Positions 1 to 52,949 of a DNA stretch of 52,949 bases are shown here, in pieces (position 1 is the first letter of the stretch; the number at the start of each line of letters is the position of its first letter). This stretch comes from a virus, in the IMG/VR virus record IMGVR_UViG_3300045120_000139, positions 1-52,949 of that record. The stretch is one strand, 5' to 3'. A program made the position numbers and the translations under genes. The notes under the pieces were generated by a model, which did not search any database, was not told the DNA's origin, and worked only from the letters and a program-made list of their open reading frames with translations.

Positions 1-334
1 CACCTTCTCGCACGGCATAGGTGATATATGCCGTCGGGTCTGATCCGCGATCAGTCGTCCCCACGAATTCCCACGGCGTATCCGGGAAGAAATCTGATGG
101 ATACCAGCCGCCTTGGCCCTCCTTTTCGCCATAAGAAGACGCGGCGCATTGCAGGACGGTGCTTTTACCCGCGCCGTTCTCGCCAACGATCGCAACTATT
201 GGGAATTGGAAATCAATGCGCTGTCCAGTCCATCCGCGAATTCCAAAAATTTCAATATATTCAAGGCGTTTTGCCCAGCCTGTATTGTTCCGCCACTTGT
301 TTTCCAAGCGACGCATTTCTGCGCTCATGCCCAT
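1..334 (-). CDS. AAA-family ATPase, N-terminal part (cut by window edge)
   Basis: About 111 codons are present and the gene runs off the left edge of the window. A Walker A motif, GENGAGKST, lies at residues 51-59. It follows an opening with the style IEIFGIRGWTGQ-IDFQFPIVAIVG, which is typical of SMC/OLD-like or AAA_15/AAA_21 ATP-binding proteins (inference from motif style). The ATG at 334 was chosen because GGAG lies 6 bases upstream; the frame stays open further upstream without a better start. The rest of the ATPase is missing, so its partner and function are unknown. It lies in the flank that joins the phage unit at 1983 and is probably not a phage gene. Confidence 0.7.
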   Translation of the reverse strand, partial: MGMSAEMRRLENKWRNNTGWAKRLEYIEIFGIRGWTGQRIDFQFPIVAIVGENGAGKSTVLQCAASSYGEKEGQGGWYPSDFFPDTPWEFVGTTDRGSDPTAYITYAVREG

Positions 335-424
335 GTGCGGCTCCAGGGAAAGTGGAATGACGCGCGCCTGCGGCGCGAAATCAAATCGAAGCTGCCATTT
401 GTCTGATTTAACTTGCACCGGGGA

Positions 425-453
425 ACTTTATTTGATAAATTCTGCGACGTCAA
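425..453 (-). promoter_or_regulatory. Possible sigma70-type promoter of the partial ATPase gene
   Basis: On the minus strand TTGACG (448-453) is separated by 17 bases from TAAAGT (425-430). It points toward the ATPase start at 334, in the gap between the divergent ATPase and transposase genes. Seen by eye only. Confidence 0.35.
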
Positions 454-479
454 GTAAGTTTTGCGCCGCAGAGGTTGTC

Positions 480-1469
480 ATGGCCAAGGTTCAGAACCGC
501 AGCACCAAGAACGATCCAGTGCTAATGGCGATTCCTGCCGCCTGCGCTGACGAGCGCGCGGCGGTCGAGTTCATGGAAATGCAGCGTTGGGGCGATGCGC
601 CGGGCTGTCCGCGCTGCGGCGATATGGATGTGTACCAGATGAAGGACAGTGTGACTGGCGAACGTCAGGCGAACTTCCGCTGGCGCTGCAAGGGTTGCAA
701 GCAGCAGTTCACCGTTCGCATCGGCACCGTGTTTGAAGACTCGCGCATTGAACTGCGCCACTGGTGCTATGCCTTCTGGCGCGCGGCCACATCGAAGAAA
801 GGCGTCGCGGCTCTCGAACTGCACCGTCAGACCGGCTTGAGCTACAAGTCTTGCTTGTTCATGCTTCAGCGCATCCGCTTCGCCATGGGTGGTTCAATGC
901 CCGGCCCTTTGAGCGGCCCAATTGAGGCAGACGAAACCTTTGTCGGCGGCAAGCCCCGCTACAAGCTGAAGAGCAAGCACGAGCGCGAGGAGTTCTTTGC
1001 GAAGAAGCCAGCTGTGATGGCTATCCTTGAGCGTGGCGGGCGCGTGCGCACTGGTGTGATTGCGGACGTGACCGCCAAGACCCTTGGCGCTGCGCTGCGT
1101 GAGAACGTAGACCCACCAGCATCCACGCTGTACACCGACGAGCTGTTCTCATATCGCCGCGTGGGCAGGGAGTTCGCCGGCGGCCACCACACGACCAAGC
1201 ACAGCGCCGGCGAATACGCGCGCGGCGACGTGCACAGCAATACGGTTGAAGGGTTCTTTTCGAGCTTGAAGCGCGGACTAAACGGCATCTACCATGCGGT
1301 CAGCAAGGAACACCTGCACCGCTACCTGTGCGAGTTTGAGTTCCGCTACAACCACCGCCATATGGATGATGGCGACCGCACGCGAGCGGTGATCCTCGCT
1401 TCCGAAGGCAAGCGGTTGACCTATGAAGAATCGAAAGCCAGCGAAGAAGCGTACGGGTCCGAAGCCTGA
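480..1469 (+). mobile_element. IS1595-family (ISXO2-like) transposase gene
   Basis: 329 residues from ATG 480. An N-terminal zinc ribbon (C43, C46, C70, C73) is followed by a DDE-type nuclease with D151 in EADETFVGG, D220 in YTDELFSY, and the N254/E257 block HSNTVEGFFSSLKRG. This is the IS1595-family signature. The protein would cut and join DNA during transposition. I could not recognise terminal inverted repeats or a target duplication, so whether a complete insertion sequence is present is unclear. The ORF can be extended upstream to 159 but nothing there looks conserved. The 3' end overlaps a small lysine-rich gene. Confidence 0.88.
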
Positions 1470-1578
1470 TAGCGTCAAGATTGAGGGCGACTGGGAAGAG
1501 GCTGTAGGTAAGGCGCTCAAACTCAAGCGGCCCAAGGAAGGATGGCCGGCTCCAGAGAAGAAAAAGGGCGGTAGTTAG
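1423..1578 (+). CDS. Small lysine-rich protein overlapping the transposase 3' end
   Basis: 51 residues (starts MKNRKPAKKRTGPKP, ends KKKGGS). It overlaps the last 47 bases of the transposase gene in another frame. It is very basic, with the motif KRPKEGWPAPEK near the C-terminus. The length, overlap and clean stop suggest a translationally coupled companion of the transposase. I do not know a function. It could be an accidental ORF. Confidence 0.45.
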   Translation: MKNRKPAKKRTGPKPDSVKIEGDWEEAVGKALKLKRPKEGWPAPEKKKGGS

Positions 1579-1594
1579 CCGCCCCAAAATATAC

Positions 1595-1801
1595 CTATTC
1601 TTGCTTCAGCACCCGATCAAGGCTTAAGCCATCGGTTGCTTTGAGGCACTGAACGTATAGAGTCAGCCAATACTTGCGATCTTTCGTGTGCTGCTGCGCG
1701 TTCTCGTTGTGCGTAATCCTTTCCAAGAGTTTGAATGCGACCATTTCTTTGCTGGTCGATTCGATCTCCACAGGCCCTGACACGTTAAGACTTTCCGACA
1801 T
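1595..1801 (-). CDS. Hypothetical protein, 68 aa
   Basis: Start ATG at 1801 is preceded by a strong purine-rich site (GAGGGGG about 6 bases upstream). An ATG at 1822 is in frame but lacks such a site. The protein is soluble-looking, with the segment DRKYWLTLYVQCLKATDG near the C-terminus. No family was recognised. It is convergent with the transposase and lies in the non-phage flank. Confidence 0.55.
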   Translation of the reverse strand: MSESLNVSGPVEIESTSKEMVAFKLLERITHNENAQQHTKDRKYWLTLYVQCLKATDGLSLDRVLKQE

Positions 1802-1982
1802 GGGAACCCCCTCAGCTGGCACCGGATGGTGTCCGTGCTAAGGATTCTCTCACCGCATAGCAAAAGCTGAGACTGCTAAACGTGACAGGGCTGAGCGCGA
1901 CTATTCAAAAGTGGCGTGCCCGCGTGCCACGACCTACCATAGTCCGTCAAGAAAAATATGTTTCGCTAAGTACATACTCCCG

Positions 1983-2109
1983 TACTCAGGGGTATTGACA
2001 AGCCTATTACCCGCGAGTACATTCGCCTCCATCCACAGGGAGCAATCCATGCAATCCGAAGCACAGCAAGTCGAGCAGGCGTTTGCCGATAGCTGCGACC
2101 CAAGCGCGC
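1983..2109 (+). repeat. 127-bp direct repeat, left copy
   Basis: Identical base for base to 52823-52949, the extreme 3' end of the window. Divergence begins at position 1982 (G here, T at 52822). It contains the early promoter, two operator-like sites, and the first 61 bases of the gene at 2049. The exact length of 127 equals a common assembler k-mer, so this is best read as an assembly overlap closing a circle at an internal point, not as a biological terminal repeat. Confidence 0.95.
1995..2023 (+). promoter_or_regulatory. Early rightward promoter
   Basis: TTGACA (1995-2000), 17-base spacer, TACATT (2018-2023). It lies 25 bases before the first early gene (ATG 2049). An operator-like sequence TACCCGCGAGTA (2008-2019) overlaps the spacer and -10, so a repressor bound there would block it. 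The same sequence recurs at 52835-52863 in the duplicated end. Confidence 0.75.
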
Positions 2110-2279
2110 GGTACGAGCGCGGCTTGTGGGTCGTAAGTTACTACGGCCTGAAGTTCCGGCTGACGCGCAAGGCCGCGCCGGGAAGCCGCGATCAGGAAAT
2201 GGACCTGTCGGTTTCCTTCACGACGCTCGGCGAAGCGCAGGCTGCTGCTGATGCGCGCAATGCTGGTGGTGCACTGTGA
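2049..2279 (+). CDS. Hypothetical early protein, 76 aa
   Basis: First gene of the rightward early operon. ATG 2049 has GGGAG 6 bases upstream. The protein starts MQSEAQQVEQAFADSCDPSA and contains YERGLWVVSYYGLKFRLTRK, then an acidic/alanine-rich C-terminus. No known domain. By position (first gene from the operator-controlled promoter) it could be a regulator or a host-takeover protein, but nothing in the sequence shows this. The next gene starts at a GTG overlapping its TGA. Confidence 0.7.
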   Translation: MQSEAQQVEQAFADSCDPSARYERGLWVVSYYGLKFRLTRKAAPGSRDQEMDLSVSFTTLGEAQAAADARNAGGAL

Positions 2280-2470
2280 AGTCCGCCCGCGAGAAATACC
2301 TGCGCAACGAGGCGACGAAGCAGGTCGAGCGATACCTCCGCAAAGGCCGCCACCCCAACGGTGGCCGCAACCGCCATCCGCGCAATGCCCGGAAGCACAC
2401 CAGCCGCACCAAGCCCGGCAAGCACACCCGTTCCCGAATCCGCATGCGTTCCCATGGAGGCCGCTCATGA
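2276..2470 (+). CDS. Very basic Arg/Lys/His-rich small protein
   Basis: 64 residues starting from GTG 2276 in a GTGA overlap with the previous stop. Roughly 40% of residues are Arg, Lys or His (for example GGRNRHPRNARKHTSR), with few acidic residues. Such composition suggests nucleic-acid binding (inference). It ends overlapping the start of the next gene by four bases. No family was recognised. Confidence 0.6.
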   Translation: MKSAREKYLRNEATKQVERYLRKGRHPNGGRNRHPRNARKHTSRTKPGKHTRSRIRMRSHGGRS

Positions 2471-3012
2471 TTCCGCTCGTCAAAATTCTGGCCGAGATCG
2501 TCTTCACCGCGGCGCTGCCGATCATGGCGGTGGCCCTGGTCACGAAGCGCGACGGCTTCTCGATTCGCTGGAACGTGCAGGCGATGACGATGCTGCTGCT
2601 CGTGGTGGTGGTTGCGGGGTTGTCGGGTTGTGCGGTCTCGCCGAACATCGATCCGCACAAGTACATGACGCCGACAGGGCACAACGTCGAAGCCTCTCCG
2701 GGCATGACGGCTGGCCCAGGATACAAGCTCGACGACAAGTATTTCGCCGCCGCAGAAGCGCGCACCAAGCTGCAGCATTCTGAGCGCTGGGCAGCATTCT
2801 GGTGCGACATCGGCAGCACGGCCATTGCTCTCGGTACGGGTGGTGGCAACGAGCTGTGGGGCAACGCCGCGCTATTGGTCAAGGTGCCGGTCAGCTACGT
2901 GATCGAGAAGAAACTCGTGCGCGATGCCGAGAACGATCATCCGGTTGGGCTGAACATCGTCAACGGGTTTCATTGGGGCGCGTGCCTGTCGAACATGGCG
3001 AGGGTGTTGTGA
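2467..3012 (+). CDS. Membrane protein / possible lipoprotein
   Basis: 181 residues from ATG 2467, overlapping the previous stop (ATGA). There are two hydrophobic segments, residues 3-26 and 42-55. The second ends in a lipobox-like LSGC (residues 52-55), so an internal start at 2584 or 2590 would give a classical lipoprotein. The remainder contains PNIDPHKYMTPTGHNVE and a Gly-rich segment. Whether one two-TM protein or a shorter lipoprotein is made cannot be decided. Function is unknown. Confidence 0.6.
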   Translation: MIPLVKILAEIVFTAALPIMAVALVTKRDGFSIRWNVQAMTMLLLVVVVAGLSGCAVSPNIDPHKYMTPTGHNVEASPGMTAGPGYKLDDKYFAAAEARTKLQHSERWAAFWCDIGSTAIALGTGGGNELWGNAALLVKVPVSYVIEKKLVRDAENDHPVGLNIVNGFHWGACLSNMARVL

Positions 3013-3242
3013 TGCGCGCCCTGACCTTCCTCGGCGCCTGCCTCGGCATCTCGCTGGCGATCTGCTCGGTCGGATTCTTCATGGCGGCGTTCACGTATTC
3101 GGACCCGCACGAGAACGCACTGCGCGCGTGTCTGCACGCATCGACGTCCGAATCCGTGGGTTCGCCTGCGTACGAGTCTGCGTCGCTGTCATGCGAGGCT
3201 TTGGTCAGCATGCGCGAGCAGGCGGCGAGGTCGCAGCCATGA
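3012..3242 (+). CDS. Small secreted or membrane-anchored protein, 76 aa
   Basis: ATG 3012 overlaps the previous TGA by one base. The N-terminus (residues 3-27) is a hydrophobic segment, LGISLAICSVGFFMAAF, fitting a signal anchor. The rest is a short polar domain with two cysteines (C39, C61) that could form a disulphide outside the cytoplasm. No family recognised. Confidence 0.6.
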   Translation: MRALTFLGACLGISLAICSVGFFMAAFTYSDPHENALRACLHASTSESVGSPAYESASLSCEALVSMREQAARSQP

Positions 3243-3649
3243 ACCGCGCCGCCTACTACGCCGCTCGCCATGCCGCCCGAGCGCACGCACGCATCGACAT
3301 CAGCGCCGAGCTGCGCGCCGCGGAGTACGCCGACTCACCAGGATGGGCGCAGCAGCAGATTCGCGCGCGTCACGCCGCAGCCTGCCCTCGCGTCCCGTTC
3401 GCCTACTCGTGGGAATGGGAATTCTTCTTTCGCCAGAGCGCGATCCGACGCAACCGCGTGCTCAGCTTGATCCGCGAACGCCGCGCACTGGCTGGCAAGC
3501 CCGGCGAGTCCGCATGGTGCTATCGCCTCACCCGCGAGCTGCGCGATGTTCTGGACTGCTGGAAGCGCAACGGCATGCACATGATTCCGGTTGGCTTGCC
3601 GCGTGACCGAGTTCCGGTTTCTCAGCCTGAAATGCGGAGAGCCGCTTGA
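3239..3649 (+). CDS. Hypothetical protein, 136 aa
   Basis: ATG 3239 overlaps the previous stop by four bases. The protein is rich in Ala, Arg and aromatic residues (SWEWEFFFRQSAIRRNR), strongly basic and without a transmembrane segment. It lies in the tightly packed early operon and has the base composition of its neighbours. No family was recognised. Confidence 0.6.
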   Translation: MNRAAYYAARHAARAHARIDISAELRAAEYADSPGWAQQQIRARHAAACPRVPFAYSWEWEFFFRQSAIRRNRVLSLIRERRALAGKPGESAWCYRLTRELRDVLDCWKRNGMHMIPVGLPRDRVPVSQPEMRRAA

Positions 3650-4002
3650 ACGTCGAGACCTACCACCGCGAACTTCAATCCCTTCTGCAACTGCGCCGGC
3701 TGAACAAGGCGCTCAAGGAGACTGGTCGAATGAACGTTTTTGCTGAAATCACCGATCGCAATCAGATCGGCACCGTGATGGTCGATTTCGAAGCCGAGCG
3801 TGACCGGCGCTTGCTCAAGCATCACCTGATCAAACGGTGCGCGGCACTGCCGATCATGCCTGACACCTTCGCGATGGCCTATCAGTTGGCTTGCAACGCG
3901 CGCCATGCTGGAGCGGACCAAGAGCAGGCGCTGCAGGCCGGAGTGCGGTATGCCGAGAGGCATCAGCTGCGCAGCAGCCCGCAGCCGCCGGAGGCAGCAT
4001 GA
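3646..4002 (+). CDS. Hypothetical protein, 118 aa
   Basis: Start TTG 3646 overlaps the previous stop (TTGA) and has GGAGA about 6 bases upstream. An ATG at 3730 is in frame but would lose 28 residues. The sequence is helical and charged (HRELQSLLQLRRLNKALKE; DFEAERDRRLLKHHLIKRC). No known domain. Confidence 0.6.
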   Translation: MNVETYHRELQSLLQLRRLNKALKETGRMNVFAEITDRNQIGTVMVDFEAERDRRLLKHHLIKRCAALPIMPDTFAMAYQLACNARHAGADQEQALQAGVRYAERHQLRSSPQPPEAA

Positions 4003-4094
4003 AAACTGCAGTCGTTCTCTACGGGATATTCATCGCCTCACTTTGGATCGGCGCGATTTGCATCATTGTGCATTTCGTTACGAAGTACTGGTGA
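3999..4094 (+). CDS. Single-span membrane micropeptide, 31 aa
   Basis: ATG 3999 overlaps the preceding TGA (ATGA) and has GGAGG nearby upstream. Almost the whole peptide is one hydrophobic helix (VVLYGIFIASLWIGAICIIV) with a short polar tail, HFVTKYW. The overlap at the 5' end and 4-base gap to the next gene support a real gene. The role is unknown; small phage membrane peptides can act in superinfection exclusion or lysis timing, but that is only analogy. Confidence 0.55.
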   Translation: MKTAVVLYGIFIASLWIGAICIIVHFVTKYW

Positions 4095-4098
4095 GCGC

Positions 4099-4530
4099 AT
4101 GACCGTCGCCCTTATCGTTGTCGCCCTCGCCGCGATCTCGCTGATCGTCTTCCCGCGCCGCACGCGCCCGAACATCGACGACCGCGGCACGGTGCCGCTG
4201 CAACCGCAGGCACGCATGCATCGCTGGCGGCAATGCAGCGATGCGCAGGAAGGCACGGAAACCGCCACTGCGCTCGCACGCGCGGCCAAGGGAGCCAATG
4301 CGAAGGCGCTGCTGCTGCTGCGTGCCTCGAACCGCGCCAAGCGCCCGCAGAGCATCCAGAAGGGTTACGTCGTGCCGCTGCAGGTCGGCGAACGGTTCGG
4401 CGACGCATCCAAAGCACCGAAGCTGCGCGTCGTGCAGGTCGAGCCGCTGCGTTCCATTCGCACTGCGTTCGTGCCGAAGGCGGATGTGCCGGTGATCGTG
4501 AAGCGCCCGCGATTGTCGCTGGCGCGTTGA
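4099..4530 (+). CDS. Membrane-anchored basic protein, 143 aa
   Basis: ATG 4099. One N-terminal transmembrane helix (residues 2-18, VALIVVALAAISLIVF) is followed directly by RRTR, so the rest is likely cytoplasmic. The soluble part is rich in Ala, Arg and Lys. No family recognised. Confidence 0.6.
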   Translation: MTVALIVVALAAISLIVFPRRTRPNIDDRGTVPLQPQARMHRWRQCSDAQEGTETATALARAAKGANAKALLLLRASNRAKRPQSIQKGYVVPLQVGERFGDASKAPKLRVVQVEPLRSIRTAFVPKADVPVIVKRPRLSLAR

Positions 4531-4553
4531 ATCAACCACAGAGAGGAAACGAA

Positions 4554-4874
4554 ATGAAGCTCTATCGTCAAGGTGATGTACTGATCCGCCAGGTTGCTTC
4601 GCTTCCGTCCGATGCGAAGCCGGTGAAGAACAAAGGTCGCATCGTGCTGGCGCACGGCGAGGTGACTGGCCACGCGCACGCGATCGCCGTTCGCGAGGCG
4701 CGCGAGTTCACGATGGCTGACGCTGCGGGTGCAGTGAAGCGCTTCCTCAGCGTCGTCTCCGAAGCGACCGTGCGTCACGAAGAGCATGCGCCGATCACGC
4801 TGCCTGCCGGCGTGTACGAGATCGTGCAGCAGCGCGAGTACACGCCCGAAGAAATTCGCAACGTCGCGGATTGA
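4554..4874 (+). CDS. Partner protein of the DUF6745-like gene
   Basis: 106 residues from ATG 4554, with GAGAGGAAA just upstream. It opens KLYRQGDVLIRQV and contains VLAHGEVTGHAHAI near residues 31-44, followed by E-rich, His-containing segments. Proteins of this type (GDVL... HGE-TGHAH) are found beside DUF6745 proteins as far as I recall, which matches the next gene here. The conserved His residues could bind a metal (inference). Function is unknown. Confidence 0.6.
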   Translation: MKLYRQGDVLIRQVASLPSDAKPVKNKGRIVLAHGEVTGHAHAIAVREAREFTMADAAGAVKRFLSVVSEATVRHEEHAPITLPAGVYEIVQQREYTPEEIRNVAD

Positions 4875-4903
4875 ATCCTGCCAACAACGTGAGGGGAGAC
4901 GCC

Positions 4904-6301
4904 ATGGAAAAAATTACGAAACTCACGTCGGCGCAGGAGCGCCGACTCGGTGAAACGCTGAACAACTGGCTATCGATCGGGCGCACTACGCAACCGATTG
5001 ACCACCAGCATGCCACGGACGCGATTTGTGCGATGTATGAAGCCATCGGAAAGCCGCGACCCGCCGTGTTGTTTTTCAGCTCGCCCATGATGTGCATTCT
5101 CGCGTACGGCGCTTTGCGCGCATTCGCGCAAAGCGCCGGCGCGGAGGGTAAACAGCTCAGGTCGCAGCTCGTGTCGCATCTCGGGTCGCAGCTCGGGTCG
5201 CATCTCGGGTCGCATCTCGGGTCGCAGCTCAGGTCGCAGCTCAGGTCGCAGCTCGGGTCGCATCTCGGGTCGCAGCTCAGGTCGCAGCTCAGGTCGCAGC
5301 TCGTGTCGCAGCTCGGGTCGCAGCTCGGGTCGCATCTCGGGTCGCATCTCGGGTCGCAGCTCAGGTCGCAGCTCGGGTCGCAGCTCGTGTCGCAGCTCGG
5401 GTCGCAGCTCAGGTCGCAGCTCTGGTCGCAGCTCGGGTCGCAGCTCAGGTCGCAGCTCTGGTCGCAGCTCGGGTCGCATCTCGGGTCGCAGCTCGGGTCG
5501 CAGCTCGGGTCGCATCTCGGGTCGCAGCTCGGGTCGCAGCTCGGGTCGCAGCTCGGGTCGCAGCTCTGGTCGCAGCTCTGGTCGCAGCTCAGCAATTATT
5601 TCGCCGGAGCGCAGTGGTGCGGATGGGAGGTTTTTTACGATTTTTGCGGCGAGATAGGCGTGCAATATAACGATTGGCAAAAATCGACACTGGCGCTCTG
5701 GTTGCGCCAGTCGCAGCACTGCCACTGGTGGTTCCCGTATGAAGGAATCGTCTTCGCCTCCGAGCGTCCGACGCAGCTCGCGGTGGATGTGCAAGGCCGC
5801 CTGCATGCGCTCGACAAGCAGGCGATCGGATATTCGGACGGGTGGGGCGTTCATGCCGTCCATGGCGTGCAAATCCCCGCCGAGCTGATCGAGCAGCCCG
5901 CGAGCATCACGACCGCGAGAATCGAATCGGAGCGCAACGCTGAAGTGCGGCGCGTGATGATCGAGCTGTTCGGCCAGGATCGCTACCTGCTCGACTCCGG
6001 CGCCAAGGTCGTTTCTCACGATCGAGCCGGCATTCTCTATCGCAAGGACCTGGCCGACGACGAACCCATCGTGATGGTGCGCGTGCTGAATTCCACGCCG
6101 GAGCCAGACGGCGTTATGTCGCGCGACGAAGCGATCGCAACATTCGGCGTGGCTGCGCGTGCTGCCATCGATTCACCGGAAGGCAGCCGTTTCAAGCAGT
6201 ACATGATCAGAGTTCCGCCGGAAGTGCGTAGTGCGCAGGAAGCGGTTGCTTGGACGTTCAATCTCAAGCCGGGCGAATACGAGCCGGCCGTCGAGAGCTA
6301 A
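4904..6301 (+). CDS. DUF6745-like protein with 36 tetrapeptide repeats
   Basis: 465 residues from ATG 4904, which has GAGGGGAGA upstream. There are three parts: an N-terminal domain (1-85); a tetrapeptide array S-[QH]-L-[GRVW] of 36 units (about 86-230); and a conserved C-terminal domain (about 231-465). The C-terminal domain carries [19 protein letters not shown] and [17 protein letters not shown], which I recognise as DUF6745-type. The function of that family is unknown. The array may form a regular solenoid or helical spacer (inference). The gene follows a likely partner at 4554 and precedes the recombination genes. Confidence 0.75.
5161..5592 (+). repeat. 36 tandem copies of a 12-bp unit inside the DUF6745-like gene
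   Basis: The unit is GTCGCAGCTCGG in perfect 12-base register over 432 bases, coding for Ser-Gln/His-Leu-Gly/Arg/Val/Trp. Variation is confined to one base of the CAG/CAT codon and the first two bases of the fourth codon (GGG, AGG, GTG, TGG). Long reverse-strand ORFs across this block exist only because no unit contains a stop. Confidence 0.97.
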
Positions 6302-6389
6302 ATCATTTCATCACACAGCGGCGCTGGCGCGCACTCCCCGCAATCCAAAATTGGCGCCGCTGTATTTCTTTCCGCAGGAGATTCCAAAA

Positions 6390-6572
6390 ATGCCGTTCAC
6401 TATCACGATCACCGAACAGAACACCGCGACCGCAGCAAACGAGTTTGCTGACGCGCCTGGCAAAGAGGTTTTCCGCCAGACCGTTGAAGCACTCGATCTG
6501 CAGGCGGTCTTCAGCGCAATCAACAAGAAGCCGAGGAAGCCGCGCGAGCGGAAGGCCAAGGTGACGCCATGA
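6390..6572 (+). CDS. Hypothetical protein, 60 aa
   Basis: ATG 6390 with GCAGGAG upstream. It starts MPFTITITEQNTA and ends in a basic tail, KKPRKPRERKAK. Its stop overlaps the ERF gene start (ATGA). It may be an accessory of the recombination cassette because it is co-translated with it. No family recognised. Confidence 0.65.
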   Translation: MPFTITITEQNTATAANEFADAPGKEVFRQTVEALDLQAVFSAINKKPRKPRERKAKVTP

Positions 6573-7324
6573 GCGTCGCGCCTGAAGCTGTGCGCGGCGA
6601 ATTGGTCGCGGCCGCGCCTCGCAAGCGCAGCGCGCTGACCACCACGACGCCAGCAGATCTGCTGCGCTTGGCCGTCGAGCAGGGAGCCGATCTGGACCGG
6701 CTGGAAAAGCTCATGGACCTCCAGACGCGCTACGAGGCCGACCAGGCGCGCAAGGCATACGTCGCCGCGATGGCGGCGTTCAAGGCCGAACCGCTGTCGA
6801 TCGACAAGGACAAGCACGTCCGCTACGTCAAGAAGGACGGCAGCGTTACCGAGTACGATCATGCGTCGATCGGCAACGTTGTCACGCGGATCTGCGCGGA
6901 GCTCGGCAAGCACGGTTTCTCACATCGCTGGGACACGAAGCAGATCGACGGCAAGGTGACGGTGACCTGCATCATTACGCACGAGCTCGGCCATTCCGAG
7001 AGCACGCAGTTATTCGCGAGCCCGGATGACTCTGGCGGCAAGAATGGCATCCAGTCGATTGCGTCGACGGTCACATATCTGCAGCGGTATACGTTGCTCG
7101 CCGCGACCGGTCTGGCTACGAGCGACCAGGAGGACGATGACGGCCGCGGCGCCGGCGATGCAGTTCCGATGTATCTGGCCGCGGAATACGCCGACTGGAA
7201 ATCGAAGATCGACGACTGCGTGACGCCTGATGATTTCGCGGCGACGTGGAAGGAAATGTCGCCCGGCGTGCGGAAGGTGATGGCGGACTACGTCAAGCAG
7301 AAAAAGGCGGAGGTCCTGCCGTAA
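6569..7324 (+). CDS. ERF-family single-strand annealing recombinase
   Basis: 251 residues. ERF proteins anneal complementary DNA strands in phage recombination together with a 5'-3' exonuclease. The family core is visible between about residues 45 and 190: LMDLQTRYEADQARKAYVAAM, VTEYDHASIGNVV, and the end block QSIASTVTYLQRYTLL-TGLATSDQEDDD, which is highly characteristic. The start overlaps the previous stop and the stop overlaps the exonuclease gene start, as expected for a co-regulated recombinase/exonuclease pair. Confidence 0.9.
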   Translation: MSVAPEAVRGELVAAAPRKRSALTTTTPADLLRLAVEQGADLDRLEKLMDLQTRYEADQARKAYVAAMAAFKAEPLSIDKDKHVRYVKKDGSVTEYDHASIGNVVTRICAELGKHGFSHRWDTKQIDGKVTVTCIITHELGHSESTQLFASPDDSGGKNGIQSIASTVTYLQRYTLLAATGLATSDQEDDDGRGAGDAVPMYLAAEYADWKSKIDDCVTPDDFAATWKEMSPGVRKVMADYVKQKKAEVLP

Positions 7325-8100
7325 TGATCATCCACAACTGCGCTCAGGGTTCACCGGAATGGCATCAGGCGCGCTGCGGAGTGATCACGGCGAGTATGTT
7401 CTGCGTGATCCGCAAACGCGTCGGCTGCCTGACCGATCAGCAGCAGCGATTCGTCGACGCGGTGCGCGCCGGCCGCGACGAGAGGGGTGCGATGGAAGCG
7501 GCTGGCTATAAGGCCAAGCCGCGCGCCGAGGGCATCGAGCGTGCGCTGGCCGGCGAAGTCGTCGGCGACTACTCGGACGCGGCGAAGGACTACGCCTTCC
7601 GCTTGGCCGTGGAGCGCATCAGCGGCGAACCGCTCGATGAGCAGTTCCAGACGTTCGCCATGCGCCGCGGCAACGAGCTCGAGCCGGATGCGCGGTTCGC
7701 TCACGAGATGGCCGCCGGCGTCACCGTGCGGCGTGCTGGCTTCGTCTCCACCGATGACAACGCGTTCGGCGGCAGCGCCGACGGCTTGATCGGCGAGGAC
7801 GGTGGCAGCGAGTACAAATGCCTGATCGATCCGGCCAGGCTGCGTCATGTACTGATCGATAATGACACCTCCGAGTTCACGGACCAGGTGCAGGGATGTC
7901 TCTGGCTGACCGGCCGCAAGTTCTGGCACTTCGCGCTTTATTGCCCCGCGCTGGCGCCGATCAGCAAGGAACTCTGGTGGAGAGAGTTCAAGCGAGATGA
8001 CGCCTACATCGAGCGCATGGAAGCCGACCTGGTCGCGTTCAAGACGCTCGTCGACAACAACGAACGCCATCTGCGCGAAGACGTGCGAATCGCCGCATGA
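7324..8100 (+). CDS. YqaJ/lambda-exonuclease-type recombination nuclease
   Basis: 258 residues. The fold signature is complete: GSPEWHQARCGVITASMF at the N-terminus, E120 in RRGNELEPDAR, and the metal site D153 plus E163-x-K165 (SADGLIGEDGGSEYKC). It would resect double-stranded ends to give single strands for the ERF protein. Residues 36-70 are an insertion that looks like the helix-turn-helix start of Terminase_2 small subunits (LTDQQQRFVDAVRAG... AGYKAKPRA). This is unusual for the family. Confidence 0.88.
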   Translation: MIIHNCAQGSPEWHQARCGVITASMFCVIRKRVGCLTDQQQRFVDAVRAGRDERGAMEAAGYKAKPRAEGIERALAGEVVGDYSDAAKDYAFRLAVERISGEPLDEQFQTFAMRRGNELEPDARFAHEMAAGVTVRRAGFVSTDDNAFGGSADGLIGEDGGSEYKCLIDPARLRHVLIDNDTSEFTDQVQGCLWLTGRKFWHFALYCPALAPISKELWWREFKRDDAYIERMEADLVAFKTLVDNNERHLREDVRIAA

Positions 8101-8333
8101 AAGGCAATGCAATTGCCATCCTAGCCGCGCTCGAATCTGGCCTGCAGATTGTGCCTGACATCGAGCGTGCGACGGGTATCGCGAGGGCATCGATCTGGGC
8201 GCGATTACACGAGTTCAAGCGCATTGGCGTTGTCCGGCCGATTCGATTGCGCAAGACGCTCGGGCGTGGCCGGAATGGTGAAAAGTACAAACGCTATTTG
8301 CTGATTCGCCTCGCAGGCTGGCGCGAAGCCTGA
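8097..8333 (+). CDS. Small winged-helix-like DNA-binding protein
   Basis: 78 residues, ATGA overlap with the exonuclease stop. It contains a likely helix-turn-helix, DIERATGIARASIWARLHEF, followed by GVVRPIRLRKTLGRGRNGEK, which resembles a basic wing. It could regulate the early operon or bind DNA during recombination (inference). No specific family can be named. Confidence 0.6.
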   Translation: MKGNAIAILAALESGLQIVPDIERATGIARASIWARLHEFKRIGVVRPIRLRKTLGRGRNGEKYKRYLLIRLAGWREA

Positions 8334-8362
8334 TGTCTTTCCAACTTGTGGAGAAAATTCCC

Positions 8363-8893
8363 ATGCTGTTCGAATTCCAGAAGCAATGCACCGTCGAGCA
8401 CGTCAACGTTCGCCGCGGCACGAATGAAGAATCGAAGGTCGCGGTCGATGTGAAGCTGTCGGTCGAGGATCTGTCCGCGAAATGCGCTGGCGCGGTCCTG
8501 CGCGCGAACTCCGAAGAGGAAGTGCTCGACGCGTTCTTCGCCAACGACGAGGACCAGAATATGCGCTTCCTCGGCCTGACTTCCATTCCCATTGACGAGT
8601 TCTGGGAAGGCCAGCACCAGATCAAGATATCGAACGGCGGCAAGCTGCGTGTCGCGAAGCTGCACAAGGTTATCCTGGCGCCGCGCGCGAAAGGTCTCTT
8701 CAGCTGCAGTTTCACCGTGACGATCGAAGACCCGCCCGAAAACTTCCTCGAGCAGATCGCGAAGAAGCTGCATACGTCGTGCGCGGTCAAGTTGGAACAG
8801 GAAGCCGAGCTCGACCTGAAGAAGCCGCAGGACGAAGGCAAGAAACCCGGCGCAGTGAAGAAGTCCGAGCCTGTGCAGCGGACGTTGCAGTAG
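8363..8893 (+). CDS. Hypothetical protein of the recombination cassette, 176 aa
   Basis: ATG 8363 is preferred because GGAG lies about 9 bases upstream. An in-frame ATG at 8333 overlaps the previous stop and would add 10 residues. The body is acidic with beta-rich character (ESKVAVDVKLSVEDL; LFSCSFTVTIEDPPENF) and the tail is Lys/Pro-rich and ends VQRTLQ. By position beside ERF and exonuclease genes a single-strand-binding role is possible, but no motif proves it. Confidence 0.6.
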   Translation: MLFEFQKQCTVEHVNVRRGTNEESKVAVDVKLSVEDLSAKCAGAVLRANSEEEVLDAFFANDEDQNMRFLGLTSIPIDEFWEGQHQIKISNGGKLRVAKLHKVILAPRAKGLFSCSFTVTIEDPPENFLEQIAKKLHTSCAVKLEQEAELDLKKPQDEGKKPGAVKKSEPVQRTLQ

Positions 8894-8898
8894 CGGCC

Positions 8899-8997
8899 AT
8901 GGGCGACATGGGCGACTTCTGGCGCGACGTGAAGGCACAAAAGCGTGCTCTCGCGAAACTCGAACGCAAGCTGGCGTTACCGGAGCCACCGAAATGA
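8899..8997 (+). CDS. Micropeptide, 32 aa
   Basis: ATG 8899, 5 bases after the previous stop. Sequence pattern: acidic start MGDMGDFW, then a basic helix KAQKRALAKLERKLAL. Its TGA overlaps the next ATG (ATGA). It is supported mainly by packing in the operon. Confidence 0.45.
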   Translation: MGDMGDFWRDVKAQKRALAKLERKLALPEPPK

Positions 8998-9233
8998 CCA
9001 CTCAAACGCGCGAACAGCCGAACACGCCTGAGAGTGGGGCCTTTCAGCGTGGCGATTTGGTGATCTGCAAGTGCGCTGGCGGCAAGGTGCGGCAGAACGT
9101 GGTGTGGGCCGTGGAGGGATGCTACGTCGCGGTATGCAGTGAACAAACATACCCGTTACTACTGGCCGATGTTCCCGGCACGCCGCAGCCCATCCGGTTC
9201 CCCGCAAGCGATGTTAGTAAGGCCACCGCATGA
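8994..9233 (+). CDS. Hypothetical protein, 79 aa
   Basis: ATG 8994 overlaps the preceding stop. Contains GAFQRGDLVICKCAGGKVRQN and YVAVCSEQTYPLLLADVPG, suggestive of a small beta-barrel domain. Three cysteines, no clear zinc motif. No family recognised. The stop overlaps the next start. Confidence 0.6.
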   Translation: MTTQTREQPNTPESGAFQRGDLVICKCAGGKVRQNVVWAVEGCYVAVCSEQTYPLLLADVPGTPQPIRFPASDVSKATA

Positions 9234-9466
9234 ACCTCTCGGCTGTTCGCGCTCTCATCATCGCACTCGTGGTCAACGGCACCCAACACCAAGCCACGGA
9301 GCTGCACTTTCAGCGTTCCGGTGCAGTCGCCTCATGGTGGGACGAGGGTGGAGTAACGAGGGTGTGTAGGCCGGTGGAGGGTTATAGGTTTTCATTTGAG
9401 GGCGCGAACATCTCGTGCCGGGAAGTCTGGCCTGACTTGATACACGTTGACGGATTTGGAGGGTGA
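9230..9466 (+). CDS. Hypothetical protein, 78 aa
   Basis: ATG 9230 (ATGA overlap). N-terminal hydrophobic helix AVRALIIALVVNG, then a polar C-terminus with WWDEGGVTRV and DLIHVDGFGG. Function is unknown. The bases around its start (GGCCACCGCATGA) recur at the possible gene at 10743, suggesting an old partial duplication. Confidence 0.55.
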   Translation: MNLSAVRALIIALVVNGTQHQATELHFQRSGAVASWWDEGGVTRVCRPVEGYRFSFEGANISCREVWPDLIHVDGFGG

Positions 9467-9469
9467 CAA

Positions 9470-9703
9470 ATGGCTCTTAGTTCTCGCATCACCTGTGAAA
9501 GCTGCGGAGAAGTGGCAACCGTTATGCACTCTCCGTCAACGTACCCAACGATTTGCGGCCAATGCCTAACGAAGGAAAGGCAGACGGAACGCGATAAGCA
9601 TTTTACAAAGCTGGACGCGCTATCAATCGAGGAACGCCTGCGCTTGGTTGAAGCGTGGATTTACGACTACCGACCGCAGTATGTGCGGCCACCCAGGTAC
9701 TAA
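9470..9703 (+). CDS. Small zinc-ribbon-like protein, 77 aa
   Basis: ATG 9470. The N-terminal half has two CxxC pairs (CESCGE and CGQC, residues 9-12 and 29-32) that could bind one zinc ion. The C-terminal half is helical and charged (LSIEERLRLVEAWIYDY). Likely nucleic-acid or protein binding (inference). Confidence 0.65.
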   Translation: MALSSRITCESCGEVATVMHSPSTYPTICGQCLTKERQTERDKHFTKLDALSIEERLRLVEAWIYDYRPQYVRPPRY

Positions 9704-9718
9704 ACGGAGACTACGCAA

Positions 9719-9919
9719 ATGACAACGACTGTGAAGATTCATGTGAACGGCAAATACCGCGCAACGGTGACTCAGGACGACCGGGAACCTGTGATTGTCG
9801 AAGGCAACTACAACGGCGGATCGGGCGAAAAATCGTTCTATCTGCCACATCCGGCCAAGGGGACATTCGTTGTTTCCGAGGAACAGGTCAAGGACGGCGA
9901 CGAACGGCCTGCCGGGTAA
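9719..9919 (+). CDS. Hypothetical protein, 66 aa
   Basis: ATG 9719 with GGAG about 10 bases upstream. A small beta-rich protein (VKIHVNGKYRATVTQDD; REPVIVEGNYNGGSGEK). No domain recognised. A 67-base gap to the next gene shows nothing clear. Confidence 0.6.
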   Translation: MTTTVKIHVNGKYRATVTQDDREPVIVEGNYNGGSGEKSFYLPHPAKGTFVVSEEQVKDGDERPAG

Positions 9920-9986
9920 GCGTAGGCGTGGCACGGGTGACGTGCGGGGCTGTGGTGGATGACGTCGCTTATCGAGGGTTTGAGAA

Positions 9987-10730
9987 ATGACTACTGAACT
10001 AAAAATCATCTTGCGCGCAGTGGTCGGTTCGACGGTCCACGGTACGAACGTGGCGCAGCAGGACGACCGCGACGAAATGGCAATCGCCATCGAGCCGCCG
10101 CGTCTGGTGTTTGGCCTGACGCACTGGGAAACGACCGTCGAGCGCACGCAGCCGGAAGGCGTGCGTTCCGGGCCGGGCGATCTGGACTTGGTAATCCACT
10201 CGCTGCGCAAGTATTGCAGGCTGGCAGCCAAAGGTAATCCGACGATGCTGCTGCCGCTATTCGTGCCTGAGGACGCGATTGTCGAAATCACAGATACGGG
10301 TCGGTCGCTCATGAACTGCCGCAACATGTTCCTGTCGCGCGACTGCGGCAAGGCGTTCCTTGGCTACATGATCGCGCAGAAGTCGCGGCTTGAGGGCACG
10401 CAAGGCGGGCGGCATGGCTCGCGGCCTGAGCTGGTCGAGAAGTACGGCTTCGACACCAAGTACGCCGGGCATGTGATCCGCCTCGGCTACCAGGGCTTGG
10501 AACTGATGCAAACCGGCAAGCTAAGCCTCCCAATGGCCGCGCATCACAGCGCCGACGTGCGATCTATCCGCACTGGCGGCTGGACGCTGGATGGCGTGCT
10601 AAACCTTGCTGGCGAGCTTGAGCGCGACTTGCGTGACTCGCTCGATACCGGATTCCTGCCAGAGCATGCGGACGAACAGGCTATCAACTGCTTTTGCTCG
10701 AACGCCTACCTGAAGGAATGGGGTTATTAG
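9987..10730 (+). CDS. COG3541-like nucleotidyltransferase
   Basis: 247 residues. The N-terminus has the polymerase-beta-type pattern GSTVHGTNVAQQDDRDEMAI (about residues 14-33), where GS and paired Asp residues bind metal and nucleotide. The C-terminal part includes KYAGHVIRLGYQGLELM and LSLPM, as in predicted nucleotidyltransferases of the COG3541/YcgL group. It would transfer a nucleotide to an unknown acceptor. Related genes are common in large and temperate phages. It lies near the end of the early operon. Confidence 0.75.
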   Translation: MTTELKIILRAVVGSTVHGTNVAQQDDRDEMAIAIEPPRLVFGLTHWETTVERTQPEGVRSGPGDLDLVIHSLRKYCRLAAKGNPTMLLPLFVPEDAIVEITDTGRSLMNCRNMFLSRDCGKAFLGYMIAQKSRLEGTQGGRHGSRPELVEKYGFDTKYAGHVIRLGYQGLELMQTGKLSLPMAAHHSADVRSIRTGGWTLDGVLNLAGELERDLRDSLDTGFLPEHADEQAINCFCSNAYLKEWGY

Positions 10731-10742
10731 TCAGGCCACCGC

Positions 10743-10829
10743 ATGACCCGAGAGATTTTCGCGCTCCTGCCAACCGCCACCCAACCACCCATGCGGCCCT
10801 CTATGGGCAGCTGGGTGGAGTGCGAATAG
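10743..10829 (+). CDS. Possible micropeptide, 28 aa
   Basis: ATG 10743 to TAG 10829. Peptide begins MTREIFALLPTA and is Pro-rich in the middle. The start context resembles that of the gene at 9230. The ribosome site is weak. It may be a non-coding remnant. Confidence 0.25.
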   Translation: MTREIFALLPTATQPPMRPSMGSWVECE

Positions 10830-10860
10830 CTGTGAAACGTTGAACCACTGGAGCTAAGAA

Positions 10861-11118
10861 ATGACCATTTCTCAACGTGAAGCGCATCGACTGCAAAAGC
10901 GCGTGAAGGAATTGGAATTGCATCTGGAGCATCAGCGCAACCGGTTCTCTTCCGAGTGGCCTGGTGGTGTGCATCTTGGCAACGTCATTTGGAACGGCGC
11001 TGACCACATTCCTTCAGCCGTCTATACGGCGCGTGCGCTCGGACATGCGGTTGTTCTCGTGAGTGTCAGCAAGACCGAATTCAGCTTGCGCGCCGTTCCG
11101 CTGGGCAAGCCGATCTAG
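10861..11118 (+). CDS. Hypothetical protein, 85 aa, last early gene
   Basis: ATG 10861 with GGAG about 9 bases upstream. Residues 5-30 form a charged amphipathic helix, REAHRLQKRVKELELHLEHQ, likely a coiled coil. The rest resembles a small alpha/beta unit ending RAVPLGKPI. No family recognised. It converges on the tail genes. Confidence 0.6.
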   Translation: MTISQREAHRLQKRVKELELHLEHQRNRFSSEWPGGVHLGNVIWNGADHIPSAVYTARALGHAVVLVSVSKTEFSLRAVPLGKPI

Positions 11119-11127
11119 CACCCCACC

Positions 11128-11158
11128 CCATAGTGGCGACTATGGCGGAGATTCTCCG
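11128..11158. terminator. Two adjacent hairpins between convergent operons
   Basis: Stem 1 pairs CCATAGT (11128-11134) with ACTATGG (11139-11145) around a 4-base loop. Stem 2 pairs CGGAG (11146-11150) with CTCCG (11154-11158). They sit at the meeting point of the plus-strand early operon and the minus-strand tail operon and overlap the tail gene stop. There is no T-run, so they may be a weak bidirectional terminator or a 3'-end stabiliser. Confidence 0.35.
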
Positions 11159-12027
11159 AAGCTGATCGGCGAGATGAAATATTCGTTGTCATCCCCGTCA
11201 AGCTCGATTGCCGAGTCCAGGTTCCCAATCATGAAGGTACGGCAAAGCCGCTGTTCGCTGATGGTCGACGCGTCAATCGTGGCGGGCGGAGCGTGCCTGT
11301 TCGTGGCGTTGTTTCGTGCGAGGTAGGTAGGGATGATGACGCAGGTCGAATCCTCGGCCAGTGGGTACATGACCTTTTGGAAGTCGTCCTGATCGCTGCG
11401 AGGACCGATGGCTTCCTCCTCAGTCATCGGCGTGATGTTGAGACTCGGTGCCTGGTAGGCCTTAACTGCCCAGGGCCAGTTCTGGTTCTCGTGCGACTTG
11501 CGCTGTAGCAATCCACCTTGAAGCGCGATCTTCAGGTTCTGCTTTACTCCCCAGTCAGATCCCGCACCCCACCAGAGTTCACCGAGATCGTATAGGCCAT
11601 CGTGAATGGCGAATGGCGAGCCGTTCTTGTCGTCATGGATGGTCAGCACAAGCTCGTCGATAGACGCCGCAGGGAAGACCGCAGGCCGACGCGTGGCGCC
11701 ATTCGGATGGGTGACGGTCCGCTTGCCTAGCGCATTCCCGCCTAGGACCACCGGAGAGCTTGCAAGCTTGCCTGCGAACTCGACCTTAACCCCTTCAGGT
11801 ATCAAATTCTCCGTGGATAGCCGCGGACTCAGGAAAGCCGCCGAGCGCGCATCGATGGGTGTGGTGAATGAGGCCGTGACGACAAGCTGGCCCGAAGAGT
11901 CGCCGCCCCACCGAATTCGGCAACCGGAAGCTGGCTGACCGTTGATTAGGTCGTCCGGGTCTCCGATGAATGTTCCGCCGCTGATGCTCCACACAACTGA
12001 GGCTGGTCTTCCATATCCAATATGCAT
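11140..12027 (-). CDS. Distal tail protein / possible receptor-binding protein, 295 aa
   Basis: Last gene of the tail operon, starting one base after the 883-residue tail protein gene ends. It contains WSISGGTFIGDPDDLINGQPA, DGLYDLGELWWGAGSDWG and TIPTYLAR-like beta-rich segments rather than enzyme motifs. By position after the tail tip gene it is a candidate tip or fibre adhesin (inference). No catalytic site is visible. Confidence 0.6.
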   Translation of the reverse strand: MHIGYGRPASVVWSISGGTFIGDPDDLINGQPASGCRIRWGGDSSGQLVVTASFTTPIDARSAAFLSPRLSTENLIPEGVKVEFAGKLASSPVVLGGNALGKRTVTHPNGATRRPAVFPAASIDELVLTIHDDKNGSPFAIHDGLYDLGELWWGAGSDWGVKQNLKIALQGGLLQRKSHENQNWPWAVKAYQAPSLNITPMTEEEAIGPRSDQDDFQKVMYPLAEDSTCVIIPTYLARNNATNRHAPPATIDASTISEQRLCRTFMIGNLDSAIELDGDDNEYFISPISFGESPP

Positions 12028-12028
12028 G

Positions 12029-14680
12029 TCACAACCCCCAAAATGTTAGCGTGGCGATGCCATCGCTCGGCTGTTCATTGATCCCGACAAGCAGCAGCTT
12101 CTGACCTGTCGCAAGCGTGGGAATGGCTTCGTAGGTCACAATCCAGACGTCGCCGATTTCGAATGACCTGCCCTGCTTTGCGAGCACTGCGCCAGTGTAG
12201 AAATTGCGCTGTGATTCGTAGAGCTTGCAGACGCGAGTGATTTCCGCCTGACCATCAGCCTCGCGGTCGAGCTGAGATTCCTTCGCGGCAACGCTCAGCG
12301 CATACTGGTATTTCGGCGACAGCACGGCATTGGCCGTCACAGTCCATTGGAAGCGCTGCTCGAGCTGATTGCGCAAGATCTGCGGAACATCGTCGAGGGA
12401 GACGTTGGTGAAGTCGGCTTCAGAATATGGGTCGTAGTTCTTGCACCCACTCATCCGTGTCGTCAGGTTTTCGGCATCGTCAGGCTTAGGCGTAAGATAG
12501 CCTTGAAAGTCGTTCGCAACCAGCGAGCCAGCCACTACGCCGTCATCGACATCCTCCGGCGCGAATAGACGAACCGCGGTGACCTTCTTCGAACGGTTCA
12601 GGAAGACATCAGCCGTCCACGAGTCGAGCACCAATCGCGCCACGTCCATAACTTGCGGCGTTTCATTCTCACTGACGTGGACTCCGCACTTATAGCCTGT
12701 GCGATCGTCAATATTCGTAGCGCCATCCGCGGCGTAATCGTTATCGACAAGCGGGCCGTGATCGATGAATAGGTCTTGAAGCATTGCATCTAGGCCTGGC
12801 CCATCGAGCGTGACGTTCTGCGCAAGGTCAGGCAACCGCACCAGACGGATGCTGGTCACGTCCAAAACGGAAGTGATATTGCCAGTCCCTTGAATCATGT
12901 TGTTGCAAAGGAATCCGAAAATCAGCGGCCGCGTGACGATGTCCTTGCTGGTGAAGGTGCCGCGGTAGGTAACTGGACCTGTGGTCGGGCCGCTATAGTT
13001 CTGCGGTGTCGGAATGTCGAATCGTTTCCAGATGTAGAACTGGAATGAATTGCTGTCGACGCCCCCGAAGCAGAGCTGAGCTGGAGGGATGTCGATTGGC
13101 TCGTTCTGCGCATCAACACCAGGACCGTAGTACGGCGCATTCTTGACGATGACCTCGAAGGCAACGCTTTCTCCAGGGTCGATGGTCAGCGTGTCGTGCT
13201 TGAGACGGTAGACGGTGTCCGCACTCTGTCCCTGATGGATGTATTTGTTCGGTGCAGCGCCAGTGAGCTGGAAGATCGTGTTCGGCGGATCCGGTGAGAA
13301 GTAACCCCCTGCCGCAGTCCAATGCAGCGGCCAACCATGCGCCCCTGTGGTCGTGCTACCGAACACGCCATCGCCTGAGAGGATGTCGGTGTCGGTCTCT
13401 ATGAAGGTTCCGCCGAATGTCGTTGTCTCTGCCGTGACCTTTGCTGTAGGAGCTATGGTTGCGGTGAAGCTCCTTCCATCAGGCTCAACGGTATAGTCAA
13501 TCGTGTAGCCCCATTCCCTGCCACCGTGACGCCATTTTCCAACCGCGGCGATGAACTCATCGCCCGCAGCCATCGTGAGGCCTTTGTAGAACGGCGGCAC
13601 ATAGGTGCGGCAGATGCCTCCGCTAAACGGCCATGGCTTCCCCGCGACCGCTGGATCCGCATTCGGGGCGAACAGCGGGCGCACGAGTTGGGATTGCAAT
13701 AACCCCAGCTTGTCGTTGCACACAAGCAGCTTTGTCTGGTCAGTCGGCTGCTCGCAATGGTCAATGATCGCATCGAGGATTGGCGTTGCCGTTGAGAACG
13801 CCTCGCCCTGGTACACATTCGAGATAGTGACTATCTGGTCACGAATGTCGAGCTCCATGAGCTCGTCATAGTCGTGATGCGGGTCAAGTATCGTGAACTG
13901 AATCTGCCCACCACGCTGCAGCTGCGACGGAGCGCTCGCGCCCCACGGCCAGAACTTAACTCCTCGGGTAAGCGTTACAACAGACTGCGCGTGATCGATG
14001 TCGCCCTGATACTTCTGATTCGGCGTGTCGTCATCGCCTGCGCACGTATAGGGTTCCGTGGCGAGGTAGAGAGGATCGAGACCTGTACGCGCATGGAACC
14101 AACCATCAACGCCCGTGGCTGGATATCGCTGCGGCGTCTGTCCAGCATTCGCCCATACCGCAAGGTCGCCAGGGATGCCGCTAACTGTGGCGGCGTAGTA
14201 ATACGGGATTGGTCCGGCGCTCTCGGATGGCAGATCGATCGTGCCGATGTGCGTGCCGTTCTTCGAGAACGATAGCGTTTGCCTGACCTGATTAAGCACG
14301 ACGCCTATATAATCATTCAGCGTCCATGAGGTGAAGTGCGCGATGACGGCACCGTTGTGCCAGACATAGCCATCCGGTTCAATGCCCCAGCCGTGGGCGT
14401 CCTGACCGACGAACTTGTTGAACGCTGCCTGCCCGTCGACGACTCCGACGCAGACTCGATGCCCGGAAGAAGAGGACGCGATGACATCTGCCGCAGCTTT
14501 TCCGTTCGGAGAATAGATGTAAAACTCGACACTAGCAGCGCCTGACCCAACTCCGAATTGCGACCGCGCCATGCGGTGTTCGTCAACCGTGAACTTGGTC
14601 TGCAGTATCGTGTCGTTGACGGACAAAACGAGTCTAGCCCCCAGCGAGGTTTCGCTGAAGGCGGAGGGATTGTTTTTCAT
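12029..14680 (-). CDS. Large tail-tip protein with SPRY-like N-terminal domain
   Basis: 883 residues. Residues about 30-180 look like a B30.2/SPRY or lectin-type beta-sandwich (HRVCVGVVDGQAAFNK; DGYVWHNGAVI; LSFSKNGTHIGTIDLP). The rest is a long beta-rich structural protein with no enzyme motif seen, as in central tail tip or hub proteins. It is coded directly after the Ig/collagen-like protein and before the last tail gene, the position of lambda-type K/I/J genes. The SPRY-like domain could bind host surface sugars (inference). Confidence 0.7.
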   Translation of the reverse strand: MKNNPSAFSETSLGARLVLSVNDTILQTKFTVDEHRMARSQFGVGSGAASVEFYIYSPNGKAAADVIASSSSGHRVCVGVVDGQAAFNKFVGQDAHGWGIEPDGYVWHNGAVIAHFTSWTLNDYIGVVLNQVRQTLSFSKNGTHIGTIDLPSESAGPIPYYYAATVSGIPGDLAVWANAGQTPQRYPATGVDGWFHARTGLDPLYLATEPYTCAGDDDTPNQKYQGDIDHAQSVVTLTRGVKFWPWGASAPSQLQRGGQIQFTILDPHHDYDELMELDIRDQIVTISNVYQGEAFSTATPILDAIIDHCEQPTDQTKLLVCNDKLGLLQSQLVRPLFAPNADPAVAGKPWPFSGGICRTYVPPFYKGLTMAAGDEFIAAVGKWRHGGREWGYTIDYTVEPDGRSFTATIAPTAKVTAETTTFGGTFIETDTDILSGDGVFGSTTTGAHGWPLHWTAAGGYFSPDPPNTIFQLTGAAPNKYIHQGQSADTVYRLKHDTLTIDPGESVAFEVIVKNAPYYGPGVDAQNEPIDIPPAQLCFGGVDSNSFQFYIWKRFDIPTPQNYSGPTTGPVTYRGTFTSKDIVTRPLIFGFLCNNMIQGTGNITSVLDVTSIRLVRLPDLAQNVTLDGPGLDAMLQDLFIDHGPLVDNDYAADGATNIDDRTGYKCGVHVSENETPQVMDVARLVLDSWTADVFLNRSKKVTAVRLFAPEDVDDGVVAGSLVANDFQGYLTPKPDDAENLTTRMSGCKNYDPYSEADFTNVSLDDVPQILRNQLEQRFQWTVTANAVLSPKYQYALSVAAKESQLDREADGQAEITRVCKLYESQRNFYTGAVLAKQGRSFEIGDVWIVTYEAIPTLATGQKLLLVGINEQPSDGIATLTFWGL

Positions 14681-16225
14681 TTAGGCTAGGCGGACCCACT
14701 TGTTAGCGGCAGCGCTTGAATTCCATTGGAATAGGAATCCTTGACCGCCGGACGGAACCGAGGTCGGCATCGGTAATGCGCTGGTGTCCAGATTTCCGCC
14801 CAAGGTTAGACTCGTGACGGAATCGTTGATCACGAGCCACTGAAACGGTGAGAAGACCGGATTGCCTGCGAATGGGTCATTGATGTTTACCGTAAGCGTG
14901 CTGAGCGGACCAATCAACCCGACGAAGAATGTAAAAGCGTTCTGTGCGCAGACTCCGACTTGGTTTACCGTTGAGCCATCGGTGATGCCGCCCTGAACTT
15001 CCGAATCATTCTCAATCGTCGCGTAGAGCCCGCCGCTGGTGTCCGTCGTGATGATGTTGCCGGGGTCGCCTGAAATCGTTGCGCCTGATCCTGTTGGTCC
15101 AGTCGCACCAGTTGCGCCAGTGCTACCGGTTGGGCCAGTGGCACCCGTTGCCCCTGTCGGCCCTGTTGCTCCACCACCACCTGAACTTGTTGAGGAACTC
15201 AGGTCGTAGACAACAGCTCCAGCGACATTGGTTCCGGTGACGTCTACGCTCCCGTCACTGCTATGGATTTGTATACTCCGCGGATTCTGCGGACCGAGAT
15301 CGCCTGAGCCATCCTTCGCGCGAATCGCAAATTGCGGAGCCGCAACCGTTACCGGGAGAGTCCCGAACAATGTCAGCGTTCCACCGAGAGCATCGGTTAT
15401 CGTGCCGTCTGGGAAATAGGTAAGGATCGCTCCCGTCGTCGGAGCAACCGGTGCGCCATAGATCGTCAATCCGCCACTGTTCAAATCGAACGTATAGAGG
15501 AGGCCGTTTGGCAATACGCCGTTTGCGTTGAACCCAGTCAGGACGAAAGAACCTTCCCCACCGGTCAGCGTGAAATGCTGTTCTCCGGATACGCCGCCTG
15601 TGAAGTAGTACGTCGGGTCATCAGGATCAAGGCTCATGCCGCTGACAAAGTTCAGCGAGCATCCGATATCGAGAGTGTCGCCGCTTCCAGCATCAGTCGC
15701 AGTCACGGTGAAAGCGTATTGCTGAGTTCCGGTATGCGTGCCGCTTAGCAACCCACCGGACGTGAGAGAAATGTCGCCAGGGATTGAGCCGGACGTGATC
15801 GCATACGTCACAGCGCCAGCGTTTCCACTGACCTGAAACTGGTACGAATACGGAACAGAGTCTTCGCCATCAGGAAGCGGGAAGGCAGACTCGAAGTTCA
15901 GGTTCGCAATTACGTCGAGCGTCCAACTAGACGAATATGTGTTCGTCTCGTCATCCGTAACCGTGGCAGTTACGACGCTGTGACCTTGCGCGGTCGGGGT
16001 TCCCGTTATTTCACCCGTCGCCGTGTTGAGCGTAAGGCCCGCAGGAAGTCCAGTAGCCGCATAGGTGAATCCACCAGCACCGCCGGTGCCTGCGAGATAG
16101 AGGAACATCGCCGCGAGCGCGGTACCGATATACAGCTTGCCGCTGATATGCATGGCCAAACCCAGTGGAGGAACACTCGTGGGATTGTTCCGAATCGCGA
16201 TGGTGGTGACAATACGTGGTTTCAT
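14681..16225 (-). CDS. Tail protein with Ig-like (He_PIG) and collagen-like segments
   Basis: 514 residues. Segments such as YAATGLPAGLTLNTATGEITGTPT and TYAITSGSIPGDISLTSGGLLSGT fit putative-Ig (He_PIG) repeats (residues about 50-200). A collagen-like GATGPTG array lies near 350-382, followed by a beta-rich C-terminus. Such modules extend phage tail-tip proteins. It is the first gene after the tape measure and immediately precedes the large tip protein. Confidence 0.75.
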   Translation of the reverse strand: MKPRIVTTIAIRNNPTSVPPLGLAMHISGKLYIGTALAAMFLYLAGTGGAGGFTYAATGLPAGLTLNTATGEITGTPTAQGHSVVTATVTDDETNTYSSSWTLDVIANLNFESAFPLPDGEDSVPYSYQFQVSGNAGAVTYAITSGSIPGDISLTSGGLLSGTHTGTQQYAFTVTATDAGSGDTLDIGCSLNFVSGMSLDPDDPTYYFTGGVSGEQHFTLTGGEGSFVLTGFNANGVLPNGLLYTFDLNSGGLTIYGAPVAPTTGAILTYFPDGTITDALGGTLTLFGTLPVTVAAPQFAIRAKDGSGDLGPQNPRSIQIHSSDGSVDVTGTNVAGAVVYDLSSSTSSGGGGATGPTGATGATGPTGSTGATGATGPTGSGATISGDPGNIITTDTSGGLYATIENDSEVQGGITDGSTVNQVGVCAQNAFTFFVGLIGPLSTLTVNINDPFAGNPVFSPFQWLVINDSVTSLTLGGNLDTSALPMPTSVPSGGQGFLFQWNSSAAANKWVRLA

Positions 16226-16252
16226 TTGTTTTTCGTTATTTACATTCTGCGG

Positions 16253-19200
16253 TTAGTTGACGCCAACGAAGATCTGACGGCCGCCCGCGGTGTTGCGGTT
16301 GACCGTAGAACGGCCAATTCCGCCGCGGAGGTAGGAATTCAGTTCGCGAAGTTCCTTCACCAAGTCGCTCTGGCCGGTCTTGGTACCATCGCCTACAGCC
16401 TGTGCGAGCTCACGCGACGATCCCGGACCGGCGACAGAGTTCGGGCCGCCCAACTTCCCGGCGCTCGCCAGAGGCACGGAGGGGATGGCTCCGAGCTGGC
16501 TGATGTCATACGGCAGCGTCTTGCCCTGAAGCGTTGCGAGGATGTCTTGCAAGAGTCCGGTCTGTTCGTCGCCCTGAGCCGACATCGTCGTGAGCGCAGC
16601 CGCCTGCTTCGTGGCCGCATCGATCTGCTTCGTGACCTGGTCCGCAGTGGTACCCAGCGTCTTAGCGAGCTGGTCAGGCGTCAGTCCGAATTGCTTCAAT
16701 ACTTCCGCGGTCGATTTTCCGGAAGCGAAGGCGAAGTCGCCAATCTTCTGGATCAGGTCGTAAGCTGCCGAGGCTTGGCCTGCCTGAGTCGCCGCGGCCT
16801 GTGCCTGAAGCGCGGCCTTGTTGTTCGCGACCACGTTGATGTTGTTCGGGCCATCGCCGAGCATGGGCGCGCCGTAGATCGCCGCCACGTCTTGCTGTAT
16901 GCCTGCGGAGAGCTTCGCCAGCGCCTGTCCTACAGCGAGCGAGCCCTGCGCCATGATACGAGCTAGGTCTTCCTGCGATGCCCCCGCAAGCCCCGCTGCT
17001 TTGGCCAGCTGATTCGCGGTGTCGATCTGCTGCTGCTCAGCAGAGACGATGCTGGCGAACGAGGAAATGAAGTCATCCCCATAGAGCTGCATTTCGAACT
17101 GAGCATACTTCTGCTTCGCCGCCACGATCTGGCTAGCCGAATCCGTCACAGCGGACGTATAGGTCGCCAGTGCAGCGCCGGCCGCATACCACTGCTCGAG
17201 CTGTTCAGGTGTAAGCGTCGGCAGCGCGGCAAGGAAATCAGCCTTGAACTGCGCCATAGATTCAAGCGGGTTCTCGCCGATCTTGCCGAGCGCGGAGTCG
17301 GATGCTTTCTTGAGAGACGCTTGGTTGGCGGCAGCAAGTTCGGCAGGGCTGAAGAACGCCTGATTGAACGTCTGCACCATCTGCGCGAGGTTCTGTACTC
17401 CCCCAGCAGCATTCGCAACGCCATCAGCGAAGGTGACAAACGCTGCGCCGGTCTTGCCAAGGTCAACGCCGGTCAGTGCCAGCGCGTCCCGCATGATCGC
17501 GGATTCTTGACCGAGCCTGGCGTAGGTATCGACAAGCTTCTCGCCGCCCTGTTGGAGGTCGGTGACGATCTTGGCGATGTCTGTCAGCGTTCCGCCGTCA
17601 CCAAGCAGGTTGATCCCCTGATTGATGTCGGCCGTAGCGGTGACGAGGAAGTTTGCGCCTTCCATCAAAAGGTCGGCACTGCCACGCCATTGCTCAGCAA
17701 TCGCGCTAGCGGCCTTTCCGGCCTCAGACGCCGCGACCGTAGCGACAATGGCTTCAGCGGAGATGCGTGTTGCAGCAAGTTCCTGCGAGGCTTCCTCGTA
17801 CTTCTTGCCGAGGATGTCCACCACATACTTCGTGGAAGTGACCTTGCCCTTCTTGTCGTAGGTATTGACGATGTCGAGCGCTGCTTGGATGACTGGCGGA
17901 ACTTCCGTCTGCATCTTGTGCGCAGCCGCGACCATGATCTTCTGGACTGAGTCGAATAGCTGCTGTGCGGCGTCCTGCGCGTCCTTTCCTGGATCCACAG
18001 TCTTGTTGCGATACTTCGTGCCGGAGAACAGCGCGCCCTGCTTGGACTGGCTCAGGAAGGCAGTGGCGTCTCCACCACCAGCGCCGATGCTAAGTGAAGT
18101 CGTACTTCCCTTCGTAGACCATGCCGTGCCGAACAGCTTGCCGCCACTGAACTTGTCGATCAGCATGGCCGCTATAGCGATCCAGCCGACAACCGGGATA
18201 GCCGCAAGACCTGCACTCAGTCCACCAGCAAGCGCTGCACTCACGCCAGCTCCGGCGAAGTAGGTTCCTACGCCGTAGGCAAGACCGCCGGCAACGCCCG
18301 CCGCACCACCGCCGGCAGCCTTGAACTCATTGACCCCGGCGAATACGCCACCTGCAACACCGATGCCCTGACCCAGCGCGGAACCATATCCGCCATAGTT
18401 CAATCCACCGATCGAGGCGCCGGCTTGAGAACCAGCGAAAGCTCCGGCGCCTGTATAGCCTTGCGCAACGGAGCCCGTAAACGCGCCAGCGCCGCCAGCG
18501 CCTGCAGCAAATCCTGTGGCCGTGCTGCCGCCAAAGAATCCGTTCCAGAGATTCTTCCCTGCGCTCAGCCATGACGATGGCGAGAACAATTGGAACCCAC
18601 CGCCAGCGGCGCTTCCAGTCGCGCCTACGCTGCCACCGCTCAGAACTTGCTGCGAGCCGCCGCTGTTGATCAGCGCATTGACAGCTCCTCCTGTCCCACC
18701 ACCTCCACCGAAGGCCGTGTTCGCCATCGTCGGAAGCAACTGGAACCCGGCGCCCATACCCTGCTGGCTGCCAAAGATCGAGTTGAGAATCGGATTGATG
18801 ATTGCAAGCTTGGCGAAATAAGCAATGATCTGCTCGACGGTTTGCTTGGCAAGGTCTTTCAATCCCTTCATCAAAGAACCGCCGTTTACAAGAACCTTGG
18901 CGAAGGTGTCTGCGATTCCATTGCCTGCGGTAACCCAGATGGACTGCCAGCCCTTTGCTGCTTCGGTGTTTAGCTCAAAAGCTTTCTTCTGATCGTATAG
19001 ACCAGCCGTAACGCCAGCAATGCGATCCTGCGTTGTCTTGAGCGTTGGATTGAGGATGCCAAGTTTTGTGTAATCTGCTTGCTGGGCTTCGGTCAGGTTA
19101 TCCCACCACTTGACCTGCTCCTGAATCGCCTGTGTGATTTCTTTCTGGCGATCTGTCAAACCAATGAGCGACTCTTCATCCTTAACCTTGTCGAGGTATT

Positions 19201-20764
19201 TTTGGACGGAATCATTTTGCTTGACGAATTCTTTCGTCTCTTCCTGCAGAGCCTTGACGTTCGCCTGAGTCTTGGCGATGAGGTTGGCCTTGGCGCGAGC
19301 CAGGTCATCGGCCTGCTTGCCAGACTTAGCGGCAAGGTCGAGCTCGTGCTGATAGGCGTCATTCGCTGCAATGATGTTCTTGATGTAATCGCCATACATC
19401 TTCTGCAGCGGGCCGAGTTTGCCTCCGAGCTGCGCGATGATCTCGGCATCCTTGGCGAATGCCATGTTCAACTGCTCGTGTGCTTTCGCTGCGGCATCTG
19501 CCGCGGCTGCATTCGCAATTAGCGGCGCAGCGGCTTCCTTTGTTGACTTCCCTACGTGATCTGCGCCCTTCGCGGTCTTTTCTAGGCCATCGAACAGCGC
19601 ATCAGAAGCTGCGGTCGCATTCGCAAATGCCTGAGTCCATCCACCGCCTACCGCGTCAGTGATTTTCGCACGCGCTGCGGCAAAACGCTCACCAATGCCA
19701 GCCACGCGCGCTTTAAGCTCGGCGTCGGCTGCATCCATCCCCGCTTTGTCGAGATGGAAGGCTGCAGTCAGACTCTTTCGCGTGCTTTCGGCAAAAGCGT
19801 CGATGAGCTGCCCAGCTGCGCTAAATGTTTCCTTTACAGCGTCATAGAATCCGACGATGGTCTGCACGACCGCACTGATAATCTCCTTGGCTGCGATCAG
19901 CGCCAGGACAAGATATTTCGCACCATTGGCGACAGTCGTGGCGCTGTCGTTGTAGCCATCGGCCGTCTTGCCAGCCTCCACCCATGAATCACTGAGCCTA
20001 TCTAGCGACGGCAGCAATTGAGCTACAACGGCATTCGCGAATCCCTTGGCTTCTATGCCGAGCTTCGACAGATTGTCGTTGAATTGCTCGGCCTGCTTTG
20101 CTGTTTGCGTGGAAATGACCGCGCCGAACTTCTCCGCCTCTTCGCGCGCTCCTGCGAATCCTTGCTTTCCAAGGTCGTTGAGAAAAGGAATCAAATTGGC
20201 GCCGGATTTTCCGAAGAAGGCCTGCGCGTCTGCGGTCTTAGTAATGCTTGCGCCGTAGCTTGCGAATTTCCCAGCAGTATCGCCAAGCAAATCCTGCATC
20301 GAGCGAACATTGCCATTGGCGTCTTTCACAGATACGCCGATTGCCTTGAACGCTGCTGCGGCTTCTTTGTTCCCTCCGGCAGCCTGAGCTGCGATCTTGG
20401 AGAACTTCTCCATACCGCCCTGTAGGTCTTCCATGCTGACGTTAGCCAGCTTCGCAGTCACGCTCAATGAAGACAATGACTCGACGGACAGACCTATTTT
20501 CTGGGATGCCTTTCCAAGCTGGTCCGCCGTCTCAATCGCCTGCTTGCCGAACTCCAGCATCTTGTCGATGGCGAACGCAGCAGCGACCTTCCCGGCGATG
20601 TCCTTGAGGCCGTCGCCAATGCCATCAACTGCGCCCTGGATGCTGCGCTTGATCTGATTCGCGCGCTGGTCAGCCAGCCGCTGTGCCTTGGTGAACGCGT
20701 CTTCGAACTTCGCGTAGTCCAGCACCATGTCATAAGTAAAACTTCCAAGCTGTGCACCGGCCAT
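16253..20764 (-). CDS. Tape measure protein
   Basis: 1503 residues, the longest gene in the window. It begins MAGAQLGSFTYDMVLDYAKF and has long Ala/Gln/Lys-rich helical stretches, a hydrophobic helix near residues 282-305 (YLVLALIAAKEIISAVVQTI), and a broad Gly/Ala-rich hydrophobic region in the middle. This is the typical tape measure pattern. It sets tail length and is ejected with DNA. The length implies a tail of roughly 200 nm by the usual 0.15 nm per residue (established rule of thumb). It sits downstream of the tail chaperone. Confidence 0.9.
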   Translation of the reverse strand: MAGAQLGSFTYDMVLDYAKFEDAFTKAQRLADQRANQIKRSIQGAVDGIGDGLKDIAGKVAAAFAIDKMLEFGKQAIETADQLGKASQKIGLSVESLSSLSVTAKLANVSMEDLQGGMEKFSKIAAQAAGGNKEAAAAFKAIGVSVKDANGNVRSMQDLLGDTAGKFASYGASITKTADAQAFFGKSGANLIPFLNDLGKQGFAGAREEAEKFGAVISTQTAKQAEQFNDNLSKLGIEAKGFANAVVAQLLPSLDRLSDSWVEAGKTADGYNDSATTVANGAKYLVLALIAAKEIISAVVQTIVGFYDAVKETFSAAGQLIDAFAESTRKSLTAAFHLDKAGMDAADAELKARVAGIGERFAAARAKITDAVGGGWTQAFANATAASDALFDGLEKTAKGADHVGKSTKEAAAPLIANAAAADAAAKAHEQLNMAFAKDAEIIAQLGGKLGPLQKMYGDYIKNIIAANDAYQHELDLAAKSGKQADDLARAKANLIAKTQANVKALQEETKEFVKQNDSVQKYLDKVKDEESLIGLTDRQKEITQAIQEQVKWWDNLTEAQQADYTKLGILNPTLKTTQDRIAGVTAGLYDQKKAFELNTEAAKGWQSIWVTAGNGIADTFAKVLVNGGSLMKGLKDLAKQTVEQIIAYFAKLAIINPILNSIFGSQQGMGAGFQLLPTMANTAFGGGGGTGGAVNALINSGGSQQVLSGGSVGATGSAAGGGFQLFSPSSWLSAGKNLWNGFFGGSTATGFAAGAGGAGAFTGSVAQGYTGAGAFAGSQAGASIGGLNYGGYGSALGQGIGVAGGVFAGVNEFKAAGGGAAGVAGGLAYGVGTYFAGAGVSAALAGGLSAGLAAIPVVGWIAIAAMLIDKFSGGKLFGTAWSTKGSTTSLSIGAGGGDATAFLSQSKQGALFSGTKYRNKTVDPGKDAQDAAQQLFDSVQKIMVAAAHKMQTEVPPVIQAALDIVNTYDKKGKVTSTKYVVDILGKKYEEASQELAATRISAEAIVATVAASEAGKAASAIAEQWRGSADLLMEGANFLVTATADINQGINLLGDGGTLTDIAKIVTDLQQGGEKLVDTYARLGQESAIMRDALALTGVDLGKTGAAFVTFADGVANAAGGVQNLAQMVQTFNQAFFSPAELAAANQASLKKASDSALGKIGENPLESMAQFKADFLAALPTLTPEQLEQWYAAGAALATYTSAVTDSASQIVAAKQKYAQFEMQLYGDDFISSFASIVSAEQQQIDTANQLAKAAGLAGASQEDLARIMAQGSLAVGQALAKLSAGIQQDVAAIYGAPMLGDGPNNINVVANNKAALQAQAAATQAGQASAAYDLIQKIGDFAFASGKSTAEVLKQFGLTPDQLAKTLGTTADQVTKQIDAATKQAAALTTMSAQGDEQTGLLQDILATLQGKTLPYDISQLGAIPSVPLASAGKLGGPNSVAGPGSSRELAQAVGDGTKTGQSDLVKELRELNSYLRGGIGRSTVNRNTAGGRQIFVGVN

Positions 20765-21250
20765 TTATTTAGCTCCAGCCTGTTTTGCTGCGCGATCGAT
20801 TCCAGCCTTCAGCTTGTCGCCCACGATCTTGATAAGCTGCGGCTGCACGACTTGAATGGCGGGGCGGAAGAACGGACGTGCGGCCATCTTTGATGTGCCG
20901 TACTCCAAGAACTTCCAATAGAATGGGTTGTCTGCGAAGGTCAACTCGACGCCAGCCTTTGCGGCACGGCGGAGCAAGCGCTTGACCTTGCGAGCTATCT
21001 TGATCTTGCGAACGAGCACAGAGTAATGGACGGTTGCGCCGATTCTCTGCGGCTGTCGATCGCGATAGGTGATGATGTTGTTGCGCAGGTTTCCCGTGCG
21101 CATAGGTGCATGCGCTACGACTTCTGATTGCAACGCCTTTGCTCCGGCGAACACAGCGCCATTGAGCACCGTCTTTTTGATCTTGTCGGATAGCTGATTG
21201 AGCTGGCGCTTCATCTCTTCGATGCCAGTCAATTTAACGGTCGAGGCCAA
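20765..21250 (-). CDS. HK97 gp10-like tail/neck protein
   Basis: 161 residues starting at TTG 21250, which has GGAG 8 bases upstream. An upstream in-frame extension crosses a terminator and is unlikely. Signature: QSEVVAHAPMRTGNLRNNI, and near the C-terminus FLEYGTSKMAARPFFRPAI, which is diagnostic of the HK97-gp10 family (tail completion/neck). In most phages this gene lies upstream of the tail tube gene. Here it lies between the chaperone and the tape measure. Confidence 0.85.
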   Translation of the reverse strand: MASTVKLTGIEEMKRQLNQLSDKIKKTVLNGAVFAGAKALQSEVVAHAPMRTGNLRNNIITYRDRQPQRIGATVHYSVLVRKIKIARKVKRLLRRAAKAGVELTFADNPFYWKFLEYGTSKMAARPFFRPAIQVVQPQLIKIVGDKLKAGIDRAAKQAGAK

Positions 21251-21261
21251 GGCTATGCTCC

Positions 21262-21292
21262 GAAAAGAAAGGCCGCTGGAGCAAGCGGCCTT
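21262..21292 (-). terminator. Rho-independent terminator after the tail chaperone genes
   Basis: On the minus strand AAGGCCGCT pairs with AGCGGCCTT across a 6-base loop and is followed by TCTTTT. It lies between the stop of the GT-type extension (21300) and the gp10-like gene, probably reducing transcription into the tape measure. Confidence 0.7.
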
Positions 21293-21299
21293 GAGGTAA

Positions 21300-21928
21300 C
21301 TACCATTCACCAAGAAGCAAGTCGTCGATGTGACCTTCTTCCTCGCCTTGATCCTTGAACAGCATGCAATCCTGCATCGATAGCTTTCGCCCTGACTTAG
21401 GATCGGCGTTGATGTTGATCAGGGATGAATGCAGGTAGGCGACCGGCATCTGGAAGTTGCTGCGGTCGTCAATCGGGCTGATGGTTGCGAAATAAAGGAA
21501 CTCGGAAGCGTCGCGATGCGTCAGCTTGCGCTTCGCCTCACGCGGGGTGAGCCCGGTTCTGACGAACAAGGCCCACCAGACGAACTCCGAGCCCTCTACG
21601 CGTTTTTTGCTTCAGCCTGCGACTCGGCATCCATGCCGTTGATGTGCAGCGCTTCCTTCTCCAGACGCTTTCCGATGGAAGCCGGGAATGCCTTGGCCTG
21701 GTCGAAGGTGATCGGCTCGCCGTTCTCGCTGCATGTCGCTGCGATGATGTTGGGTCCGAAAGCCTCCATCGCCTGCCGCTTCTTCTCGGCGTCTTGATGG
21801 TTCAGGGCCGCTGAGATGTTCTGCAGCAATCCATAATTGGACTCGCGCACGAGGAAGGTTCGCTTCTTTCCCTTGCGCTCGATTACCACTTCGCTGGTCA
21901 GATATTCGTCGTTCTGTTCTGTGCTCAT
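21300..21928 (-). CDS. Tail assembly chaperone, -1 frameshift product (GT-like)
   Basis: Joint product of the frame starting at 21928 and the -1 frame ending at 21300. Zero-frame codons read GCA AAA AAC GCG TAG at 21610-21596. The slippery heptamer A-AAA-AAC is at 21608-21602. After slipping, the frame continues KKRVEGSEFVWWALFVRTGLTP and on to GEW, with no stop, giving about 209 residues. This matches the lambda G/GT arrangement, in which the extension recruits the tape measure protein. Slippage efficiency cannot be read from sequence. Confidence 0.8.
21596..21928 (-). CDS. Tail assembly chaperone, unshifted product (G-like)
   Basis: 110 residues from ATG 21928. Acidic-basic soluble protein (SEVVIERKGKKRTFLVRESN; PITFDQAKAFPASIGKRLEKEA). 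It lies between the tail tube gene and the tape measure gene, with a slippery site near its stop, so it is assigned as the G-type chaperone. No enzymatic motif is expected. Confidence 0.8.
   Translation of the reverse strand: MSTEQNDEYLTSEVVIERKGKKRTFLVRESNYGLLQNISAALNHQDAEKKRQAMEAFGPNIIAATCSENGEPITFDQAKAFPASIGKRLEKEALHINGMDAESQAEAKNA
21602..21608 (-). promoter_or_regulatory. Slippery heptamer A-AAA-AAC for -1 ribosomal frameshift
   Basis: Reading on the minus strand the zero frame is GC A AA A AA C, exactly the X-XXY-YYZ form, two codons before the TAG stop. Slippage by one base opens the -1 frame down to 21300. Confidence 0.8.
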
Positions 21929-22029
21929 GTTCGTTTCCTGCCGTTAGATAGACGCAATCGGCGTGACGCACGCGCCACGGCAAGGGAGCGCGCTTTATGC
22001 GCGCCACGCCGACCGCAAGAGGAATGCCG

Positions 22030-22503
22030 TTAAGCCTTGAAGTGAAAGGTGCGGGCACCGGTACGCTGGATGGAAGCGGACGACTTCACATTGGCATTGA
22101 CCGCCAGATCGAGTGGGACGTCGGCGACGTAACCCAGGAAGCTGATATACGTGCGCGTGGTCGGGTAAGTCACAACGCCGGTTCCTGCGTTCACGGTAGG
22201 GAGCGCCGTGCCGTCCGAGAGCGCGACGATCCAGGTGTTCGTCGTATCGTTCTCGTCCATATGGATGAGATCCTGATGTGAGACCTTCGACGGATCGAAA
22301 TCCAGATCGATTGTCAGCGCGCCAGGATTCGGCATGCCAGGGCCGAATTCCATTTCCAAGCTGTCCAAGCAGGTCTCGTCGATCTGAGGCTTTGCGCCAC
22401 CCAGACCTTGTACACCCTTCGGACAGCCGAGCTTGACCAACGAATAACCGTTGGAGTTGTTGAAAACAAAAAACACCTCTGTACCTTTTGTGCGAACTGC
22501 CAC
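22030..22503 (-). CDS. Major tail tube protein
   Basis: 157 residues from GTG 22503, which has AAGGAG 8 bases upstream. Typical tube features: FNNSNGYSLVKLGCPKGVQG, ETCLDSLEMEFGPGMPNPG, then LTIDLDFDPSKVSHQ and a beta-rich C-terminus ending FHFKA. Placement directly before the G/GT chaperone and after the tail completion gene supports it. It would polymerise into the non-contractile tail tube. Confidence 0.82.
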   Translation of the reverse strand: MAVRTKGTEVFFVFNNSNGYSLVKLGCPKGVQGLGGAKPQIDETCLDSLEMEFGPGMPNPGALTIDLDFDPSKVSHQDLIHMDENDTTNTWIVALSDGTALPTVNAGTGVVTYPTTRTYISFLGYVADVPLDLAVNANVKSSASIQRTGARTFHFKA

Positions 22504-22515
22504 GACTGTTCTCCT

Positions 22516-22698
22516 TCATCGATGAAGGCGCCGGTTGACGCCAGGAACGGTTGCTTGCCCAACCGGTTTGCGACGGAGCGCTCCGTCGTATTCGAATGTT
22601 CTATGCGGTCCTATCGCGCCGCGGGTCGCCGGATTCACCGCGCTACCGTATTGCGAAGCTACCGGAGGCTGACTAGACGCCAGCCCAGTACACGACAC
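22516..22698 (-). CDS. Doubtful small ORF in the gap before the tail tube gene
   Basis: 60 residues from a GTG with a poor ribosome site. The sequence (SQPPVASQYGSAVNPATRG ... RKPVGQ) has no recognised family. It fills most of the gap between the tail completion and tail tube genes, so that stretch is either this small gene or an untranslated leader of the tail tube message. Confidence 0.25.
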   Translation of the reverse strand: MSCTGLASSQPPVASQYGSAVNPATRGAIGPHRTFEYDGALRRKPVGQATVPGVNRRLHR

Positions 22699-22718
22699 AC
22701 ACTTGATCGCGCGTCGAA

Positions 22719-23099
22719 CTAATTTTCACGGGCTATGAAGAACTCCGCGTCCAGGCTCCAGCGGAATAACTTCGTGTCAGGCTCGAACAATGGTTCCGGG
22801 CCGCGCACTACATGCGTCACACCTTCCATTGCCGCCAAGGCGCGTTCGGACAGAATCCGCGCGCTTGTCTGGAATGCCGAATAGCAGTCGATCTGCACGA
22901 GTTGATCATCATCGTCAGGTGGGTCAGATAGGTTGTTATTCGGGATGCTGCTGATGATGCTCCACACGATGTAGCTGAGCTGATTTCCGCTGGCGTCCTT
23001 GGTCTTGCTCTCATCCAGCACGATCTGCTGGAAGATACGCTCGCCAACCAACTCCGTTACGCCGCCCCAGTTCTCCAAGGTCTGCTGTACCGGAGGCAT
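22719..23099 (-). CDS. DUF3168-like tail completion/terminator protein
   Basis: 126 residues. Features: PPVQQTLENWGGVTELVGERIF at the start, SYIVWSIISSIP, DDDDQLVQIDCYSAFQTSAR, and the end FRWSLDAEFFIAREN. The pattern Y(I)VW ... VQIDCY, followed by VTHVVRGPEPLFEPDT, fits the DUF3168 family (HK97/SPP1-type tail terminators). It precedes the tail tube gene as expected. Confidence 0.8.
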   Translation of the reverse strand: MPPVQQTLENWGGVTELVGERIFQQIVLDESKTKDASGNQLSYIVWSIISSIPNNNLSDPPDDDDQLVQIDCYSAFQTSARILSERALAAMEGVTHVVRGPEPLFEPDTKLFRWSLDAEFFIAREN

Positions 23100-23100
23100 T

Positions 23101-23610
23101 TCAGTTCACCTCGAAGCAGCGCAGCGCGCTATTCGGCGTGCGGTTGATGATTCTGAAACCTGCCTTTTTCATCTCACCGCCGAGTGCCGCAAGCTGCACG
23201 GCGAAGAAGTTGAAGCGTTCCTGCGTAGTGTTGCGCAACGGCTCGGGATGCAGTCCGAAGTAGTGCGTGCCGTGATTATCGAAGCCGTGCAATTCGATCT
23301 CCTTGATTCCGGTTTCGCAGCCCATGCGACGCGCGACTTCCAATCCGAGGACACCAGAGCTTGAGCCACGCTGCACGTAGTCGCTGAACACCTGTTCGAC
23401 GCCGACGATCTTGTTACAGCTGAACTTGCGGCCAGCGAACTCGCGCGCCGATGGATGCTCGCGCCACCAAGAATGGTCCTGCGCACACAATGCAGCGGCC
23501 CACGGCGCCAGCTGGTATGCGTTGTTGATCGCGATGCAGCGTTCAGCACGCAGGCTATCTGCAATCGACTGGGACATACTCGGTCCCGTCGCAAGTAAGC
23601 AAATCTTCAT
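23101..23610 (-). CDS. DUF115/glycosyltransferase-like phage protein
   Basis: 169 residues from ATG 23610; longer in-frame extensions upstream overlap the neighbouring gene. It opens MKICLLATGPSMSQSIADSL, a nucleotide-binding-type start, then AINNAYQLAPWAAALCAQDHSWW. Near the end it has ELHGFDNHGTHYFGLHPEPL and INRTPNSALRCF. I know this pattern from phage proteins annotated as DUF115-like or glycosyltransferase-like. Substrate is unknown. It stands at the tail side of the sugar-gene block. Confidence 0.6.
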   Translation of the reverse strand: MKICLLATGPSMSQSIADSLRAERCIAINNAYQLAPWAAALCAQDHSWWREHPSAREFAGRKFSCNKIVGVEQVFSDYVQRGSSSGVLGLEVARRMGCETGIKEIELHGFDNHGTHYFGLHPEPLRNTTQERFNFFAVQLAALGGEMKKAGFRIINRTPNSALRCFEVN

Positions 23611-23764
23611 CGGGTATTTCCATGCGCAACAGCTGCTCGCCATTGTCGCGGTTTTCGATAACGGTCTGGACGCTCCATTGGTGACCGTCGCCGAGCCACA
23701 TCTTGTCGCCAACCACCTTCAGCACGCCGTCAGGCGGCAAGTAGACCATCTGCGAGGTAGCCAT
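23555..23764 (-). CDS. Hypothetical protein, 69 aa
   Basis: ATG 23764 overlaps the glycosyltransferase stop (TAATG). Contains VYLPPDGVLKVVGDKMWLG and VQTVIENRDNGEQLLRMEI, suggesting a small beta-rich domain. Its 3' end overlaps the next gene by 56 bases. No family recognised. Confidence 0.55.
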   Translation of the reverse strand: MATSQMVYLPPDGVLKVVGDKMWLGDGHQWSVQTVIENRDNGEQLLRMEIPDEDLLTCDGTEYVPVDCR

Positions 23765-24414
23765 TAGCCGACGTGTTCCATTTCGCGGCGCGCAAAGTGC
23801 CACAAGTCAGCCGCTGGCGCGCTGGTGTAGTAGTCAAACGCGGGCATTCCGGCAGTCCAGTGAAGCACCTTTCCGCCTTCGTGCTCCTGGCCCTCATCCA
23901 CCAGCCGATTCCATTCGGCAGGCAGTGCGCCGATCTCGCTGTCCTTCAAGAAGCGCAGCCCTAGCAGGTCAGCCGGCAGCAGTTCATTGATATCGATGCG
24001 CCACGCCGGATGCGCGCAGTTGAAGATGGCGACGGACATCCAGTTCTTGCGCTCATAGTTCAGGTTCGGGCATTCCATAGATGTGCAGCGGTACTTCGTG
24101 CGGTGCTGTGTCTTATAAGGCGGATGCTTGACAACCTGAACCGCGAACTGCGGATCGAACAGCGCATCGAGCTCGGCAATGTCGCCTAGGCACAGCATGT
24201 CGCAGGCGTCGGCGAAGATGGCGTGGCCCTGATAACCCATCAGCTTTGGCACTAGGAAGCGCGAGAGCGTGAACGCGTTCGACCCCTCGCCCATTCCCAT
24301 CGATGCAAGCGGCGTGATGCTCACCGGCACAGTGGCACGGCGCAGGACGCTATCGGCGAAGACATGGAACCCGAGGCTTTCCCTGATGTCGTGCCCCGCA
24401 AAAAGATTTATCAT
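23764..24414 (-). CDS. Glycosyltransferase (GT-A type, GT8-like)
   Basis: 216 residues. The protein has SNAFTLSRFLVPKLMGYQG followed by AIFADACDMLCLGDIAEL, where DACD resembles the metal-binding DxD motif in the nucleotide-sugar site. Next come AELDALFDPQFAVQVVK and MSVAIFNCAHPAW, then HWTAGMPAFDYY near the end. These are features of GT8-type transferases. It could decorate virion protein or host surface sugar; substrate not visible. ATG 24414 sits beside a hairpin. Confidence 0.7.
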   Translation of the reverse strand: MINLFAGHDIRESLGFHVFADSVLRRATVPVSITPLASMGMGEGSNAFTLSRFLVPKLMGYQGHAIFADACDMLCLGDIAELDALFDPQFAVQVVKHPPYKTQHRTKYRCTSMECPNLNYERKNWMSVAIFNCAHPAWRIDINELLPADLLGLRFLKDSEIGALPAEWNRLVDEGQEHEGGKVLHWTAGMPAFDYYTSAPAADLWHFARREMEHVG

Positions 24415-24417
24415 AGC

Positions 24418-24453
24418 GAGGCCCCCAGCGACTGCGAATCGACTGAGGGCCTC
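24418..24453. other. Hairpin between divergent glycosyltransferase and HNH genes
   Basis: GAGGCCC (24418-24424) pairs with GGGCCTC (24447-24453). It separates the minus-strand gene start at 24414 from the plus-strand HNH gene at 24480. There is no T-run. It might be the border of an inserted homing-endonuclease cassette. Confidence 0.3.
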
Positions 24454-24479
24454 TGACCAATCAGCACTGGAGATGCTTC

Positions 24480-24980
24480 ATGGCTACCACAGATTCTACC
24501 GCGCTCGTCGCTAGGCTTCGCGAACTTCTCACCTACGATCCATCCACCGGCATTCTCAGATGGCGTGTTGGCAAGTCCAACGTCAAGGCTGGAAGCGTGG
24601 CCGGCGGCCTGAATGATCAAGGCTACATTTTGCTCAGAGTCGATCGCGTTGCCATGCGCGCGCACAGAGTAGCGTGGGCAATCATGACTGGCTCCATTCC
24701 AACCCTTGAGATTGATCATAAGAACAGAATTCGATCAGATAACCGATGGGAAAATTTGCGCGAAGTAACGCACGCCCAAAACTTCGAAAATCTCAGCATG
24801 CGAAAGGACTGCCGGCATGGATTTAGAGGTATCGAATTGCACAGCAGCGGCCTCTGGAAAGCCCAGCTCACGATAAACAAAAAACGCATTCGTCTTGGCT
24901 ACTTCAAAACGCCAGAAGAAGCATTTCAAGCAAGACTAGCCGGCGAGGCTAAATATTTTAAGAATCAGCGGGTCGCCTAG
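24480..24980 (+). CDS. HNH homing endonuclease with AP2-like DNA-binding domain
   Basis: 166 residues on the strand opposite to all neighbours. HNH core: AHRVAWAIMTG (H62), LEIDHKNRIRSDNRWENLREVT (residues 77-97). The C-terminus, GFRGIELHSSGLWKAQLTI-KKRIRLGYFKTPEEA, fits an AP2 domain. ATG 24480 has GGAG upstream. The gene is more AT-rich than its neighbours and overlaps the methyltransferase 3' end by 23 bases. This is the usual look of a free-standing mobile endonuclease inserted between genes. Confidence 0.9.
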   Translation: MATTDSTALVARLRELLTYDPSTGILRWRVGKSNVKAGSVAGGLNDQGYILLRVDRVAMRAHRVAWAIMTGSIPTLEIDHKNRIRSDNRWENLREVTHAQNFENLSMRKDCRHGFRGIELHSSGLWKAQLTINKKRIRLGYFKTPEEAFQARLAGEAKYFKNQRVA

Positions 24981-25470
24981 CCTCGAGTCTAAAGTCTCTG
25001 TGCTCCCTGCCGCACGGATGAAAGACGGTTTGCGCTTCGATGATCGACACGAAACCTGCGGCCTCGACTATTGGCCGCAACGTCATGAACGAGTAGGCGT
25101 AGCGGTGCAGCATGTGCTCGTCTTCCGTTCTCGTATCGCCGTACAAGGCCCACAGTCCAAGCTGGTCCGGATGCTTGCCGCCCTTCTTCTTTCCTTCCAC
25201 GATGTTCAGGCATGCCTTGTACAAGTCGGGCATCTCCAAGATCAGACGTGCGCCCTTCTTGAGCAACCTGCGCCATTCCCTGAGTGCGAACGGAAGTCGC
25301 CACGGCAAGATGTGCTCGCAGAGATGAACCGCTAGCACTTCCTCTGCGCATTCGTCGGGTAGTGGTATGGCGTCAGCCGGCGCAACGATATCCGCTGCAT
25401 CGCGCTTCACCGCATCCACGCCGGTATATCCAGGCAGCTTTCGCGTGCCGCAGCCCACGTTCAATCTCAT
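24958..25470 (-). CDS. SAM-dependent methyltransferase
   Basis: 170 residues. Motif I is MRLNVGCGTRKLPGYTGVD (residues 1-19), followed by DAIPLPDECAEEVLAVHLCEHI and the block ALREWRRLLKKGARLILEMPD. This is a Methyltransf_11-type small-molecule or sugar methyltransferase. It probably methylates a product of the neighbouring glycosyltransferases (inference from neighbourhood). The 3' end overlaps the convergent HNH gene. Confidence 0.82.
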   Translation of the reverse strand: MRLNVGCGTRKLPGYTGVDAVKRDAADIVAPADAIPLPDECAEEVLAVHLCEHILPWRLPFALREWRRLLKKGARLILEMPDLYKACLNIVEGKKKGGKHPDQLGLWALYGDTRTEDEHMLHRYAYSFMTLRPIVEAAGFVSIIEAQTVFHPCGREHRDFRLEARRPADS

Positions 25471-25474
25471 GCCG

Positions 25475-26212
25475 TTATTCTCCAGTCAGTTCGCGTAGGA
25501 ACGCCCAAGCGTCTAGCGCTTCTTCGTGATTCCACTGGAGCCATGCGAGTTGACGCAGGAAGGCCACGCGGTCGCCGCGATAGGCCATTGCGGCTCCGTC
25601 TGAGCATTCGAATGGAACGCCAGCAATGATCGCGTCGATCGCCACGTTGCTGTGATGAGTCACAACCAGCGAAGCGCCGTCTAGTACCTTGTCGATCCTC
25701 GGCGCGTCCGCATGCCGCAACGGCTTCTCTCGTACGACTATGGGCCGCGAAGGGAATCGATATCTCAATGCAGCCAGCGCCAGCTTGTCCCATTTGCCGT
25801 GCAGCGTCTTCGACTTGTGGCCCATCCCGGCGAACACAACCGGTCCGCTAGCGTTTGCCACGGAGCGAAGGCGGATTCCAGAGTTTTCGAATCGCTCGGC
25901 TGGCCAAGTCTTCTTCCAGACCCATTCCTGCGGATGCATCGCATCTATTGAGACCCGCATCATCCGCTGGCGATCCCAGTATCCGAGATCCCATGCAATC
26001 GTCCTGCGTCCTGAGCGGATGTGCGACTCGAAGGCGCGAATGCGATCTTTCCCGCCCGCGCCGTAGAGCATCAGCCAGTCAGACTTGCCTGAATATCTGG
26101 ACACCAATGTCGCATCAACGCGCGCTTTGGCAGCGCATTCAATCAACGCGCCGAGCATTGTCTTGCCGCGCATCGCGGTATCGTTCGTAATCAACACCTC
26201 GCAACTCAACAC
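25475..26212 (-). CDS. Capsule-type glycosyltransferase-like protein (paralogue of 27795 gene)
   Basis: 245 residues. The C-terminal part shows VVTHHSNVAIDAIIAGVPFEC, like the sugar-nucleotide site of KpsC/KpsS or other GT-B proteins, followed by an arginine/tryptophan-rich end (LRQLAWLQWNHEEALDAWAF). The same plan occurs in the gene at 27795 (VVTWGSGAAVLALIWGIP ... LRCLAWGQSTHSEIRSG), so the two look like paralogues. It overlaps the upstream gene by 7 bases. Confidence 0.6.
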   Translation of the reverse strand: MLSCEVLITNDTAMRGKTMLGALIECAAKARVDATLVSRYSGKSDWLMLYGAGGKDRIRAFESHIRSGRRTIAWDLGYWDRQRMMRVSIDAMHPQEWVWKKTWPAERFENSGIRLRSVANASGPVVFAGMGHKSKTLHGKWDKLALAALRYRFPSRPIVVREKPLRHADAPRIDKVLDGASLVVTHHSNVAIDAIIAGVPFECSDGAAMAYRGDRVAFLRQLAWLQWNHEEALDAWAFLRELTGE

Positions 26213-27051
26213 GCGAATTGCGCCTTCAGGAAGGTGTGCAAATCAGCCGCTGCATGCTCGACTGTGTAGGCGGCCCGCACAAAGCGATCGCAAATCAGTT
26301 CGCGCGCCGATTGGTCAGCAAGCCAGTTCAGCGCGACCCGCAATTCCTGCGGATCGTCGGCCCAGTATTCGCAGCCCGTGGCGATCTCTAGATAGCCAGC
26401 TTCGCGCGCTCCGATGAATGGCGTCCCAGAAGCGTGTGCGTTCTCGCACTTCACGCCACTCTTCCAGTTGCGCGCCGTATAGCCCTTCGGATTGCGAACC
26501 GCAAGAACTACATCGCAGTCCGCTAAACGAACAGGATTCACGACAAACTTCGCGCCGATGCGCTCACATTCCTCGCGAATCCATTCCTGACAGCCGTCAA
26601 GGTATACGGCCGAGCCTTCATAGCCAACTACCTGCACCCGCTCGCGTATCGGATTGCGCGCTATGCCAGGCCGATGATGATGCCGTAGCCAGAGAACCGG
26701 AAGGCCGAACTGCTTCAGGTCTTCCGCCATCCGCGCCGTGGCTGCGATCACAGCATCTGGCCTGATGCGGTCAAGTTCCTCGCTGAGCCAGCGCATGGCC
26801 GAATCCTCGGCCCAGTAGTTTCCGTTAAGCATGCCTTGTTGCTGCGGCCAAGCGTCCAGAACGTCATAGACGATCTTACGCCCGCGCATCGCGCGAAGCG
26901 TCCTGTCCTCGACGCGTTTCACGATCACCACGACATCCGCGTCGGAATGTGTTGCGTTCGGGATTGCTTCGGAGCCAAGTGCTTGTGAAATCTGCTCCCC
27001 GCGCACACGCCAAGATCCGGACGTGCCGCGCCCGGTGAAAAGGATTTTCAT
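26206..27051 (-). CDS. GT-B-like glycosyltransferase
   Basis: 281 residues. Starts MKILFTGRGTSGSWRVRGEQ, typical for the N-terminal Rossmann half of GT-B enzymes. The C-terminal half contains NWKSGVKCENAHASGTPFIGAREAG, resembling the donor-binding half (conserved K, N and an acidic or small loop), then LRVALNWLADQ. Donor and acceptor cannot be read. It is 3 bases after the peptidase gene, in one transcript. Confidence 0.68.
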   Translation of the reverse strand: MKILFTGRGTSGSWRVRGEQISQALGSEAIPNATHSDADVVVIVKRVEDRTLRAMRGRKIVYDVLDAWPQQQGMLNGNYWAEDSAMRWLSEELDRIRPDAVIAATARMAEDLKQFGLPVLWLRHHHRPGIARNPIRERVQVVGYEGSAVYLDGCQEWIREECERIGAKFVVNPVRLADCDVVLAVRNPKGYTARNWKSGVKCENAHASGTPFIGAREAGYLEIATGCEYWADDPQELRVALNWLADQSARELICDRFVRAAYTVEHAAADLHTFLKAQFAC

Positions 27052-27054
27052 CGG

Positions 27055-27588
27055 TCAGATGGATTCGATATGAAACGGACCGCGAACACCGCCACTGTGC
27101 GCTTCTGCAGCTGCAAGGGCTGCCTTGATGCGCTCCCGCGCCGGCATATCGCTCAGTGCATGCAAGGCGCCATGCGCAATGTCCATACCGCAGCCGCAGG
27201 CCGCATATTTCGCGGCGTTCTCTCCGACTTGGTAGTCCTCGCAAATGTTGAACAGCCTGCCGGCGTACCCTATCAAAAATTCGCCCGCCGACTCCTTTTC
27301 ATTTTCCTTCTTCGCGTAGCCAGCAGACTTCAGGCATGCGCGCAAGGCATCGATGAAATCAGTGACCATGAAATGCATTACGTCCTTTTCAACTGGACGC
27401 TTCGGCGGAGTGAATCCATACGCCAGAATCTGACCCATTCGAAATGAGGTCGTGAAACCGATCAAGAATTCGCCGTTCTTGAATACCTTCCTGTCCGTGC
27501 GAACCTGCAAAGTCCATCCTGCAAGACCAGCGCTATCGCCACCGATCCAAACCTTACCTTTATCTGCAACGCCAACAATTGCCGTCAT
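27055..27588 (-). CDS. Proteasome/HslV-like Ntn-hydrolase peptidase
   Basis: 177 residues from ATG 27588 with AAGGTGAG upstream. After removal of Met the protein begins T1-A-I-V-G-V, with D17 (WIGGDSAG) and K33 (RTDRKVF). These are exactly the catalytic Thr1, Asp17 and Lys33 positions of proteasome beta subunits and HslV. Later blocks include FLIGFTTSFRMGQIL and ACGCGMDIAHGALHAL. It should form a self-compartmentalised threonine peptidase (family knowledge). No HslU-like unfoldase is coded nearby. It sits inside the sugar-gene block, just downstream of a candidate small RNA. Confidence 0.82.
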   Translation of the reverse strand: MTAIVGVADKGKVWIGGDSAGLAGWTLQVRTDRKVFKNGEFLIGFTTSFRMGQILAYGFTPPKRPVEKDVMHFMVTDFIDALRACLKSAGYAKKENEKESAGEFLIGYAGRLFNICEDYQVGENAAKYAACGCGMDIAHGALHALSDMPARERIKAALAAAEAHSGGVRGPFHIESI

Positions 27589-27636
27589 GTTGCTCACCTT
27601 GCCGTGAGTAAGCGGGCGAATGCGTCGCCCGACCAT

Positions 27637-27667
27637 AAAAATAAAAAGGCCACCCGGAGATGGCCTT
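27637..27667 (-). terminator. Strong rho-independent terminator
   Basis: Minus strand AAGGCCA pairs with TGGCCTT over an 8-base loop, followed by TTTATTTTTA. It lies upstream of the peptidase gene start (27588), so it ends a transcript coming from the 27795 gene or from a promoter inside the gap. Confidence 0.85.
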
Positions 27668-27787
27668 GCGCTCTCCCCGCGTTGACGGGGAACCGATTAT
27701 CTCTAGATGCCCTGCCGTGCGATCAGGGGCGTTTTCCTCGGTCTATACACACGTACGCTAACAACAAGATGTTCGCGGCGGAGCGCA
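27637..27787 (-). ncRNA. Candidate small RNA with one type I-E CRISPR-repeat-like hairpin
   Basis: In the 206-base gap between 27588 and 27795 a perfect TATAAT (27794-27799) is preceded after 16 bases by TTGCTT. A transcript from about 27787 would end at the terminator 27637-27667. It contains GGTTCCCCGTCAACGCGGGG at 27675-27694, then AGAG (to 27671). This has the exact spacing of type I-E CRISPR repeats (GTTCCCCG, five bases, GCGGGGA). There is one copy and no array or cas gene. Phage solitary repeat units are known to act as RNA anti-CRISPRs; whether this one does is inference. Confidence 0.4.
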
Positions 27788-27794
27788 ATTACAA

Positions 27795-28517
27795 TTATAT
27801 ACCTATACCAGAGCTAAGCAACCTTTCGAAGGCTAGGCCGCTGCGAATCTCGGAATGAGTGGATTGCCCCCATGCCAAACACCTCAGCATCGCAAGGCGC
27901 CCTTCGTCCGTGTTCTCGCAAGCCGCAATCCAGTAGCGCTGGTGCGACTCTACCGGGATGCCCCATATCAACGCCAGAACCGCAGCACCGCTGCCCCACG
28001 TCACGACGCGCCCGCATTGCGCCAAGTCCTCGCGGAGCGGCTTGGAGTTCGTGTTGCGGCCTGGGTGCGCCCTGATGCGGCCACGCTGGCGCTGCGGCCA
28101 ATCGCCCGGCATGCGGTATGCAGCCGGACCTATGCCGCGAGATGCCAGAACAACGGTCTCGCCCTCAGTCCGCCACGGCTCAAGTTCAACGCCGAGCGAA
28201 TCGAAGCGGTCAGGACCGAGATCCGGAAACGTCCCCGCGACATTGTGGAAATTCCTTGTTAGCGTGTACCACTCGCGGCCGGCGAACGAATTGCCCCAGG
28301 TCGCGTTCTCTGTCACCAGCACAGTGTTGCCACGCTCCGTGAAGATGCGCGCAACCGTGTCGCCTTCATGGATGCGATTCCATGTGCAGAGTATGTCGCC
28401 GGGCTCAGGCGCATGCGTCATGCCGTCAACGACTTCGTAGCCGAGCCTGCGCAGCCCTTTCGTGAACATCGCGCGCCGTTCTGGAACGGTAAAACGGAGA
28501 TTCAGGTATGCGCGCAT
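27795..28517 (-). CDS. Glycosyltransferase-like phage protein, 240 aa
   Basis: Starts MRAYLNLRFTVPERRAMFTK. Contains GDILCTWNRIHEGD, NTVLVTENATWGNSFAG, a TRNFHNVAGTFPDLGPDRFD block, and ASRGIG. The C-terminus has VVTWGSGAAVLALIWGIP, shared in plan with the gene at 25475. I know this type from phage genomes as capsule- or glycosyltransferase-like of unknown substrate. It directly follows the head closure gene with no gap, so this block is co-transcribed with the head genes. Confidence 0.6.
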   Translation of the reverse strand: MRAYLNLRFTVPERRAMFTKGLRRLGYEVVDGMTHAPEPGDILCTWNRIHEGDTVARIFTERGNTVLVTENATWGNSFAGREWYTLTRNFHNVAGTFPDLGPDRFDSLGVELEPWRTEGETVVLASRGIGPAAYRMPGDWPQRQRGRIRAHPGRNTNSKPLREDLAQCGRVVTWGSGAAVLALIWGIPVESHQRYWIAACENTDEGRLAMLRCLAWGQSTHSEIRSGLAFERLLSSGIGI

Positions 28518-28868
28518 TCAACCACGATTTATCAATGCAATCGCCGGAATGCTCATCCAATCCAACCCAGTCTCAGGATCGCGTATCGGCGGCGCAAGGT
28601 TGAATATCGTTCCGTCCACCCCGTTGATCACATGCACCGCGCGCATGCTCGCCTTGATGGCCGAGTTGTAGCGCATGATGATCACGGTCGTGCTTTCCGA
28701 GGCAACCTGCTCGCTGGCGAGAAGATCGCGCGCGCTCAATGGGCGAATTTCAGCCCAGAACGTATCGAGTTCTTCCCATTCAACATCCGTCTCGCCGAAG
28801 CTGTTCTTCGTCTGGACTTGCTGCTCAACGCGGATGCGATGACGCAAGCGCCCTGCAAGCAGTTTCAC
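28518..28868 (-). CDS. Head closure / head-tail adaptor protein
   Basis: 116 residues from GTG 28868, which overlaps the connector stop (GTGA). Features: AGRLRHRIRVEQQVQTKNSFGE near the start, then VEWEELDTFWAEIRPLSARD and STTVIIMRYN. This is the head-tail joining family (SPP1 gp16 / HK97-type). It would close the portal and accept the tail. An in-frame longer start is rejected because it would overlap the connector gene widely. Confidence 0.85.
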   Translation of the reverse strand: MKLLAGRLRHRIRVEQQVQTKNSFGETDVEWEELDTFWAEIRPLSARDLLASEQVASESTTVIIMRYNSAIKASMRAVHVINGVDGTIFNLAPPIRDPETGLDWMSIPAIALINRG

Positions 28869-29254
28869 CAGCGCCACCAGCAACGGCGAGTCTTGAGCTT
28901 GGCGTACTCCGCATCCGTGACGCCGCATGTCGGTACGCGGTATGGGTAAAGCAACGCCGAAACAGGACGCGGCAAAAACCCCAACTCGTATTCGTGCCCG
29001 CCATCTTCGTCGCGCTGCCGATCGAAATATCCGATAAGCATCAGCGTGGCGATCTGCACATCTTCCGGGACGTCGATCGCAATACCGGCACTGTCCTCCG
29101 GAATCTCCCCAGACGACTCCGCGAACGATGGCGATTTCAGATAGGTGACTACTGCGCGCGACGCGGCCTTCACCTTCAGCAAGATGTCGTTGTCTCCATC
29201 CGTTGTATCTACGCGCAGATGCTCCCTTGCCTGCTGAAGCGTGACGAGCATCAT
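28865..29254 (-). CDS. Head-tail connector (HK97 gp6-like)
   Basis: 129 residues. Pattern: VTLQQAREHLRVDTTDGDND, then KVKAASRAVVTYLKS, and VQIATLMLIGYFDRQRDEDGG, ending in ALLYPYRVPTCG. This is the Phage_connect_1/gp6-like family that binds the portal. The ATG at 29254 overlaps the previous stop. Confidence 0.88.
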   Translation of the reverse strand: MMLVTLQQAREHLRVDTTDGDNDILLKVKAASRAVVTYLKSPSFAESSGEIPEDSAGIAIDVPEDVQIATLMLIGYFDRQRDEDGGHEYELGFLPRPVSALLYPYRVPTCGVTDAEYAKLKTRRCWWRW

Positions 29255-29853
29255 TGCGCGATTCTCACTGGCCGCGGCGCCTGAGCTATCCTCACCGTCT
29301 CACGTCCATCACGCCCGCGCTTGACGGCCAAGCGCCAATCCTGGCTTGTCCCAGGCTCACCCTCAGGCCCATCCTTTTGCGCAATAAAGAACGAACCGCG
29401 CCAGCTTACGCCGTCGCCTTTCAGATATGAGTCCGCATCCACATCCCACACGCCACGATCGAGAAAAGCAGCGAGCTTGACGGGAAACTCCTTGATGCTG
29501 TCGCCAAGCGAAAAGCGGAACACCGCATTCCTTTCATCGATCTGCTCGAATGACAGATTATCGAACCCCAGCGCATCCTTGCCGTCCTTTGGCTTAGGTG
29601 CATTCTCCATTGCTCGAATCAGCAAGTCTTGAGCGCGGCGCTCGAAGTCCAGTTCCCAGCTTTTGACGGCCGGTGCAAGAGAAAGCGCAACATCTTCTGC
29701 GGTGATGCTATGCGCTTTGTTGATGGAATCCACGTCCTTCCTGAGCGCCGCAATAGACTCGACGATCGGAGCAATAGCCTTTGCGCACATCGATCGCATT
29801 GCAGCAGCGACAGCTTGCGCCATGCCTTTCGACTGAGCCGCTGTGTCGCTCAT
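29251..29853 (-). CDS. Head-associated protein with carbohydrate-binding-like C-terminus
   Basis: 200 residues from ATG 29853. The N-terminal half is helical. The C-terminal part (residues about 130-185) has GVWDVDADSYLKGDGVSWRGSF, then FIAQKDGPEGEPGTSQDWRL and VKRGRDGRE. This resembles the small chitin-binding-type modules seen on phage head fibres and decoration proteins. It may be exposed on the capsid (inference). Confidence 0.65.
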   Translation of the reverse strand: MSDTAAQSKGMAQAVAAAMRSMCAKAIAPIVESIAALRKDVDSINKAHSITAEDVALSLAPAVKSWELDFERRAQDLLIRAMENAPKPKDGKDALGFDNLSFEQIDERNAVFRFSLGDSIKEFPVKLAAFLDRGVWDVDADSYLKGDGVSWRGSFFIAQKDGPEGEPGTSQDWRLAVKRGRDGRETVRIAQAPRPVRIAQ

Positions 29854-29942
29854 TTCAACTCCCAATAATTTCCTAAGTTCAATGCGACATCCTTCAGCCG
29901 CGACTTGATGACGCATAGGGCGCGCTCGGCGAGGGATTTCAT
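29850..29942 (-). CDS. Micropeptide, 30 aa
   Basis: ATG 29942 directly follows the fibre stop (TAA-ATG). The TGA at 29850-29852 overlaps the next start (ATGA). Sequence: MKSLAERALCVIKSRLKDVA and LNLGNYWELK, one amphipathic helix. Tight coupling on both sides argues for a real gene. Function is unknown. Confidence 0.5.
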   Translation of the reverse strand: MKSLAERALCVIKSRLKDVALNLGNYWELK

Positions 29943-32030
29943 TTAGTTCTCGGTGTAGACAGAGATCGATTCCACACCGATCGTGGCGTCGCCAGCGGTG
30001 GTGTTGGCCGTTCCGTTCGACATCAGGACCGCATATCCGAGAGCCGTGGTGTTGACTGGCAAGTCCGTGTTCGTGCATGTGTCGACCAGCGTCGTTGCCT
30101 GAATAAGATCATCGAGCCTGTAACAAATCTGTGTGTCGTTTGGATATGCATGAATGTAGGCGATGAACGCAGTGTTGTTCGTGGCAAGCGTTGCCTGCCC
30201 GCCAATCGCATCCTTGGTGGCTGTGCCGCTTCCATCGTTGTGGCAGAACGTCCAAGCCGTATCGCCGAGATCAAAGCAGAACCCCGCAATATTCACCAGC
30301 GAGGAAGGATTTCCGGTTACCGTGTTCGCTCCGGCGGTCGATGGCTGCATCCCGACAAAACCGCGCATGCCTGTCTTGATCGAGGTGAAGCCGAACCGCG
30401 TGATCTCCATGAACCCGCCGACGCCCGCAGCATTACCGCGGAAGTGAGAGAACGCCCCCTCGCGCATCCCCACTTGCTGATTCTGCGTCGTCACCACCGA
30501 AGCGAATGTGCTTCGCTTCATCGTGGTGTATCTGTTCGTAATCGTTGGGGTGGGTGAGGCGGCCGTTCCGGCTTGTGAGTTCGGCACGCCGTACACCAAT
30601 CCAGCGGCGCCGCCTGTAGCCATCCATCCGCTCTTGAAACCACCCGCCTCCGGGAATTCCAAATATCGCGGGACGCCTAGTTGTCCGACATCGCAAAGTG
30701 TTTCGCGACCGGAGAGTTTGCAAGCCTGGAACGTGGTGTTGCTGGCCGCCGGCGCCGATTGAATTGCAGCGGTTGCCATCACCAGCGACGGTGTAGATGA
30801 CAGTGTCTGCGCTCCCGTGATCGTCGGCGTCGCAATCGTCGGACTCGTGCCGAGCACGACGGAATTGCTGCCAGTGGTGCCGTTTGTTAGATCGGAGGCG
30901 GCCAGCGTCTGAGTGCCACCGAGCGCCACGGAATGACCGGCGATGGTCATCGACGAGTTGCTGAGCGTCGCGTTCGGAATAGCGCTCAGCGTCAGCACAC
31001 CAGAGCTGGAAAGCGTTGCGGTTGCGCCCGAACCACTTACTGTAACCGGCGCGTATGCTGTGCCGCCTGCATTGCCTGCGAGGATTTGACCAGCGCTCGG
31101 TGCCGTATTCGGAACGATCGCGGCCTTGGTCTGCGCGTCATTGGTTACGTTGCCTAGCACCGAACCGCCCAGGGCTGTTGACGTTCCGCCGATGGTGATG
31201 GACGAATTCGCAAGGTCCGCGTTCGCCACGGTCGCGCACGTCGGCACAGCGCTGCTGTTGATGGAACGAACGAACTGCGTGGTGCAGGTTCCGCCCGGCG
31301 TGTTGCCGTTGACCTTGGCGACCGTGGGGCCGGGATAGCTTCCGGACAGGTCGCCGCTTGCTGAGCCGTTCGGCGGCAAGGACGTTGCCGAGCACCCGGT
31401 CGCGCCGTTGGACAGGTCAGCGCACGCCGCCTGCGAGACGACGCCGGAGCCGTTGCCCTTGAGCGCGCCCGTGATTGTGCCCGCACCGCCGCGTGCTGCT
31501 GCGAGCGTGCCGCTGCCGATGTTCGAAGCGTTGGTCGCGTCCGTCGCGCAACTGGCCGAGGCATCGGAGAGATCGCCACACGCCGGCTGCGCAGCTGCAG
31601 GAACGCCGCTGGTACTGATCGAGGTAAGGAAGTTGTGCGATACCGCCGTCTTCGACTGCACGCCACCCAGCGACGACGACGACGGATTCGGCAGCCGCGC
31701 CGCGCCAAGCGTGCCGGAACTGATGTTGCTGGCGTTCGTGGTATCGGTCGTGGCGCTGGCAGCAAACGCGACGCCATTGGTCTTGGTGCAAGTCAGCACG
31801 CCAGAGCCGCCGGGCGTGGTGCAGTCGCCGCTGAGCGGCGCCAGCATGGTCAGGTCGAGATAGCCGAGCGGGTTGATTAGCGGCACCTTGGCCGCGTCTC
31901 CAGCGCCTGCGCTCGTGTCCTTGGCCGCGACGAGCCCATGATTCGGCGGGTTGCTGGTGACTAGTGTATTGGTCGCCGCACCGGCTGAAATGGAAATCAG
32001 CAGCGCGAGCAGTGCATGGAATCGCATCAT
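29943..32030 (-). CDS. Fibre-like structural protein with N-terminal signal peptide
   Basis: 695 residues. The N-terminus [19 protein letters not shown] looks like a Sec signal peptide with cleavage after AGA or GAA. The rest is low-complexity, Ser/Thr/Gly/Asn-rich with repeated blocks such as [18 protein letters not shown], and [19 protein letters not shown], as in phage tail fibres. The C-terminal about 200 residues form a globular domain with several Cys. It lies among head genes, next to collagen-like proteins. A head fibre is the likely role (inference). The signal peptide is odd for a virion protein. Confidence 0.65.
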
Positions 32031-32923
32031 GGAATCGGACCATCAGGGGTTTGAGTACGGAGATTCAAAACCGTTGCGCTCAATGCGTCGCCGAGGACGC
32101 AGATGTAGTTTCCGGAACCTGGAACGGCGGCAGTCAGGAATCCGGCCGTGGCCGCGCTGAGATAATATGTTCCAGCGCTCAGCCCGCCAACCTCTCCAGA
32201 GACAACCGCGTCCCATTGAGCCGTGGGAAGGCTCACTGCGCCGCCAATCTGTATTGAACCGGTTGCGCCAGCGACAATCGACACATCAGCCACCAGCCCA
32301 CAGACGCGAATGGTATTGACCGAATTTGCTCGAGCACGCTTCACTACGCCTGCGGCACTGATGTAAACGGCCATGCCAGCGGTCAGAGTAACGCTGTCGC
32401 CATTCTGCATCTGCACGAAGAACTGCGATGGTCCGGCAGCGCCTGTTGGGCCTGGCGGTCCGGTTGGGCCAGTGGATCCGGATATGTTGACGTCTCCAGC
32501 TCCGACGCTGGCGACTACTCCGCCATTCAGGCCTTGCGGGCCGCGCAGATCTACCGCCAACCCCCAAGTTCCATCGGGGTTCTGAAATTGCAGCTTTGTG
32601 CCTAGCCAGCGATGCGCAGGGATTGGCCCTTGCGGTCCCTGCGGACCTTCTGGGCCTCGCTCTCCGACAGCGCCGGCCGGACCAGGAGCGCCGCGCGCTC
32701 CTGTCTGACCTTTCTCGCCTACCTCGCCACGGAGGCCACGCGGACCGCCCGGAGGGCCTTGCTCGCCACGCGGGCCAGGGTCGCCCTTGGGGCCGCGCTC
32801 GCCGCGGTCTCCACGGTCGCCCTTGCTGCCAATCTCGCCCTGCAGGCCAGACCTGCCGCGCAGCACTTCCCGTTTTTCTACGCAAATCTCACTGATGAGA
32901 CGCGTAAGCTGGCGCTCATCCAT
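32027..32923 (-). CDS. Collagen-like protein, 298 aa
   Basis: Gly-X-Y repeats at about residues 22-100 ([16 protein letters not shown]) and again near 140-165 ([13 protein letters not shown]), joined by a short beta segment, [16 protein letters not shown]. The C-terminus is beta-rich, a likely trimerisation or decoration domain. It overlaps the fibre gene and the next collagen-like gene at both ends. Probable trimeric fibre on the capsid or neck (inference). Confidence 0.8.
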
Positions 32924-33323
32924 TCACTTCGGCCTCGAGCGCGGAACGAAATTCGGCGAGATCGAAGCCGAACTCGCCCGGATCACCTTTCTCGCCCTTC
33001 TCACCGCGTTCACCTGACAGGCCGCGCGGACCGGCATCACCTGGTTCACCTTGTAGGCCGCGCTCGCCAATAGCGCCGCGGTCTCCGCGTTCTCCGGTGT
33101 CCCCACGTTCGCCCTGTGGACCGATAAGGCCGTCCAGCCCATCCTTGCCGTCGATTCCGTCTCGTCCTTCCTTGCCCGCAGGAATGGCCTTGATGGCTTC
33201 CTGCCATTCCAAACGCGCAGCCGAGAGACCGCTGTCAATGCGACTGGCAAGTTCATCAAGTGCAGGCTGAACAAAACCGCGAACCTGTTTCATTACCACC
33301 AAGGCAAATTGCGAAATGTCCAT
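32916..33323 (-). CDS. Collagen-like protein, 135 aa
   Basis: An N-terminal helical segment, [18 protein letters not shown], is followed by G-X-Y repeats (residues about 52-118: [13 protein letters not shown]...), ending [16 protein letters not shown]. The start overlaps the portal stop. It may interact with the other collagen-like protein to build a fibre stalk. Confidence 0.8.
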
Positions 33324-34756
33324 CAGGCGGCCTTCGAATGGATTGGCGCGGGAAGTGAAAGAGGCGCGATGCTGGCCGTCACAAGTTCGAACTCCGCCTC
33401 AAGTATGTCGACAGTGATTGCCTTGGCCGGAGGTGCTTGCGCCGGATCCGCTGTAGCTGGTGAGCCATCAGCGGATGGCGTTGGGTTCGAAGTTGGCCGA
33501 TCGATCACAAACGGGTTATCCAACGAGTCGCGCTTCGAAAGGGCTTTGAGGCTGAAATTCTGCTGCTGAAGGTACGGCGTATCGCCGCCCGCAGCCTTCC
33601 GGAGGCCGAGTTTCTTACGCGCATCGTTCGGCGCCAGCATGCCGCGCGCAACACCCTCGCCAAGGGTATTCATCTGAGTCTTCTGATCCATGCGCAGCAA
33701 GGCGTCTGTGTCCAGAAGAATGTCGTACGGGTCTTTGATTCCCAAGCCTTCCTCAAGCAGTTGCTCCATCTTCTCGATAAGCGTCTGCAGGCAGTCGCTC
33801 AGATATTGCTGGTTCAGGGCTTCAATGTTGTCGTAGCTCGGCATGGTTCCAACACCGACCTTGTGCGGCGGCATCTGGAAAACCGTGCAGACCTGAAGGT
33901 CGGACATCTTGAGTTGTTCGATCATCTGCGCATCCACGCTGCTCATTGTGAGCTGCGTGAATTTCAGACCGTCGCCGAGGATGGCGACCTTTCCTGCGTT
34001 CTCGCCCGTATATCCAGCGTTGAACTTCTTCTTCAATTCCGAGGCTTGCTCGTCGCCAATGTTTCCAGGCGCCGTGATGATGCCGCTGATTTTTGCACCG
34101 TTGAGATAGAAGCGGGCCGAGTTCTTTTCGATCTCCAGTCCCACAGCCGCAGGCAGTGCAGCTGCGAAAAGCGGCGAAATGCCTATCAACGGATGGAATA
34201 GGCAGTTCATTCGGTCATGGATGATCTCTGACGCCGGAACCACGACAGACTCCGGAAGCTCAGAAATGTTGTCTGCCGAGAGCTGGTAGAAAATAGACCC
34301 GTCAGTCGCCACAAGAGGCTGCACGCGAAGCGGATTCAGCACATGCAGCGCCGTGACCACGCCACGGTTGTCTCTCTGCTTGAGAACAAACGTGTTGCCA
34401 GTGCGCAGCTTGCTGATGATCCATGACTCTTTGAAGTCGATATGGGTCTGGAACGAATTCGGCTTGTTCAGTACCGGAGAAAATGCCGGGCTGGTGGTTT
34501 CCTCGTAGACGTCATCCTCGACTTCGGCAACCAGCATCAAAGCCATCTTCCCGATGTCTGACGAGATGCGCGTGATGCAGGCAAAAACTGCGGTATGTGA
34601 GAGCGCGGTCTCCGGGCTGCATTCCAGATTGCGCTGCCACGCTCCGCCGAAAGGTTCGCGTACTACTGGGAACCACCCACCCCCGCCGAATACGTTGGAC
34701 ATCCAGTTCGGCGCATTCTTCTTCGAACGCGTTATTTCCAGCCCGAAGAAACGCAT
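33323..34756 (-). CDS. Portal protein (HK97 family)
   Basis: 477 residues from ATG 34756, overlapping the previous stop (TGATG). Signatures: [62 protein letters not shown], then [21 protein letters not shown] and [18 protein letters not shown]. All are standard for HK97-type portals. It forms the dodecameric DNA channel. The gene lies downstream of the capsid gene, not between terminase and protease as in HK97. Longer in-frame starts are rejected. Confidence 0.92.
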
Positions 34757-34980
34757 CAGCTTGTGGCCGTGGTCATCACGCGGCGGCGATAGGGACGCTT
34801 CGCACGTTCTGCCATAACGCCCGCGAGTGCAGTTTGAGTCTCGGCGTGCGCAGGAGCGCGCTCGCACCAGCCAAGCGCTTCGGCGATCTTTGCCGAGTCT
34901 TCGTCTGCCTCGTAAATGTCGCCGGGAGATTTCTGTCGCTGGTTCATCGTGTGACGAACCAAGGTCTTCATTCGTGCCAT
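34756..34980 (-). CDS. Hypothetical protein between capsid and portal genes, 74 aa
   Basis: ATG 34980 has TTGGAG 6 bases upstream. It reads MARMKTLVRHTMNQRQKSPGD, then DEDSAKIAEALGWCERAPAH and a basic end, KRPYRRRVMTTATS. It follows the capsid terminator. Small, charged, no known family. By position it could be a head-assembly accessory. Confidence 0.6.
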   Translation of the reverse strand: MARMKTLVRHTMNQRQKSPGDIYEADEDSAKIAEALGWCERAPAHAETQTALAGVMAERAKRPYRRRVMTTATS

Positions 34981-34990
34981 GTGAAACTCC

Positions 34991-35019
34991 AAAAGAGGCG
35001 CCCGGTTTCCCAGGCGCCT
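34991..35019 (-). terminator. Terminator after the major capsid gene
   Basis: Minus strand AGGCGCC pairs with GGCGCCT around a 10-base loop, followed by CTTTTGG. It lies 28 bases after the capsid stop. A partial terminator here would raise capsid expression over downstream genes. Confidence 0.65.
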
Positions 35020-35047
35020 TTCCAACCACAAACTCACTGAGAAACGG

Positions 35048-36508
35048 TTAGACCGGGAATCCGCCCCAGTGCACGCCGGTCAGGTAGAACGCGGCCTGGC
35101 TGCGCGCTGCTTTCCAATTTATCCAGCGCTCCGCCCTTAACGCCACCGAGTTCGTCTGGAACATCGAGACCAGCGAAGCGCCGGTACCGGTCGCCGACGA
35201 GTTCGACGGCGCATCGGACATTTCCAGCGAAGCCTCGCGGCTGGCATCGACCGCCACCTGGCCGTCATCAGCCAGAAGGACGTCGTCTTGCTTGAGCAAC
35301 ACCACGATGTGCGCGCCGTCCGAAGCGCCCACGATGCCCGCGGCGTTCGACACGATGATCGGCAGGCCTTCCAGCACGCCGCCGTTGATGTCGACGCCAG
35401 GGAACACCTTGTTGCCCAGCGAGTTCACCATCAGGCCGAGCGCCATCGCGGTGACCGGCGACATGATCCACACGCAGTTCACTGGCGTTTGATTGCCAGA
35501 AATAAACGGCGCGAATGCCGTCATGATGTCGGTTGCGATGCCGGCCTGCGTGTTCGTGCCAGTGGCTACGGCAGTCGCCGCACCATTGGTGATCGATGCC
35601 GGCTTGATGATGCCGGAACCCGCGTTCGCAGGATCGATGAAGTCGCTGTCGAGCTGCTGCACGATGGCCGCTGCGAGGTCATTGCGGACCAGCATGTCGG
35701 CCCCCGGTGTGGACAGACGCAGCGTTTCGTCCGTAATCACCGTGATCGCTGCGATCTTGGTGAAGTCGAGCAGCACAGTGTCGAACGCCTGCGAGGTCAG
35801 CGGCTTGGCTTTGCCTTCACCAACCCATCCTGCCGTTCCGCCACCCGTCTGACGCTTTACGCGAACTTTGAACGGAACGCGACGAACCGCCGTCAGCTTG
35901 CCGATGATTGTCTGCGGACGCAGGAACTCGATGAACTCGCTGGCGAGGTCCTGATACTGGACCAGGGCGCCGGCAAATGCCGAGTTCGACGTGAGGGCTG
36001 CGTCGACCGTGGCCTTCTCGATGAACTGCGTCGACTGGCCTTGGCCGAAATGCATCTTGATGATGTTGTGCAGCGGCGTCTCTTCGGGATAGAGCGACTT
36101 GGCCTGTTCGAAAGCATCTCGAGCATTGCCGTTGCTCATCGCCATGAGTTTCACGAACCGCGTAAAGCCGATGCCGGGCGGCAGCTTCTTCTCGACAGCA
36201 ACCACGCGCTGATGGCCGGCGCGCGCGTCGCGTTCCTGGTTCGCTTTCCGCGCGGCGACGATCGGGTCTTCATCCGTCTCGACGGTGATCTTGGTAGCCG
36301 TCGAAGCAAGAAGCTTCTCTGACTTCGCCAGACGCGCCAGATGCGTGTCGATCGTTTCGATTTCCTTCTCGATCGCGTCGTATTCCTCGGCCGCTTTCGC
36401 GTCCAGAGTTTCGCCGTCGACCTCGGACTTTTCGAGCAGCACCTTGAGGGCCGCTGCCTTGACCGCACGTGCGTCGGTGAAGGACTTGATCTGACCTTGG
36501 ATGTTCAT
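35048..36508 (-). CDS. Major capsid protein (HK97 fold)
   Basis: 486 residues. Residues 1-110 form a charged helical scaffold-like delta domain (SFTDARAVKAAALKVLLEKSE; ETIDTHLARLAKSEKL), then the capsid domain: SEFIEFLRPQTIIGKLTAVRRVPF, GWVGEGKAKPLTSQAFDTV, ITVITDETLRLSTPGAD, FPGVDINGGVLEGLPIIVSN, and FQTNSVALRAERWINW. The start overlaps the protease stop by four bases. The delta domain is presumably removed by the adjacent protease. Confidence 0.95.
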   Translation of the reverse strand: MNIQGQIKSFTDARAVKAAALKVLLEKSEVDGETLDAKAAEEYDAIEKEIETIDTHLARLAKSEKLLASTATKITVETDEDPIVAARKANQERDARAGHQRVVAVEKKLPPGIGFTRFVKLMAMSNGNARDAFEQAKSLYPEETPLHNIIKMHFGQGQSTQFIEKATVDAALTSNSAFAGALVQYQDLASEFIEFLRPQTIIGKLTAVRRVPFKVRVKRQTGGGTAGWVGEGKAKPLTSQAFDTVLLDFTKIAAITVITDETLRLSTPGADMLVRNDLAAAIVQQLDSDFIDPANAGSGIIKPASITNGAATAVATGTNTQAGIATDIMTAFAPFISGNQTPVNCVWIMSPVTAMALGLMVNSLGNKVFPGVDINGGVLEGLPIIVSNAAGIVGASDGAHIVVLLKQDDVLLADDGQVAVDASREASLEMSDAPSNSSATGTGASLVSMFQTNSVALRAERWINWKAARSQAAFYLTGVHWGGFPV

Positions 36509-37131
36509 GTCTCTGCCTTTGGTAGGGGGATGTCAGCAAGGCGGACGACGCCAGCCTTGGATTTGCCCGCGACGCCGGGCGAGAGACGCACAACACCAGC
36601 AGCAGGTTTGCCAGACGCGGCGCGCTGCTTGGAGTCAAGCGATTTGATGGTTTGAATGGTGCAGTCGGAGTTGCACGGTATCGTCACGACGGACAATTCC
36701 ATGACCTCGGTTTCGTTGAACTTGATGCCGCCGGTTTCCAGGAATTCCATTGCGTTGTTAACCGCGCGGAACCCGATGGACAGGCCGGCTACGAGCTTGT
36801 ACTTGATCGACTGTACAGCCTCATTGATTCGATCCTGAAGAATCCCTGCCTCTTTGACTTTTGGGATTGCCGCAGTGATTGGAATGCCGGACTTCGTGGC
36901 CTTCGCATTCGTGACGTTGCCGATCGGTGAGCGGGAATCGTGCTGCCACAGAAGCGGCAACGGTAGAGCGAACTTCGCTCCCATCGGGTCGATGATATCG
37001 CCGAGACGGTCAGGCGTCGGGGTAGTTGCAAGCCCGGTGATGTAGTAATTGTTCTCGTCCTCTGTGAAGGCACGGATGTCGATCTTCGAATATCCGCGTG
37101 TGATCACTTCAGGACTGGTTTCGGTTTGCAT
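36505..37131 (-). CDS. Prohead protease (HK97 S78-like)
   Basis: 208 residues. Catalytic positions are visible: H64 in LWQHDSR, S118 in AGLSIGF, and E145 in EVMELSVV. The protease would mature the head by cleaving the capsid delta domain. It is coded between terminase and capsid genes. The C-terminus carries two AGVVRLSPG / AGVVRLADI repeats, perhaps a cleaved tail. Confidence 0.92.
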   Translation of the reverse strand: MQTETSPEVITRGYSKIDIRAFTEDENNYYITGLATTPTPDRLGDIIDPMGAKFALPLPLLWQHDSRSPIGNVTNAKATKSGIPITAAIPKVKEAGILQDRINEAVQSIKYKLVAGLSIGFRAVNNAMEFLETGGIKFNETEVMELSVVTIPCNSDCTIQTIKSLDSKQRAASGKPAAGVVRLSPGVAGKSKAGVVRLADIPLPKAET

Positions 37132-37141
37132 CTCAAAACTC

Positions 37142-38809
37142 CTATACCCAAACGCAGTTGTATGTTTTCTTCTGCGGCGCAGGATTCAGCGACATCAGCG
37201 TCACTGCATCGAATGTCGCCATCAGCGGATCGATTTTGGCGGAGCCAGAAATCTGCTTCGTGATCATGATGGCATTGCCGCGAGGCTCGACCTTCGCGTT
37301 TCCTACGCACCACGCCATCAGGCTCGACGCACAATGCACGAACTGACCCTCGGCCAATTTCCGCTCAGTGGTCTTGATGGCTCCGACCATCTTCCAGCCC
37401 TGAGGGATTCCGACGATGCGCTCAATCGAAATGCCGATACCAACCAAGGCGTCCATGATCGAACCGAGCTCTGCCTGGTCAACTCCGACGCGCTCGAGCA
37501 ATCCAGCGTCCTCGCACTGCTTGATGCGCGCAACAAGATGCTCGATGTCGTCGCCGATCTTTTTAACGATCGTGAGTTCGCCGAGTTTTTCGAAATCCCG
37601 GAAGCGCGCTGCTTCCTTTTTTCTGCGCTGCAGCACAATCGGGTGAATCCAGGCATGCGCCCAATGCAGCCACAATCCGGTCTTAGCCTCCCTGCCAACT
37701 ACCGATAGCCCTAGCATGTCGTCTAGGCCGCCACCATCGATCCCTGCGGTGACCACCTCGCAACGTGCCAGCAATCCTTCGAGTGTTAGACCGACCTCTG
37801 CCTGACACTCCCAGAAGTCGCTACCGGCCCAACCGTTCGAATGCAGCGACAGACCGATCTCGACATTCAGGTGCTTGGCCAGGAAGCCACGGACAGACTC
37901 TTCGCCGGACTCCTCGGCCTTCATCAGCTCGCGCTGCAGGAACTCCTCATCGACTGAGGCGCCGAGGTTAGGATTCGTGATGTAGGCGTTCGCCAGATCC
38001 CGGCACGACTCGTCCTCAATCATGGCCTTCGGGAACTCGTAAATCACTGGCAGGAATCGCTTATCGGCTATCCGCCCGTCCCTGACGCCGCGGGCATAGT
38101 CCAGCTTCTGCTTGAATACGCCTGCCGGCGCTTCATCTGACTCGGTGGTCAGGTAGATCACGAACCCTTCGGGCCGAGATGCCAATCCGCCCGTTGCCTC
38201 ACGGAGCATGTTCTCGGCATTTGCACGCTTTCCGAACAGCCAAAGCTCATCGATCAGGACGCCAATGGCCTTCTTGCCACCGACCGCTTCGCTATCCGCA
38301 GCGATAACCTTGAGCGTCGCGCCAGTCGTTCGATGCGTGATGGTGCGGTAGTGTTCCTGCACATGCATTAGGTCGGACAATTCCTCATCCGACTTGACCA
38401 TGTCCCGTGCTGGAAAGAACGAATTGTTCGCCGTCTCGATGGTTGGCGCCAGAATGATGAACTCGCCGGACATCCTCCAGTTCAGGATCAGCGCCGTCAG
38501 CATGATGCCAGCGGCAGTGGTCGACTTCGAATTCTTCTTTGCCATGCAAAGCAGGAACTCGCGGATCAAGCGCCGACCCGATTCGGCATCGTAGGAACCA
38601 AACACCGCCGCCACGAAATCAAGTAGCCATTCCCTGCTTATGGCGCCCATCTTCGGGCTTCCAGCCACATCCACAACGCAGAGCTCGCGGAAAACCTTCA
38701 GCGCGATGTCTGCCTGGTCCTGAAATAGCGGCGGGAAGGTGATGAGCGAGCGCCGCTCAACAACCCGCTGCTCCCAGTCCAAGCAAGCAGTTGACCACGC
38801 TGGAATCAT
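37142..38809 (-). CDS. terL: Terminase large subunit
   Basis: 555 residues. ATPase: Walker A variant AKKNSKST (residues 90-97) and Walker B VLIDELW (184-190) with D187/E188. Nuclease: D358 in TAGIDGGGLDD plus D363/D364. It matches HK97-type Terminase_1. It packages DNA at the portal and cuts concatemers. The start overlaps the small subunit stop (ATGA). Confidence 0.95.
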   Translation of the reverse strand: MIPAWSTACLDWEQRVVERRSLITFPPLFQDQADIALKVFRELCVVDVAGSPKMGAISREWLLDFVAAVFGSYDAESGRRLIREFLLCMAKKNSKSTTAAGIMLTALILNWRMSGEFIILAPTIETANNSFFPARDMVKSDEELSDLMHVQEHYRTITHRTTGATLKVIAADSEAVGGKKAIGVLIDELWLFGKRANAENMLREATGGLASRPEGFVIYLTTESDEAPAGVFKQKLDYARGVRDGRIADKRFLPVIYEFPKAMIEDESCRDLANAYITNPNLGASVDEEFLQRELMKAEESGEESVRGFLAKHLNVEIGLSLHSNGWAGSDFWECQAEVGLTLEGLLARCEVVTAGIDGGGLDDMLGLSVVGREAKTGLWLHWAHAWIHPIVLQRRKKEAARFRDFEKLGELTIVKKIGDDIEHLVARIKQCEDAGLLERVGVDQAELGSIMDALVGIGISIERIVGIPQGWKMVGAIKTTERKLAEGQFVHCASSLMAWCVGNAKVEPRGNAIMITKQISGSAKIDPLMATFDAVTLMSLNPAPQKKTYNCVWV

Positions 38810-39117
38810 TTCACCGCGACAAGCTTCGGGGGAGCGATCGGTGCGAACTTGCCCTTCGCAACCTCGCTCGCCGCATCAGCCTGCTCACCCTTCTTGCCGA
38901 CTTCCTTCTTCGAGCGCTTCTGATGGGCCAAAAGCTTCACCGCCGCCTCTTGGCGTAGCCTGAAATCGATAGACTTGTCCCGCATAGAAGCCTTCAGGAA
39001 CGCCACAGGATCGTCGGTGTCGAAATCATCGGACTCCACCATGACCGCCTGCCTGGGTGCGCCTGAGTTTGGCCGTGGGCCGCCGTGCGGGGGTTTTTCA
39101 GCCTTGCCAGCCATCAT
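38806..39117 (-). CDS. terS: Terminase small subunit
   Basis: 103 residues. N-terminus PPHGGPRPNSGAPRQAV, then a helical part, PVAFLKASMRDKSIDFRLRQEAAVKLLAHQKRS, and a Lys/Ala/Pro tail. This start and length fit small subunits of HK97-type terminases. It would recognise the packaging site. It overlaps terL and is followed upstream by a short gap and an HNH gene. Confidence 0.78.
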   Translation of the reverse strand: MMAGKAEKPPHGGPRPNSGAPRQAVMVESDDFDTDDPVAFLKASMRDKSIDFRLRQEAAVKLLAHQKRSKKEVGKKGEQADAASEVAKGKFAPIAPPKLVAVK

Positions 39118-39228
39118 GGTTGCCGTAGGGAGGGAAAATTTTGTGTAAATTAGTAGCTACGCGGATTCGGTGAGGCCAACCGAAAAGGTTGAGAAGTCCC
39201 CCCGGTATCCTGTTGAAACAATTGAATA
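39118..39228. other. Gap between HNH and small terminase genes; possible cos region
   Basis: A 111-base stretch without a gene contains an AT-rich segment (AAAATTTTGTGTAAATTAG) and a GC-rich block (CCCCCCGG). In HNH-terminase phages the cos site usually lies here. No symmetrical cut site could be proven. Confidence 0.2.
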
Positions 39229-39462
39229 TCACCAACGCAAACTCGCGCCGATCTCTGCGTTCTCTCGCTTGGTCTTGCGCTTATGGCACTCGATGAGAAG
39301 CGTCTGCAAGTTGCTGTCGTCCTCAGTGCCGCCTTCACTGAGTGGCACTCTGTGATCGACTTCAAGCTGACGCTCTGTGCCGATCCGATTGCATCCGCAC
39401 TGGCAAGTGAAGCGGTCACGCAGTTTGATCCTGAAGTTGCGCTTCTGGAGGGCTTCCCCACT
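39229..39462 (-). CDS. HNH endonuclease of the packaging module
   Basis: 77 residues from ATG 39462 (an alternative at 39576 would give 115). Core: two cysteine pairs (CQCGC and CH), VDHRVPLSEGG (H38), NLQTL (N52), and CHKRKT (H61). HNH nucleases beside terminase genes are required for DNA cutting in HK97-like phages (gp74 type). It overlaps the upstream gene by 47 bases. Confidence 0.85.
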   Translation of the reverse strand, partial: SGEALQKRNFRIKLRDRFTCQCGCNRIGTERQLEVDHRVPLSEGGTEDDSNLQTLLIECHKRKTKRENAEIGASLRW

Positions 39463-39745
39463 CATGCGCTTCGGGGATAGGTTGTTCTTCGCCCACGGGC
39501 CCGTCGGTTGCTGGCTGAGTCTTGATTGGAGCGGCTGAATCGTCCGTTCCAGCCGCGTTGGCCGTAGCTTCTCCATTCTCAGGCTCCAAAGCTTCGAGTT
39601 GCGAGGCGCAATTCCGAAGCTGCTTAGCTAGCAGGATCATCTGGACTGCCTTGCCCTCTACGCACTTGCGCTTGTAGGCCTTGGCTGTGCGGTCTAGGTC
39701 GTCTGCCTCGGTGCGCCATGCTGCTGCAAGATCAGCAGCAGTCAT
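39416..39745 (-). CDS. Hypothetical protein, 109 aa
   Basis: Starts MTAADLAAAWRTEADDLDRTA with charged helices, then an acidic, Pro/Ala-rich linker end (ATANAAGTDDSAAPIKTQ). The start overlaps the previous stop (ATGA). It lies between the lysis genes and the packaging HNH gene. No family recognised. Confidence 0.6.
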   Translation of the reverse strand: MTAADLAAAWRTEADDLDRTAKAYKRKCVEGKAVQMILLAKQLRNCASQLEALEPENGEATANAAGTDDSAAPIKTQPATDGPVGEEQPIPEAHEWGSPPEAQLQDQTA

Positions 39746-39957
39746 GCAGCTCTACCGACTGCTGCTGTCTCGACGTACTCGCTATCGATGTCCGTGAGAT
39801 CAACCGTGCGTGGCGTTAGGTAGATGATGGCGCGCGCTTGTTTGCCTGCCTCGAGCAGCACCTCAACCTTGCTGATGCCTTTGATACGCTCACCGTTCAC
39901 CGTCACCGCAGTATTACCATTGACGCTGGGACCAACACACTTGATGTCGACGTTCAT
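39742..39957 (-). CDS. Hypothetical protein, 71 aa
   Basis: ATG 39957 overlaps the lipoprotein stop (ATGA). It contains KCVGPSVNGNTAVTVNGERI, then ISKVEVLLEAGKQARAIIYL, a beta-rich small domain. No known family. Longer upstream extensions lie in other genes and are rejected. Confidence 0.6.
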   Translation of the reverse strand: MNVDIKCVGPSVNGNTAVTVNGERIKGISKVEVLLEAGKQARAIIYLTPRTVDLTDIDSEYVETAAVGRAA

Positions 39958-40199
39958 TGCGCTGGCGCCGGCTTTGGCGTCGTCACCGTAGTCGTGGTAG
40001 TAGTACCCTCGGGCGCGCAACTGATATCGAACGCCACCGTTGCCGTGCCGAGCGTACCGCCAACGCTGCCCGTATAGTGGCGCGTGCAGTCGTGGCTGAG
40101 ATTGTCGAGGAACGGTTTCATCTGGTCCGCTGCGCAGCCATTGAGGCCAGCGCATGCGCAGATGGCGAGGATGAACAGAATTGCTGTGTAGTTCTTCAC
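39954..40199 (-). CDS. Small lipoprotein, 81 aa
   Basis: Signal peptide MKNYTAILFILAICACAGLNGC ends in a lipobox, LNGC (residues 19-22), so Cys22 would be lipidated. The mature part is short and ends in a Thr/Pro-rich tail. It overlaps both neighbours. In this lysis region it may be an outer-membrane spanin subunit (inference), though mature length and proline-rich tail are the only support. Confidence 0.65.
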   Translation of the reverse strand: MKNYTAILFILAICACAGLNGCAADQMKPFLDNLSHDCTRHYTGSVGGTLGTATVAFDISCAPEGTTTTTTVTTPKPAPAQ

Positions 40200-40630
40200 G
40201 TTGGAACTCCTGCGTATGGCGGGAAATCACCGCCTTTGGACATTCGTGTGTAGCCTGAAGCGCGCAATGCCTTGTTCTTTTCCCACGCCGGTGAGCCGAA
40301 CAAGGAGACGGCAGCGAAGATCGCGTGCACCACAACGTCATCGCAGCCGAGGAGAACCATTGCCTCGCGCAAGACGCTGTTCGCTGACTGCATGGAAGTT
40401 TGCTGCGACCAGAACAAATGATCGTGCAAAATCGCTGCTGCCGAGTAGCGACCGAATGGTGGCAGCGTGCTCCACAGCGCCTTCGGGATCGACGCCAGAT
40501 CGCTGATGAAACCCGATGGAACGACAACCTCTCCAATCAAGTCGGACTGATAAACCAAGTCCGCTTGCAATGCATATTGCAATCCATCTGGCATTGGGCT
40601 CAGGACCAGTTTGGTGTCGAACCGGCTCAC
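40196..40630 (-). CDS. DUF1353 family protein
   Basis: 144 residues. The family core is clear: VVVPSGFISDLASIPKALW, and PFGRYSAAAILHDHLFW. DUF1353 proteins are frequent near phage lysis genes; their role is unknown. Overlaps neighbours by ATGA at both ends. Confidence 0.85.
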   Translation of the reverse strand: MSRFDTKLVLSPMPDGLQYALQADLVYQSDLIGEVVVPSGFISDLASIPKALWSTLPPFGRYSAAAILHDHLFWSQQTSMQSANSVLREAMVLLGCDDVVVHAIFAAVSLFGSPAWEKNKALRASGYTRMSKGGDFPPYAGVPT

Positions 40631-40920
40631 GGCTGAAGCTCCGCAGTCGTGTACTTGAGAACGTCCTCGCGCGCGGCCTTGATGCTGGCCCTGCTCGGAT
40701 CACCCTCGGCGATCGTGAGCGCGGCTGCTGCGTTGTAGCCGGCCGTCCTGACGCTGTCGCACTTCGTATGCGAAGCGCAGTATGTCGGCTCATAGCGCTG
40801 CGCCTGAACGTAGGCTGCACGTATCTCTATCAGGTCACGCTGCATGCTCGCTGGTGACGGCGCACAGCACGCGCACGCGGTCAGCAGCACAGCAACACCG
40901 ATCGCCGGCCATGCCCTCAT
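40627..40920 (-). CDS. Small lipoprotein, possible o-spanin
   Basis: 97 residues. N-terminal signal MRAWPAIGVAVLLTACACC with lipobox LTAC. The mature part is mostly helical (IEIRAAYVQAQRY; SRASIKAAREDVLK) with several Cys. Position beside a coiled-coil membrane protein suggests a spanin-like pair (inference). Confidence 0.6.
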   Translation of the reverse strand: MRAWPAIGVAVLLTACACCAPSPASMQRDLIEIRAAYVQAQRYEPTYCASHTKCDSVRTAGYNAAAALTIAEGDPSRASIKAAREDVLKYTTAELQP

Positions 40921-41537
40921 GGCGCGTGCCCCGTTGCCTTGATGAACAGCGCAGCGATTGTCACAAGAAGCGATATTCCGGCGATCACGTAAGCCACGGT
41001 GGACGCAGATGCACCGCGCGCGCCTGAAGTCGTCGCATTCACCTCAACCAACTTGCGCACGTTCTCGGCGAGAGCGGCAATCGTGGGGTCTTGGAATGAT
41101 TGCTTGCCCTTGCCTTCGTACTGCGCTTGCTCAAGCGTGGTCAGCCGCGCTGATAGCGTGTTCGCTAGTTGCTGTTGCGATTGCGCGACCGTCGCCGCGG
41201 TAGATGCCACCAGCGTTCTCAACGCCTCGGCTGACTGCACGACCTGATTCGCCAGCACGCTGGCTTGGTCTGCGGCGCGCTGACTCGCTACCGCTACGGC
41301 ATTGACGTCCACAGCGCGTATTGCATCGATGCGCTTTGCTTCAGCTTGGCGCAGCTTTTCGTCGTAGTCGGCACGCAGCGCCATCTGCTCGTCGACTCGC
41401 TTCGATTCGGCCATCCGGGCTTCATCTAGACGCTTGGACTCAGCTTCTACCAGCGCGATGACGTTCGCCGTTGGGTCGATTACCGGGCTGCCTGCAGAAT
41501 CAACACCAATGCCTGTCGGCCGCCTCCCGTTGCTCAC
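40917..41537 (-). CDS. Coiled-coil protein with C-terminal membrane anchor, 206 aa
   Basis: GTG 41537 overlaps the previous stop (GTGA). The body is a long helix (ESKRLDEARMAESKRVDEQM; AEAKRIDAIRAVDVNAVAVA; LSARLTTLEQAQYEGKGK), followed by one transmembrane segment near the end (TVAYVIAGISLLVTIAALF). Proteins with the pattern AKRIDAIRAVDV are common in phages of this type, without known function. A role in lysis or membrane fusion is possible from position. Confidence 0.65.
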   Translation of the reverse strand: MSNGRRPTGIGVDSAGSPVIDPTANVIALVEAESKRLDEARMAESKRVDEQMALRADYDEKLRQAEAKRIDAIRAVDVNAVAVASQRAADQASVLANQVVQSAEALRTLVASTAATVAQSQQQLANTLSARLTTLEQAQYEGKGKQSFQDPTIAALAENVRKLVEVNATTSGARGASASTVAYVIAGISLLVTIAALFIKATGHAP

Positions 41538-41890
41538 GGCTTCGTTTCCGCCGTTGCCGTAACGCTCTCGCCTGGCGCCAGCGGAACGACCTTTTCGGGC
41601 GCACCTTCCACGCGCGGCAATGCGCCCTGCGCCGCTGCGGCTGTCTGGGCCTGCGTCGCAATGATCTCGTCCTTTTTCTTGCTCGCGTTGCTGGTGCCGA
41701 AGCACCAGTCGTAAACGGTCGATAGCTTCGCCGTGATGAATCCAACCAGCCCGATAACGACATCGCGGAACGTTGGCTGCACCGTACCGTTTACAAGCGC
41801 AATCGTTATATAGGTCAACAGGATGCACAGAAAAGCGGTCAGCGCGGCGCCCAGCCAGTTTATTGCTTGCTGGTCCGCTCTCTCGTTCAT
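41534..41890 (-). CDS. Holin-like two-TM membrane protein
   Basis: 118 residues from ATG 41890. Two hydrophobic helices (residues 11-33 and 42-60), then YDWCFGTSNASKKKDE, a charged C-terminal tail of the type seen in phage holins. It lies immediately downstream of the lysozyme and a 50-residue membrane peptide. It would form the lysis hole that releases lysozyme (inference). Confidence 0.65.
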   Translation of the reverse strand: MNERADQQAINWLGAALTAFLCILLTYITIALVNGTVQPTFRDVVIGLVGFITAKLSTVYDWCFGTSNASKKKDEIIATQAQTAAAAQGALPRVEGAPEKVVPLAPGESVTATAETKP

Positions 41891-42039
41891 ATCCTGCCGC
41901 GCACTACGATTACGATGATCAGAATGAGCAGAACCAGGCCGACGCCACTGCCACCATAGACCGGGCCACCGACGAAAAACCCGCCACCGCCGAATAGCAC
42001 GAGCAACAGGATGATCAACAGAATCGTACCGAGTGACAT
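41887..42039 (-). CDS. DUF3309-like membrane micropeptide, 50 aa
   Basis: ATG 42039, GGAG about 6 bases upstream; stop overlaps the holin-like start (ATATGA). Sequence: MSLGTILLIILLLVLFGGGG, a glycine-rich turn, then LVLLILIIVIVVRGR. This is the DUF3309 layout of two short hydrophobic spans around glycines. It may be a second holin or an anti-holin (inference). Confidence 0.7.
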   Translation of the reverse strand: MSLGTILLIILLLVLFGGGGFFVGGPVYGGSGVGLVLLILIIVIVVRGRI

Positions 42040-42048
42040 GGCGTTCTC

Positions 42049-42522
42049 CTACGCGACCAGGAATTCTTCGAGCACTTCGCCAGAACAGATGCGCAGTGCG
42101 GTCTCCACCGCCCGCGCCTTCGTTTGGATCAGGTAGGGCGTCAGTCGATGCGAAAGGTTCGTTAGCAGATGAAACGCCGCCTCGTCCCAATTGCGTTGCT
42201 GTAGATAGCGAAGAAACGGCACGAACTGCGAGAGCGTATCCTTGCCCATGTTGAACGCCAAAGCAATCAGCGCCTCTTTGCGCACGAGGTCGAACGAATC
42301 CATGTTTGGAACCAAATCGAGCCCATCGTAATATCCAGTCTGGATATCCTCGACCAACCATTGCGACTCTATGTCGCTGGTAATCGATGGCGAGCTGGCC
42401 GTAATGCCGTGATGGCGGCCCACACCCTGAGTCCAGAATCCGAGCGAGTCCCTGTATGCGATAAGCGATTCGCCTTCCCACCGCCGCATATCGGCGTGGA
42501 GTTGAGCGGAGGGTGTGAACAT
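42049..42522 (-). CDS. T4-type lysozyme (GH24 endolysin)
   Basis: 157 residues from ATG 42522, which overlaps the upstream gene stop (TGATG) and so fixes the start. Catalytic triad E16-D25-T31 (WEGESLIAYRD-LGFWTQGVG) has the same 9- and 6-residue spacing as T4 lysozyme E11-D20-T26. It cleaves peptidoglycan at lysis. No signal peptide is seen, so release through a holin is expected. Confidence 0.88.
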   Translation of the reverse strand: MFTPSAQLHADMRRWEGESLIAYRDSLGFWTQGVGRHHGITASSPSITSDIESQWLVEDIQTGYYDGLDLVPNMDSFDLVRKEALIALAFNMGKDTLSQFVPFLRYLQQRNWDEAAFHLLTNLSHRLTPYLIQTKARAVETALRICSGEVLEEFLVA

Positions 42523-42680
42523 CAGCCGATAAAACGGTGCGAGCTGTGCTCGTCGTCTCGGATGGCCTGACATCGCATCCATAACGAAAACGCGATGCTC
42601 AGGCCTAGAAGGATGCCGATGATCAGCGCGCAGGCGAAGGCTTCGTGGTTAAGAAGCCAGTTCAGCGTGCGTGCTATCAT
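42522..42680 (-). CDS. Small single-span membrane protein upstream of the lysozyme, 52 aa
   Basis: ATG 42680 to TGA, ending in a TGATG overlap with the lysozyme. One transmembrane helix (CALIIGILLGLSIAFSLWM), then a polar C-terminal tail, QAIRDDEHSSHRFIG. The overlap supports it as a real gene of the lysis cassette. It could be a pinholin or antiholin, but the sequence does not say. Confidence 0.65.
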   Translation of the reverse strand: MIARTLNWLLNHEAFACALIIGILLGLSIAFSLWMRCQAIRDDEHSSHRFIG

Positions 42681-42687
42681 TTAGGAT

Positions 42688-42858
42688 TCAGGAAACCGGT
42701 TCGCCAGGCGTGAGGTTGGCCAGCTCGATCAGCCGCGCAATCAGCCATGCGGCGATGACGCTCTGATCCATGCTCATCTGGCCTTGGTGCGAGGCGTTTA
42801 CCAGTTTATCGATGGCTGCTTTCCCGCCGCCGCCGTTGCCAATAATGACCGTGCTCAT
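42688..42858 (-). CDS. Hypothetical protein, 56 aa
   Basis: ATG 42858 overlaps the upstream stop (ATGA). Begins MSTVIIGNGGGGKAAIDKLV and ends LTPGEPVS with a helical middle. No transmembrane span. Function unknown. Confidence 0.55.
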   Translation of the reverse strand: MSTVIIGNGGGGKAAIDKLVNASHQGQMSMDQSVIAAWLIARLIELANLTPGEPVS

Positions 42859-43178
42859 GGCTTCTTTTCCAGATTGTTGACTCGAGTCACCAGTTGTCCG
42901 ATATCGCGCCGGTAAATGTCCGACCACGCCTGAAGGCTGTCCACGCGCTTGTCAAACACCAGCAACGCAACCCATGTTGCGAGACATGTTGCGATGCAGA
43001 ATCCGACGAAGGCGCCATGGTAGAAATTCGTGCTGCCGATCGTGAGCTTGTTCGTGTTGCTTGTTGCTGGAATCGCAGCCACGCGTACCGCTTTTGTCAG
43101 CTCCCTGCATTGTTCGATCAGGTCATCAAGCTTCTGGATCACTTCTATTGGTTCGTCCGGGGTGTCGGGCGCTCCCAT
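42855..43178 (-). CDS. Membrane protein with flanking helices, 107 aa
   Basis: Central transmembrane helix (FVGFCIATCLATWVALLVF, residues about 57-75) between an N-terminal helix (IQKLDDLIEQCRELTKAV) and a C-terminal coiled coil (DIGQLVTRVNNLEKK). Its 5' part overlaps the 3' end of the next gene by 53 bases. Possible i-spanin-like or holin-associated role (inference). Confidence 0.6.
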   Translation of the reverse strand: MGAPDTPDEPIEVIQKLDDLIEQCRELTKAVRVAAIPATSNTNKLTIGSTNFYHGAFVGFCIATCLATWVALLVFDKRVDSLQAWSDIYRRDIGQLVTRVNNLEKKP

Positions 43179-43434
43179 TGTCCATTCTCCGTGTGAGTTC
43201 TTTCACGGCAATCGTCAGCCCGCTAACCTCCACCCCGAGCTGATCGACTTTGACACCTAACGACACTGAGGAACGAATGAAATCAACCTCCAATTTGCGA
43301 TGCTCTCGCTCGGCTTCCGTCATGCGATTCATGATCTCTTCGGCTTCCTGCCTTGGCGTTTTGAAAAACCACATGACTCCGTGTGCTGCGATCGCCACAG
43401 CCAGCCCCCCGACTGCGACGGTCAACGGATCCAT
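43126..43434 (-). CDS. Membrane-anchored coiled-coil protein, 102 aa
   Basis: ATG 43434 in a TAATG overlap. N-terminal transmembrane helix (LTVAVGGLAVAIAAHGVMWF), then a long charged coiled coil (RQEAEEIMNRMTEAEREHRK; GVKVDQLGVEVSGLTIAVKE). Topology of an inner-membrane spanin subunit is possible (inference). Confidence 0.6.
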   Translation of the reverse strand: MDPLTVAVGGLAVAIAAHGVMWFFKTPRQEAEEIMNRMTEAEREHRKLEVDFIRSSVSLGVKVDQLGVEVSGLTIAVKELTRRMDNGSARHPGRTNRSDPEA

Positions 43435-43895
43435 TACGGCTTGAAACCTTGGCCCTGATTCGTGGTCGGATCTGGCAGAGCGTTCAGCCCATCCGTCACG
43501 TCCTGCACGGTCGGCCATACCGGCGAGCCGTCGCGGAGGTTCACGGAAGCCGCCACGAATACGCCGGGCGTGAAGAACTTGCCGTTATCATCATGCACGG
43601 CCAGCGTCTTGAAGCCGTTGAACATGTACAGCGTATTGATGTAGCCGAGCCATTTATTGCCGAAGTCCTTGGCAGCGCCGGGCGGCAGGGAATTGACGAT
43701 TTCCTGCGTGATTCCGCGCTCGTTAGCCTCCGGGCGACTAGCGCGCAATAGCAAGCACTTTACTGCCGCATGCTCGTCCGGCGCGTCATGATTCGACTCG
43801 GACGGGACAACGATGTTGAACGCCGCGCATACCGCTGCGCAGACTTCCTCGGTTTGGGCCTGAACCCATGCCAGAAGCGTGGTTTTGTTACTCAT
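43434..43895 (-). CDS. Hypothetical protein, 153 aa
   Basis: ATG 43895 with AAGGAG about 8 bases upstream. It contains SESNHDAPDEHAAVKCLLLR and WLGYINTLYMFNGFKTLAVH, and ends in a Gly/Pro-rich stretch. First gene of the lysis segment after the terminator gap. No known family. Confidence 0.6.
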   Translation of the reverse strand: MSNKTTLLAWVQAQTEEVCAAVCAAFNIVVPSESNHDAPDEHAAVKCLLLRASRPEANERGITQEIVNSLPPGAAKDFGNKWLGYINTLYMFNGFKTLAVHDDNGKFFTPGVFVAASVNLRDGSPVWPTVQDVTDGLNALPDPTTNQGQGFKP

Positions 43896-44201
43896 GTGCT
43901 ACTCCTTCGAATAAAAATCCCGCAGCGGGCGCCGTTTTTGCCCATGCGCTTGTCATTGGCTCAGGGGAAGGTGAGCCCACATGGTGAAATCCTGCCGCAT
44001 CTCACGACGCTGCCTTAGCCCGCTGCGGAGGTTGAAAGGTGCCCCGATGGCCCAGGTACAGACCGAACGCGAACCGACGTCAGCCACCGCTGAACATTCG
44101 ATTGCTGGGGCGTAGAAATGCAAAAGCCCGCTCAATAGGCGGGCTTGTATCGTACTTTGTCAAAAGTAACTCAAACCGTGCGCACTTTCTAGGTTACATT
44201 T
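43896..44201. other. 306-base gap before the lysis genes
   Basis: Holds a rho-independent terminator (44116-44146), and on the minus strand a CCCGCTGCGGG inverted repeat followed by ATTTTTATT (43909-43928 region) just before the gene at 43895. A 60-codon minus ORF (43953-44135) is open but has no ribosome site or recognisable family. A TTGACA lies near 44156-44161 without a good -10. It may be the late leader region. Confidence 0.4.
44116..44146 (-). terminator. Rho-independent terminator after the putative late regulator
   Basis: Minus strand AAGCCCGC pairs with GCGGGCTT across a 7-base loop, followed by TTGCATTT. It lies between the zinc-finger protein gene and the lysis/structural genes. 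If the upstream gene were an antiterminator, this could be its target (inference). Confidence 0.75.
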
Positions 44202-44912
44202 TCAGGCGACTTCGAGCGGGTCGAAAATATCGCGACGGACGATCTGGAACAGCTCCTTGGCTGCCTTGTTCTCGGCGTCGGCAATGACACGATAGACCCA
44301 ATCGTACACTCCTGCCCAATGCCGAGCGAACTTGTCACGCGATAGGCCGAACTGTCCGGCGCGCCATGACTTCGTTTCATGCCTGACGCCAGAAGCATTA
44401 CAGCGACGGCAGTTCTTGATTCCGCTTTCATCGATGTAGATTCCACGGCCACAGCATGCCGGGCAATGGCGCGGACGGCGCATCTCTTCCACCACGACCG
44501 GGAACATCCGGCTGTATCGCTCCAAGCTCCACGGCCAACGACGCGCGCTGGCGCGGTCTATTTCCCTCTTTAGGTCCGCAACAATCTGGTCGTCCCAATC
44601 GCCCTTTTTAGGCTTTGCATCGAAAGAGGATTGCGCAATATTGAGTTCAAGCCGCGCAGCGACATGGGCCCGTTCACGGTCTGAATATTCATTCAGCAAA
44701 CGCACCCGGACGGTCTCCGCCATGCTGTCGAATACCGCGTGCGAGCCATCAGGCCACCAGACGACGCACAGAATATCGCGCGCGAATTGGTCTTGAATCA
44801 TCCCCAGCGCCCCGGCTATATCGATGTTGGTCAGTTCCGGTATTCCACCGCGGCCGATTTCATAGCGGACCGCTGGGACGTTCAGGCGGGCAAGTAGCTC
44901 ACGCGGATTCAT
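44202..44912 (-). CDS. Zinc-finger protein, possible late antiterminator
   Basis: 236 residues from ATG 44912 (ATGA overlap). It has a DnaJ-like zinc module, CPACCGRGIYIDESGIKNC and CRRCNASG (about residues 152-177), and helical basic ends. It is the last gene before a terminator and the lysis genes, the place of Q-type antiterminators, some of which carry such cysteine modules. No direct family match is claimed. Confidence 0.5.
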   Translation of the reverse strand: MNPRELLARLNVPAVRYEIGRGGIPELTNIDIAGALGMIQDQFARDILCVVWWPDGSHAVFDSMAETVRVRLLNEYSDRERAHVAARLELNIAQSSFDAKPKKGDWDDQIVADLKREIDRASARRWPWSLERYSRMFPVVVEEMRRPRHCPACCGRGIYIDESGIKNCRRCNASGVRHETKSWRAGQFGLSRDKFARHWAGVYDWVYRVIADAENKAAKELFQIVRRDIFDPLEVA

Positions 44913-45133
44913 ACCGCCGCCCCTTGTGCCCACAGCCGTTGATTCTTCAGCCGCGTCTTGCGCCGTGCCGCGCGAGGGTCGAACTGGAGCATCGCGATGC
45001 GTGTCATTCTGCCCTGCCGTAGATGCCACAGAATCGAGCTACGGCTCAGTCGCGGCACCAGCTTGCAGATCTCGGCGCAGGTCAGTTGTTGGCCTTCGAA
45101 TTCGTAAGTTGGCGCGGGGACGTGATTTTTCAT
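44909..45133 (-). CDS. Small basic protein with possible HTH, 74 aa
   Basis: Contains LTCAEICKLVPRLSRSSILWHLRQG, which has the spacing of a helix-turn-helix, then a basic tail, DPRAARRKTRLKNQRLW. Likely DNA-binding. Overlaps neighbours by ATGA on both sides. Confidence 0.6.
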   Translation of the reverse strand: MKNHVPAPTYEFEGQQLTCAEICKLVPRLSRSSILWHLRQGRMTRIAMLQFDPRAARRKTRLKNQRLWAQGAAV

Positions 45134-45669
45134 GCGGCGATACTCGCGGCTTGCTCTGTCTCGACGGCGTACAGCGCCAGCATTAGCGCGTCGGCGCGGC
45201 CAACATCTTTCTTGCGCGCCAGCTCCGATGCCAGCTGCGGAAACCGGTTGATAGCCATTGTGCGCGATCGGTCTTTCAGCGCAGCCTTCTCCTGCGCCGT
45301 CTCAGCCTTCCCGGTCAGACCGAAATAACCCTTCCAGCGTTGCGGTCGAACGAGCTTGTAGCCTATGCCTAGCGCCGCCAGCACGCCTTTCAGCACGCCA
45401 TAGCTCTCGCCGAATCGGAACATTCCGCTGCCACCCTGCCCTGGCATCGCAGCGACCGCTTCGACAACGGCAAGGAAATGCGCGCCTTGATGTTGCTGGA
45501 ACAGACCGCGCAGGCGCGCTGCGAGCTCAGCGCCGTTCACTTCCTCGCCGCTGCCGTTCGTGCGTGCCATCGTCGGCATGTCAATGAATCCGGCCGGTAC
45601 ACCGTCAGCGAGAATCGCCAGCGCGCCGGACTGGCCTGGATCGGCGCCTATCGTGACTCGAAAGGTCAT
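45130..45669 (-). CDS. RuvC-like Holliday junction resolvase
   Basis: 179 residues from ATG 45669 (TGATG overlap). Acidic residues fit RuvC: D10 in IGADPGQSGA, E70 in LAVVEAV, and D155/D160 in KKDVGRADALMLALYA. It probably resolves branched DNA in replication, recombination or packaging. Family assignment by motif. Confidence 0.82.
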   Translation of the reverse strand: MTFRVTIGADPGQSGALAILADGVPAGFIDMPTMARTNGSGEEVNGAELAARLRGLFQQHQGAHFLAVVEAVAAMPGQGGSGMFRFGESYGVLKGVLAALGIGYKLVRPQRWKGYFGLTGKAETAQEKAALKDRSRTMAINRFPQLASELARKKDVGRADALMLALYAVETEQAASIAA

Positions 45670-46061
45670 CACTTCACCCATGGTCTTGCGACGTAGCGCG
45701 GGATAGCGCCGTCGGCAGTTGGTTTAGCTAGCTGTTTGCTCATGCGTGGCGCGATTGCGGCCAGCGGCATTGCGCGACCCTCGCGCAGAAGTTCAATGCG
45801 GCGCCTTGTTTCGTTGATTGCCCGCATCGGCGTCATCTTCGCAGCGCGCCAGCGCGACTTATCGCCGTGCCAGCCATGCGGATGTCCTGGCCCGCCGTGG
45901 CAGTCCTTGCAGCAGCCTATGCCGCAAAGGTGAAGTCCCTGCTCCGGGTGATGCGCTTCGCCCGGCGGCGGAGCGTTGCATACCACGCAAGGGATGCGCT
46001 TGCAGTCCGCCAGATACGCGGCCTCGATATCGTCGTGCGCGCGGGCGTTCTTCGTTCTCAC
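45669..46061 (-). CDS. HNH-like (DUF968/Ref-type) protein
   Basis: 130 residues. C-rich core: PCVVCNAPPPGEAHHPEQG, then CGIGCCKDCHGGPGHPHGWHG. The CxxC, HH and CxxCH...HGWH pattern fits the phage recombination-associated HNH group (Ref/DUF968). It may be a RecA-directed nuclease or structure-specific nuclease (inference). Beside a RuvC-like gene. Confidence 0.7.
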   Translation of the reverse strand: MRTKNARAHDDIEAAYLADCKRIPCVVCNAPPPGEAHHPEQGLHLCGIGCCKDCHGGPGHPHGWHGDKSRWRAAKMTPMRAINETRRRIELLREGRAMPLAAIAPRMSKQLAKPTADGAIPRYVARPWVK

Positions 46062-46624
46062 GGCGCGCGTTCCTCGACCGCTGCGATGATTTCCGCCAAC
46101 GCTTCAGGCGGTACGCCGTGATATTTCTCGCGGATGTACGCGCAGACGGCCAGCACCAGCTTGTTAAAGTCCTCTTCCAGCATGGAATCAAACGCGATGG
46201 ATTGCGGCTGCAGCACTGGCGCCTGGATGATGCCGATGCCGAGGCTCGTCAAGTCGAGCTCGACGTGCGATTCGTCGCAGCAGACCTTGGCTTCGGTCTG
46301 AGCTTTTTTGAGGGCTGCATGGGTCTCCATCCCCTCGAAGCCTTCGCAATGTTCGACCAGTAACGCGCCGAGCGCGTGCGCCATTGCGTTGAACTTCGGA
46401 TTTCGTGGGCGCTTCGCCTCGACGCGGATCGTTTCGTTGATCTTGAAGCCGCGATCGCGTATCGCGCGCGCGTCCCATTCCGTGAGCGGCGCAAGCATGC
46501 TCTGCGGGCCGCCGAGCATCTCTCCGGTCTTCGCGTCGACGAGAATCGCCTTCACTGCACGCATGTAGAGCGGCTTCTGCGGCTTCGCAGGCTTGCGCGG
46601 CCTTGTGGCAGCTGTGGCGTTCAT
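46058..46624 (-). CDS. DUF1367-like protein
   Basis: 188 residues. It has VEAKRPRNPKFNAMAHALGALL, and near the end QSIAFDSMLEEDFNKLVLAV, both as in DUF1367-type phage proteins. Function unknown; usually in the early/middle recombination region. The stop overlaps the next gene by four bases. Confidence 0.6.
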   Translation of the reverse strand: MNATAATRPRKPAKPQKPLYMRAVKAILVDAKTGEMLGGPQSMLAPLTEWDARAIRDRGFKINETIRVEAKRPRNPKFNAMAHALGALLVEHCEGFEGMETHAALKKAQTEAKVCCDESHVELDLTSLGIGIIQAPVLQPQSIAFDSMLEEDFNKLVLAVCAYIREKYHGVPPEALAEIIAAVEERAP

Positions 46625-46791
46625 TGCGCGTCAACATCCCCGACAATCGCCTGCGCCAGCTTCGCCCGGCAGGTTTCGCACCAGACCGAATGCGAGCCGT
46701 CCTGCAGCACCGCGACAGGCTCACCGCATTCGCAGCGCAGCGTTGCGGGCTTGTGCTCGCTGTGTTCGCGCTGGTTAGGCTTGCTGTTCAT
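46621..46791 (-). CDS. Small zinc-finger protein, 56 aa
   Basis: ATG 46791 overlaps the methyltransferase stop (ATGA), and its TGA overlaps the next gene. Four cysteines in CECGE and CETC (C20, C22, C39, C42) suggest a zinc knuckle. Hydrophilic N-terminus (NSKPNQREHSEHKP). Confidence 0.65.
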   Translation of the reverse strand: MNSKPNQREHSEHKPATLRCECGEPVAVLQDGSHSVWCETCRAKLAQAIVGDVDAQ

Positions 46792-47777
46792 GCGGCTTCA
46801 TCTTCCTGCTGCGCGAAAATGTCTTGCTGCGCAACTTCCTTGAGCGCGCCGCGCGCCGCTGCCTCCATATTGCGCACTGCCTGCTTGTAATAGCTGGACT
46901 TGAGTTCTGCGCCGATACCGCGGCGGCCATGCGTGACTGCCGAATAGACCTCAGAGCCAACACCCATGAATGGTGTGAATACGTTTTCCCCGGCATTGCT
47001 GCGCATCTGCACGATACGATCGATCACGTCGAGTTGAAGCGGATGAACATGCTTTTCGTCGTCCTCATCTTTCGATGCCTCGTAAGGCAGCACGCGGCCG
47101 AGGCGAATGTCGTCCCAAATAGACGATGCGTAGCGGCGCCAGATCCAATGCGAGAAACGGTTTTGCTTCTGGTCGCCCTGGAATCCACGCAATGCGCGCA
47201 CGTCGCTCGGCATCTTGGAATCGTCGCCAGCGTATTCGAGGAAGCCTACCGGGTTCGACACAGGCACCGGATTTGCCCCGCTCTTGGCAAATACAAGCAC
47301 GTAGTCAGCGGAGGCGACGCCGCATTGCACTGAATCATCCACGGCGGTCGCGTGCGCAAGGTTCTTCTGCATCGTGCGGCGGCGCACGCCAAGAGGCTCC
47401 TTCCATATCGCGTGCCGCGCAATAAAGTCGAAGCCTTCACGGGCATGCAGCCGGATAATGTCGCCAGGGAAATCGGTATATGAGCGGAACTGACAATTGC
47501 CGTTCGGCACATCCATGCAATGCACAGCAGTGCAACGACCTGGCATCGTCAGTCGCGCAATCTCGCGCACCACATAAGCGTAATGGTCGAAGAACTGCGC
47601 ATAGTCCCGACAGTTCGATAGGTCGCGCTCGTCGGACGAGTAGTGATACAAGCCTCCGAACGGCGGCGAATAAACGGACAGATGAACCGACTCGCTAGGA
47701 AGCGAGCCCATGACCTCGATGCAGTCGCCGTTGAATATCGCATAGCGCTCTGTCAAGGCCTGTTCGATCACAGCCAT
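46788..47777 (-). CDS. DNA methyltransferase (SPPF class, N4/N6 type)
   Basis: 329 residues. Catalytic SPPF motif at residues 37-40, SAM-binding VFTPFMGVGSEVYSA near 266-280, then GRRGIGAELKSSYYKQAVRN. SPPY/F usually marks N4-cytosine enzymes, but beta-class N6 enzymes cannot be excluded. It overlaps the SNF2-like helicase by 10 bases. It could protect phage DNA from restriction (inference). Recognition sequence unknown. Confidence 0.85.
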   Translation of the reverse strand: MAVIEQALTERYAIFNGDCIEVMGSLPSESVHLSVYSPPFGGLYHYSSDERDLSNCRDYAQFFDHYAYVVREIARLTMPGRCTAVHCMDVPNGNCQFRSYTDFPGDIIRLHAREGFDFIARHAIWKEPLGVRRRTMQKNLAHATAVDDSVQCGVASADYVLVFAKSGANPVPVSNPVGFLEYAGDDSKMPSDVRALRGFQGDQKQNRFSHWIWRRYASSIWDDIRLGRVLPYEASKDEDDEKHVHPLQLDVIDRIVQMRSNAGENVFTPFMGVGSEVYSAVTHGRRGIGAELKSSYYKQAVRNMEAAARGALKEVAQQDIFAQQEDEAA

Positions 47778-49165
47778 GAGGGAATCTCCAATTTCTGCGC
47801 GTGAGTTTTCTTCGCGCTGAGGTGAATAGCATTGTTCATTTCTGCGACCAGGTTGCCGAACATCTGCTGCGCCTGTCGCGCCTTTCGTTCTTGGTTTTCG
47901 ATCACTCGTGCCTCGCCAGCCGTATGCACAATATCGACGCGCACAGAATTGCGCTGACCGAAGCGGTAGCAGCGGCGCACCGCTTGGTAGTATTGTTCAT
48001 ACGAGTGCGATGGGAAGTACGTCACATGCGCGCACTGCTGCCAGTTCATGCCTAGTCCGCCGATCTTTGCCTTAGTCACTAGCTTTTTGATTTGACCTTC
48101 GGCAAACGCAATAAACCGCTCTTCCTTCACTGCGTCTTTGTCTGAGCCGGAAACCTGCACCGCGCCAGGCACTAGATCTTCGAGCAAATCCCCTTCCTCG
48201 TTGAACTGGCACCACATGATTGACGGCTGATCATGCGCAACCAATTCAGCGACTCTTTCGCAGCGTTCACGCACGGTGCGTTTCTTTTCCTCGCGCTGCT
48301 CTGGCAATGTTGCCGCTGGCAGGTTGAACAGCATGCCGTTCGCCAGCGACTTGGCGTCAACAAGATGGCGCTCCTCTGTCAGCGGCGGCAGGATGAAAGC
48401 GCCGTCATCGAAGCCGAGATCTGATGGTTTGCGCAATGCGCGCGCCCATGAACACACCCAACGCCAGAACGGAAGTTCAGCATGCCCCTTGAATCGCCAT
48501 TTCGGCGCCTCGCCATAGTGGCGCCGCGTAGCGCTGTTGTTCAGGTCGTTCTTGAAGAACCGATTGAGCATGTCCATGAAGCCCATGTAGCCAAGGGCCT
48601 CGGACGATGTGCCTAGTTCGATGTAATCGTTCGGCGCTGCGGTTGCTGTTTCAAGCAACCGGTATGGCACCTTGCGCATGAAGTCAGTTATCTGCGACTT
48701 GATCGCGCCGTCGAACGATTTTAGGATTGATGACTCGCCGCAAATTACTCCAGAAAAATCGGCCGGGTCGAAGTGTGCAAGCCGCTCGTAATTCGTGACT
48801 ATAAACTTGCCCGAGTACTCGCCATCGCTCGACCGCTTTACCTCTACGCCGATCTTTCCAGCCTCGCGAATCGTCTGCGCAGCGACCGCGAGCGGAGTCA
48901 GATAGAGCACTGGCTTGTTTGTGTGCTCGATAACGTTCTGGCCCCAGGTCAAAGACTGGAACGTCTTGCCAAGCCCGCAATCCTCGAACAGCGCAGCGCG
49001 CCCCTTTCGCACCGCGTAGTGAACCATCGCCTGCTGAAAGTCGAAGAGTTGCGTCGGCATGAACGTCGGCTCAAAACCGTGATCTGCTCCCTCATGCAAC
49101 TTGCGATCGAGAAAGCTGCCGTACTGCGGCAATTCGGATGCACCGCTGAATTCGAAATAGCTCAT
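47768..49165 (-). CDS. SNF2-like DNA helicase with altered motif II
   Basis: 465 residues from ATG 49165. Walker A-type DCGLGKT at residues 62-68, motif TNYERL at 124-129, motif VI QAVRRCYRFGQR. Motif II reads CGESSILKSF (142-151), where the usual Asp of DESS is Gly (GGC codon). This is unusual because that Asp binds Mg2+. It is a DNA-dependent ATPase by family. Adjacent to the methyltransferase. Whether it still hydrolyses ATP is uncertain. Confidence 0.85.
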   Translation of the reverse strand: MSYFEFSGASELPQYGSFLDRKLHEGADHGFEPTFMPTQLFDFQQAMVHYAVRKGRAALFEDCGLGKTFQSLTWGQNVIEHTNKPVLYLTPLAVAAQTIREAGKIGVEVKRSSDGEYSGKFIVTNYERLAHFDPADFSGVICGESSILKSFDGAIKSQITDFMRKVPYRLLETATAAPNDYIELGTSSEALGYMGFMDMLNRFFKNDLNNSATRRHYGEAPKWRFKGHAELPFWRWVCSWARALRKPSDLGFDDGAFILPPLTEERHLVDAKSLANGMLFNLPAATLPEQREEKKRTVRERCERVAELVAHDQPSIMWCQFNEEGDLLEDLVPGAVQVSGSDKDAVKEERFIAFAEGQIKKLVTKAKIGGLGMNWQQCAHVTYFPSHSYEQYYQAVRRCYRFGQRNSVRVDIVHTAGEARVIENQERKARQAQQMFGNLVAEMNNAIHLSAKKTHAQKLEIPSWL

Positions 49166-49329
49166 GCGGCACCCAGGAGGAATTCGAACCAATCCTTGCG
49201 CGCCTCGCGCCAATTCTTGCGAGCCTTCTGCACTCTAAAGTCCATCGGCGCCTGCCGACCGTATTCGCAGGCTACGCGCCAATAGGTGGCGACGAAGGCG
49301 ATTGCGAGGTCTTCGATTAGCGGGGTCAT
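49162..49329 (-). CDS. Hypothetical protein, 55 aa
   Basis: ATG 49329 overlaps the previous stop. Helical, aromatic-rich (LAIAFVATYWRVACEYG; NWREARKDWFEFLLG). The stop overlaps the helicase start. Possibly an accessory of the replication genes, by position only. Confidence 0.55.
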   Translation of the reverse strand: MTPLIEDLAIAFVATYWRVACEYGRQAPMDFRVQKARKNWREARKDWFEFLLGAA

Positions 49330-49466
49330 GCGTCGCGCTTCCCTACTTCGTGGCCGTTTTCGGCTGCGTGAATTACACGAGGCTGGAACGCGGCGAGCAT
49401 GTCCATCCATGCGGCGGTTTGCGGCATGCGCTCGCGGTTGCGGCGCTTGCGTTCGTCGAGGCTCAC
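49326..49466 (-). CDS. Small protein, 46 aa
   Basis: GTG 49466 overlaps the primase-helicase stop (GTGA). Reads MSLDERKRRNRERMPQTAAW, then MDMLAAFQPRVIHAAENGHE. Basic start, helical end. Supported by overlap on both sides; no family known. Confidence 0.5.
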   Translation of the reverse strand: MSLDERKRRNRERMPQTAAWMDMLAAFQPRVIHAAENGHEVGKRDA

Positions 49467-51292
49467 GCCACTTCGCTCTGGCTGTCGACCACACTGAGCG
49501 GCATCAGCGACCGCGGGCGTTGGTTCGGCCCGCTCAAGAATTGCGTAGTTGTCTTGTCGAACCAAAGTGCGATTGATGGCTCTTCTCCAGTGGCGCGCTG
49601 CTTGCTGACGAACAGCACAGTGTCTGGCGCGTTGGCGAATTTCTCGTCGAGCTGCTCGGGCTCTTGTCCGATCTCGGCGAGATTTGCGTTCTTGTCGGCG
49701 AGATTCTTCACGGCGCGCTCGCGCGGCCGATTGCGCCATATCTCGATTGTCGTGTCGGCCATATCGGTAATACCGCCGGATCCCTTCACGCCGCTCTTGC
49801 CCGCAGGCCGATCTTCGCTCTCGCCTTTTCCGCCCTTGCGCATGTGCGCGACGATGGCGATGTGCGCGCCAGACTCGCGGGCGAAGTCGGTCAAATCCTC
49901 GACAAAGGTTTTCTGGCCCGCGTAATCGTCATCGGCGAATCCGCACTTCGTGAGGTTGTCGATGACGAACAGGTCTATCTGATAGCGGCGGCGCGCGTAC
50001 TTGAACACCTCAAGGATTCGCTGACCCTTCGCGCGGCCGGCCACATCGAACGCGAACATGCAGGCCGAAAGCTTGCGATGAATCTCCCGCGCGAATGCCT
50101 GTGTAGGCTTGCAAACTCCTGCCACCTGACGATTCATGCGCATCAGCCACATCGGCGTGCGGAACTCCATGCTGGCGACACAAACCTTCGAACCGGCCAG
50201 CGCCAGGAATCCGACGACATAGCTGATCACGGCAGACTTTCCGTGGCCGCTGTAGCCTGCCCATATCGATGTCTCTCCCGGGCGAAGGCGCAGCGTGTTA
50301 TGCGTCTTCGGCCATGGCAGCAGCATGCCTTCGTCAACGCGGTCATACTCCGCGATCACGTCGTCTTCGAAGTCTCCGACGTTGCGCAATTCGTCAGGGT
50401 CTTGCGTGCGCGCCATGCGCATCGCTTCGATAATCTGCTCACGCGTAATGCCTTGTACAAGGCATTCGTTCGCGTCCTTATGCGGCAACCGAACGACCTT
50501 GCAACGTTCGCGGCCGAGGCGCTCCACAAGATCCGGTATAGCCTTGCGGCCTGCGGCGTCATCGTCCATCGATAGGTAGATCGTATCGAATCGCTCGAGG
50601 CGCTCGTACTCGCGCTCAATCCATCCATGCGCTCCGGCGCCGGTAGGAACACTTAGACTCGGGAAGCCGTACGCGTGCATCGCTATCGCATCGAGTTCGC
50701 CCTCGGTGATGCACACTGCGCGCGCCTTGAGACTCAGCGCCTGCCAGCCGAACAGAATCGGCTCGCACTCCGCATCGGCGCTGAACTGCTTCGGCAGCTT
50801 GCGGTACTTTGCGAAGACTAGGTCTTCTCCGAGCAGATAGGGAAACATCAGACGCTCGCCGCGGCTCGCCAGCTTGTATGCGTCGATCGACTCAAGCGGC
50901 AGATTGCGTACGTCCGTCAGCCAGGTCAGATGTTCCGCGGTCAGGCGACTGACGCCTTCGCGCGTCGGCCGGCTCCATGCGCGCGTGTCTCGCCTCACCG
51001 GACGGTCTTCGCTGATCCCGAGAAGCGCCAGCGCTTGGCTGCATGCCTCTTGCAGCGTGCAATTGCGCGCCGCCATCCATAGTCCGATGAAATCGCCCTT
51101 GTCGCCGGTGCTGAAGTCAGACCACACCCCGGCCTTATCGCCAGTCAGATGCACGCCGAGGGAATCGCCTGGCTCGCCGCTGAGGCTGCCGCACTTCCAT
51201 TCATGACCGACGCGCTTTCCCTGCGGTAGCAGTTCGCGCACCACAGATTCTGCTTGCGCGCCGAGAAGCCGCGAAATATCAGAAGCTCTCAC
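49463..51292 (-). CDS. TOPRIM primase / DnaB-like helicase
   Basis: 609 residues. N-terminal TOPRIM: TEGELDA at 196-202, DDDAAG at 243-248, and KDANE at 272-276. C-terminal RecA-like helicase: Walker A GYSGHGKS at 346-353, Walker B LFVIDN with D445, then GSGGITDMADT. It resembles T7 gp4-type bifunctional replicative proteins. It would prime and unwind the phage fork. Located downstream of the initiator gene. No N-terminal Cys4 zinc motif is visible. Confidence 0.88.
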   Translation of the reverse strand: MRASDISRLLGAQAESVVRELLPQGKRVGHEWKCGSLSGEPGDSLGVHLTGDKAGVWSDFSTGDKGDFIGLWMAARNCTLQEACSQALALLGISEDRPVRRDTRAWSRPTREGVSRLTAEHLTWLTDVRNLPLESIDAYKLASRGERLMFPYLLGEDLVFAKYRKLPKQFSADAECEPILFGWQALSLKARAVCITEGELDAIAMHAYGFPSLSVPTGAGAHGWIEREYERLERFDTIYLSMDDDAAGRKAIPDLVERLGRERCKVVRLPHKDANECLVQGITREQIIEAMRMARTQDPDELRNVGDFEDDVIAEYDRVDEGMLLPWPKTHNTLRLRPGETSIWAGYSGHGKSAVISYVVGFLALAGSKVCVASMEFRTPMWLMRMNRQVAGVCKPTQAFAREIHRKLSACMFAFDVAGRAKGQRILEVFKYARRRYQIDLFVIDNLTKCGFADDDYAGQKTFVEDLTDFARESGAHIAIVAHMRKGGKGESEDRPAGKSGVKGSGGITDMADTTIEIWRNRPRERAVKNLADKNANLAEIGQEPEQLDEKFANAPDTVLFVSKQRATGEEPSIALWFDKTTTQFLSGPNQRPRSLMPLSVVDSQSEVA

Positions 51293-51317
51293 GGTTGCAC
51301 CACTGAGAATGCGGGGC

Positions 51318-52121
51318 TCATATAGCTGTCCTCAGCAGGAAGTCGAGGTCATCAGCCGCAGGCGCGCCGTTCCCGACGGAAGTTGTGGCAGATACGTTCG
51401 AAGTCTTCGACTGAATGCCGTCGTTCCAGCGATCCTGGTTGAGGTAGGTTTCAGGGTTCGGGACAAACCCGTCGCGCCATCTGCGATCCGTGGCGATGCG
51501 TTGCCTGACGTCGGCAATGATAACCTCCGCTACACGGTCAAGCTGGCGGGCCTTCCACTTCGTCGCACAAGGCTTCTTCCCAACCTTCTCGGGGTATAGT
51601 TTCCAGAATTCGTCAAACCGGGAAGTGGGAACTTGCTGCGGTTCGCTGAATATCTTTTGATCTTTCTTCTCTTCTTCTTCTTCTTCTTCTTCTTCTTCTG
51701 GTAACGCTTTATGTAACGCATCGAGCGTTACATGCGTAACGCTCAAATCGTTGCATTCAGCGTTACTGATGCGTTTCACTTCTCTGTAATCAGAGACACG
51801 TTTATTCGTAACTGCCCGTTTCTTCGCTGTTTCTCCGTTGTGCCTGTCGAAGTTAGGGAAAGTCACCGTACCGCCGTCGATCAGCAACCAGCGTACCTCG
51901 ACCATTGCAGAAGCGAAGCCTGTTCGCCCGATCTTGCGATCTATCCAGTCTGCTGTAACGCTGACAGCGTTACCGTCGACGCTGTGCTTATCTGCCCACG
52001 ACCACAGCCAGTGAAGGTGCCCGACAACCTCCGCCTCGCGGATGTCCAGCTTCCCTGCGATGGAGATCACCGCTGGATCTTCGTGCAGGTCGTGACGCAT
52101 CTTGATCCACTCCCCAGACAT
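51318..52121 (-). CDS. Replication initiation protein, O-like, with poly-Glu tract
   Basis: 267 residues from ATG 52121. N-terminus MSGEWIKMRHDLHEDPAVIS, and IAGKLDIREAEVVGHLHWLW, an N-terminal helix-rich domain common in phage replication proteins; then TADWIDRKIGRTGFASAM. A run of ten glutamates lies near residues 142-151 and links to a C-terminal domain (FDEFWKLYPEKVGKKPCATK) typical of O/DnaT-like proteins. It would bind the origin and load the helicase (family knowledge). The GAA repeat is a microsatellite. Confidence 0.8.
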   Translation of the reverse strand: MSGEWIKMRHDLHEDPAVISIAGKLDIREAEVVGHLHWLWSWADKHSVDGNAVSVTADWIDRKIGRTGFASAMVEVRWLLIDGGTVTFPNFDRHNGETAKKRAVTNKRVSDYREVKRISNAECNDLSVTHVTLDALHKALPEEEEEEEEEEKKDQKIFSEPQQVPTSRFDEFWKLYPEKVGKKPCATKWKARQLDRVAEVIIADVRQRIATDRRWRDGFVPNPETYLNQDRWNDGIQSKTSNVSATTSVGNGAPAADDLDFLLRTAI

Positions 52122-52124
52122 TGG

Positions 52125-52235
52125 TCACAGGCTCCGCAGGTTGAAAACGGCGAATAGCCGATTGACGTTTTTCGGTGACAACAGCCGATGATGGAACAGC
52201 CACATCGCAGCACGCTTGAGATGCCGGCGGATCAT
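52125..52235 (-). CDS. Micropeptide, 36 aa
   Basis: ATG 52235 overlaps the previous stop (TGATG) and the peptide ends 3 bases before the next ATG. It reads MIRRHLKRAAMWLFHHRLLS, then PKNVNRLFAVFNLRSL. Very basic, amphipathic helix, probably membrane- or nucleic-acid-associated. Similar short Trp/Arg-rich peptides precede replication genes in phages as I recall. Confidence 0.55.
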   Translation of the reverse strand: MIRRHLKRAAMWLFHHRLLSPKNVNRLFAVFNLRSL

Positions 52236-52465
52236 CAGGAGAGTCCCTTCTCGCGCTCCATGGCCTCGACCTGAGCGGCTGAGCGGCCATCAATCAGGTT
52301 TCGCATTGCGGTCCACCAATACCGCTTGAGAGGCGCGCTGGCAGTTGCCTTCATCGCCTCAGCACAAGTGACGATTGCGCACTCGCGGTCTTCGTCTGAA
52401 AGTTTTCCGGGGATTCCGGAGAGCAGCGGAGCTGACTGCATCGTGGAGTATTCTTCGGCTATCAC
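52235..52465 (-). CDS. Hypothetical protein, 76 aa
   Basis: GTG 52465 was chosen because GGGAG lies about 6 bases upstream and the ATG at 52441 is weaker. Helical, Ala-rich (DEDRECAIVTCAEAMKATAS; YWWTAMRNLIDGRSAAQ). First gene after the repressor terminator with a TATAAT just before it. No known family; possibly a CII-like or accessory regulator by position only. Confidence 0.5.
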   Translation of the reverse strand: MIAEEYSTMQSAPLLSGIPGKLSDEDRECAIVTCAEAMKATASAPLKRYWWTAMRNLIDGRSAAQVEAMEREKGLS

Positions 52466-52483
52466 GGTAGCTCCCGCAGTGAA

Positions 52484-52489
52484 ATTATA
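52484..52489 (-). promoter_or_regulatory. Possible promoter -10 (TATAAT) for the replication genes
   Basis: Perfect TATAAT on the minus strand, 18 bases before the GTG start at 52465 and just after the repressor terminator. The -35 (GCCGTT at 17 bases) is poor, so an activator or an extended element may be needed. Confidence 0.4.
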
Positions 52490-52500
52490 CTTTTCCACAA

Positions 52501-52534
52501 GTGAAAACGGCTCCGAGAATTGCTCCCGGAGCCG
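52501..52534 (-). terminator. Rho-independent terminator after the repressor gene
   Basis: Minus strand CGGCTCCG pairs with CGGAGCCG around an 11-base loop, followed by TTTTCAC. It lies right behind the repressor stop (52539), so it isolates the repressor message from the replication genes unless antitermination occurs. Confidence 0.8.
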
Positions 52535-52538
52535 TGAA

Positions 52539-52763
52539 TTAGGCAGCTTTTTGTTCGGTATCACCCCAAATATCCGGCCGAAGCTCCTCGCGCTTCACCG
52601 CGTCGCCACTTTCATCGGCGAGACGGCGCACAAGGCCTCCGTCTATATTTGGTTTCGTTGAGAGTGCTTTGCGAAGATAGCCGATTGAGGTACCGCAACG
52701 CTTCGCGTAGGCGGCTTGATCTTGAACGGAGAGTGTTGCGAGGTAAGCGCGTAGAGTTTCCAT
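52539..52763 (-). CDS. Cro/YdaS-like small repressor
   Basis: 74 residues from ATG 52763. Helix-turn-helix: VQDQAAYAKRCGTSIGYLRKALS, then VRRLADESG and REELRPDIW at the end, as in YdaS/Cro-type phage regulators. The promoter -10 (TAAATT) is only 7 bases before the ATG, so the message is likely leaderless. There is no Shine-Dalgarno. It would bind the nearby TACTCGCGGGTA operators. An upstream TTG at 52772 is less likely. Confidence 0.82.
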   Translation of the reverse strand: METLRAYLATLSVQDQAAYAKRCGTSIGYLRKALSTKPNIDGGLVRRLADESGDAVKREELRPDIWGDTEQKAA

Positions 52764-52770
52764 GTCGCGC

Positions 52771-52800
52771 AATTTACTCGCGGGTATGAAGCGATGTCAA
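52771..52800 (-). promoter_or_regulatory. Promoter of the repressor gene
   Basis: Minus strand TTGACA (52795-52800), 18-base spacer, TAAATT (52771-52776). It is divergent from the early promoter at 52835. An operator lies over its -10/spacer (52775-52786), suggesting autoregulation. Confidence 0.7.
52775..52786. promoter_or_regulatory. Operator 1, TACTCGCGGGTA
   Basis: Imperfect palindrome covering the repressor promoter -10. It is identical to the reverse complement of operator 3 (52848-52859) and 10/12 to operator 2. Confidence 0.65.
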
Positions 52801-52822
52801 TACCAACAGGAAATAATTATTT

Positions 52823-52834
52823 TACTCAGGGGTA
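52823..52834. promoter_or_regulatory. Operator 2, TACTCAGGGGTA
   Basis: Same sequence class with two changes. Sits just upstream of the early promoter -35. It is also present at 1983-1994 in the left copy of the repeat. Confidence 0.5.
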
Positions 52835-52863
52835 TTGACAAGCCTATTACCCGCGAGTACATT
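52835..52863 (+). promoter_or_regulatory. Early rightward promoter (right copy)
   Basis: TTGACA (52835-52840), 17 bases, TACATT (52858-52863). It is the same promoter as at 1995-2023, here shown in its phage context with operators. Confidence 0.75.
52848..52859. promoter_or_regulatory. Operator 3, TACCCGCGAGTA
   Basis: Overlaps the early promoter spacer and -10. Reverse complement of operator 1. Also at 2008-2019 in the left copy. Confidence 0.65.
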
Positions 52864-52949
52864 CGCCTCCATCCACAGGGAGCAATCCATGCAATCCGAA
52901 GCACAGCAAGTCGAGCAGGCGTTTGCCGATAGCTGCGACCCAAGCGCGC

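Follow-up and report, generated by a model that had tools for sequence, protein, structure and literature searches.

A phage-borne, proteasome-like peptidase with an intact catalytic triad and no HslU/ClpX-type partner in its virus record

The virus record IMGVR_UViG_3300045120_000139, whose full length of 52,949 bp is the window analyzed here, encodes a small protein with the catalytic residues of a proteasome beta subunit. This raises the question of what kind of enzyme the protein is, and how it might work in a genome that encodes no unfoldase of the HslU or ClpX type. Fuchs, Alva, and Lupas described 22 new proteasome homologs in 2021, among them the AAH and PPH classes, both of which are borne by phages (PMC8665760). 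The reading we favor, and consider somewhat probable, is that the protein is an intracellular, ring-forming threonine peptidase of the AAH class that would act on unstructured polypeptides independently of an unfoldase.

Gene, active site, and fold

The peptidase gene lies on the minus strand, running from an ATG at position 27588 to a stop at 27055, and comprises 177 codons plus the stop; the plus strand is not open across 27055-27588. A Shine-Dalgarno-like sequence, AAGGTGAG, is visible at 27589..27600 on the minus strand, about 5 nt upstream of the ATG, and all 85 homologs compared begin with (M/V/L)-T at the same place as the peptidase. Together, these two observations support the start at 27588, and the gene at 27588-27055 is real. 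The shared threonine start contradicts an in-frame ATG farther upstream, at 27636, which would add 16 residues.

Translation confirms the residues named in the sequence-only reading: counted after the initiator methionine, T1, D17, and K33 occupy exactly the catalytic positions of proteasome beta subunits and HslV. The Thr1/Asp17/Lys33 triad is unvarying among the 85 homologs. The threonine directly follows the start codon in every one of them, and thus there is no propeptide. In a wider set of 113 sequences, three of which are HslV, Asp17 and Lys33 are present in all and Thr1 in 112. The position aligned with the proteasome oxyanion residue Gly47 is Thr46 in the peptidase and Ser or Thr in 98 of the 113 sequences, whereas HslV and BPH retain the glycine. 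As far as the alignment reaches, this is a family-wide variation, not a loss specific to this protein, and classical peptidase activity could be changed or lost as a result. Because a backbone NH serves as the oxyanion donor, Thr46 does not exclude activity. The description of the active site as intact therefore applies to the triad and should be read as such, since the oxyanion loop is non-canonical.

Searches of Pfam and NCBIfam with the peptidase gave nothing significant, and its PHROGs match is to "peptidase HslV family" (E = 3.9e-22). The family phrog_1040 has matches in 264 of 299 proteobacterial genomes as well, cellular HslV being their evident source, and for this reason cannot separate the classes by itself. 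An AlphaFold model built from 10 homologs (pLDDT 92.5, pTM 0.88) shows a compact proteasome fold, with proteasome-type strands, a short S3/S4 turn, and the helix pairs H1/H2 and H3/H4 (residues 49-58, 70-88, 135-144, and 150-164), and with a strand ending the chain. Helix H2 (residues 70-88) is 19 residues long and is followed by a long charged loop, YAKKENEKES. When the model was searched against the Protein Data Bank, 1007 matches were obtained at E ≤ 0.001. The best solved match is BPH (5OVS; TM 0.81-0.82, E = 6e-12), followed by HslV and then by 20S beta subunits. The 10-homolog sequence profile finds BPH independently and over its full length (E = 3.2e-7). The structure prediction and search proposed as a check in the sequence-only reading thus returned a proteasome-type Ntn fold. 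Among predicted viral structures, phage proteins of 180-200 residues match the model at a TM of about 0.9; a class of 131-154 residues, which includes the "proteasome subunit beta" of Caulobacter phage CcrBL9 and the "Ntn hydrolase" of CcrColossus, matches much less well.

The Ntn fold supports many reactions, and connectase, a member of the same superfamily as the proteasome homologs, is a ligase (PMC8665760). Connectase shows that a fold of this type can ligate instead of degrading, and we count this against the reading of the protein as a peptidase. A non-degradative enzyme, such as a protein ligase or an amidase with one specific substrate, would also agree with the altered Gly47 site and with a family-specific SFRM motif that is nearly invariant, its Arg49 being present in 85 of 85 homologs. 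The model nevertheless has no helical insertion between S3 and S4 as in connectase and does have H1 and H2, which connectase lacks, and we regard a ligase or amidase as quite unlikely. An Anbu-like architecture was likewise rejected, as the model has no long C-terminal H5 coiled coil and its chain ends with the strand after H4.

Genomic surroundings

The placement of the gene between the head and tail modules, as claimed from the sequence alone, is right. Genes for head closure (Hc1) and the head-tail adaptor (Ad1), recognized by PHROGs, lie just upstream (28518..29254), and those for the major tail protein and the tail terminator lie downstream (22030..23099), with the tape measure gene farther on. 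The packaging and head module, with the terminase large subunit, prohead protease, major capsid, and portal genes, spans 33323..38809; all of these genes are on the minus strand. The portal gene is followed by genes for two collagen-like (Gly-X-Y) proteins in succession, both with tail-fiber matches (32027-33323, minus strand). An ORF at 29251-30078 (minus strand) matches, over its C-terminal 90 residues, a PHROG annotated as portal protein, although the full portal gene is at 33323-35029; this stretch is probably a domain common to tail or fiber proteins.

Closer to the peptidase, the evidence for a block of sugar genes is uneven. A glycosyltransferase-like protein is encoded at 23764..24414, with phage homologs annotated as glycosyltransferases or nucleotide-diphospho-sugar transferases, and homologs of the 240-residue product of 27795..28517 are encoded in Caulobacter giant phages within a cluster of sugar genes, next to a sialyltransferase-like gene. 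The ORF directly downstream of the peptidase (26206..27051, 281 residues) is a possible GT-B glycosyltransferase, but its PHROG match is weak (E = 0.04), the search for relatives found none, and its single-sequence fold model has a pLDDT of 32. A Class I SAM-dependent methyltransferase is encoded at 24958..25470 (Methyltransf_11, above the Pfam cut-off). All four genes are on the minus strand. The peptidase and its downstream gene are flanked by two paralogous proteins of unknown function, the 240-residue one just mentioned and a distant, 245-residue paralog at 25475..26212 on the same strand (28% identity over 144 residues). Within the same region, the plus strand encodes an HNH endonuclease (24480-24980) that also has a weak AP2-like match; its gene runs against the late genes around it and looks like a homing insertion.

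Co-transcription with glycosyltransferase-like genes had been proposed as well. The downstream ORF starts 3 bp past the peptidase stop, in keeping with this proposal, whereas the 206-bp gap upstream of the peptidase contains a terminator-like hairpin with a T-rich tail that matches the consensus (27667-27646, minus strand). The peptidase gene may therefore begin its own transcript. The hairpin is only suggestive, since terminators over the whole region show no excess over shuffled sequences.

We surveyed the neighbors of the gene at 85 loci, which comprise the window itself and 84 phylogenetically non-independent relatives, including one bacterial contig. The immediate neighbors are on the same strand in 151 of 167 cases, and the commonest that can be identified are terminase and portal genes. 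A terminase gene lies within 1 kb at 18 of 26 loci (6.2 expected), and a portal gene within 200 bp at 12 of 38 (4.7 expected); the expected counts were derived from the other genes at these loci, and the loci are related. A conserved link to sugar genes is unsupported across the homolog loci, and the Caulobacter phage homologs of 27795..28517 cluster with sugar genes where no peptidase is present. The emphasis that had been placed on the sugar genes is thus not general, and the link is a local one.

The enrichment beside terminase and portal genes, seen also in the closest relative (L014, 65%), where the peptidase gene is just downstream of the terminase, is what would be expected of a protease for head assembly, or of a virion component, that acts on the scaffold, portal, or terminase as heads mature. 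In the window, however, the terminase is about 9.5 kb from the peptidase, and a prohead maturation protease of the Peptidase_S78 family is encoded separately (36505..37131, minus strand), which disfavors the peptidase as its replacement. Of 11 relatives tested, eight also encode an S78 prohead protease above the cut-off and another encodes a ClpP-type protease. Nor is the link to head and packaging genes universal, because in large phages the gene is found among genes for nucleotide metabolism or replication, in one setting close to thymidylate synthase and dihydrofolate reductase, and replication genes are neighbors in some relatives. A role in head assembly or in the virion is therefore improbable in our judgment.

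No AAA_2 domain of the HslU/ClpX type is encoded anywhere in the record, which bears out the claim that an unfoldase gene is missing nearby and extends it to the whole record, and none was found above the curated cut-off in the contigs of the 11 relatives. The peptidase is thus not accompanied by an unfoldase, and it does not take the place of the maturation protease. Given the HslV-like fold and the lack of an unfoldase in the phage, a host AAA+ ATPase, either HslU or ClpX, could feed its chamber, so that the host machine would be redirected to substrates chosen by the phage. The score of the peptidase against the NCBIfam HslV equivalog model is 10.2, however, against a cut-off of 137, it shares about 20% overall identity with HslV, and the varied bacterial and phage backgrounds of the homologs argue against one conserved docking partner. 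We consider such a host-fed chamber unlikely.

Independence from an unfoldase is favored instead, because the long charged loop after H2 is shared with BPH and such a loop was linked with unfoldase independence by Fuchs et al. (PMC8665760). In the unfoldase-independent peptidase that we propose, the start methionine would be removed, as expected before threonine, exposing Thr1 as the putative nucleophile together with Asp17 and Lys33. The subunits would most likely assemble into a ring like those of BPH and HslV, and this ring may admit unfolded chains or peptides with no dedicated ATPase. The enzyme would probably work inside the cell during infection, where it would trim or clear away unstructured polypeptides of phage or host origin, and in many small phages it would do so alongside the expression of head and packaging genes.

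Relatives in phages and on rhizobial plasmids

Homologs are carried by at least 207 phage records at E ≤ 1e-3, and the viral-contig loci with homologs number at least 588; even as lower bounds, these counts make the family one of a known kind. Plasmids and whole-genome samples were the sources of the bacterial homologs. Seven copies on symbiosis plasmids of Rhizobium, Sinorhizobium, and Mesorhizobium (L123, L124, L128, and L157-L160) form one clade (support 100/98). This clade is nested among phage sequences, with a viral contig (L018) as its sister (99/83). In Sinorhizobium, the copy is flanked by rpoN-nifQ on one side and the nifS region on the other. All seven copies are preceded, about 109-124 bp upstream, by a sigma-54-like site that agrees at 11 of 12 scored positions (null frequency of 0.002-0.01 per locus), and a TGT-N10-ACA motif of the NifA type is present farther upstream in each; since the seven loci are related, their promoter matches are not independent tests. 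Taken from sequence comparison, these features suggest that the symbiosis-plasmid copies derive from a phage gene captured into the nif regulon. Copies from Paraburkholderia branch separately, beside another viral contig. On the plasmids of P. phymatum and P. sabiae (L125 and L162), the stop of the preceding ORF overlaps the start codon of the gene.

A wider proposal, which we put forward tentatively as a possible one, is that the gene for an unfoldase-independent, proteasome-like peptidase of phages, often linked to terminase or portal genes, was taken up by alphaproteobacterial rhizobia, where NifA and sigma-54 came to control it as part of the nitrogen-fixation regulon. If this is true, the same kind of enzyme serves virus assembly and, separately, nodule bacteria. 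A literature search for work linking symbiotic plasmids, NifA, and proteasomes revealed nothing specific.

Phage-borne proteasome homologs are common and are conserved to the last catalytic residue, and this locus offers a clean and small example. The leads added here are the linkage to terminase and portal genes, the family-wide Ser or Thr at the oxyanion glycine, and the phage-derived copy in rhizobial nif regions.

Comparison with known proteasome homologs

The literature searched yielded no experimental study of AAH or PPH: neither activity nor oligomeric state is documented there for an AAH protein, and no substrate, partner, or solved structure emerged for phage-borne proteasome homologs. 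The family was described in 2021, so the peptidase joins one that is already known but functionally uncharacterized.

HslV (ClpQ) shares the fold, the triad, and the proteasome-beta-like core with the peptidase. Identity between the two is low, the peptidase falls below the cut-off of the NCBIfam HslV model, no HslU accompanies it, and its SFRM motif differs, so that its identification as HslV was rejected. The earlier label of an HslV-like protein therefore remains apt for the fold, but BPH and the published AAH class match better. BPH, the beta-proteobacterial proteasome homolog (PDB 5OVS/5OVU), is the best fold match, has a long loop after H2 as well, and, like the peptidase, has no known unfoldase; it is about 20% identical to the peptidase and differs in keeping the oxyanion glycine.

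The PPH class shares with the peptidase its carriage by phages, its proteasome-like character, and the lack of an unfoldase. PPH proteins have about 140 residues and no helix H2 (PMC8665760), whereas the peptidase has 177 residues and the 19-residue H2. PPH-like proteins of 131-148 residues clearly differ from it, and this identity was rejected.

The AAH class (KEGG OC.661151) was described from alphaproteobacteria, actinobacteria, and many phages as a compact group I subunit with helices H1-H4, no S12/H5, and no propeptide (PMC8665760). By this published description, AAH is the best filing for the peptidase, because H2 is present and close homologs lie on Rhizobium and Sinorhizobium plasmids (57-62%) and on Streptomyces plasmids (53-56%), besides more than 200 phages. 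In the AlphaFold model, helices H1-H4 are followed by the ending strand, and the threonine follows the methionine. The peptidase and AAH thus have in common the compact H1-H4 fold, the lack of a C-terminal H5 and of a propeptide, and the T1/D17/K33 triad; the peptidase family likewise occurs in alphaproteobacteria, actinobacteria, and many phages, with no linked AAA+ gene. No feature was found that separates the two, AAH being known here by its published description.
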